The notes beneath the pieces are model-generated. The model was not told the origin of the DNA and did not search any database. It saw only the letters and a program-made list of their open reading frames with translations. Below, piece after piece: positions 1 through 34,770 of a DNA stretch of 34,770 bases. The position numbers were made by a program, and so were the translations under genes. The stretch lies in the NCBI GenBank assembly GCA_947446605.1, contig CANFHJ010000018.1, positions 1 to 34,770 on the forward strand. The letters are read 5' to 3'. The DNA comes from Bacteroidota bacterium. GTDB taxonomy: Bacteria; Bacteroidota; Bacteroidia; UKL13-3. Every line of letters begins with the position of its first letter. Position 1 is the first letter of the stretch.

Positions 1-221
1 AATCCTTGGTTTTGGTATTGTTTAGATACTGAAACTACAAATCTAAGATTGGCATTTACCAAACGCTCTAAAGCCACTTGGTCGCCTTCCCTTATTCTTC
101 TTGCCAACTCCACTTCCTCCTGCGCATCAATCATTGGTACTTTACTGATTTCGTTCAGGTACTTATCTAACGACTTGCTCTCGCGGTTAGTAAACTGTTT
201 GCTTATTTTAAGCTGCCTCAT
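1..221 (-). CDS. rpoD: RNA polymerase primary sigma factor RpoD, N-terminal part (cut by window edge)
   Basis: The minus strand reads 73 codons from an ATG at 221 to the window edge. The protein starts [15 protein letters not shown], continues with [13 protein letters not shown] (region 1.2 of sigma-70) and then [13 protein letters not shown] and [18 protein letters not shown], the start of region 2.1. The very short N-terminus before region 1.2, lacking region 1.1, is typical of the housekeeping sigma factor of Bacteroidota. It directs core RNA polymerase to most promoters. The C-terminal DNA-binding regions lie outside the window. An AGAAGG about 10 bases before the ATG could act as a weak ribosome site. 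A promoter candidate lies at 271-300. Confidence 0.93.
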
Positions 222-270
222 ATTATATTAAATCCCTTCTGGTGAATTGTTAGAATCTGCAAATTTCATG

Positions 271-300
271 AAAAGATATGTTTATCTGTTAAAAAAACAA
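271..300 (-). promoter_or_regulatory. candidate rpoD promoter (Bacteroidota -33/-7 type)
   Basis: On the minus strand TTG (300-298) is followed after 19 bases by TATCTTTT (278-271). This is close to the Bacteroidota consensus TTTG-N17-23-TAnnTTTG. The -7 box ends 50 bases before the rpoD ATG. The match is by eye only, and such boxes arise often in AT-rich DNA. Confidence 0.35.
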
Positions 301-455
301 GTAATAGTTAGTAACTATTTCGATAACAGGTATTTAAATTGATAATTGTGGTTTGTATGAAATTTGACAAAATTGACAAATTCAGCCAAATAGACCAATA
401 AATTAAAATTAGTTACCCGTTTCTATTAAAATCAAATCATATTACTAGTAACTAT

Positions 456-1370
456 TTATTTAGGTTGAACCAATATTTTGCGGTATTCCGCTGAACCGAT
501 TAAGTGAAGAAAATAAAGGTTAGCTAATTGTTTTGAATCATCAAAATCATAAAATGTGTGGCTGTCGTCTATTTGAAAAGTTTCAACAACTTGGCCATTG
601 GGCAATAAAAGTTCAAATGAAAGTTCCTTGCCTCTTAAATTCTCGCCCAATGAAACAAATAATCTATTGGTTACAGGGTTTGGAAACACCTGAAAATTAT
701 TGCTAACATTGGTTACTGTTAAACTTGTTTGAAATTTGCCCCAAGAAAAACCACTAAAATAGCTGCTATCGCAGGTATTACAAATAGTGCCTACCTGATA
801 CAAACCTTGAGGTAAACTAGCAACGTTAAAAGCGCCTGAGGCCATTTCGCATTCCTTAAGTTGCCAATATTGATAATAAGAATAAGTTTTTCCGCCGTCG
901 TCAGTAAATCGATAAAAATACTTACGGGTATCATCTGAATCTATTGGCATAAAATTGCATCCCCCCATAGGACTGGGAAGCGGAAGACCACAAGTTCTAA
1001 TAACAGGTGTCCATTTTAAATTGTCGGTAAATTTGTTTTGAAAGGAATCAATGGAGAATATTTTAATTCCGGTGCATGTATAATAGGGGTCATCAGATGA
1101 AATAAGCAGGGTTTGCTCAGGTAGATTTCTACCAATTATAAATAGGCTATCTGGCTTAAACCGGCGCATTGTATTTACCAATAAATAACCTATAATGGAG
1201 CTATCTGTGGCAGGTTTCCACCTAATTTTTACCTGAAATTTCCCATTGGATAATAAAGTAGAATTAATGCTGCAAAATTCGGGTATTTTGGTGCCTGCTT
1301 TTTTTTGCCCTGAGGCATTTAAACTAAAAACACATAAAATGAATATTATAAAAGCTAAATTTAGTTTCAT
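456..1370 (-). CDS. secreted protein with T9SS C-terminal sorting domain
   Basis: The protein has 304 residues from the ATG at 1370. An in-frame ATG at 1403 would put 11 extra residues before the signal peptide and overlap the upstream gene, so 1370 is preferred. Residues 1-22 (MKLNLAFIIFILCVFSLNAS then GQ) are a signal peptide. The middle is a beta-rich, Cys-containing region without a family I can name. The last ~80 residues, from VFPNPVTNRLFVSLG to YRKILVQPK, are a type A T9SS sorting domain, so the protein is exported by Sec and then moved across the outer membrane and attached or released. It starts 4 bases after the stop of the beta-helix gene at 1375-2856, so the two are probably co-transcribed. 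Confidence 0.85.
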   Translation of the reverse strand: MKLNLAFIIFILCVFSLNASGQKKAGTKIPEFCSINSTLLSNGKFQVKIRWKPATDSSIIGYLLVNTMRRFKPDSLFIIGRNLPEQTLLISSDDPYYTCTGIKIFSIDSFQNKFTDNLKWTPVIRTCGLPLPSPMGGCNFMPIDSDDTRKYFYRFTDDGGKTYSYYQYWQLKECEMASGAFNVASLPQGLYQVGTICNTCDSSYFSGFSWGKFQTSLTVTNVSNNFQVFPNPVTNRLFVSLGENLRGKELSFELLLPNGQVVETFQIDDSHTFYDFDDSKQLANLYFLHLIGSAEYRKILVQPK

Positions 1371-1374
1371 GGCT

Positions 1375-2856
1375 TTAAAGTTTATAATGTTTAAAATTAA
1401 CAAGTGGAGGCGGAGGGTTTGTTATTTGTTTATTGTGCACGTTAGAACCTATTTCATTATACTCGGTAACGTCCAATTGAAATGTGCTTAAATTATTGTT
1501 AAATTTTGTCACATTGAAATAAGTGCCAATTAAATTTACGATTTTATTTTCGTCAACATTTGGATTTGTTTTAATATATAACCCATAATGCCTTTTATTT
1601 ATACCCAAAACCTCGGAAAAAAATCTTGAACCAATAATATTAAAAGTAATATTAGAAGAATCATTTCCACCATTTGATACACCTCCATAGTATAAATCAT
1701 ATCCCAGGTTCTCTTCAAACCAACTATTTGTAATATTAATAATTCGATTAAATAAACTTGGACCCATTCCCTCAATAAATATGGCACCTGAATTTTCGTC
1801 ACCTGTAGTTGGAAAATTAGGATTTGGGTCGCTAGGTAGACAAAACCCATTTCTTTCAAAGTCATAGTTTAATATGTTTATCAATTGGCCACCAGAATAA
1901 GAAATTCCCCAAACTCTGCACCAAACAATGAAACTATTTGAAATTGTAATTTGATTTGAAGCAAAATCCATTGATGAATCTATTTTAATTCCATAATCAC
2001 AATAATATTCATAATCAAAACCCGTAACACTTGGAACCCAACCTTTATCACCTCCGATATGACAATTATTTATGTTAAAAAGTAAAGCTCCTGTTGAAAG
2101 AATCCCAACATGGCAACAACGAATATGTAATTTTTCTAAATTAATAAATGCAACTTCAGGTTTAATATCAATTCCTATGGATTCATACCCTCCCTCCAAG
2201 AGATAGGTTGTATCTTCTTCAAATAATCTATGTTTATAAACTCCTGGTTTAAGGTAACTGCCAATAAATCCCAATTCAGAAAAAGTTGTATATGGATTAT
2301 TAACCTCAAAAATTGTTTTAATTGGAATAGGTATTGATATTGTATTTTCATTTGCATAGTTTACCTCTACAAATTGTGAATTTGCAACAAAAATGGTAGA
2401 TTTAATACCACTACCTATAATATTTAATTTACCATTGTTATTTTGAAATCCTGTCTGTTTTATTACTAATTTGTCAACTAAATAATATCCTGCTGGAAAA
2501 TAAAGATTTCCACATGTTTTCGAAGTCATCAAGTCAGGGACAACTACAATTCCATATTGTAATGCATCAATTGCCAATTGGATAGATAAAGTATCATTGG
2601 TTGGAGTTGAATTACTAGGGTATGCATCTCCTTTTACTCCAAACCATTTAACATTAATAAAATTGTCAATAACTCTTTTAAATCTATAACCATTAACTGA
2701 AACAATTGCAGTTCCAGTATTATCAACTGAAGTGGTATCTGTTGCATCAAAACACCAATTTCCTTCCATTCCAATATCTGTAGTATAATAGATGTCTAAA
2801 CCATTTGGGATAATTGTTGTTCGTAAATTATTAATTGTAGTAGTAATCAATGCCAT
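1375..2856 (-). CDS. pectate-lyase-type right-handed beta-helix protein without signal peptide
   Basis: The protein has 493 residues. Residues 1-70 (MALITTTINNLRTT then DIYYTTDIGMEGNWCFD) are a small N-terminal domain. VKWFGVKGDAY followed by NDTLSIQLAIDAL (about 70-95) is the entry of the pectate-lyase-3/GH28-related superfamily also seen in phage tailspikes. The rest holds repeated short beta strands rich in Asn, Ile and Gly (ININCHIGG, ITISNSFIVW, INITNSWFEEN), as expected for a parallel beta-helix. No signal peptide or sorting domain is visible, unusual for a polysaccharide-active Bacteroidota protein. It is followed after 4 bases by the T9SS protein gene. The substrate is unknown and catalytic residues cannot be assigned. 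Confidence 0.7.
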   Translation of the reverse strand: MALITTTINNLRTTIIPNGLDIYYTTDIGMEGNWCFDATDTTSVDNTGTAIVSVNGYRFKRVIDNFINVKWFGVKGDAYPSNSTPTNDTLSIQLAIDALQYGIVVVPDLMTSKTCGNLYFPAGYYLVDKLVIKQTGFQNNNGKLNIIGSGIKSTIFVANSQFVEVNYANENTISIPIPIKTIFEVNNPYTTFSELGFIGSYLKPGVYKHRLFEEDTTYLLEGGYESIGIDIKPEVAFINLEKLHIRCCHVGILSTGALLFNINNCHIGGDKGWVPSVTGFDYEYYCDYGIKIDSSMDFASNQITISNSFIVWCRVWGISYSGGQLINILNYDFERNGFCLPSDPNPNFPTTGDENSGAIFIEGMGPSLFNRIINITNSWFEENLGYDLYYGGVSNGGNDSSNITFNIIGSRFFSEVLGINKRHYGLYIKTNPNVDENKIVNLIGTYFNVTKFNNNLSTFQLDVTEYNEIGSNVHNKQITNPPPPLVNFKHYKL

Positions 2857-2959
2857 GTCAGATTAATATTTACAATAAAGATAATGAATTACTTAGACAA
2901 ATTGTTTTAAATTTTTATTAATTGTTTTTACTTCCTTATAAAAAGGAACCGCATATTTA

Positions 2960-2975
2960 TTTGGTTCGAACCAAA
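2960..2975. repeat. 16-bp perfect palindrome containing GGTTCGAACC, downstream of feoB
   Basis: The sequence TTTGGTTCGAACCAAA is a perfect palindrome between the feoB stop and the beta-helix gene. Its core GGTTCGAACC recurs at 5390-5399 inside the candidate feoAB promoter and at 27429-27438 inside ricT. It has no loop and is not a terminator. A two-fold symmetric protein-binding site is possible. Confidence 0.5.
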
Positions 2976-2979
2976 AAAT

Positions 2980-5100
2980 TTAACCAAAAACCTGGTAGAT
3001 AAACAAGCTACTGCCGTATGCCAAAAATGTAAGGTACACAAATTGAATAATGGCCCATTTGCTGCCACCCGTTTCTTTTCTTACAATGGCAACTGTACTC
3101 ATGCATTGCAGCGCAAAGGCATAAAACAAAAGCAAAGAAAATACCGTGGCCAAACTATAACTGGGCTTTCCTGTTTGCGTATTGGTTTCACTTAGCATGG
3201 CTGCTCTTATGGAATGTAAATTATCATCTGCACCACTCACGCTGTAAATGGTACTCATGGTGCCCACAAAAACCTCTCTGGCAGCCATAGAGGTTAGCAG
3301 GGCAATGCCTATTTTCCAATCAAAGCCAAGCGGACGAATAGCAGGTTCTATAAATTTGCCAAATTGCCCAGCATAACTGGCTTCTAAGAAATCGGCATCG
3401 CGCTGTAAATTGAGTCCGCCAAGCAATGCCTCATTTTTCTCGGTCTCGTTTAATTGCGCCATGTGCTGCTCGTATTTTTGTGCAACGGCATTCATTTTGT
3501 CTCTTGGACCAGTAGAAGCCAATACCCATAAAATAACAGAAACGGCAATAATAATTTTTCCGGCACCTACCACAAAAGCACTTGCTTTTTCATAAAGTGT
3601 AATGAGCAAATTACCAGGCAGCGGTAATTTATAACCCGGCAATTCCATCAGAAAATAATTCTGCTGGGCAGATTTAATAAAATGCTTAAAAATCCAGGCA
3701 CTGAGCAATGCTGCCACAAAGCCAATTAAATACATGAGCATTAAAACCAAACCATGGATATTAAATGGACCCCATACGGCAGTATCTGGAATAAAAATAG
3801 AAATAAGCAACGCATAAACAGGCAAGCGAGCAGAACAACTCATTAAAGGAATTACCAATATGGTAATTAAGCGCTCGCGTTTGTTTTCTATGCTCCTACT
3901 GGCCATAATACTTGGCACCGCGCAAGCCATACCACTAATGAGCGGAACAATAGATTTTCCATTCATTCCAAAAGGACGCATAACCCTGTCCATAATAAAA
4001 CCCACACGTGCCATATAGCCAATGTCTTCTAAAATGGCAATAAAGAAAAAGAGCACAATAATTTGTGGCAGAAAAACAATTACCCCACTTAAACCCGCCA
4101 AAACACCTTGCACCAATAAATCGTTGAGAACCCCTTGTGGCAGCGCATTTTTAACATATTCACTTAAGAAGGCAAAGGCATTTTCAACCAGTTCCATGGG
4201 ATAGGTACTCCAACTAAAAACGGCCTGAAAAATTAAGAACATCAACACCAAAAATATACCAATGCCATAAAAGCGATGTGTTAATACCGCATCTACTCTT
4301 TTGGTAATAGATTTCTTTAAATTGTCTTGTGCTTGTATACGCGATTTTTTTACCGCTGCATCAATTAAGTGGTAGCGCGCAAACACTTCCTCCTCCTGAA
4401 ATTGCCTGGCATCAAATTGATACTGCGTAAAAATTTCTTTGATGCGCAAAGATTTTTCACTGATTAATTCTTTGGCATTAATGGCATATTGCAAGGCAGC
4501 ATAAGCATTGCGTTTGTCGCTTACCTTTCCCAATTCAGCCAACATTTCTTGGCTCAAATGGTCTATGCTGTAAAAGGCAGCATGTGCTTTGGGCAAGCGC
4601 TCTAAAATGGTTTGCTTAATTGGTTCGACCCCAATTCTTTTGCGCGCATTGATAGGGATTACGGGCACTTGCAATGCCTCGGAAAGTACTTCCAAATTAT
4701 AGGATATACCGCGGCGTTCGGCAACATCCAACATGTTTAAGGCTAAAATTGCCGGTACCCCTAAATCACAAACTTGGGTAAACAACAATAAATTTCTTTT
4801 TAAGTTAGAAGCATCTGCAATAAAGACAACTAAATCTGGGAAATTGGTTTCCGATTTATTGCGCAGAATTTCATAGGTCACTAATTCGTCGGCAGATTTT
4901 GGGTAAAGGCTATAAGTACCCGGCAAATCTATTATTTGCAATTTCACCGTATCGGAAAGCATGGTCTCCCCCATTTTTTTCTCAACGGTGGTGCCAGGAA
5001 AATTACTCACCTTTTGGTTCAATCCGGTAAGGGCATTAAACAAAGATGTTTTGCCACAATTGGGGTTTCCTACTAAGGCTACTGATATAATTCTTTCCAT
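2980..5100 (-). CDS. feoB: ferrous iron transport protein B (GTPase-permease)
   Basis: FeoB imports Fe2+ across the inner membrane. The 706-residue protein begins with a G-protein domain: G1 GNPNCGKTS (11-19), G2 around FPGTTVE (34-40), G3 DLPG (58-61), and a G4-like NMLDV. A helical domain follows (to about 260), then the polytopic permease with the two Gate motifs (LPQIIVLFFFIAILEDIGYM and the SCSARLPVY segment) and the later MAAREVFVGTMSTIY stretch. The length is normal for bacterial FeoB. The start codon overlaps the feoA stop as TAATG, so the two are translationally coupled. No FeoC is seen. Confidence 0.97.
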   Translation of the reverse strand: MERIISVALVGNPNCGKTSLFNALTGLNQKVSNFPGTTVEKKMGETMLSDTVKLQIIDLPGTYSLYPKSADELVTYEILRNKSETNFPDLVVFIADASNLKRNLLLFTQVCDLGVPAILALNMLDVAERRGISYNLEVLSEALQVPVIPINARKRIGVEPIKQTILERLPKAHAAFYSIDHLSQEMLAELGKVSDKRNAYAALQYAINAKELISEKSLRIKEIFTQYQFDARQFQEEEVFARYHLIDAAVKKSRIQAQDNLKKSITKRVDAVLTHRFYGIGIFLVLMFLIFQAVFSWSTYPMELVENAFAFLSEYVKNALPQGVLNDLLVQGVLAGLSGVIVFLPQIIVLFFFIAILEDIGYMARVGFIMDRVMRPFGMNGKSIVPLISGMACAVPSIMASRSIENKRERLITILVIPLMSCSARLPVYALLISIFIPDTAVWGPFNIHGLVLMLMYLIGFVAALLSAWIFKHFIKSAQQNYFLMELPGYKLPLPGNLLITLYEKASAFVVGAGKIIIAVSVILWVLASTGPRDKMNAVAQKYEQHMAQLNETEKNEALLGGLNLQRDADFLEASYAGQFGKFIEPAIRPLGFDWKIGIALLTSMAAREVFVGTMSTIYSVSGADDNLHSIRAAMLSETNTQTGKPSYSLATVFSLLLFYAFALQCMSTVAIVRKETGGSKWAIIQFVYLTFLAYGSSLFIYQVFG

Positions 5101-5321
5101 TAATGCAATTCTATTTCAACGTGAGCGGCATCTTCCAAACGCAGGCATAATTTTGATTCTCCTACCCTAATGGCAATGGGATCGCCAAAGGGCGCTATGT
5201 TTTCCAATTCCACTGTTTCACCAGGTAACATGCCCATCTCAAACAATTTCAAGGCAAGGATATCGCCATTTACTTTGCGCACAATGGCATGTTGTCCCAG
5301 TTTAATTTCAGATAGGTTCAT
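5100..5321 (-). CDS. feoA: ferrous iron transport protein A
   Basis: FeoA is a small SH3-like cytosolic partner of FeoB. The protein has 73 residues from the ATG at 5321: MNLSEIKLGQ, then VRKVNGD, KLFEMGMLPGETVELENIAPFGDP and a closing hydrophobic strand. All these match the FeoA core domain. An upstream in-frame start at 5354 would add 11 residues (MMQFRKSLNCA) absent from the family and would overlap a symmetric operator-like sequence at 5329-5345, so 5321 is preferred. The stop overlaps the feoB start. Confidence 0.93.
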   Translation of the reverse strand: MNLSEIKLGQHAIVRKVNGDILALKLFEMGMLPGETVELENIAPFGDPIAIRVGESKLCLRLEDAAHVEIELH

Positions 5322-5328
5322 GGCGCAA

Positions 5329-5345
5329 TTTAGACTTTTTCTAAA
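5329..5345. promoter_or_regulatory. TTTAGA-N5-TCTAAA dyad just before feoA, candidate metal-regulator operator
   Basis: A perfect 6-bp inverted repeat separated by 5 bases sits 8-24 bases upstream of the feoA ATG. Its spacing and its TTAGA/TCTAA arms resemble operators of DtxR/MntR-type iron or manganese repressors, an established class of feo regulators. The assignment to a regulator is inferred. Confidence 0.4.
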
Positions 5346-5373
5346 CTGCATCAAAATGATTGTTGTCAGCCTT

Positions 5374-5407
5374 TAAAAATAAGGGCTTTGGTTCGAACCG
5401 ACCCAAA
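5374..5407 (-). promoter_or_regulatory. candidate feoAB promoter with GGTTCGAACC palindrome in its spacer
   Basis: On the minus strand TTTG (5407-5404) is followed after 22 bases by TATTTTTA (5381-5374), close to the Bacteroidota promoter consensus. The -7 box lies about 50 bases before the feoA ATG. The palindrome GGTTCGAACC at 5390-5399 falls between the two boxes, where a bound repressor would block polymerase. Confidence 0.4.
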
Positions 5408-5580
5408 ATAATTGCCCAAAAAAAGCAGTGTAAAAATAATGTGAAAGTAAAAAATGGCCGGAGTAAAAAAATCCGGTTTACCTGATTTAACGCCCTTTTT
5501 GGGTCATGTAAAATTATTATTTTCCAAATACAAAGGTTTATTTGCGGAGGTAATTATTGGGCAAAAAAATAAAATAAAAA

Positions 5581-7134
5581 ATGCTAATTAGAACATTTGG
5601 AAGTGCTGTATATGGCGTAAATGCGGTTACCATAACCATTGAGGTAAATGCCGGACAGGGAAATGGCATTGGGTATTTTTTGGTGGGCCTGCCAGACAAT
5701 GCAGTAAAAGAGAGCTTACAACGCATAGAAAGCGCCTTAAAATTTAACAATTATACCTTGCCAAGGCAAAAGATTGTGGTAAACATGGCGCCGGCAGATA
5801 TTAGGAAAGAAGGAAGTGCCTATGATTTGCCGCTGGCCATTGGTTATATGGCCGCAACAGAGCAGTTAAAAAGCGAGGAAATTCACAAATACATTATCAT
5901 GGGCGAGTTGGCATTAGACGGCACCTTAAAACCCATTAAAGGAGCCTTGCCCATAGCAATTGAAGCCCGCAAAGAAGGTTTTGAGGGTTTTATTTTACCC
6001 AAAGAAAATGCACGTGAAGCGGCCATTGTCAATAATTTAAAAGTATATGGTGCAGACAATATTTCTGAGGTAATTAATTTTTTTAATGGCATAGACAATA
6101 GCCTTCCATTGTTTGAAATGGATACGCGCAAAGAGTTTGAAGAAAGCCAGCTTAAACTAATAGATGATTTTGCAGATGTACGTGGCCAAGAAAACATCAA
6201 ACGTGCATTAGAAATTGCGGCAGCGGGCGGTCATAACGCCATATTAATTGGACCGCCGGGTGCAGGAAAAACCATGCTTGCCAAGCGCCTGCCCAGCATA
6301 CTTCCGCCTTTGAGTTTACAGGAGGCTTTAGAAACCACTAAAATTCACTCGGTAGCAGGAAAATTAAACAAGAACAGCGCCTTAATGTACCTGCGGCCTT
6401 TTAGGGCACCGCACCATACCATTAGCGATGTTGCCCTAGTTGGTGGAGGAAATATTCCCAACCCTGGAGAAATTTCATTGGCACATAATGGCGTATTGTT
6501 TTTAGACGAATTGCCAGAATTTAAACGTACCGTTTTGGAGGTAATGCGCCAACCCTTAGAAGAAAGAAAAGTAAGCATTTCGCGTGCCAAATTTTCTATT
6601 GAATACCCAAGCAGTTTTATGTTGGTGGCAAGCATGAACCCATGCCCGTGTGGCTACTTTAACCACCCAGAAAAAGAATGTGTGTGTGGGCAAACGGTGG
6701 TACAAAAATATTTGAGTAAAATATCTGGACCGCTGTTAGACAGAATTGATATACATATTGAGGTAACGCCTGTAAATTTTGACCAATTAACAGACCACCG
6801 AAAAGCGGAGAGCAGCGCAAGTATTAGAGACAGGGTAGTTGCCGCAAGAGAAATACAATACCAACGCTACGCGCATTTGGAAGAAATTTTTTGCAATGCA
6901 CAAATGAGTTCAACCATGGCCAGGGAGTATTGCCAACTCACTCCCATTGGCCAAAATTTATTAAAAACCGCTATGAATAAATTGCAATTATCTGCACGGG
7001 CTTACGATAGAATTTTAAAAGTTGCCCGCACCATAAGTGATTTAGCAGGAAGCGAAGAAATAAAAATTGAACACTTGGCAGAGGCCATACAGTATAGGAG
7101 TTTAGATAGGGAAACTTGGAGCGGTGTTTCTTAA
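5581..7134 (+). CDS. comM: YifB/ComM-family magnesium-chelatase-like AAA+ ATPase
   Basis: The protein has 517 residues, the usual length. The N-terminal domain ([15 protein letters not shown], then [15 protein letters not shown] and [20 protein letters not shown]) is the ChlI/ComM N-terminal fold. The AAA+ core has Walker A GPPGAGKT (about 224-231), Walker B-type LFLDELPEF and the sensor region [13 protein letters not shown]. The C-terminal Mg-chelatase domain ends with [19 protein letters not shown]. Family knowledge: ComM is a hexameric helicase promoting branch migration during natural transformation; a role in recombination is the best guess here. The first accessory remnants start within about 30 bases of its stop. 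Confidence 0.95.
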
Positions 7135-7163
7135 GAAAAGGGAGTTGTAAATGCCAACAATAA

Positions 7164-7418
7164 TTGGTGTTGGTAATTGTCTTCAAGCAATGGGGACCAG
7201 GACCTATTTGTTTTTTAACAATAATGTTTTTCAATTTGATATTAATTCCTATTATTATTACAATAGAATGGACAGGTAAGAATGAGGATTTTGCGATAGC
7301 TAATATTTTCGATGGTAAGCACTATTTGGTAAAATGGGCTTCATATTGCCTAATGATATATATACTTGGAATGTATATGTATACAAATATTTCCCAATTC
7401 ATTTAATTCCAGTTCTAA
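7164..7418 (+). pseudogene. C-terminal remnant of an MBOAT-type membrane O-acyltransferase
   Basis: About 80 residues in one frame hold two hydrophobic segments (FFNLILIPIIITIEW and KWASYCLMIYILGMYMY), then NISQFI, a TAA at 7404-7406, then FQF and TAA at 7416-7418. The order of a Glu-Trp-ending helix, a loop with a charged last helix, and a terminal FIYFQF is typical of the C-terminus of AlgI/MBOAT acyltransferases. The TAA therefore most likely replaces the Tyr codon of that motif. No upstream part of the gene remains, since comM ends 29 bases before. The last ~50 bases lie in the 253-bp repeat. The family call rests on pattern recognition only. Confidence 0.5.
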
Positions 7419-7619
7419 TGTTTAAAAAGTTTATTTACAGATTTTCAATATATTCGTTAAAATTCCCAAAAGTTGGCAAAAGATTAAATTCTGTAGAACT
7501 TGAAAATTTTCTATCTAAATTTAATGAATTTGATAGGATCTCAAAAGATGATGCAGAATCAATAGCACAAGTTTTACAGAAAAATTCCAGCAGCAAAAAT
7601 AATTACCACTGCTCATTTT
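7367..7619 (+). repeat. 253-bp direct repeat, left copy
   Basis: This stretch is matched at 15242-15494 in the same orientation without gaps and with two mismatches (T7473/C15348 and G7502/A15377). It runs from the last codons of the MBOAT remnant into the N-terminal third of sduA. The reading frames continue on both sides only here, so this copy is probably the original. Both copies carry the same TAA in the MBOAT end and the same five-A run that breaks the sduA frame. Confidence 0.95.
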
Positions 7620-8207
7620 ATTAAAACTAAAGAAAATATAGATATTGTATATTTAGAGGATATTATTTATAAGTTTAAGGAATTACTTGAAGTTAATAAT
7701 GATAATGAGGAACAGTGGCAGAAGTTTTTCGAAAAATATTCTTGGATGTTGACCCATCTATTCCCATATAAAGTAATTCTAAAAAAAGGTAAAGCATAAG
7801 TTGGGGGTAAAACTATAGAGAATGAGGAAGGCAGAATTATGGATTTTCTATTTGAGAATAATCTAAGTGATAATTTTGCATTACTTGAAATAAAAACTCA
7901 TCGTAAAGACCTTTTAAAAGCTTCAACATATAGAAAACCTGACGTTTACTCTTCATCAGATGAACTTTCAGGTGGTATAAATCAGTGTCTTGATCAAAAA
8001 GGTACTTTTATTAAGGAATTTGGTAGAGAAAATAAATCTTATGACCCAAAATGCATATTAGTGATTGGCCTCAAAAACTCACTAAATAAGAATCAGGCTA
8101 AGCGTTTCGAATTATTGCGAGCAAATCAAAAAAATTTAGATAATGTTAACTTTGATGAATTGCTTTCTAAACTAGAAGGTTTATATAAAGTTGTTACAGG
8201 CAAATAA
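7418..8207 (+). pseudogene. sduA: broken Shedu-type (DUF4263) antiphage nuclease gene
   Basis: The N-terminal part (MFKKFIYRFSIYSLKF onward) reads in one frame to a TAA at 7622. Removing one A from the five-A run at 7580-7584 joins it to a second frame reading KIPAAKIITTAHF, DIVYLEDIIYKFKELL and EEQWQKFFEKYSWMLTHLFP. That frame has a TAA at 7797-7799, just where the family has GKAYVGGK, then continues as GRIMDFLFEN, FALLEIKTHRKDLL and ELSGGINQCLDQK to 8207. The D-x(n)-EIK core and the following Q are those of the PD-(D/E)XK-like Shedu nuclease SduA. With one frameshift and one nonsense codon it should be inactive, although the C-terminal domain (from an ATG at 7839) could still be translated alone. 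Confidence 0.8.
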
Positions 8208-8278
8208 ACCTAATGTCATTTTTGACTCATTTTGAAGATTTTTAAAATAACATTGCAATTCCTTATATTTACATTTTT

Positions 8279-9256
8279 ATGAAAAACATATTATATAGAA
8301 ATTCAGTATTCATAATTCTATTAAGTACAACATTCATTTTAATAACTTCTTATGGTCAAACCAAGGAAGTTATTATACCTAAAATACCGACAGAACTCAA
8401 GGCTTATTATGAGAATCTCTGCATTGCAGAATTAGAGTTGAAAAATAACAATTTTTCAAAAGCTTTAGAATTGGGAATAAATGCTGAGAAACATTGGAAG
8501 CCGACATACGAGCTCGTTGAACTTAAAATTCATTGTTACATTGGGATGCATAGAATCGAAAAAGCTAAAGAATTTATGGTTTATGAAATGGAAAAATTTA
8601 ATGTTCATGATTATTATTTTATCTCCCCATATTATGGTATTAAAAAAGATAATGAAATTACCAAATACCTTCATGATAAGGAAATGGAAATTCAGAACAA
8701 AATACCAAAAGAGAAAATGGACCTAAAAGCCCAATGGGATCAGATCGACTATTGCTTTAGCCTACTATCCAACTCCTACTTTTTATTTCCGGAATTACTT
8801 GATTCAAATACAATTATTAAGTTAAAAAATAAGTATAAAAATCATGACAATTCATTTATAGAGGATGATTGTATTATAAAGCCCATTGAAGATATAATCA
8901 AAAAAGTGGGCTTCCCGGATCGGACAAATATTTGTTCTAATACCACAAAGAGAGACCTAATCTTTATCCGATTTCCAATAAAGAATAAGGATATCTTGTT
9001 GGATTCTGCTCTTGTACAAGGGAAAATACATCCATATTACTACGCATATATTTATGACAGATGTTTCATTACCAATTTCTATGGTACAAAAATGACAAAA
9101 AATGAAACAAGTGGGAGAATTTGTTTCGATTTTATTCCCGATGTTAAAAATGTAGATAAAAGAAGAAAGTCCATTGGATTGCCTCCTCTTTTCTTGTCAT
9201 ATTCTGAATCAGAATTTTCAACTGAGTACAAACAATTGCAACCTAATAAAAAATAA
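8279..9256 (+). CDS. secreted protein of unknown function
   Basis: The protein has 325 residues. Residues 1-27 form a signal peptide (charged MKNILYRNS, then FIILLSTTFILITSYG ahead of QTK). Residues 40-100 look helical, with AELELKNNNFSKALELGINAEKHW resembling one or two tetratricopeptide-type helical hairpins. The remainder is rich in Lys, Asn, Tyr and Ile with no motif I recognise. No T9SS domain or lipobox is seen, so it should stay in the periplasm. It follows the sduA remnant by 71 bases and converges with gwsG. Confidence 0.7.
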   Translation: MKNILYRNSVFIILLSTTFILITSYGQTKEVIIPKIPTELKAYYENLCIAELELKNNNFSKALELGINAEKHWKPTYELVELKIHCYIGMHRIEKAKEFMVYEMEKFNVHDYYFISPYYGIKKDNEITKYLHDKEMEIQNKIPKEKMDLKAQWDQIDYCFSLLSNSYFLFPELLDSNTIIKLKNKYKNHDNSFIEDDCIIKPIEDIIKKVGFPDRTNICSNTTKRDLIFIRFPIKNKDILLDSALVQGKIHPYYYAYIYDRCFITNFYGTKMTKNETSGRICFDFIPDVKNVDKRRKSIGLPPLFLSYSESEFSTEYKQLQPNKK

Positions 9257-9265
9257 TCGAAATCT

Positions 9266-9454
9266 TTATTCCTTATTAATACTGTAGTAATCTAAATTGC
9301 AAATTGGTTTATAGAAATTTGAAAGTAGTAAAAATTTGGTATTATAATATTTTGAATACTCCACGTTATTTCTTTCTTGATTTAATTTATTCATTTCCCA
9401 GTATTTTGAATGAACAGATTCTAATCTAACCCTGGATTTCTTGTCTTTTTGCAT
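9266..9454 (-). CDS. possible small protein overlapping the end of gwsG
   Basis: A 62-codon frame starts with ATG at 9454, overlapping the last 34 bases of gwsG in another frame. It encodes a basic, Tyr- and Asn-rich peptide (MQKDKKSRVRLESVHSKYW to NLDYYSINKE) with one Cys. It has no double-glycine leader, signal peptide or membrane segment. Its position directly behind gwsG makes it a candidate accessory of the peptide cluster, but overlapping AT-rich frames of this size arise by chance. Confidence 0.25.
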   Translation of the reverse strand: MQKDKKSRVRLESVHSKYWEMNKLNQERNNVEYSKYYNTKFLLLSNFYKPICNLDYYSINKE

Positions 9455-10428
9455 AACTCTATAGCAATAATTTTTTCAACGTAGTAATTACAAATGTAAG
9501 AATAAAATGAAAATTGTCCCATAGGATTTATCTCAAGTAGTACGAATTCATTTGAATTTGAATATAGTAAATCTATTGAACCAGAATCTAAATTCAATCT
9601 ATTCATCAATTTAGATAATTTCAATTTCAAATTTGCTGGTAAAGCAATTGGGACAAATCTTGGCGGCACCCTTGGATCAATATCTCTGGAGTCTGCAGAT
9701 TGGCTCCCAAAAGAAATGATGCCGGTACTGTAAAAATGGGACCTTAAATAGAACACTCGGATTTCAAATTTTGATTCAATGAATTCTTGAAAAAGAGAGG
9801 GTAAGAAAATCGTTTTTAGGTCGGATATTTCTGCTTCAGTTACCTCAACAGTTCCTTTTGTGTATAAATATTCACCCTCACTTATACTGCTCACATTTAA
9901 CGCCTTAGTGATAATTCTACCCACATTTGATTTAAATTTCCGAAGCTCATTTACCGAAAATATTATCTTTGTTCTGGGAATATTTAAACCTAATACTTTA
10001 GCAATTTCGAGTGTTTGATATTTGTTTATAAGGTAATCGTTCTGCCTGCCGATTCGATTTTCAATTGCTTCAATCCTATTTAGTAAAAATTCAGATACAA
10101 CTTTGAATTCTTTACTCAAATAATTTATGGAGTAATCATGATTAATATTAAGTTGTAATGTACTTTCTGAAGCAATTTGTAATTTACCATTTCGGCACCA
10201 ATATGATAGAATATCCTCCGGATATTTAAAACTAATTTTTTGAGGCAGGATTTTAAATTCTATATCATCAGATAAATCTGTTTGATTAATATTTAATACG
10301 ACTAATTTTTCAGTATTATTAATCTTAATCCACCCTTGCTTATAATAATCAAGCCAATCAATAACAATGACCACATTATTTTCATCAATCGATGAATCAC
10401 TATTTATCAATACCAATTTTTTTTTCAT
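9421..10428 (-). CDS. gwsG: grasp-with-spasm system ATP-grasp peptide ligase
   Basis: The protein has 335 residues from the ATG at 10428. A start at 10467 would add a poorly fitting basic stretch read inside the C39 gene. It opens KKKLVLINSDSSIDENNVV and VIDWLDYYKQGW, the pre-ATP-grasp domain of graspetide ligases, followed by NRIGRQNDYLINKYQTLEIA and LGLNIPRTKI. The ATP-grasp core shows the FQEFIESKFEIRVFYL strand, and ends with SIDLLYSNSNEFVLLEINPMGQF holding the Mg-binding Asp, Glu and Asn. Such enzymes make ester or amide links between Asp/Glu and Ser/Thr/Lys side chains of a precursor peptide. The order SPASM protein, peptidase, ATP-grasp with overlaps supports the GwsG call. Confidence 0.85.
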   Translation of the reverse strand: MKKKLVLINSDSSIDENNVVIVIDWLDYYKQGWIKINNTEKLVVLNINQTDLSDDIEFKILPQKISFKYPEDILSYWCRNGKLQIASESTLQLNINHDYSINYLSKEFKVVSEFLLNRIEAIENRIGRQNDYLINKYQTLEIAKVLGLNIPRTKIIFSVNELRKFKSNVGRIITKALNVSSISEGEYLYTKGTVEVTEAEISDLKTIFLPSLFQEFIESKFEIRVFYLRSHFYSTGIISFGSQSADSRDIDPRVPPRFVPIALPANLKLKLSKLMNRLNLDSGSIDLLYSNSNEFVLLEINPMGQFSFYSYICNYYVEKIIAIELCKKTRNPGLD

Positions 10429-10882
10429 AAATCTCAATGAAAATACCTTTACTAAAAGATTTTTCATTTTTAAGCACCCAAAAACCTGAAAACTCCCTTA
10501 ATGAATAAGCAACTTGCCCAATATTTGGATCATAAATATAAAATAATCCAGCATGAATTCTATGGATTACTACAAAGTGGTTTTCATTCCAAAATAAAAT
10601 ACCTGGCACATTTAATTGCCCAATTAGGTAAATAGGAATACAAAGTAATCTAGAATCAAAATCAAGTGATGACAATATTTCAACAATTTCTTTGATACTA
10701 ATTAAACTCCGGTAATTATTAATCTGTTCGCATAGTTCTTTGCTACTGGACTTATTATAATATTCAGATATCCTAATGACGCAAGAAATGCCACAATTCA
10801 TCTTTTCTTTATGAATAACTGTTTTTTTTGAAAAGGATAAACCACTAAATTTACCATCCAAAGATTCTACTATTATTGCCAT
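10400..10882 (-). CDS. stand-alone C39-type cysteine peptidase of the grasp-with-spasm cluster
   Basis: The 160-residue protein is essentially one peptidase C39 domain: NCGISCVIRISEYY with the presumed nucleophile Cys30, the NVPGILFWNENHFVVIHRI strand with His102, and FYIYDPNIG with Asp118. This domain normally forms the N-terminus of ABC exporters that cut peptide leaders after a double glycine. Here no membrane or ATPase part follows. The Gln that usually lies six residues before the Cys (oxyanion hole) is His24 in this alignment, so activity is uncertain. The start overlaps the gwsS stop by 10 bases, and the end overlaps gwsG by 29. It probably processes the precursor matured by GwsS/GwsG. 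Confidence 0.75.
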   Translation of the reverse strand: MAIIVESLDGKFSGLSFSKKTVIHKEKMNCGISCVIRISEYYNKSSSKELCEQINNYRSLISIKEIVEILSSLDFDSRLLCIPIYLIGQLNVPGILFWNENHFVVIHRIHAGLFYIYDPNIGQVAYSLREFSGFWVLKNEKSFSKGIFIEIYEKKIGIDK

Positions 10883-11892
10883 TTAGTGGAAATTGGATCG
10901 TAATTGCATTTTACAGGTTTTGAGCTAAATAACTCTTCATTTGGAAGAAATGCTCTACAATCAGTACAAATATATCTAAACTCACAAATTTTACAGGTTT
11001 GAATATCATCTTTTTTTGCGTACCAAATATTTTTAAAAGAATTGTCTTCTAAAACATGTTTCAATTTTTTAGTTTTGATATTACCAAAATCAAATGCCAT
11101 TGAAGGGCAATTCATTATTTTCCCAAATTTATTAATTGATATTTTTCGATTCAGACAGCTATTAAAATTTTGAGATTCTGTAAATAACTGCAGATTTGAA
11201 TGAAATGAAGAATGATTGATTTTTCCACAACAATTTTCATTAATTATAGGAATTGTAGTGAAAATTATTTGTTGAGTTAATGAGTGTGTCAAAATTCTAT
11301 TATTTGGACTATTTGAAAAAATAATTCTAGAAACCCTACGATTATTAGATAAAATATCGGATACGCTATCAATTTCAATTTGAGAATCATATTGAGCAAA
11401 AAATTCAATGTTACGAAATTTACTATTTTGCGTGAACCTTAGAATTTTAGTTATTTCCTCTGCAGATATCCTAGTATATGATCTTAACATTAAAAAATGG
11501 GCACCAAGTTCCTGTAGTTGTTCAAAAATATCTTCAAAATTATGGTTGCTTTCAATATCGAAATCAATTATTGCATTTGTAATTATTGATGGTGAATCCC
11601 AAATTAATTCTAACTCAGGAAATAGATCTTCATCATCACTATTAAAATACAATACAAGTTTTTTTTCTATTAAAAAAGAAAAATATTCATCTATAATAAC
11701 TCTATTCTCATCACCATAATATGAATATACATCTAATATTCGTTTACGATTAAATTTTTCTAACAGGCTATAAAGATCATTTGGAATAAAGAAATATTGA
11801 CTATTTTGTAAATCACAAATTATCGACCTTGTATATCCTTTAACTGGTATACAATTAGCAAATAACATAAACATTTCAGTTTTCAAATTCAT
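10873..11892 (-). CDS. gwsS: grasp-with-spasm system SPASM-domain peptide maturase
   Basis: The protein has 339 residues. The N-terminus has FANCIPVKGYTRSIICDLQ and YFFIPNDLYSLLEK, followed by WDSPSIITNAIIDFD, as in the GwsS family. The C-terminal SPASM domain holds the cysteines of an auxiliary iron-sulfur site: SCLNRKISI (Cys246), NCPSM (Cys262), TCKICEFRYICTDCRAF (Cys300, 303, 309, 312) and Cys329. The CxxxCxxC of radical SAM enzymes is absent, a family trait, so the protein probably acts as a peptide-binding partner of GwsG rather than a radical enzyme. It is the first gene of a tightly overlapping three-gene unit. Confidence 0.87.
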   Translation of the reverse strand: MNLKTEMFMLFANCIPVKGYTRSIICDLQNSQYFFIPNDLYSLLEKFNRKRILDVYSYYGDENRVIIDEYFSFLIEKKLVLYFNSDDEDLFPELELIWDSPSIITNAIIDFDIESNHNFEDIFEQLQELGAHFLMLRSYTRISAEEITKILRFTQNSKFRNIEFFAQYDSQIEIDSVSDILSNNRRVSRIIFSNSPNNRILTHSLTQQIIFTTIPIINENCCGKINHSSFHSNLQLFTESQNFNSCLNRKISINKFGKIMNCPSMAFDFGNIKTKKLKHVLEDNSFKNIWYAKKDDIQTCKICEFRYICTDCRAFLPNEELFSSKPVKCNYDPISTKWQ

Positions 11893-12327
11893 TCCAACAT
11901 GATTCTAAAGGCAATATTATATTCTAGCCACAATTCAATCAAAACTGCCAATTTTTAAATATAGAGTAAACTATTTCTAGCAAATTTCTTAAAAATAATT
12001 AAGGCAGCCTAAAAGCAGCATGATTAATATAAACTATAGCCACAAATTACTTAAACATAGATAAATTGAAATTTCAAATTTCATAAAATAAATTTCAAAC
12101 TTTCAATTCTGAAAAATAAGAAACTTGCAAAATCAATTTAAACTAGAAATTGAAATAGCGGTTTATATTAAGTTTCAAAAGCTTAAGGAAATATGCTGCA
12201 TAACTATTAAACCATACCACACCAGAGTGATTTATAGTGCCTGAATTTAGAAACAATTTCAAAGTGATTTTTGCATTTTACAAAAACCTAATGCATATTC
12301 CGGATAAAAACATATCGCAAGTTATAC
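11893..12327. other. 435-bp AT-rich intergenic region before gwsS
   Basis: Both strands were read for a precursor peptide. The longest minus-strand frames opening with ATG have 16 codons or fewer, and the longest on the plus strand has 19, with no GG leader. A palindrome TTGAAATTTCAA lies at 12066-12077 within a run of GAAATTT-like words. A promoter candidate is annotated at 11956-11984. Confidence 0.7.
11956..11984 (-). promoter_or_regulatory. candidate promoter of the gws operon
   Basis: TTTG (11984-11981) is followed after 17 bases by TATATTTA (11963-11956) on the minus strand, one base away from TAnnTTTG. It ends 63 bases upstream of the gwsS ATG. Found by eye in AT-rich DNA. Confidence 0.35.
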
Positions 12328-12819
12328 TTAAGAACAGCCACAATCGCTAATTAATGTATCGAGACTAGACTCAATAAAATAATCCCAAGAATTTATTGGC
12401 CAATCATTAGGTTTTAATGTTTTTGTAATATTTGGTGAAAATGGTACCAAAAGTGGCTTTAACATTGAATAACCTGGACCACCCCATGCATCACCCCCAC
12501 CATTATTATTTCCATTTCCTAAATCCTTTATAGACATAGCAAATATCAAAGGGGGGCATTGAGCATTAACATTATATCGATCAGTACAATTATCTGTCCT
12601 AGTGCCAACACTAGTATTGTGGACACAACAGTCCATATTATCTGTATATGGATACCAAAGACCGGTTGTTGGTGCGCAGCATGACTTCCCATGCGTAGTC
12701 AGAGTATGTGCTCTTCCTTGCCCACAAGGTCCAGTTGGTACACCTCCCAAGTTATCATCCAAATCATTACGAATATATTCTGAATAATTCTTGAATTTAT
12801 CCTCATTAATACTTTCCAT
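12328..12819 (-). CDS. Cys-rich signal-less protein with an early GG, possible modified-peptide precursor
   Basis: The protein has 163 residues and no signal peptide. Residues 1-26 (MESINEDKFKNYSEYI then RNDLDDNLGG) are acidic and leader-like and end in GG. What follows is unlike a normal globular protein: VPTGPCGQG, SCCAP, DCCVH, a Gly/Asn stretch (GNGNNNGGGDAWGGPG) and a final DCGCS, with nine Cys in all. I do not recognise a family. It is transcribed toward the gws unit and is the last gene of the small operon 13805-12328. A role as substrate of GwsG and the C39 peptidase is inference from position and composition. It is much longer than usual graspetide precursors. Confidence 0.6.
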   Translation of the reverse strand: MESINEDKFKNYSEYIRNDLDDNLGGVPTGPCGQGRAHTLTTHGKSCCAPTTGLWYPYTDNMDCCVHNTSVGTRTDNCTDRYNVNAQCPPLIFAMSIKDLGNGNNNGGGDAWGGPGYSMLKPLLVPFSPNITKTLKPNDWPINSWDYFIESSLDTLISDCGCS

Positions 12820-12832
12820 ATCAATCGTTCAA

Positions 12833-13201
12833 TTAACTATATGAATCAATTATAAGTCCAAAAACTGCCACAACAAAACTTTCACTTACGGCTGTAGAAA
12901 CCCCAATTGGTATTCCATTTGGTAGAGTAAGGTTGTTAAATGATAGAATTGAAGAATAAGCAGAATATTGGTCGGTTGCTATCACTTCCGGTATTGGCAC
13001 TTCTCTAAAAAGTCTCCAGTTCACAGAATCCGTTTTTATATAGAATCTTATCATTCCAGATGATACATTTCCTGTTGCCTGCAAAACAACTTGTTGAATT
13101 ACAGTGCCAAATGTACTACCCCCTGAAATTAACTCTACAATACTTCCGGATGTGTCAATTTCAACCGAATTTGCTGCTGCTTGATAAATTGGATTTGCCA
13201 T
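12833..13201 (-). CDS. small beta-rich protein, possibly virion-like or structural
   Basis: The 122-residue protein has no signal peptide or membrane segment. It reads as alternating strands: MANPIYQAAANSVEIDTSGS, IVELISGGSTFGTVIQQVVLQ, SSGMIRFYIKTDSVNWRLF, NNLTLPNGIPIGVSTAVSES and a hydrophobic end, without Cys or catalytic motifs. The style resembles small phage-derived or structural beta-sandwich proteins, but no family can be named. The IVELISGG segment looks like a double-glycine site, but it lies within a predicted strand. It sits 13 bases before the Cys-rich gene and 26 bases after the lipoprotein gene, so it shares their operon. Confidence 0.6.
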   Translation of the reverse strand: MANPIYQAAANSVEIDTSGSIVELISGGSTFGTVIQQVVLQATGNVSSGMIRFYIKTDSVNWRLFREVPIPEVIATDQYSAYSSILSFNNLTLPNGIPIGVSTAVSESFVVAVFGLIIDSYS

Positions 13202-13227
13202 TTTAATTAATTTGATTTTTATGTATT

Positions 13228-13662
13228 TTAGTGTTTCGGAAATTCTTTCTGCAATTTTTGAAATAAAGATTTTTGGTTTTCATTCATTTTGGGCAACATA
13301 GTTTCAATACTATCAACAAAAGAATTATACCTTTTTAAAATACACTCATAAAACACACTACCACCCCTACCAAGAGGTAAAGCGATTGATATTCGCGAAG
13401 TAGTATCTGGTATATATACCGTCTTAACTCCATTAGGTACTGGGACATCTATAAATAGTGAATCTGTGATTGAAAATTGCTTACCTTGACTTAGAAAAAT
13501 CGAATCCTCTTTTCTAATAGATTCAACATAAGCCTGAAACCTATTTAGCAAAAGTTCAACTTCGTTGGAATTTGTCTTAGCACATCCCATATAGAAAGCT
13601 AAGAAAATTAAAGCAATTTTATTAATCTTGTTAATCTTGATTATGTTAGTGAATCTTATCAT
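13228..13662 (-). CDS. small lipoprotein of unknown function
   Basis: The protein has 144 residues. A basic N-terminus (MIRFTNIIKINKINK) leads into the hydrophobic IALIFLAFYMGC, where the Cys fits a lipobox, so it should be lipidated. The mature part has two helical ends (NEVELLLNRFQAYVES, and NENQKSLFQKLQKEF) around a strand region. The ATG overlaps the stop of a 48-codon frame as ATGA, which suggests translational coupling. The family is unknown. Confidence 0.65.
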   Translation of the reverse strand: MIRFTNIIKINKINKIALIFLAFYMGCAKTNSNEVELLLNRFQAYVESIRKEDSIFLSQGKQFSITDSLFIDVPVPNGVKTVYIPDTTSRISIALPLGRGGSVFYECILKRYNSFVDSIETMLPKMNENQKSLFQKLQKEFPKH

Positions 13663-13805
13663 TTAGCTATTATTTCAGAATTATTAAACACAATATTTTC
13701 ATATGGTTTATTTTTCAAAACTAAATCATTTTTAATTTCTTGGTAAATCAAATGTATCCAAAATATCATTACTATGAAATACTTGCTTAAACACATAAAG
13801 TCCAT
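13659..13805 (-). CDS. 48-residue membrane peptide coupled to the lipoprotein gene
   Basis: ATG at 13805 opens a frame of 48 codons. It begins MDFMCLSKYFIVMIFWIHLI, a single likely membrane helix, and continues with a short charged tail ending NNSEIIAK. Its TGA shares bases with the ATG of the lipoprotein gene (ATGA), the spacing seen in coupled genes. No family is recognised and chance cannot be excluded at this size. Confidence 0.4.
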   Translation of the reverse strand: MDFMCLSKYFIVMIFWIHLIYQEIKNDLVLKNKPYENIVFNNSEIIAK

Positions 13806-13883
13806 AAACTCTGTTTTTCAAAAAGATACATAATATTAATAATATAAAATTAGTAGCATAATCATATTAATATATTATGTAAG

Positions 13884-13905
13884 TTCAAGTAATAAGTGCA
13901 ATTTT
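13884..13905 (+). repeat. IS30-family terminal inverted repeat, left end
   Basis: Twenty-two bases starting TTCAAGTAATAAGTG. They match the reverse complement of 14951-14972 except at positions 6 and 7. Confidence 0.75.
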
Positions 13906-14879
13906 CTTCTGTAGCAATTGATTAGGTGGTAAATAATTAAACTTTCTAACAGGTCTATTGTTGATTTTCATTTCAACTTCTCTGACTTGTTTACTAGTAA
14001 CAAATGTAAGATTTGTTTTCTTAGGAAAAACCTTCTTATAACTCCAATTCTATTTTCAACAGAACCTTTATCCTGGCTAGTATATGGTCTTGTAAATTAG
14101 GTTTTAACTCCTATAGCTTCTGCAAGCTTTGTATGTGAACTAAAGGCTTTGTCGTTACCAAAGGTCATTGTTCTAGGTTTAAATATGTTCTTATTTGCTG
14201 CTTTTACAATGGCTTTAAAAACAATACATGATGAGCGCTTGGGTATTTTTCATAATCTAGTATGTAAAGTGGCTCTATCAATCATTACAAGTAGGGCTCC
14301 CTTGCGATCTTTACCCATCATAAAGTCCAATTCATAATCTCCAAGACGCGACCGTTTATTTACTATTAATGGCCTTTGGGTAATAGGAACTCTATTCGGA
14401 ATTAATCCACGAGTGTCTTTTCTATTACCGCGCTTTCGTCGGCGTCTACCATGGCGTAAAAATTGGTAAAGATTTCTATATGGCTTTACATCTTTAGTAT
14501 TGGTGTGTTTGCATTGCCAAATCCACTGGTAAATCCTTTCATGACTGACCATTTCAACTTTACTACATTGGCTAATTAACTCTGGACTCCAGCGATCTAT
14601 TACTAAATGCTTTTGTATGACTTGCTTCATACTTTCAGTAAATACAACATGCTTGGCCTTTTCAGTATGCCTTAAGGTGGTTTTTCTTTGCGCATTTGAG
14701 GCTACATACTCTCCAGAAGTAAGGCCTCGCTTAGCAATATTGCGTTTGAGTTCTCAACTAATGGTGGATGGATGAACCTCCAATTGTTGCGCAATCATTT
14801 TTTGGTTCATTCCAGCTTTTAATAAAGACTCAATTTGGTATCTTTGATCAAAACTGAGTTGATTGTAATTTTTTGACAT
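13885..14879 (-). pseudogene. IS30-family transposase, inactivated
   Basis: From the ATG at 14879 the frame reads MSKNYNQLSFDQRYQIESLL and LEVHPSTIS (the IS30 helix-turn-helix), then TGA at 14754-14756 in place of the Arg of the usual S-R-E-L-K-R-N. It continues through VSHERIYQWIW, RSRLGDYELDFMMGKDRKGALL (first acidic motif) and MIDRATLHTRL to a TGA at 14250-14252. Then come AIVKAANKNIF, FGNDKAFSSH (second Asp), TAA at 14097-14099 and YTSQDKGSVENRIG (third acidic residue). A frameshift near 14022-14032 leads to KINNRPVRKFNYLPPNQLL. All IS30 DDE landmarks can be seen, but the gene cannot make a full transposase. Confidence 0.88.
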
Positions 14880-14950
14880 AGACAATCCAAAGATCGCACT
14901 ACTGAGTCAAAAGGTAAAAAGCCCTCAAAAGCTTTTTGCCTTTTGTTCAA

Positions 14951-14972
14951 AAAATTGCACTTATTTGTTGAA
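14951..14972 (-). repeat. IS30-family terminal inverted repeat, right end
   Basis: The reverse complement begins TTCAACAAATAAGTG and pairs with 13884-13905 at 20 of 22 positions. Its bases also supply the last codons of the truncated HTH frame. Confidence 0.75.
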
Positions 14973-15241
14973 TCAGCTTACATTGAAATTTCAGATTCTT
15001 AAGAAAAGTCATAATTTTAACATCGTAATCAATTCTGGGGATACTTTTTTGAGTTTCCCAACTAGAAATAGTTGTTCCAAAAACACCTAGTATTTTTCCC
15101 ATTTTTTTGTGGGACCAACCATTTAAATACCGAAACATTTTTATTTTCCCTACAAAAATTTGGGTATCAATTTCGAAAGGCACATAACCCAGAAAGTTTA
15201 TGATATTCGGATAAAACTGAATCTGTGGAGTCGACCTATTA
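14973..15241 (-). pseudogene. helix-turn-helix (XRE-like) gene fragment truncated at both ends
   Basis: The minus strand reads QFYPNIINFLGYVPF, KIKMFRYLNGWSHKKMGKI and LGVFGTTISSWETQKSIPR, the pattern of small Cro/C1-type HTH proteins with an FLGY-P motif before the DNA-binding helices. The upstream end stops at the border of the 253-bp repeat (15242), which supplies an accidental start (MYTYTF). The downstream end runs into the IS30 end, which supplies an accidental tail (QQISAIF). The fragment therefore lost its N-terminus to the repeat event and its C-terminus to the IS. Some DNA-binding residues remain, but function is unlikely. Confidence 0.7.
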
Positions 15242-15494
15242 TGGAATGTATATGTATACAAATATTTCCCAATTCATTTAATTCCAGTTCTAATGTTTAA
15301 AAAGTTTATTTACAGATTTTCAATATATTCGTTAAAATTCCCAAAAGCTGGCAAAAGATTAAATTCTGTAGAACTTAAAAATTTTCTATCTAAATTTAAT
15401 GAATTTGATAGGATCTCAAAAGATGATGCAGAATCAATAGCACAAGTTTTACAGAAAAATTCCAGCAGCAAAAATAATTACCACTGCTCATTTT
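15242..15494 (+). repeat. 253-bp direct repeat, right copy
   Basis: Same orientation as 7367-7619, ungapped, two mismatches in 253 bases. The copied part ends abruptly on both sides within coding remnants: no MBOAT sequence precedes it and no sduA sequence follows it, so this looks like a transferred copy. A 74-codon frame at 15293-15517 inside it is the sduA fragment plus chance codons and should not be taken as a gene. Confidence 0.95.
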
Positions 15495-15543
15495 GGAGAT
15501 TACTTTATTTACGTTAAATAGTTGTATGCTACCTTTAACCCTA

Positions 15544-16200
15544 TTAAATTGGAGAATAAAGCCCATTTGCAATGGCATAATTAAGAATCTCAAGACTTTT
15601 ATGAACACCAATTTTCTTCATTATATTATAACGATGAGTTGAAATTGTAGTTTCATCTCTATGCAAGATGTTCCCGATTTCTTTATTAGATTTTCCCTCA
15701 CATATCAATATCACTATTTCAATCTCCCGTTTACTTAAAAATTTTTTCGGATTTTTAAGTCGATTTTTATGGAACTCCTGATGTTGGAAAATTGTATCCA
15801 TCGCCTCTAAGTTAAAATGCTTTTGTTCCTTCATTAAAACCCTTTCAATGGCAAATTTCACTTCTTCATTCTCTGTATCTTTAAATAGATATCCGTCAGC
15901 CTCATTTTGATATGCACTTACAATATATTCTTTATTATGATGTCCACTTAAAATCAAAATTTTTATACCCTTATATTTCAACTTTAAATTTCTGCACATC
16001 TTTAGGCCATTTCCATCTTTAAGTTCAATGTCTAGTAGGATCAAATCATATTTAACCTTTTCAAGCATTTCTAAAATTTCTTTTTCACCCGCAAAACATT
16101 GTACTTGCACCACAAATGATAGTTTTTCTATAAAGTATTTGTAACCATCCCTAACCGCAAAATGGTCATCAACTATGGCTATGGAGAATACTCTTGTCAT
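15544..16200 (-). CDS. NarL/LuxR-type response regulator
   Basis: The 218-residue protein has a receiver domain (IAIVDDHFAVRDGYKYF with acidic Asp11/12, LLDIEL with phospho-acceptor Asp57, LILSGH with Ser85, YLFKD with Lys107). A C-terminal LuxR HTH follows (LSKREIEIVILICEGKSNKE, then TTISTHRYNIMKKIGV). It should be phosphorylated by the neighbouring kinase, whose stop overlaps its start by 4 bases. Its targets are not visible. The peptide and lipoprotein operons nearby are candidates by position only. Confidence 0.93.
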   Translation of the reverse strand: MTRVFSIAIVDDHFAVRDGYKYFIEKLSFVVQVQCFAGEKEILEMLEKVKYDLILLDIELKDGNGLKMCRNLKLKYKGIKILILSGHHNKEYIVSAYQNEADGYLFKDTENEEVKFAIERVLMKEQKHFNLEAMDTIFQHQEFHKNRLKNPKKFLSKREIEIVILICEGKSNKEIGNILHRDETTISTHRYNIMKKIGVHKSLEILNYAIANGLYSPI

Positions 16201-16949
16201 TGCAGTTTATTTAAATGAAAAGTAAAAAAAAAGTTGGATCCTTCTAAATTGGAATATTTCAAATTTCCTCCTAAAAAATTTGTCCTGTTTTTGATGTTGC
16301 TTAAACCAGAACCCACAATTTCTTTGGTATCATATTCAAATCCAACTCCATTATCATGAAACTTCATTTCTAAGGTGTTACTTTGAGTAGTAAAAATTGA
16401 TAGGCTAACCTTTTTAGCATTTGAATGCTTCAAAGCATTATTAAAAAGTTCCTGAATTATTCTATAAATCTGTATTTCGTAATGTTTATTAATACCTTCA
16501 GGAAAATTATTTATTAATTCAACTTCGAAATGCTGATTGAAATCACCACATAACTGATCAATTGCGCCTTTAATTCCGGATAATGCAATTGAGCTAGGAG
16601 TTAATGCATGTGTAGCATTGCGGGCTTCTATGCTTGCATTTGTTATATAACCATAAACCACATTGGCAATATTCTGCATTTCCAAAATGGATAAATTGCC
16701 GGAAACAATGTTACCTATTTGTATTTTAGCACCACTTAATAATCCTCCAATCCCATCATGAATATCACGGCCAATTCTATTTCGTTCATCTTCCTGCGCA
16801 TCCAAAATTAATTTAAAAAGGAATTCCTTTTGTGATTGAACCTTCTTCATATACCTGTATATGATGATAATCATAAAGGTAATTAAAAAGACAAAAGAAG
16901 CCCCACCAAACATCATTGCTATTAGGATATCTTCTCTTTCTTTAGACAT
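16197..16949 (-). CDS. membrane histidine kinase, HisKA_3 type
   Basis: The protein has 250 residues with one N-terminal membrane helix (about 9-31). It is followed by EDERNRIGRDIHDGIGGLL, the dimerisation box with phospho-acceptor His64. The ATPase domain follows with ELFNNALKHSNAKKV (N box), FHDNGVGFEY (G1) and GSGLSNIKNRTNFLGG (G2). No extracellular sensor domain is present, so sensing may come from the membrane protein encoded just upstream, whose gene overlaps this one by 28 bases. Partner: the response regulator at 15544-16200. Confidence 0.92.
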   Translation of the reverse strand: MSKEREDILIAMMFGGASFVFLITFMIIIIYRYMKKVQSQKEFLFKLILDAQEDERNRIGRDIHDGIGGLLSGAKIQIGNIVSGNLSILEMQNIANVVYGYITNASIEARNATHALTPSSIALSGIKGAIDQLCGDFNQHFEVELINNFPEGINKHYEIQIYRIIQELFNNALKHSNAKKVSLSIFTTQSNTLEMKFHDNGVGFEYDTKEIVGSGLSNIKNRTNFLGGNLKYSNLEGSNFFFTFHLNKLQ

Positions 16950-17542
16950 ATGAATGAGATTGAAAATAAAATATTGACTATTAAGGTTACTATAAAATTA
17001 TATACAGTATAAAAGTTCAAAATCATCACGCTGCGATTTTCAACAATATAATCTATAAATACAAACATAGAAAAAGTCGAGAAGGCAAAAAATGACAAAC
17101 TGGAATATGCCCAGAATTTCGAAGATTTAAGTGGATTGATACTAATATCAGTTAATCTGAATAATAGGAGTACAGAGTATGTTCCTAAATTCAAAAGAGT
17201 GAATATAAAGAGTAATTTGTTGAAATTATCCAATTGCATTGTGATACCCCAAACGCAAAATAAAGTGATGTATAGAGAAAACGAAGTCAGTATTCTTGAC
17301 TTTAACATATAACCAAGCCAAACGTTGTATAGTCCAATCCAAATAAGAAATATATTATAACAAAAGTGGTTGTTAATTGAGAGAATTGATAAACCAAGAC
17401 CTAGAAGATCAATTAAGCAGGTACCCAAAAGAAAGAAAAAAAAGACCTTCGAGTCTATAATCCGAAGGTCTTGATAATACCTCAAAGCCACTATTATTGG
17501 AAAAATAGAGAGTAAAGAAGTTATGTGGGCAAGGACAATCAA
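16922..17542 (-). CDS. polytopic membrane protein of the two-component operon
   Basis: The 206-residue protein is made almost entirely of hydrophobic helices, about six or seven (for example IVLAHITSLLSIFPIIVALRY, VFFFFLLGTCLIDLLGLGL, IFLIWIGLYNVWLGYML). It ends in a basic LKKEKIS. It resembles membrane sensor modules normally fused to kinases. Its overlap with the kinase gene suggests the two act together. A terminator-like hairpin lies inside its first 30 codons (17436-17472). Confidence 0.75.
   Translation of the reverse strand: MIVLAHITSLLSIFPIIVALRYYQDLRIIDSKVFFFFLLGTCLIDLLGLGLSILSINNHFCYNIFLIWIGLYNVWLGYMLKSRILTSFSLYITLFCVWGITMQLDNFNKLLFIFTLLNLGTYSVLLLFRLTDISINPLKSSKFWAYSSLSFFAFSTFSMFVFIDYIVENRSVMILNFYTVYNFIVTLIVNILFSISFICLKKEKIS
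17436..17472 (-). terminator. intrinsic-terminator-like hairpin inside the membrane protein gene
   Basis: On the minus strand AAGACCTTCG (17472-17463), an 11-base loop, and CGAAGGTCTT (17451-17442) form a perfect 10-bp stem. The stem's last two T begin a run of eight T (17443-17436). This is a textbook rho-independent terminator shape, but it lies about 25 codons into the 16922-17542 reading frame. It could attenuate the operon or be a codon accident (FFFF codons). Confidence 0.5.
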
Positions 17543-17546
17543 TTTA

Positions 17547-17864
17547 TTAACTATTTAGTGCATTTACTGTACCGCAATAAGGTGGACAAGGTGATCCGAA
17601 CTCTAAAATACTGCCATTGGTCATATCATCCTCATTTGCCAATACTCCAACAATCACAAGCTTTTGTACCTTATCATTATCCAAACCGTAATAGATTCTT
17701 AAGCCAACACAGTCATCTTGGTTAAGTAATGATTGAATGGCTGACTTTCCAAAGAACTCTCCCTTTATAAAGGTTGCACCCGGAACAAATTGATTTCTGT
17801 AATTTGCAGTAAGATTAGCTGCATCCTGCAAGCTAATGTCATGACTTTCGTTTCCTGTAAACAT
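17547..17864 (-). CDS. small conserved-looking protein of unknown function
   Basis: The 105-residue protein has no signal peptide. It starts MFTGNESHDISLQDAANLTA and NYRNQFVPGA, followed by KSAIQSLLNQDDCVGLRIYY, LVIVGVLANEDDM and a Cys-containing end (SPCPPYCGTVNAL). The well-packed helix/strand pattern and ordinary composition argue for a real protein. I cannot assign a family or function. It lies 4 bases upstream of the membrane protein gene, so it is probably the first gene of the two-component operon. Confidence 0.7.
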   Translation of the reverse strand: MFTGNESHDISLQDAANLTANYRNQFVPGATFIKGEFFGKSAIQSLLNQDDCVGLRIYYGLDNDKVQKLVIVGVLANEDDMTNGSILEFGSPCPPYCGTVNALNS

Positions 17865-18216
17865 AATTTTTTTTCGTTCAAAATAAAATTTATTAAGTTC
17901 AATTAAAAAGTATTAACAACTAGTGCTTTTTAGTTTAATTTTATTCAATTGTATACTCAACTATATTTCAATACATTATACAGACGGACTATAATTTCAC
18001 TCCTTAAAAATAATGTTTTTACAGTAGCATTTTACTATAAAAATAGTAGGATTACTTCATATATTTGATTTCAAAATTCTATCTTCAATTCGCAACCAAT
18101 CTGCGTTTTAATTATTTTTAACCTGGGGTTGGTAAAAGAATTATTCTATAAAATAAAGATTAGTTTAAATTATATCAAACAACTATCCAATATAAATGTA
18201 GTAAACTGTGTAATAC
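17865..18216. other. 352-bp AT-rich intergenic region
   Basis: No gene, RNA or convincing terminator is seen on either strand. It must contain the promoter of the 17864-15544 operon, but no clear -33/-7 pair was found. Confidence 0.6.
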
Positions 18217-18720
18217 TCAAACAATTTGAATACTTTCTGCTTTAACGCATACAGTAAGGTAAAGTCCGCTACTTGAATTTGAATATACAGGCTCTTTGCA
18301 TTCATCACAATCCGTTGATTTAGGAACACAGGTATAGCAAGCCATATCTCCTTCTAGTGAACCACTAGGCTTACATTTACCAGTACCTTTTTTGTATGCA
18401 CAGGTAATAGTGATTTGGCTTCCCCCTCCAGTTGCTGAGGCATTATCATAATTTGTATTGGGGTTGTCAAAATAAATAAACCAATAGTTGTTCAAATTCC
18501 CATTTAGATTTAAAGTTCCGTTTACAGAGTCGACATTCCATTCACTAGAGGGTGCAAATATGTATGCTGCCAATTCATCAGCAGGTAATACTGAGTCACC
18601 AGAAATTGTAACACTTGCATTTGCATTGTTGTCAAATTCAATCGAAATTACATTCGTTGAATTTCCATCGAGATTAAGGCTTCTGAAGGTGTAAACCTGC
18701 CCTGGTGTAATATAATTCAT
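18217..18720 (-). CDS. signal-less Cys-containing protein
   Basis: The protein has 167 residues. The first ~125 residues form a beta-rich, Asn/Ser-rich part (VYTFRSLNLDGNSTNVISIE, then ADELAAYIFAPSSEWNVDS). The C-terminal part is Cys-rich: GTGKCKPS, MACYTCVPKSTDCDECKEP and VCVKAES. The paired CxxC-like spacing could bind a metal or form disulfides. No signal peptide is seen, although the gene overlaps by 4 bases (ATGA) with the gene of a secreted thioredoxin-fold protein. No family is recognised. Confidence 0.6.
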   Translation of the reverse strand: MNYITPGQVYTFRSLNLDGNSTNVISIEFDNNANASVTISGDSVLPADELAAYIFAPSSEWNVDSVNGTLNLNGNLNNYWFIYFDNPNTNYDNASATGGGSQITITCAYKKGTGKCKPSGSLEGDMACYTCVPKSTDCDECKEPVYSNSSSGLYLTVCVKAESIQIV

Positions 18721-19280
18721 GGTTTTGTATTTAATAAATGTATAATCTGATTGTCTAAGTCCTTAAATAAGCTCTGGTTATATCCCTCATATCGATATTG
18801 AATTGACCCATCTTGAACAATAATTAGAAAGGTAGGATAAGATGATATTTGATATGTCTTTGTTATTTCCTTACTAACTATATGCATTATAGTGCGGTAA
18901 TCATCATTGTCATAAACATCTCTAAGAATACTTAAAAATTCTATTAAGTCATCATGTTCTGTGGAATTCATCATGACACTTGAACCATAGGTTCCTGGAT
19001 TCAATAATTTATTTATCATTGCATAAACAGGTGGTAGTGCAATGTATACTGGCGCGTCGTTATACTTATCCTTTAATATTTGGCTTCGTATTTTCTGAAT
19101 GTCATTATCAAGACTATAGCCGTCTCGGTGGCGGTCGAAAGTAGTATAGGGATGACCCTTCACGCTACCCCCAGTAATGTGCATGTTTTTACTGTATTCT
19201 TTAACGCTTGTGCAATGCGACTGCCCAAAGCTTGTAATACTGGTTAAAAGCACGAGAGTAAGAAGTAGATAAGGTTTCAT
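18717..19280 (-). CDS. secreted thioredoxin-fold protein lacking the CxxC motif
   Basis: The protein has 187 residues. Residues 1-19 (MKPYLLLTLVLLTSITSFG before QSH) are a signal peptide. The C-terminal half shows ITKTYQISSYPTFLIIV, with the cis-Pro strand of thioredoxin folds, then DGSIQYRYEGY. The strand where CxxC would stand (PVYIALPPVYAMINKLL) contains no Cys, so disulfide exchange is not expected. It could act as a holder or chaperone. It is preceded by the lipoprotein gene (5-base gap) and overlaps the next gene. Confidence 0.65.
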   Translation of the reverse strand: MKPYLLLTLVLLTSITSFGQSHCTSVKEYSKNMHITGGSVKGHPYTTFDRHRDGYSLDNDIQKIRSQILKDKYNDAPVYIALPPVYAMINKLLNPGTYGSSVMMNSTEHDDLIEFLSILRDVYDNDDYRTIMHIVSKEITKTYQISSYPTFLIIVQDGSIQYRYEGYNQSLFKDLDNQIIHLLNTKP

Positions 19281-19285
19281 GTCTA

Positions 19286-19939
19286 TTAGTTTTCAATAAT
19301 TGTCCAGTTTTTATTATTCTTTTTGTCTTGAATATGAAATAAGCCGAACTCCTTATTGTAATACCCTTTAGCGACGGCTGAATTCTGGAATTCGTGGTAC
19401 CCGTAAATGCAGCTATGGTAAGTTATTCCTTTTATAGTTGTATCACCAATGTATCTTGTAGAATTTTGATCGTCTACATTACAGTCGCCAAAAATAAAAT
19501 GTGTTTCATTAAAACGAAACTCAATAACGTTAGGATATTCTCTAATATTATTAGTGGGATTATTGGTTACAATGTCTAATGCCTTACCATGTTTAAATTC
19601 GAATTTGCCCTGGCCTTTGATACATGTGTAATCGGAGCCATAGTATTCAGCACACATATAGTTGGGCGGACAAATAATACTTCTCCTTCTTTCAAAACAA
19701 TTAGTGCCACTGTCAAGGGTCTGCCGTATAAAAATCAATGTATCACCCTCATCACTTGTGAAGCTAATTGTGTCGAACTTTTCTAGCCTGTATGGAACTT
19801 TGCTCTTCTCGGCTAGCTTCAAAGAATAATATTCGTTTGGAATTTGTCCGCATGAGGGTTCTTGCGTTTTTTGGCAATTTTGTAATGAAAGTGACAGCAC
19901 TAAAAACAACGATAAAAGAGACGCAACGCTTGTTCTCAT
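19286..19939 (-). CDS. Cys-containing lipoprotein of unknown function
   Basis: The protein has 217 residues. The N-terminus MRTSVASLLSLFLVLSLSLQ ends in a Cys that fits a lipobox (LQNC). The mature part is beta-rich with further Cys (SCGQIP, NCFERR, ICPPNYMCAE, YTCIKG, GDCNVD, HSCIYG), suggesting several disulfides in the periplasm or at the surface. No family is recognised. It is the first gene of a three-gene operon and is divergent from the lipoprotein/TlpA pair at 20212. Confidence 0.7.
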   Translation of the reverse strand: MRTSVASLLSLFLVLSLSLQNCQKTQEPSCGQIPNEYYSLKLAEKSKVPYRLEKFDTISFTSDEGDTLIFIRQTLDSGTNCFERRRSIICPPNYMCAEYYGSDYTCIKGQGKFEFKHGKALDIVTNNPTNNIREYPNVIEFRFNETHFIFGDCNVDDQNSTRYIGDTTIKGITYHSCIYGYHEFQNSAVAKGYYNKEFGLFHIQDKKNNKNWTIIEN

Positions 19940-19997
19940 AGGTGTAGGCTTTAATATTGTAAACCATCCTTGGCTAAATGCTGGACTAGAATTATTT

Positions 19998-20030
19998 CAA
20001 ATATAATTATTACCATTCAATTACATTAAA
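19998..20030 (-). promoter_or_regulatory. candidate promoter for the 19939-18217 operon
   Basis: TATATTTG (20005-19998, minus strand) matches the -7 consensus TAnnTTTG exactly. TTTA lies 21 bases upstream (20030-20027) in the -33 position. The -7 box is 58 bases from the ATG at 19939. Confidence 0.4.
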
Positions 20031-20211
20031 TGATAATCAAAGCAAGGCAAAATTTGCTTTAACGGGAAGCTCAAGCTCCATTTGTAATTGGACTTAGCCA
20101 TATTATACGCAAAGAAGAGGAACCTAAGACTACCTAGGTGATAATCCATTTTCAATTAATAATTGGATTTAGTTGACAATTTATTTAGAATTGAGTTTAT
20201 TTATTTTGAAT

Positions 20212-20907
20212 ATGAAAAAAATTAATAACCCAAATTATTATTCTCTCGTAATTATTATTTGCCTATTTTTATGTTTTAGCTGTAAAAAAAAAGTAAGAAA
20301 TGACCCAAATAAAGAAACGAACCATAATAGGATAACTAGTTTTAGTATTCAGAATTTCAATTCAAATAATTATCTATTTTCTTCTTTAATAAATGATAGT
20401 ACAACAATCGATGTATTCCTAAATAAATACGAAAACAAAGATAGTATTGTTTTAAATTTAATAAAAAGAGCGTCTTCACCCTTTGATAAATCAAACTCTC
20501 TTTTCTTTCTTGAAGATTTTGGATGGGAAAATATAGACACCTCAAATTCAAATAAACTTGATATTATTTTCCCAAATAATGGAGCTCAATATTGGATAAT
20601 ACCATTAAATTATACTTCACAAAATAACATAATTAATGTAGCCACGATTATTAAATCGCATTTGGAATATACTTGTACTTGTTGCACTCCAACAGGAGGC
20701 GGAGAAAGTGGTAATGTTCCTAATGGTTACTGCACTAAACATACGATGGTTAATGACAAACATCAAGTTTCTGTAGAATGCATTCAACATATGAATTGTG
20801 ATCATTGTGGTCTGGATCCTGTGGTTGTAAAAGGTAGTAATATCCCCAACATAAATGTTTTAGGTGAGGTTTTGATAATAAAATCTTCCAAATTATATGT
20901 ACAATAA
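20212..20907 (+). CDS. Cys-rich lipoprotein of unknown function
   Basis: The protein has 231 residues from the ATG at 20212. An upstream alternative start would spoil the signal peptide. MKKINNPNYYSLVII then ICLFLCFSC is a lipoprotein signal. The C-terminal third is Cys-rich: YTCTCCTPTGGGESG, GYCTKH, VECIQHMNCDHCGLDP, with His residues interspersed, which could bind metal or form disulfides. The gene overlaps the following thioredoxin-like gene by 11 bases, so the partner may keep these cysteines in the right state. No family is recognised. Confidence 0.7.
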   Translation: MKKINNPNYYSLVIIICLFLCFSCKKKVRNDPNKETNHNRITSFSIQNFNSNNYLFSSLINDSTTIDVFLNKYENKDSIVLNLIKRASSPFDKSNSLFFLEDFGWENIDTSNSNKLDIIFPNNGAQYWIIPLNYTSQNNIINVATIIKSHLEYTCTCCTPTGGGESGNVPNGYCTKHTMVNDKHQVSVECIQHMNCDHCGLDPVVVKGSNIPNINVLGEVLIIKSSKLYVQ

Positions 20908-22036
20908 AATTAACAAATCCAAAATAGTAAAGGCACTGATTTTGCTCCTTGGTTTTCTATTGAATGCAAATCTAATTAGGTCTCAAAAAATAATGTCTGG
21001 TGATTTTAATTTCACATACAAAAACAAATTCTACGATTCACCTGATACATTTAACACCAATTTGAGAGTAGTTTTTTATAAAGATAAAGTCAATTTAAAG
21101 GCAATCATCTTTGATACAGAAAACAAAATTATAAGAATTATAGGCGACTCTAATTTAGAGGCAAGGTATAATCAAAAAGATTCAACAATTAGATATTATT
21201 ATCAAAGTGATATTACTAGATTTATTTATTCAGAAAATAATTTAGTGAAAATTGGAGCTAAATACTATTTGGAGCAGCCATTTTCTTCAAAAACAATTTA
21301 TACTACAGATTCAAATTTTTTAACATTTCAAATAAATGACCCATATAAATTAAATATACACGATGGAATAAAAAATGAAAAATACAGATTCACCTTAAAT
21401 TTAAAGGACAGCATTTTTACTTATATATATTCCTATTTAGAGGAGGGCGAAAATACAAGGGAAAATTTGAGTACTACCTGGCAAATGGATGAAATTAGCA
21501 TACATGCTTATAAAACAAACCACTTAACTAAATTTTCATTTCAACTCGTATTAGATTCTATTAAAAATAGCCTTCCATATAGGTATATAAATCCAAAAAC
21601 AAATCCAAAACAAACAAAAATACAAAAGGTAATAGATGTTGGTGATTTTTTTCCCAATATCAATGCTTATAGCATTTTTACAGCTGATTCATTTCAAATC
21701 AACAACAATTCCAAAAAAATATTATTTTTTAGCTTTAATGGTTGCTATCCGTGTAAAGTTTCATTTGATGTTTTACTTAAAAACAAATCCAAAATAAATG
21801 CCGATTTTTTTATACTAAACCCCATTGATAAGAAAGTTGAAAATTTAAAAAATCAAACCTCAAAAAATGGCTTTCCAACAAATTATGGGTTAATCGATAG
21901 AACTGTATTTAACCAGTTTGGCATCACCTATTTCCCAACAATATTTATACTTGATGGCAACAATAAAATTATTGCTACATACAATACAATAAACAATAAT
22001 AACATTAAGGACATTATTGCAAAGCTCAGACCTTGA
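20897..22036 (+). CDS. TlpA/AhpC-like thioredoxin-family protein
   Basis: The protein has 379 residues. A signal peptide is likely (KSKIVKALILLLGFLLNANL, ending near IRSQ). Residues ~30-240 are a beta-rich domain of unknown type. The C-terminal domain is thioredoxin-like: VGDFFPNINAYSIF, then ILFFSFNGCYPCKVSFD with active-site Cys-Tyr-Pro-Cys, and ITYFPTIFILDGNNKI with the cis-Pro. It should exchange disulfides in the periplasm. Its overlap with the Cys-rich lipoprotein gene suggests that protein as partner. Confidence 0.82.
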   Translation: MYNKINKSKIVKALILLLGFLLNANLIRSQKIMSGDFNFTYKNKFYDSPDTFNTNLRVVFYKDKVNLKAIIFDTENKIIRIIGDSNLEARYNQKDSTIRYYYQSDITRFIYSENNLVKIGAKYYLEQPFSSKTIYTTDSNFLTFQINDPYKLNIHDGIKNEKYRFTLNLKDSIFTYIYSYLEEGENTRENLSTTWQMDEISIHAYKTNHLTKFSFQLVLDSIKNSLPYRYINPKTNPKQTKIQKVIDVGDFFPNINAYSIFTADSFQINNNSKKILFFSFNGCYPCKVSFDVLLKNKSKINADFFILNPIDKKVENLKNQTSKNGFPTNYGLIDRTVFNQFGITYFPTIFILDGNNKIIATYNTINNNNIKDIIAKLRP

Positions 22037-22149
22037 GATGCCGAGAAATTTATTTAACTTTGTTATAGTTGATTAAGAACTCCTACTTAAAACAATCAAC
22101 TGTATAAACTTGGCTGAGCCCTTAAGCCCAAATGACTTGCAAATGCCAA

Positions 22150-24801
22150 ATGAAAGCAATTAAGTACCCATTCTTTTACTTATTCTTCTACTTATGTATG
22201 CAATTTTCTTTTGAAAATTGTTCGCAAGCACAAACCTTTCAAAGCAAATCAGGTGGCATTTGTTTTAGGTTCGACGATTACCAAACTGCCGATAAATTGC
22301 GTGCGGTAAATGCCCTCTTTAACAAATATGGTTTTAAATTTACCTATGCCTTAAATACAGGCATTCCAGATTTACTAAAGGATACCGCTTTTTGGAATGC
22401 CGCTAAAGAATTGGAAAATGCTGGCCATGAATTGGCAGACCAAAGTCCGTCTGATGCCATTCACTATTTTGAACCAAACACCGCAGCCATTGCCTTAAGC
22501 TATAATGGCAGAGCTGGGGTCGACCATATTACAACGGGCAGCCCAAACAGGGTTTGTTTAAAATATTCAATCCTAAATAATGCAGGCGCTGGCGATGAAG
22601 GAAATATTGACATCAGTGGCAACAGAATAATAAGTAAAAACAATGGTGAATTTGCTTGGACTAAATTAAACAATGGCAAAGTGGCTACGCATCTTTACTT
22701 TCCAAGCTTGGGTAAATTGGTTCAAATAGGAAATATCCTAAATGCCAATGCCAATAACCCCGACACCATTTTTGTAAATACTATTTGGAACGAACCCATT
22801 GCATTGGGCACGTATAGTAATATTGCCTACCGAAAAATTTCGCCCTACCAATTAAGCATTGATAAAGAAGGATTGCAATTGATGGCTGAATTTAGCATGG
22901 AGCAATTTGAAAAATACAAACTCAAATTGCCAAAAACTTTTATACATCCAGGTGGCGCTCATCCTTACGTAGACAAGCAATTATTAAAGGAAGCATTGGA
23001 GCCTTTTGGTATTAAATGTGCCGCCTCCTACCCCGAACAAAACGCAGGAATAAGTTATTACAATCCACATAACAACAATCAATTTCAATTGCAAGGAGAA
23101 AATATTTCTCCTGAAAAAGAAACCGTGGCTGCTATTTGTAATTCAATTGCTGAGGCTGCGGCAAAAAATCAAGTTATCATTAGCATCAACCATTTTTCTA
23201 CAGCCTATGGCGCAAGCCCCTTTTCGCAAATGCTGAGCAATTTGGAACAGGTGCTTATTTGGTGTAAAGCAAATACTATTCCTGTTAAAACCTACCAAGA
23301 TTGGAGCAACTATTTATGGGGTGGATTTTGGGATCAAAGCGAAGATATTTTTCCTGCATTGCAAACAGATTTAGATAAAAATGGTAGAGCAGATGGCTTA
23401 ACATTTGGATCAACTATTATAAAAGATACGCTAAGTGGTGTTCTCTATAATAAAAATTATTGCCTACAAGCAAATAGCTCCGCAACCCTTGTTTCTTGCG
23501 ATCGTTTGTTTGGTTTGAACCGAGGCAAAAACACCTTTTATGTGAGCACCAAGGGTGGTGCAAATGCAAATGATTACCTCACCTTGGTAGTTAATTTGCC
23601 AGAAATAAATGCAAGTAAGTATTATGCCATTCCCTGCAATTCAATCAGCTATACAGAAAGAAGTGTAGACATAGAAATACCCGATGGCATTAACTATGTT
23701 TCTTTTATTCTCAATTATGTAAGCAGCAGCAATGCTAAAGTATATGTGAGTGGCATAAAATTTAAATCTGCCAAGAAGCCTTTCTTAAAAGGAACAAAAA
23801 TTAGTAGGGTTGCCAACCAAGCGTTTACACAAATTGACCTGGCGCAAGACGGCGCCTGCAGCGGGTATGCGCAAACACAAATGCAATATTATATTCTTAC
23901 AAATGGGCAAAATATTGCGGCAAGTTTAACTGCCAATAGGTACCTCAACTTGATGCCAAAAAACAATAGGTTTTGGATAGGTTTAGATTCTATAAAACTT
24001 GCCATAAAAGCACCAGATAATACGGCAGATACAGATTGGATTTATATCAATTCCATTCCATGCAAAATATGCAAAGAACAAACGCTTCTCCTTTCAATTA
24101 ACAAAGACACACTGGTAGATGCCAGTTATACTTGGGGAAGTAAACCAATAGACCCGTTTTTACAAAGCACTACCACTAACAGTATTTTGGTAAAACCCAG
24201 TCAGAAAACAAGTTATTTTAATACGCTAACTTTTAAAAATACCAGCAAGCGAACAGATTCTATTTTGGTAGACTTGATACCAAGCAATATTATAACTGGA
24301 CCTTTTGAATTGAAAAGATTTAACGGCGCTACAAGTGTGGATTTTACTTTGGCCTACCCAAGCTATTATAAAATTGAATTGTACCAAATACCAGTTGCCG
24401 GAGAAACAATTAGCACCAATGGTTCTAACATTACCATTACCCGAAATGCCGGATTTACAGGCAATATGGAGGCAAAGTTTTTAATAAGTAATCCTACATG
24501 TAAGGGAATCATCCATACCCTAATTGCCACTACTTATGCTGTTGGCGAAAATGAAATAGCGGCAAAAAGTATTTCACCTCTTATTTTTCCTAATCCATTT
24601 ACCCAAACCTTTAGCATTGAAAATACTTCCTTGAAAAATGCCAAGCTGGAAGTTTATAATTTAATGGGTGCGCAAGTTTTTGCCGGAATGCTTGCAGAAG
24701 GTAAAAATGTGATAAGTTCCGAAAATTGGTTACCTGGAATTTATTTGGTTCAGCTTATAACAGATATGCAGGTGTACCAAACTAAAGTTGTAAAAGAATA
24801 A
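22150..24801 (+). CDS. large secreted polysaccharide-deacetylase-like protein with T9SS domain
   Basis: The protein has 883 residues from the ATG at 22150; an ATG at 22132 is also in frame. The signal peptide runs to about residue 28 (YPFFYLFFYLCMQFSF, then SQAQ). Residues 30-390 resemble a NodB-type deacetylase: GGICFRFDDYQTADKLRAVN with an Asp pair, AGHELADQS, and FIHPGGAHPYVDKQ. Whether all metal ligands are present is unclear. Long beta-sandwich regions follow. The end, LIFPNPFTQTFSIENTSL to YQTKVVKE, is a T9SS type A sorting domain. The protein probably acts on a surface or environmental polysaccharide. It lies on the border of the AT-rich accessory region. Confidence 0.8.
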   Translation: MKAIKYPFFYLFFYLCMQFSFENCSQAQTFQSKSGGICFRFDDYQTADKLRAVNALFNKYGFKFTYALNTGIPDLLKDTAFWNAAKELENAGHELADQSPSDAIHYFEPNTAAIALSYNGRAGVDHITTGSPNRVCLKYSILNNAGAGDEGNIDISGNRIISKNNGEFAWTKLNNGKVATHLYFPSLGKLVQIGNILNANANNPDTIFVNTIWNEPIALGTYSNIAYRKISPYQLSIDKEGLQLMAEFSMEQFEKYKLKLPKTFIHPGGAHPYVDKQLLKEALEPFGIKCAASYPEQNAGISYYNPHNNNQFQLQGENISPEKETVAAICNSIAEAAAKNQVIISINHFSTAYGASPFSQMLSNLEQVLIWCKANTIPVKTYQDWSNYLWGGFWDQSEDIFPALQTDLDKNGRADGLTFGSTIIKDTLSGVLYNKNYCLQANSSATLVSCDRLFGLNRGKNTFYVSTKGGANANDYLTLVVNLPEINASKYYAIPCNSISYTERSVDIEIPDGINYVSFILNYVSSSNAKVYVSGIKFKSAKKPFLKGTKISRVANQAFTQIDLAQDGACSGYAQTQMQYYILTNGQNIAASLTANRYLNLMPKNNRFWIGLDSIKLAIKAPDNTADTDWIYINSIPCKICKEQTLLLSINKDTLVDASYTWGSKPIDPFLQSTTTNSILVKPSQKTSYFNTLTFKNTSKRTDSILVDLIPSNIITGPFELKRFNGATSVDFTLAYPSYYKIELYQIPVAGETISTNGSNITITRNAGFTGNMEAKFLISNPTCKGIIHTLIATTYAVGENEIAAKSISPLIFPNPFTQTFSIENTSLKNAKLEVYNLMGAQVFAGMLAEGKNVISSENWLPGIYLVQLITDMQVYQTKVVKE

Positions 24802-24808
24802 AAATTTA

Positions 24809-24991
24809 TTACTTCTCCTCTTTGCTTAAACAGGTTATATAATTGAAACACCTGCGACACCAAAAAGTTTTAAGATTTAGAAAGAAAAAGAAAAAGCGTG
24901 CCCAAAAGGGCCGGCTAACTCTTTCTATGTCCCACGACCCACAATGAGGGCAATGGCTTTGTAGTGATATTTTAAATGTTTGTTTACTCAT
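24809..24991 (-). CDS. small zinc-ribbon protein
   Basis: The protein has 60 residues from the ATG at 24991. CPHCGSWDIERV and FWCRRCFNYI give two CxxC pairs of a zinc ribbon, separated by a hydrophobic aromatic stretch (RPFWARFFFFFLNLKTF). The function is unknown. A start at 25027 would add 12 residues. It converges with the T9SS gene and is divergent from holB. Confidence 0.6.
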   Translation of the reverse strand: MSKQTFKISLQSHCPHCGSWDIERVSRPFWARFFFFFLNLKTFWCRRCFNYITCLSKEEK

Positions 24992-25112
24992 TCTAGGGCG
25001 GAGAATTTTGTAATGCAAATTTAACATTCTCTTTGATATTAGCCAAATTCGTGATTTTATTTAGTTTCTTCAACGATTTCTATTAATTTGCAATTGCCCA
25101 AAATACAAACAC

Positions 25113-26234
25113 GTGTTATTTAAACAGATTATAGGTCAGGCTTTTATCAAACAAAAGCTTATTGCCATGGCGCAAGCCGGAAGAATTAGTCATACCCAAT
25201 TATTTGTGGGACCAGAAGGAAGTGGGAATTTAGCTTTGGCGCTTGCCTATGCACAATATGTAAATTGCCTTCATGCTACGGATACGGATAGCTGCGGTAC
25301 TTGCAGCAGTTGCGTTAAATTTGAAAAATTGGTTCACCCCGATTTACATTTTACCGTGCCCACCATTTCACCCTACAAACAAAGCAAAGAATTGGCAGAA
25401 GATTGGCGCGAAGCCTTCCATAAAAATCCGTATATCAACGATTTTGATTGGTTGCAAACCATAGATACCAATGCCAATAAGCAAGGCAATATTACCTCAG
25501 ATGAGTGCCGCGATATTGTTGGCCGATTGGGCTTAACCAGCTATGAAGCAAAATACAAAGTGCAAATTATTTGGCAAGCAGAATACTTAAGAACTGAAGG
25601 AAATATTTTATTGAAATTATTGGAAGAACCACCCCAAGGTACCCTTATTATATTAGTGGCCAACAATACTGAAAAAGTTTTGCCTACTATTTTATCTCGG
25701 GCACAAACGGTAAAAATTCCAAAACTTCAGGACCAAGAAATTGAAGATGCTTTGCTTGCCCACCATGCTTGTATGCCGCAAAAGGCGAGTGATATTGCCC
25801 GATTGGCAGATGGCGATTACAACTTAGCCTTATCCCTTTTAGCCGTTGAACATGATGGCTATTTTGAGACTTATAGCCAATGGATGCGTTTTTGCTTTGG
25901 TGGTAAAGTAGATGAATTGCAAAAATGGGTAGAAAATATCAGTGGTTCTGGCAGAGAGTATGTAAAAAATTTCTTGGGTTATACTTCTCAAATGATGCGG
26001 GCTGCCTTTATTTACAAATATGGCGATCCAAAATTATTGCGTGTAAATGAGCAGGAACGACAGTTTCTAGTGAAGTTTTCGAGCTTTTTGTTTGAACACA
26101 ATTTAAGTGCCATTGTAGAAAGTTTGGATGAAGCAGTGGTGGCAACAGAACGGAATGCCAATCTGAAAATCCTGTTTTTAAATCTTTCTTTGTATATTGG
26201 CAGACAATTGAAAGGCGGTCAGAAGGCCGCTTAA
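25113..26234 (+). CDS. holB: DNA polymerase III subunit delta'
   Basis: The 373-residue protein starts at GTG: MLFKQIIGQAFIKQKLI, as in Bacteroidota HolB. GPEGSGNLALALAYAQYV is a P-loop without the catalytic Lys, usual for delta', which does not hydrolyse ATP. The zinc site is the four-Cys group CLHATDTDSCGTCSSC. VQIIWQAEYLRTEGNILLKL, LLEEPPQGTLIILV and LSRAQTVKIPKL are the AAA+ sensor region of clamp-loader subunits. With gamma/tau and delta it loads the beta clamp at replication forks. Confidence 0.93.
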   Translation: MLFKQIIGQAFIKQKLIAMAQAGRISHTQLFVGPEGSGNLALALAYAQYVNCLHATDTDSCGTCSSCVKFEKLVHPDLHFTVPTISPYKQSKELAEDWREAFHKNPYINDFDWLQTIDTNANKQGNITSDECRDIVGRLGLTSYEAKYKVQIIWQAEYLRTEGNILLKLLEEPPQGTLIILVANNTEKVLPTILSRAQTVKIPKLQDQEIEDALLAHHACMPQKASDIARLADGDYNLALSLLAVEHDGYFETYSQWMRFCFGGKVDELQKWVENISGSGREYVKNFLGYTSQMMRAAFIYKYGDPKLLRVNEQERQFLVKFSSFLFEHNLSAIVESLDEAVVATERNANLKILFLNLSLYIGRQLKGGQKAA

Positions 26235-26297
26235 GTAGATAATTGACTTAATTTTTAAGTTGATATTTTGGTTTAACTATTATTATAAATAATATAT

Positions 26298-27656
26298 ATG
26301 GGTTGTGGATCGGGTGGATGTAGCAGCGGTGGCTGCAGTTCTGGTGGATGTAATAAATTAAATGCATTTGATTGGTTGGCAGAGATGGATTTGCCGCCAC
26401 ATATGAAGCCTTTTGACATTGTAGAAGTACGTTTTAAGGGTACACGCAAGGAGTTTTACAAAAGCGCACAAGTAGATTTTTACCTCAACGAATATGTGGT
26501 TGTAGAAGCTGAAAACGGTTATGATATAGGTAAGGTTAGCCTCAAGGGCGAACTCGTAAAATTGCAGTTGAAGAAATATAACCGCAGCGAACACGATACC
26601 GATTACAGAAAAGTTACCAGGAAAGCTACAGAGGCAGATATTGCCAAATACAAAGAAAACCAGGAGTTGGAAGTGCCAACCATGTACAAAGCAAGAAGCA
26701 TTGCCATGGAATTGGGCCTGAGCATGAAACTAAGTGATGTAGAATACCAAGGCGACAGGCGCAAGGCAACTTTCTTTTATACAGCAGAAGAGCGCGTAGA
26801 TTTTCGTGAACTCATTAAGCGCTTGGCAGAAAGTTTTAAGGTAAGAATAGAAATGCGCCAAATAGGCTACCGCCAAGAAGCAGCGCGCTTAGGCGCTATT
26901 GGCTCTTGTGGTAGAGAATTGTGTTGCAGCACCTGGCTTACCGATTTTAAATTGGTGAATACACAGGCCGCACGTTACCAAAATTTATCTTTGAACCCAC
27001 TTAAATTAAGTGGCCAATGTGGTAAATTAAAATGCTGTTTGAACTTTGAATTGGATTCGTACATGGAGGCCTTGAAAGAGTTCCCTTCTGAAAACACAGT
27101 AACCATTCATTTTGAAAACGTAAGTTTCCGTTCTGTTAAAACAGATATTTTAAAACGTTTAATGTGGTTTGCCCCACAGAGTGAAATGGGTGGCGAATGG
27201 TTAAGCTTACCTGTTAAAAAAGTGGGCGAATATTTAGAGATGAACAAACGCGGCGAAAAGCCAGCCATGGTTATTCAAGAGAAAAAACAAATCAAATCAG
27301 AAACGGCAGAATTAGAATTTAAAAACGATATGGGCATTGGTAGCCTTACCCGTTTAGACGAACGCGATAGAGGTAACAGAGGCGGCAATAGAAACAATAA
27401 AAACCGCAACAAAGGCAATGCAAGTTTCGGTTCGAACCAACAAAGACAAGGACCAAGGCCTAATACGAATCCGAACCAAGGAGCAGGAAACAATGCCCCA
27501 CGTAATAACCCAAGCAATCCAAATCCACAGGGAACACAAGAGGCGCGTCCACCACAAAGCGGACCAAGGCCAGAAGGAAATGGCAATAACCAAAAACGTA
27601 GGCCTAACTTTAACAATAACAGAAATAACCCAAATAGAAATCAAAATCCTAAATGA
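26298..27656 (+). CDS. ricT: PSP1-domain protein RicT (YaaT)
   Basis: The protein has 452 residues. It opens with a Gly/Cys/Ser-rich head (MGCGSGGCSSGGCSSGGCNK), typical of the Bacteroidota members. The PSP1 domain then runs to about residue 300, with RRKATFFYTAEERVDFREL, GSCGRELCCSTWLTDF and LSGQCGKLKCCLNFEL, whose cysteines can hold a cluster. The last ~100 residues are low-complexity Asn/Pro/Arg/Gly. In Bacillus the homologue forms the Y-complex with RicA and RicF and promotes RNA maturation. Its stop overlaps the gldH start by ATGA. Confidence 0.9.
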   Translation: MGCGSGGCSSGGCSSGGCNKLNAFDWLAEMDLPPHMKPFDIVEVRFKGTRKEFYKSAQVDFYLNEYVVVEAENGYDIGKVSLKGELVKLQLKKYNRSEHDTDYRKVTRKATEADIAKYKENQELEVPTMYKARSIAMELGLSMKLSDVEYQGDRRKATFFYTAEERVDFRELIKRLAESFKVRIEMRQIGYRQEAARLGAIGSCGRELCCSTWLTDFKLVNTQAARYQNLSLNPLKLSGQCGKLKCCLNFELDSYMEALKEFPSENTVTIHFENVSFRSVKTDILKRLMWFAPQSEMGGEWLSLPVKKVGEYLEMNKRGEKPAMVIQEKKQIKSETAELEFKNDMGIGSLTRLDERDRGNRGGNRNNKNRNKGNASFGSNQQRQGPRPNTNPNQGAGNNAPRNNPSNPNPQGTQEARPPQSGPRPEGNGNNQKRRPNFNNNRNNPNRNQNPK

Positions 27657-28144
27657 AATTAAGGCATATAAATACCCATTTATTGGCTTTGAGCTGTCTT
27701 TTGTTTTTGCTTGTTTCTTGTGATAAAGCAAAACTCTTAGATGAGAATAAAGACATTCCTGGACAAACCTGGTATTATAAAAACAAATTGGCCTTTGATG
27801 TAAATATTGAAGACACCAATAAAACCTATAATGTATTTGTAAACTTAAGGGTTGCTAAAGATTATCCCTTTTGTAATTTCTTTGTGATGATTCACCAATT
27901 ATCGCCAAGCAAATTGATAAGCAAAGAGCGCAAAGAACTTACGCTTATAGACGATAGAGGCTTTTGGTTAGGAAAAGGATTGGGAGATTTATTTGATTAC
28001 CAAGTGCCTGTTTATCCGCAAATGCGTTTCAAGGAAAAAGGAATTTACCATTTTGAATTGGAACAAAATATGCGCGTAGATACCCTGCCTTATGTATATG
28101 CAGCAGGTATGCGCATTGAAGATTTTTCTTTAGCTACTAAGTAA
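27653..28144 (+). CDS. gldH: gliding motility lipoprotein GldH
   Basis: The 163-residue protein has a lipoprotein signal MKLRHINTHLLALSCLLFLL and VSC. The mature part has PGQTWYYKNKLAFDVNIED, NVFVNLRVAKDYPFCNFFV and LGKGLGDLFDYQVPVYPQM, with MRVDTLPYVYAAGMRIE, all matching GldH. Family knowledge: it is needed for gliding and T9SS-related surface function in flavobacteria. The ricT-gldH order is common in Bacteroidota. The start overlaps the ricT stop. Confidence 0.92.
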   Translation: MKLRHINTHLLALSCLLFLLVSCDKAKLLDENKDIPGQTWYYKNKLAFDVNIEDTNKTYNVFVNLRVAKDYPFCNFFVMIHQLSPSKLISKERKELTLIDDRGFWLGKGLGDLFDYQVPVYPQMRFKEKGIYHFELEQNMRVDTLPYVYAAGMRIEDFSLATK

Positions 28145-28151
28145 TTTTAGC

Positions 28152-28724
28152 TTATTTAAACCAACGATCTGCTATGCGAAGGGTGTAATTGCAGAAATCT
28201 GTAATACCTGCATTAAACATTTCATTTTGCATTAAATTACCTTCTTCATCAATCACTTCTTTGATAAAATGTGTTTCAAATATTTTAGGTGAAACCATAG
28301 ATTCTGAATTGCTAAAACTAATAATTTTATTGACAATTTGCATCAAATGCAAGGCAGGTGCTTTACCTCCTTTGCCACTTGAAACACCTAAAAATGCAAA
28401 AACTTTATTGTTTAACAAATGCTGAAAAGGCTTGTTGGGCAGGTAATTGAGTAAGTTCAACAATTCTGGTGTGGTACTCCAATTGTACTCAGGTGAAAGT
28501 ATAAAAACAATATGTGCCTCCTCCATGGATTGGAACAATTCTTTTTGAAAAATGCTCAAATCATTTGGGTTCATGCCGGCCTGACCAAGCATAGGTAAAT
28601 CATACGTAACAAAATCTATGAGCTTCACTTGGTGGCTCGGTTCTATTAATTTCTTAAGTGCTTTTCCTGCGCGTACAGTATTGTTGTTTGGACGAGCCGA
28701 ACCTGATAAAATGCAAATATTCAT
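28152..28724 (-). CDS. NADPH-dependent FMN reductase family protein
   Basis: The protein has 190 residues with a flavodoxin-like fold: ICILSGSARPNNNTVRAGKA is the phosphate-binding loop, and FILSPEYNWSTTPELLNLL is the SPEYN motif near the flavin. FAFLGVSSGKGGKAPALHL follows. It probably reduces FMN, quinones or related acceptors with NAD(P)H. It lies 15 bases after meaB on the same strand. Confidence 0.88.
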   Translation of the reverse strand: MNICILSGSARPNNNTVRAGKALKKLIEPSHQVKLIDFVTYDLPMLGQAGMNPNDLSIFQKELFQSMEEAHIVFILSPEYNWSTTPELLNLLNYLPNKPFQHLLNNKVFAFLGVSSGKGGKAPALHLMQIVNKIISFSNSESMVSPKIFETHFIKEVIDEEGNLMQNEMFNAGITDFCNYTLRIADRWFK

Positions 28725-28739
28725 GAAGGATAAATTCTA

Positions 28740-29636
28740 TTATGGATTGTATTTTTTGATATAACGGTACAGGTTAAAACCCGCTTCTTGCGATAATGTT
28801 TCCAATTCGCTTTCTAATTGTGGCAATTTAATATCGCGGGTTCGCATAGCCTTGATTAACAGCAATGCTTTTTGTGCAAGTAAATGAATCTTCTTTGCGC
28901 CTTTAACAGGCAAGGCAGCATGTTGTAAGATTCCATCTGCCAAAGCCACTATGCCTTCCTTTTGGGAGGCCACTGTTTTATAGACGGGTACTTCCCAATT
29001 TCCTTGTGCATTTTCATGCGACAATTGCACTAAGTTTTTTTGAAAAATATCGGCACCTGCCCTATCAGATTTGTTTAATACAAACACATCTGCAATTTCC
29101 ATTACGCCACTTTTGATGGTTTGAATTTCGTCGCCAGCCTCTGGCACTAAAACCAAAACGGTGGTGTCTGCCAAGGCCGCAATTTCAACTTCACTTTGCC
29201 CTACTCCCACTGTTTCAATAATTACAATATCAAATTGTGCCGCACGCAATACATCACAAACTTCAAAAACCTTAGGCGCCAAACCACCAAGACTACCGCG
29301 GCTTGCCATGCTTCTGATAAACAAATTGGCGTTTAAAAAATGTTCGCTCATGCGCAAGCGATCGCCCATTAAAGAGCCTTGGTTAAAAGGAGAGCTTGGA
29401 TCAATGGCCAATATGGCCACCTTTTTCCCCTGCTCCAACCAATGTCCGGCAAGTGCATTAATGAGGGTACTTTTTCCAGCACCGGGAGGACCCGTAACAC
29501 CAATTATAGGTGTAGGAATAATATGCAATTCTTCCAATTGGTTTTCGTAACCAGGCACTTCATTCTCTACCCAAGAAATAAATCGGGCAAGGGCTTTGCG
29601 GTTTCCGGTTTGAACCAAGGAAGTAATTTCTTGCAT
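28740..29636 (-). CDS. meaB: MeaB/ArgK GTPase, methylmalonyl-CoA mutase chaperone
   Basis: The 298-residue protein has Walker A GVTGPPGAGKSTLINAL (about 49-65), AILAIDPSSPFNQGSLMGDR, MASRGSLGGLAPKV, IVIIETVGVGQSEVEIA (Walker B and switch III region) and VFVLNKSDRAGADI (NKxD). These are the full set for MeaB, the G-protein that loads and protects the B12 cofactor of methylmalonyl-CoA mutase. The mutase itself is not in the window. It starts 7 bases after rpiB. Confidence 0.94.
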   Translation of the reverse strand: MQEITSLVQTGNRKALARFISWVENEVPGYENQLEELHIIPTPIIGVTGPPGAGKSTLINALAGHWLEQGKKVAILAIDPSSPFNQGSLMGDRLRMSEHFLNANLFIRSMASRGSLGGLAPKVFEVCDVLRAAQFDIVIIETVGVGQSEVEIAALADTTVLVLVPEAGDEIQTIKSGVMEIADVFVLNKSDRAGADIFQKNLVQLSHENAQGNWEVPVYKTVASQKEGIVALADGILQHAALPVKGAKKIHLLAQKALLLIKAMRTRDIKLPQLESELETLSQEAGFNLYRYIKKYNP

Positions 29637-29643
29637 AAAAAAA

Positions 29644-30072
29644 TTAACAAGAAATCTTATTCACCCTATTGGCATGTCTGCCACCTTCGAAGGGCGTGCT
29701 TAAGAAGGTATGTACAATTTCTTGTGCCAATTCTAGTGAAATAAATCTTGCAGGCAAACAAACTACATTGGCATCGTTGTGGGTTCGGGCCAAAGCACTG
29801 ATTTCATTTTCCCAACAGATGGCTGCTCTTACCCCTTGGTGCTTATTGGCTGTCATGGCCACACCATTTGCACTACCACAAATTAAGATACCCAATTCAT
29901 TGCTCTTGTTTTCAACTGAAGTGGCCAATGGATGTGAGGTATCTGGGTAATCCATAGATGCGGTGCTATGCGTACCAAAATCTTCAAGGGTATAACCCTC
30001 TTGGGTCAATTTAGCCTTAATGGCTTCTTTGTATTCAAATCCTGCGTGATCGCAAGCTATTGCTATTTTCAT
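29644..30072 (-). CDS. rpiB: ribose-5-phosphate isomerase B
   Basis: The 142-residue protein begins MKIAIACDHAGFEYKEAIKA, then DFGTHSTASMDYPD, ICGSANGVAMTANKHQGVRA with the active-site Cys, and ARTHNDANVVCLPARF. Length and motifs are those of RpiB, which interconverts ribose-5-P and ribulose-5-P in the pentose phosphate pathway. It heads the rpiB-meaB-FMN reductase group, insulated upstream by the terminator at 30104-30134. Confidence 0.95.
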   Translation of the reverse strand: MKIAIACDHAGFEYKEAIKAKLTQEGYTLEDFGTHSTASMDYPDTSHPLATSVENKSNELGILICGSANGVAMTANKHQGVRAAICWENEISALARTHNDANVVCLPARFISLELAQEIVHTFLSTPFEGGRHANRVNKISC

Positions 30073-30103
30073 GTCTCAAAATTAAGTGCTAAGAAGTAAT
30101 AAA

Positions 30104-30134
30104 AAAAGCCTCAACCGAGATGGATGAGGCTTTT
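30104..30134 (-). terminator. rho-independent terminator between the lipoprotein gene and rpiB
   Basis: AAAAGCCTCA (30104-30113) and TGAGGCTTTT (30125-30134) form a perfect 10-bp stem with an 11-base loop. On the minus strand it is followed by a T run (from the A run at 30101-30107), so it should stop transcription from the 30155-30616 gene. The shape is nearly symmetric and could also work on the other strand. Confidence 0.85.
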
Positions 30135-30154
30135 AAAAATAATTGGATTAAAAA

Positions 30155-30616
30155 CTAGTTTTTAACCATGGTAATATTGGTAGTATAAACTATACCTTGA
30201 TCTTCTACAACCATTTCTAATCTTAGAGATGTAGCGGTAAGTTCTTTTACATTGGCAATAGTGGTATCGCCATTGATAATGCGCAATTGTGCGTCATTGT
30301 TTAACAAAGCCCAAAATCCACCTGGTGCGCTATCTGGCTCTGCAGGGTCACATTTGCTGGCACCTGCTTTATCTGTAACAACGCCATTTGACATAAATTC
30401 TTCCAAATCGTCTTTTTGGCATGCAGGCATTGCCGCAAAAATGTCTAAAGATGGTGTTCCTGGAACAGTTTGAACAATTCCAATAATTCTCCAATCTTTA
30501 CCTGTTAACAAAGAACTTCCACTTACTTTGGTAGCAGTAGTTTCAGATTTTTTGCAACCTACAAAAAGGATGCTTGAAAGGGCTAGGCCCATTGCTAAAT
30601 ATTTTATTGCTTTCAT
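30155..30616 (-). CDS. lipoprotein with lipocalin-like domain
   Basis: The 153-residue protein has a lipoprotein signal MKAIKYLAMGLALSSILFV with GC at the lipobox. LLTGKDWRIIGI near residue 40 is the usual entry of Bacteroidota lipocalin-like lipoproteins. The C-terminal strands (QLRIINGDTTI, SLRLEMVVE, YTTNITMV) fit a small barrel. Two extra Cys (ACQKDD and KCDPAE) may pair. The ligand is unknown. Confidence 0.75.
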   Translation of the reverse strand: MKAIKYLAMGLALSSILFVGCKKSETTATKVSGSSLLTGKDWRIIGIVQTVPGTPSLDIFAAMPACQKDDLEEFMSNGVVTDKAGASKCDPAEPDSAPGGFWALLNNDAQLRIINGDTTIANVKELTATSLRLEMVVEDQGIVYTTNITMVKN

Positions 30617-30681
30617 AATTGTATTAAAATTAGTTTAACGAATGTATTAAAAATTATATAGAAAGCAAATACCTCAAGGCA

Positions 30682-31524
30682 TTAAGCATTGGCTTTCATT
30701 TTGTTCTTCTCTACTCCCCTGGCCACCAAAATACTTATTTCGTACAAGGCATACAAAGGCAAGGCCATCATAATCTGACTGGCCATATCTGGCGAAGGCG
30801 TAAGGATACCGGCCACAATCAAAATAACCACCAAGGCATAGCGGCGGTATTTAGCCATAAGGTTACTGCTTAATATGCCAAGTTTGGCCAAGAAATACAC
30901 CAACATGGGCATTTCAAATATTAAACCACAGGCAAATGTTAGGGTAGTTAAAAAAGAAATATAAGATTCTAAATTAATTTCATTGCTTACCAATTCGCTT
31001 ACTTTGTACGAACCCAAGAAGTTGATGGATAAAGGGGATAGCAAAAAATAACCAAATAAGATACCTATGAAAAATAACATGGAACTAAAGAAAACAAAAC
31101 CACGTGCGTAGGTAATTTCTTTTTTGCTTAAAGCAGGTTTTATAAAGGCCCAAAATTGCCAAAGCACATAAGGAAATGCCAAGATAAATCCTGCCACAAA
31201 AGAGATAAATAAATGTTGGGTAAACTGCCCTGTGATATCAATATTGGAAAGCACAAAGCCCATTTCTTTCACACAATACGCATCTGTTCCAGTTAGCCAA
31301 TAAGACAAATCGCACATTTGACGGTAGGTCCAAAAATCTAAGTGAACGGGACCAAATAAAATGGTATCAAATAACAAACTCTTATTAAAAAATACCACTA
31401 CGGCCATGCCTAAAATTGCCACCGCAGATCGAATGATATGCTTTCTCAACTCATCAATATGATCGAAAAAGCCCATTTCCTTTTCTAGTTTGGGCGCCTC
31501 ATTTTCAACCTGATCTAAAGCCAT
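30682..31524 (-). CDS. tatC: twin-arginine translocase subunit TatC
   Basis: The 280-residue protein has the cytosolic start MGFFDHIDELRKHIIRSA that binds twin-arginine signals, six membrane helices, the PYVLWQFWAFIKPAL loop, FGYFLLSPLSINFL, FEMPMLVYFLAKLGI and ILTPSPDMASQIMMALPLY. It exports folded proteins with TatA. It follows purL by 12 bases on the same strand. Confidence 0.94.
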   Translation of the reverse strand: MALDQVENEAPKLEKEMGFFDHIDELRKHIIRSAVAILGMAVVVFFNKSLLFDTILFGPVHLDFWTYRQMCDLSYWLTGTDAYCVKEMGFVLSNIDITGQFTQHLFISFVAGFILAFPYVLWQFWAFIKPALSKKEITYARGFVFFSSMLFFIGILFGYFLLSPLSINFLGSYKVSELVSNEINLESYISFLTTLTFACGLIFEMPMLVYFLAKLGILSSNLMAKYRRYALVVILIVAGILTPSPDMASQIMMALPLYALYEISILVARGVEKNKMKANA

Positions 31525-31536
31525 AATTTTGTTGTA

Positions 31537-33780
31537 TTAACTTAGTTGTTCTTCCAAAGAATTTTCGAAGGTATGCAAGTAAGTGTTAATTGCACCAAAC
31601 TCAATTCCGTTTACAGAAACAGTATTGTTTGCTACGGTTCCAATTTTTTCAAAAGCAATAAGTGATTGCATTGCTGCTTCAAACGCGGCTTCCGCGCCTT
31701 TTGCCACACTTACTACCACCCTGCCTTGCGCTTCACCAAATAAGAAAGCATCTCTTCGCATTGCTTTGCCTTTTTCAGAATCAATGGTAAAACCTAATTG
31801 GTTCGGGAAGGCACTTTCTAATAAACAAGTAAGCAAACCACCTTCACTAATATCGTGGGCGCTTTGGATTAAACCGCCATTGATGGCTGCAAGAACGGCT
31901 TTGTGCAAGATGTGTTCTTCATCCAAATTAAAGTAAGGCGCTGGCGAAAGGTTTACTTTTTTATAATGCGCCAAATAATGCGAACTCGCAATATCATTTT
32001 TGTTTTCACCTAACAAATAGATGCTATCGCCTTCATTTTTAAAATTAAGGGTCATGTGTTTTTTGCCCGAACCCAATAAACCTACCATACCAATAGTTGG
32101 CGTTGGGAATACGGCATTTTCATCACTGCTTTGGTTGTAAAAACTAACGTTACCGCCTGTTACAGGGGTATCAAATTTTATACAAGCTTCACCCAAGCCT
32201 TTGATAGCATATACAAATTGGTAGTACACTTCAGGATTGTATGGGTTTCCAAAGTTTAAGCAATTGGTAATAGCTGCAGGTTCTGCACCAGAACATACCA
32301 AGTTTCTTGCTGCTTCAGAAACGGCAATCATACCACCCACAAATGGGTTGGCGTATACAAAACGACTATTGCAATCAACCGTCATGGCAATAGATTTATC
32401 GGTGCCTTTAACTTTTACCACTGCCGCATCACTAGGTGCGTTGGTGGTTTGGTTAATGGTACCTACCATGCTATCGTAATGGTTATACACCCAACGTTTG
32501 CTGGCAATGTTTGGATGACCAATTAAATATTTGGCAATAGCAGGTGCTTCTTCAGCGCTGATATCTGCCACTTGGTTCATGTCAAACTTTTCAATTTCTT
32601 TAAAATATTTAGGCTCGGTGTATTCGCGGTGGTAAACAGGTGCACCACCACCCAATACCAAACTTTCACCAGGGATATCGGCACGTAATTCGCCATTCAT
32701 GTAATATTGCACACGGGCAGTATCTGTAACTTCGCCAATAATGGCATAGGTTAAATCCCATTTGGCAAAGATTTTTTCAACCTCTGCTTCGTGGCCTTTT
32801 TTCACAATTACCAGCATGCGTTCTTGAGATTCTGAAAGCAGAATTTCCCAATCTTTCATACCTGCTTGGCGCATTGGTACTTTATCGAGCCAAACTTTCA
32901 TCCCTGTTTTGCTCTTGGCACTCATTTCACTGGTTGAGCAGGTAATACCCGCTGCGCCCATGTCTTGCATGCCCACCACTGCATCGGTTTCTTCTAATAA
33001 TTCAAGACTTGCTTCCAAGATTAATTTTTCCCAGAAAGGATCGCCTACTTGCACAGATGGCAAATCTTTGGCAGAATCTTCGGTAATATCTTTAGAGGCA
33101 AAAGCGGCACCATGGATACCGTCTTTACCTGTGGCCGAACCAAAAATATACACTGGATTTCCCAAACCTTCAGAGATGGCAGAAACGGTTTTTCCCACCT
33201 TGGCAATACCCACACTCATGGCGTTTACCAATGGGTTTATTTGATAGCAATCATCAAAGTATACTTCACCACCCACAGTAGGGATACCGAAGGCGTTACC
33301 GTAATTTCCAATTCCTTTTACCACGCCGCGCACCAACCATTTGGTACGTTCGTTTTCAATGTTACCAAAACGCAAAGAGTTTAACTGCGCAATTGGGCGT
33401 GCACCCATGGAAAAAATATCACGGTTAATTCCGCCCACACCAGTAGCTGCACCTTGGTAAGGCTCAATGGCGCTTGGGTGGTTATGACTTTCTATTTTAA
33501 AGCAACAAGCTAAACCATCGCCAATGTCTATTAAACCGGCATTTTCTTCCCCTGCTTTGGCCAACATTTTTTCGCCTTCTTTTGGAAGGGTTTTAAGCCA
33601 AACGATGGAGTTTTTATAAGAACAATGTTCGCTCCACATTACACTGTAAATACTCAGTTCAGTAAAATTGGGTATACGACCAAGGATTTCTATGATTTTT
33701 TCAAATTCTTCTTCACGCAATCCTAATTGCTTGGCTTGTTCTACAGTGGCTAAGGTGCCTATTGGTTGTGTCTCGCTCAT
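31537..33780 (-). CDS. purL: phosphoribosylformylglycinamidine synthase subunit PurL
   Basis: The protein has 747 residues from the ATG at 33780; a start 21 bases upstream would add MRFRKST, not seen in the family. [56 protein letters not shown] and [11 protein letters not shown] are hallmarks of small PurL, which works with PurQ and PurS in step 4 of purine synthesis. Neither partner is in the window. Confidence 0.96.
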
Positions 33781-33854
33781 GGTTGATTTTCGAAAGCGCA
33801 AATTTGCGCATTTGTGAGGGGAAAGCCAAAAAATGGGGAGAAATAAATGGAATC

Positions 33855-34277
33855 TTATTTTTTGGGGTAGAGCCCAATGAAATGGGCGATGCTCATGATT
33901 TTAGTTTTATTTAATTTGTTTAAAACCAAAAGATCCTTGTCGCCAGTCAGCAAATAATGGGCTTTCCCATCTATTGCTAGCGATAAAAGAAAATTATCCT
34001 TTTTATCACGAGATGCTTCAATTTTGGAAACAACGGCAACAAATTCGGCCCTCAAACGAATTTGTAGGATTAAAAAATCTAACTCTTCATTTGAAAAATA
34101 CTTTTTCAATTTAGGCCTTTGTGCAACCTCAATAAACTCATCTAATAATTCTTGGCTAAAGAGCAACAAAATTGATCCATCAGAAAACAACCTATCCAAA
34201 CGGCTAAAGTCTTTGGTCAATAAAAAACTTATCCAAAGATTGGTATCAATAATGACTCTAATTTTTCTTCGAGGCAT
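33855..34277 (-). CDS. PIN-domain toxin (putative ribonuclease)
   Basis: The protein has 140 residues from the ATG at 34277: [20 protein letters not shown] with the first catalytic Asp, then [20 protein letters not shown] with the conserved Glu, and [19 protein letters not shown] and TGDKDLL with the later acidic residues. This is the COG1569-type PIN family, putative toxins that cut RNA. The start lies 20 bases inside the antitoxin gene. A start at 34295 would add six residues. Confidence 0.85.
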
Positions 34278-34479
34278 ACCTTTTGGCTCTAACAATTTCC
34301 ATTTCTTGAGTTATTTCCTCATAGCTGGGTGGTGTTAAAGTTGCTTTTTTTCTCAACTTTTTTACAGTTTTCAAAAAATTATCGTCTGCTTGTTCGGTAA
34401 TTGAAATTAAATTTAAATCAGCCAAATCTCTTAGCAGTTGGGTAGCTTTGGGGTTTAATATGTCAACTTGAAAAGTCAT
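34258..34479 (-). CDS. antitoxin partner of the PIN toxin
   Basis: The protein has 73 residues from the ATG at 34479: MTFQVDILNPKATQLLRDLA, then a helical basic part and [17 protein letters not shown]. It is typical of small antitoxins encoded ahead of COG1569 PIN toxins, with a short N-terminal strand followed by helices. It overlaps the toxin gene, which supports a toxin-antitoxin pair. Confidence 0.75.
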   Translation of the reverse strand: MTFQVDILNPKATQLLRDLADLNLISITEQADDNFLKTVKKLRKKATLTPPSYEEITQEMEIVRAKRYASKKN

Positions 34480-34548
34480 GATAGGCAAATATAGGCAAAA
34501 TGAAAATAAAAATATGGGCTAAAGGAGGCAAAATTTTATTCTTCTATA

Positions 34549-34770
34549 TTACTTGGCAAACTTGTGAGAACCATCGCAGCCGGGCATTTTCTTAGAGAGG
34601 CCGCAAACGCAATCATTCATACCTTTTCCCTTGAGGATACGCGGTGTAAATTTTTCAATACGTGCCTCCCTGGTTTTGCTTTGTTTTGGGTCAGAAAAAA
34701 ACATGTTATACGCCCTTTGCCTTCCGGGGGTTAATGCTTCAAAGGCGCTTTTAAATGCAGGAAAATTTGC
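34549..34770 (-). CDS. YdeI-type protein ending in a CDGSH iron-sulfur motif (cut by window edge)
   Basis: The last 73 codons of a minus-strand gene are visible. [40 protein letters not shown] and [10 protein letters not shown] are the C-terminus of YdeI/OmpD-associated (DUF1801-related) proteins. Directly attached is [20 protein letters not shown], which fits the C-x-C-x2-S-x3-P-x-C-D-G-S-H ligand set of 2Fe-2S CDGSH proteins. A single CDGSH motif at the very end suggests an iron-sulfur site made by dimerisation. The N-terminal part lies outside the window. Confidence 0.85.

Follow-up and report, generated by a model that had tools for sequence, protein, structure and literature searches.

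Results

Organisation of the locus

The window, the whole 34,770-nt stretch of DNA that was analysed, carries a compact group of genes on its minus strand in the order p122, a Cys-rich protein, gwsS, a C39 peptidase, gwsG and a small partner protein of the LPL type (Table 1). The strand and overlapping arrangement of gwsS, the C39 gene and gwsG are clear from the open reading frames and from profile searches. The overlap of gwsS with the C39 gene is 10 nt, and that of the C39 gene with gwsG is 68 nt from the first ATG of gwsG (10467) or 29 nt from the second (10428), so that the 10 and 29 bases given in an earlier sequence-only reading hold, the latter presupposing the second ATG. All the frames of the cluster are open.

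Table 1. Features of the cluster and its flanks
Feature	Position	Strand	Basis or remark
253-nt direct repeat, left copy	7367-7619	.	outside cluster
TPR/DUF6624-like secreted protein	8279-9256	+	opposite strand to cluster
Partner protein, LPL/FYKPI type, 62 aa	9266-9454	-	FYKPI motif
gwsG, ATP-grasp peptide maturase	9421-10467, start possibly 10428	-	best family TIGR04192
C39 double-glycine peptidase, stand-alone, 160 aa	10400-10882	-	PF03412 64 bits, cut-off 22
gwsS, SPASM-domain peptide maturase	10873-11892	-	TIGR04193 319 bits, cut-off 175
Cys-rich protein, 163 aa, probable precursor (leader 1-26, core 27-163)	12328-12819	-	leader profile, L113 match
Leader MESINEDKFKNYSEYIRNDLDDNLGG	12742-12819	-	alignment with 11 chosen gws leaders; positions -4, -7 and -12
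p122, small all-beta protein (predicted fold)	12833-13201	-	family alignment A4
Putative lipoprotein, 144 aa	13228-13662	-	ORF; lipobox by eye
253-nt direct repeat, right copy	15242-15494	.	99% identical to left copy

A collection of 84,980 genomes was scanned with GwsS, and the comparisons below use gws loci counted, as stated in each case, among 79 scanned loci, 108 loci with full-length GwsS or 112 unique loci; the set includes 20 stretches taken from a longer match list and omits the weak matches G130 and G111. The GwsS of the cluster retains the SPASM cysteines, and a CX3CX2C radical-SAM motif was found in the first 200 residues of none of the 108 full-length proteins. GwsG matches its best family with 208.6 bits (E 1e-61), which is below the family cut-off of 230. 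The ORF of the partner protein, which the earlier reading did not include, overlaps gwsG by 34 nt and shares 38% identity with an ORF from the same genus (L029:631-807); FYKPI is present while the literal LPL motif is absent. FYKPI-like ORFs adjoin the gws genes in 49 of the 108 loci, at least one of which (L110) appears spurious by eye. Here the ORF sits behind gwsG rather than in front of gwsS, and since it is present the cluster is complete yet permuted; gwsS lies ahead of gwsG in only two of the 108 loci.

Between the Cys-rich gene and gwsS is a gap of 435 nt. In agreement with the earlier claim that no ATG frame longer than 19 codons lies in the 435 bases upstream of gwsS, the longest in 11793-12427, the genes at either end excepted, have 16 codons (coding strand) and 19 codons (opposite strand), and a TTG frame of 39 codons is present. 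Scans of the sequence gave 35 promoter matches where 32.7 were expected and two terminator matches where 1.3 were expected, and no full Bacteroidota-type promoter was seen on the coding strand in 11800-14000. The absence of an exporter, as previously proposed, was borne out: none was recognised in the island, the C39 is single-domain, and the putative peptidase-containing ABC transporter that is common, if not universal, where gws loci have a C39 is absent. The C39 of the island is the sole one that a search of the whole genome assembly, which is 84.5% complete, brought up.

A Cys-rich protein with a gws-like leader

The Cys-rich gene starts 13 nt behind p122, a placement that the earlier reading overlooked, and its product is as first described, with 163 residues, nine cysteines, no signal peptide by eye and a GG at residues 25-26. 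In an alignment with 11 chosen gws leaders its leader fits the consensus ESL..KFK...GG. Scored with a profile of 66 leaders from other gws loci, its start reaches 8.1 bits, ranking first of the 317 ATG starts in the window, as against a seed median of 23.9 bits. As a control, three of 4329 opposite-strand starts from the 79 loci score as high, two of which resemble RiPP leaders (one ending in GG, one in KGSG). With a profile made from 38 leaders, none of them from the window, the same start is the better of two matches in its own genome (E 0.84), and with the first, uncurated leader profile it came fourth of 937 starts, after three nested starts within an 889-aa gene. No better candidate for the precursor was found by leader-profile search of the assembled genome.

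Among the ORFs of the 112 unique gws loci the only relative of the protein is a 59-aa gws precursor of locus L113 (E 0.005-0.0075), the likeness by eye lying in the leader (DKF.N, GG) and where the core begins (CG.G, TL, CC.P). At 163 residues the protein is long compared with the 40-108 aa of the ORFs from which the 66 comparison leaders derive. The putative core, of 137 residues, is Cys- and Thr-rich with no evident repeats. It had been proposed that homologues be sought and their co-occurrence with the gws genes followed; the first part, when run, gave no clear full-length homologue. None was found in 147 relatives, plasmids or viral contigs, apart from one phage match at E 0.2, and there was no match in NCBIfam, Pfam or PHROGs. 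In 395 genomes of the class, matches in 26 other genomes (E 7.8e-4 to 0.1) were judged to be due to chance in view of their short length and of the fact that several run across stops or sit in very long frames.

p122 and the identity of the precursor

p122 lies 26 nt behind the putative lipoprotein gene, for which there was neither a family match nor a homologue among the ORFs of the 79 gws loci. The occurrence of p122 was followed in 395 genomes of the class, of which 11 contain it, 147 relatives and the 79 gws loci. In six of the seven other gws loci that bear p122 it stands directly before a precursor-like small ORF, the order being p122, an ORF of 70-105 aa and then the gws genes (L025, L095, L114, L164, L167 and L173, with L043 as the exception). 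By eye, a GG is missing from the first 35 residues of five of these six small ORFs. p122 is also found in class I lanthipeptide-type loci and is often present in tandem copies in RiPP loci. None of the seven has a C39, as against 61 of 104 gws loci without p122. The model of p122 resembles the capsid cement protein of phage KHP40 (PDB 7dou; Foldseek E 1.4e-4, 11% identity) and a predicted phage protein (TM 0.82), with up to 26% identity to the best such protein. Three weak sequence relatives are in neighbourhoods that appear phage-like by eye, one adjoining a PhageMin_Tail protein; PHROGs gave no match. These findings suggest that p122 is a companion family of RiPP precursors in two RiPP classes, perhaps of phage origin.

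The Cys-rich protein is probably the precursor of the cluster. The earlier suggestion that it may be a precursor of unusual length draws support from the similarity of the leader, the relative at L113 and the place behind p122, although each of these lines is weak alone. Against it count the low profile scores, the length of the protein, the gap before gwsS, the want of a close homologue, Asn at -4 of the leader, the His of the C39 in place of the oxyanion Gln and, at the other p122-bearing gws loci, the absence of a C39 and the rarity of a GG in the small ORFs. We are less sure of exact cleavage after LDDNLGG, as had been suggested: Leu at -7 and Tyr at -12 conform to gws leaders, but -4, which is hydrophobic in 58 of the 66, is Asn. 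The true precursor might instead be a short gwsA-like gene in a portion of the genome that the assembly lacks, with the Cys-rich gene belonging to a separate operon with p122 and the lipoprotein. The incomplete assembly, the gap before gwsS, and the length and low leader score of the protein would be consistent with this. We consider it improbable, however, given that the leader-profile search gives nothing better in the assembled part, that p122 itself has a link with RiPP loci and that candidate GG precursors precede the gws genes in the majority of the 79 loci scanned (64 before filtering, some of them spurious).

The stand-alone C39 peptidase

The presence of a single-domain C39 peptidase between gwsS and gwsG was confirmed by its match to PF03412. 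The triad of Cys30, His102 and Asp118 is invariant in alignments of 9 and 16 sequences, and identity to the C39 domains of gws loci is 21-28%. In C39 peptidases the oxyanion Gln is found six residues before the catalytic Cys. The alignment places a His at this position in the protein studied here, and the C39 ORF of L029, as called, begins after it. The structural model (pLDDT 81) shows a full C39 fold, with 6mpz as the best match in the PDB (E 4.6e-7).

While the C39 is inside a transporter-sized ORF (>450 aa) in 54 of the 112 gws loci, a stand-alone C39 also follows gwsS in L029, from the same genus (129 aa), and in a bog MAG, L073 (152 aa), where the leader MESIKSALFEKFKFDELAFPEYIRGG has 26 residues from its Met, or 28 from the preceding Met. 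Three further candidates were rejected: in L094 the C39 is directly followed by a 465-aa frame whose end resembles a transporter, the locus of L035 is fragmentary and L060 ends close to the contig end. A common origin of the stand-alone C39s was not retained: in the C39 tree the window and L029 group together (89/91), with L073 and L035 separate; all except L035 have long branches, and those of the window and L029 are very long.

By analogy with the C39-like domains found in type I secretion ATPases, the C39 may serve for recognition, binding the GG leader without cutting it, which would be compatible with the main reading. The His in place of the oxyanion Gln, the Asn at -4 of the leader and the inclusion of the C39-like domain 3zua in the Foldseek list are consistent with such a role, but the catalytic Cys, His and Asp are kept in the window, L029 and L073, and the top structural matches are the GG proteases 6mpz and PCAT1. 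On balance we regard it as rather doubtful.

Flanking sequences

The TPR/DUF6624-like protein has matches in 10 of the 79 gws loci (E up to 0.01, best 3e-13) and matches DUF6624 itself weakly (E 0.047); it is perhaps the published cluster 23. No further full copy of the 253-nt repeat was present in the 26 genomes searched, its own included. With no full copy in the 25 others an empty site could not be shown, and the repeats were not retained as an insertion site. Broken pieces of an IS30-like transposase, named by eye, are located at about 13890-14885.

The repeats that flank the island and the transposase pieces raise the question of whether the cluster is in decay, with the precursor no longer matured in an island that has recombined, is bordered by IS sequences, has a diverged C39 and lacks an exporter. 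The rare permuted order, the very long C39 branches and the loss of the oxyanion Gln could be read in the same way. It seems unlikely, though, as every frame is open, the catalytic residues of the C39, its modelled fold and the SPASM cysteines are preserved, as is the partner ORF, and a stand-alone C39 follows gwsS in another genome of the genus as well.

Discussion

The gene content, the overlaps, the similarity of the leader and the recurrent place of such ORFs behind p122 point to a permuted grasp-with-spasm cluster, of the graspetide type of RiPP, with the Cys-rich protein as its probable precursor. Graspetide ATP-grasp enzymes join Ser/Thr to Asp/Glu side chains. We infer that GwsG, led by the 26-residue leader, would carry out this reaction within the 137-residue core, probably assisted by the 62-aa partner, and that GwsS would perform or support a second step. 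The stand-alone C39 would then cleave at LGG, or close to it, and so take off the leader while still in the cytoplasm, without coupling to ATP-driven export.

A more tentative proposal, which we do not favour, is that p122 is a protein of phage-structural type recruited to gws and class I lanthipeptide-type precursors, where it replaces export by a C39 transporter, and that here it joins a cytoplasmic C39 and a protein-sized Cys-rich core. In that case the product, instead of a small peptide that is exported, would be a modified protein with multiple rings that p122 handles or displays.

The link to p122 is a more novel lead than the cluster variant itself. The data suggest a protein family, for which we found no description, that recurs next to gws-type and lanthipeptide-type genes; no p122-like companion appears in the titles and abstract openings of the literature matches listed, where it may still be described further on. 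p122 could help to locate precursors without a GG motif. A Cys-rich core of 137 residues would widen the range of sizes among ATP-grasp substrates. A soluble C39 from a cluster of this kind could serve as a tool for leader removal. In the portions of PMC8939145, PMC13097080, PMC10885120 and PMC10352776 used here gws-type loci are described from sequence alone, so that a compact cluster which lacks a transporter and has a single identifiable substrate would be a convenient test bed.

Comparison with known systems

A literature search under the term grasp-with-spasm found no paper. Loci with TIGR04192 and TIGR04193 correspond, in the part of PMC8939145 used, to branch 5 of its ATP-grasp tree. 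The present cluster resembles them in its GwsG-type ATP-grasp enzyme, GwsS, LPL/FYKPI partner, GG leader, TPR/DUF6624-like neighbour and Bacteroidota host. It differs in gene order, which is gwsS, C39, gwsG, partner rather than the usual precursor, gwsG, partner, gwsS, in its C39, which stands alone and is not part of a transporter-sized ORF, and in its 163-aa precursor with nine cysteines and its p122 companion.

Among large graspetides, the sections of PMC13097080 covered place corallotide, whose clusters are confined to Corallococcus, in group 15 and note long precursors for groups 34, 35 and 41. An unusually large ATP-grasp precursor and partner proteins in the cluster are common to these and to the window; as far as those sections go, the Cys-rich core with no evident repeats and the presence of a SPASM protein set the window apart. 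With the C39 domains of PCAT transporters (6mpz, PCAT1, ComA) the C39 shares its fold, the catalytic Cys, His and Asp and a GG-type leader nearby, but it is without the transporter part and has His for the oxyanion Gln. The predicted all-beta fold of p122 is shared with the KHP40 cement protein (7dou) and related predicted phage proteins, at identities of 11% (7dou) to 26%, whereas p122 stands in RiPP loci, often in tandem.

A gws cluster of permuted gene order and its stand-alone C39 peptidase

The window contains a real, permuted grasp-with-spasm (gws) cluster with a stand-alone C39 peptidase. The sequence-only reading had described gwsS, a single-domain C39 peptidase and gwsG as overlapping genes, and their coordinates and overlaps were confirmed on the ORFs of the window; in the upstream gap, where it had seen no ATG frame longer than 19 codons, the longest coding-strand ATG frame is 16 codons. 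GwsS scores above its family cut-off, the C39 domain is a clear family match, and the best family for GwsG is TIGR04192, with a score below the family cut-off.

Comparison loci were taken from a GwsS-alignment scan of an 84,980-genome collection, in which the best 80 of 455 relatives were kept (79 distinct loci), with the addition of 15 loci from relatives, three chosen for the presence of p122, 20 of the stretches listed for the class sample and the window itself, giving 118 loci, 112 of them unique. Within the family of the window, 6 of 64 genomes have a gwsS match; this family includes Bacteroidetes bacterium UKL13-3, since G038 and CP012155.1 share one and the same gws locus. The order of gwsS before gwsG is seen only in the window and in L062 among the 108 loci with both genes on the same strand and at most 6 kb apart, the remaining four of the 112 being not judgeable.

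A 62-residue ORF that had been missed lies at the end of gwsG. It is 38% identical to a small ORF between gwsG and gwsS in L029, a locus from a genome of the same genus, and carries a C-terminal FYKPI motif, the literal LPL being absent. FYKPI-like ORFs are found beside gws genes in 49 of the 108 loci, at least one being spurious with so simple a pattern, and many additionally carry an LPL- or LP-like motif. Judged by eye from size and place, ORFs of this type correspond to the LPL family of PMC8939145.

C39 is carried by an ORF of more than 450 residues in 54 of the 112 loci, counted as transporter fusions by size with the ABC part presumed; it is absent from the examined stretch in 50, cut by the contig end in two and present in a shorter ORF in six. 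It reads as a single domain in the window, in L029 and in L073, from a bog Bacteroidetes MAG, where it directly follows gwsS and the contig ends 540 nt further on. The shorter C39 ORFs of L035, L060 and L094 were also considered, yet do not read as single domains. The window and L029 group together in the C39 tree, with L073 apart, on long branches whose placement is unsure. No second C39 was found in the 84.5% complete assembly of the window's own genome (2.48 Mb, 203 contigs); the sister genome G017 has a second C39 in a 771-residue frame.

GwsS is called a radical SAM enzyme in PMC8939145. That label is unsupported by the motif, because CX3CX2C is present in none of 108 full-length GwsS sequences; the SPASM motif C..CE[FY]R is present in 107 of them. 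Judged by these motifs, GwsS is a SPASM protein that lacks the motif for the radical SAM cluster.

The sister genome also contains a second gws cluster, L163, with an 83-residue gws precursor (MKKLERMDGKLFEDLRKCEIPFLDNLLGG..., positions 3194-3445, G017:C171), gwsG and a further secreted-type protein.

The direct repeats flanking the gws island, together with broken pieces of an IS30-like transposase near its right end, suggest movement of the island. No empty site was found for it, the 25 other genomes giving two short weak repeat matches only. Small unnamed proteins of 105 and 167 residues lie further upstream of the two-component system beyond the right repeat.

Features of the gws island and its surroundings
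Feature	Position	Details	Remark
Direct repeats, 253 nt	7367-7619 and 15242-15494	99% identical, 7875 nt apart	flank the gws island
TPR/DUF6624-like protein, 325 aa	8279-9256	strand opposite to cluster	similar proteins occur in gws loci
62-aa ORF	9266-9454	overlaps gwsG end by 34 nt	FYKPI type
gwsG	9421-10467	-	ATP-grasp maturase
C39 peptidase	10400-10882	-	stand-alone
gwsS	10873-11892	-	SPASM maturase
Cys-rich protein, 163 aa	12328-12819	-	candidate precursor
p122 family members	window 12833-13201; L025, L043, L095, L114, L126, L164, L166-L169, L172, L173		
IS30-like transposase pieces	~13890-14885	-	named by eye
LuxR-type response regulator + histidine kinase	15544-16949	-	two-component system just outside right repeat

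The Cys-rich protein as the probable precursor

The most likely precursor of the cluster, and quite probably the true one, is the Cys-rich protein. Its leader (MESINEDKFKNYSEYIRNDLDDNLGG) fits the approximate consensus KLESL..KFK......GG of 11 hand-chosen gws leaders. With a profile of 66 leaders from other loci, gathered by a loose pattern demanding a hydrophobic residue, Phe and GG and probably including a few spurious ones, its start ranks first among the 317 ATG starts of the window; it scores 8.1 bits, where the seed median is 23.9; three of 4329 opposite-strand starts reach this score, two of which resemble RiPP leaders. An earlier uncurated profile placed it fourth of 937, after three nested starts in one large gene. 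When the whole genome was searched with a 38-leader profile it was the better of two matches (E 0.84), and the same search gave a clear precursor in G017 (E 5.8e-4). The only relative among the ORFs of the comparison loci is a 59-residue precursor in L113 (E 0.0051 and 0.0075), and searches of relatives, class genomes, plasmids and viral contigs found no further homologue. The protein is longer than every ORF of the 66 comparison leaders (40-108 residues, median 66). The earlier proposal of an unusually long precursor is favoured by leader fit, rank and the L113 relative, but the scores are low.

The C39 peptidase keeps Cys30, His102 and Asp118 and has a His in place of the oxyanion Gln of the family; its model (pLDDT 81) is closest in structure to GG proteases that belong to PCAT transporters. 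Hydrophobic residues are found in gws leaders at -4 in 58, at -7 in 41 and at -12 in 47 of 66, and in the leader of the window protein these positions are occupied by Asn, Leu and Tyr, respectively. According to PMC10885120, LahT150 is unable to cleave off a leader that lacks hydrophobic residues at -4, -7 and -12. Cleavage at or near the LGG of the window leader is plausible, although non-canonical; the exact cut that the sequence-only reading suggested after LDDNLGG is less certain, the Leu and the Tyr agreeing with it but not the Asn.

p122 is associated with gws genes

The newest element is the association with p122, a 122-residue predicted all-beta protein encoded directly before the Cys-rich gene and without a Pfam, NCBIfam or PHROGs match. 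Among the relatives 3 of 147 have it, and in the class sample it turns up in 11 of 395 genomes. Of those 11 genomes, five also belong to the 28 in which gwsS exceeds the cut-off (hypergeometric P 4e-4, and 3e-3 when the window's own genome is left out). Both counts seem to come from one and the same set of 395 genomes, and a caveat is that the p122 search model had been derived from copies neighbouring gws genes. In L025, L095, L114, L164, L167 and L173 p122 genes directly precede an ORF of 70-105 residues with the gws genes behind, after one extra gene in L025 and L167 and a 450-nt gap in L114; only a p122 fragment was seen in L043. C39 is found in none of the seven p122-bearing gws loci, the window aside, versus 61 of 104 without p122 (Fisher P 0.003), in a comparison where stretch lengths differ, loci are non-independent and three of the seven were chosen because of p122.

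The p122 family consists of unnamed all-beta proteins adjoining small precursor-like ORFs in both gws and lanthipeptide-type loci; they may serve as carrier or scaffold, or act in immunity or regulation. In L169 and L172 p122 occurs with LanC-like proteins, to which L169 adds a lantibiotic dehydratase and L172 an S41 peptidase; L168 has a similar look. In G039, a genome without a gwsS or C39 match, p122 is followed by a 173-residue gene and then by a 91-residue peptide (L126, 2963-3238) with 13 Cys and GG at residues 34-35. Weak p122 relatives in G209, G325 and G378 lie in neighbourhoods of phage-like appearance, a PhageMin_Tail protein adjoining that of G209.

The p122 model (pLDDT 85) has eight strands. 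A link to phage may be taken as a lead only, because small beta sandwiches match many things. The best PDB match of the model is the cement protein of phage KHP40 (E 1.4e-4, TM 0.63), followed by spore appendage proteins, and predicted phage proteins also match it, the best with a TM of 0.82 at 26% identity.
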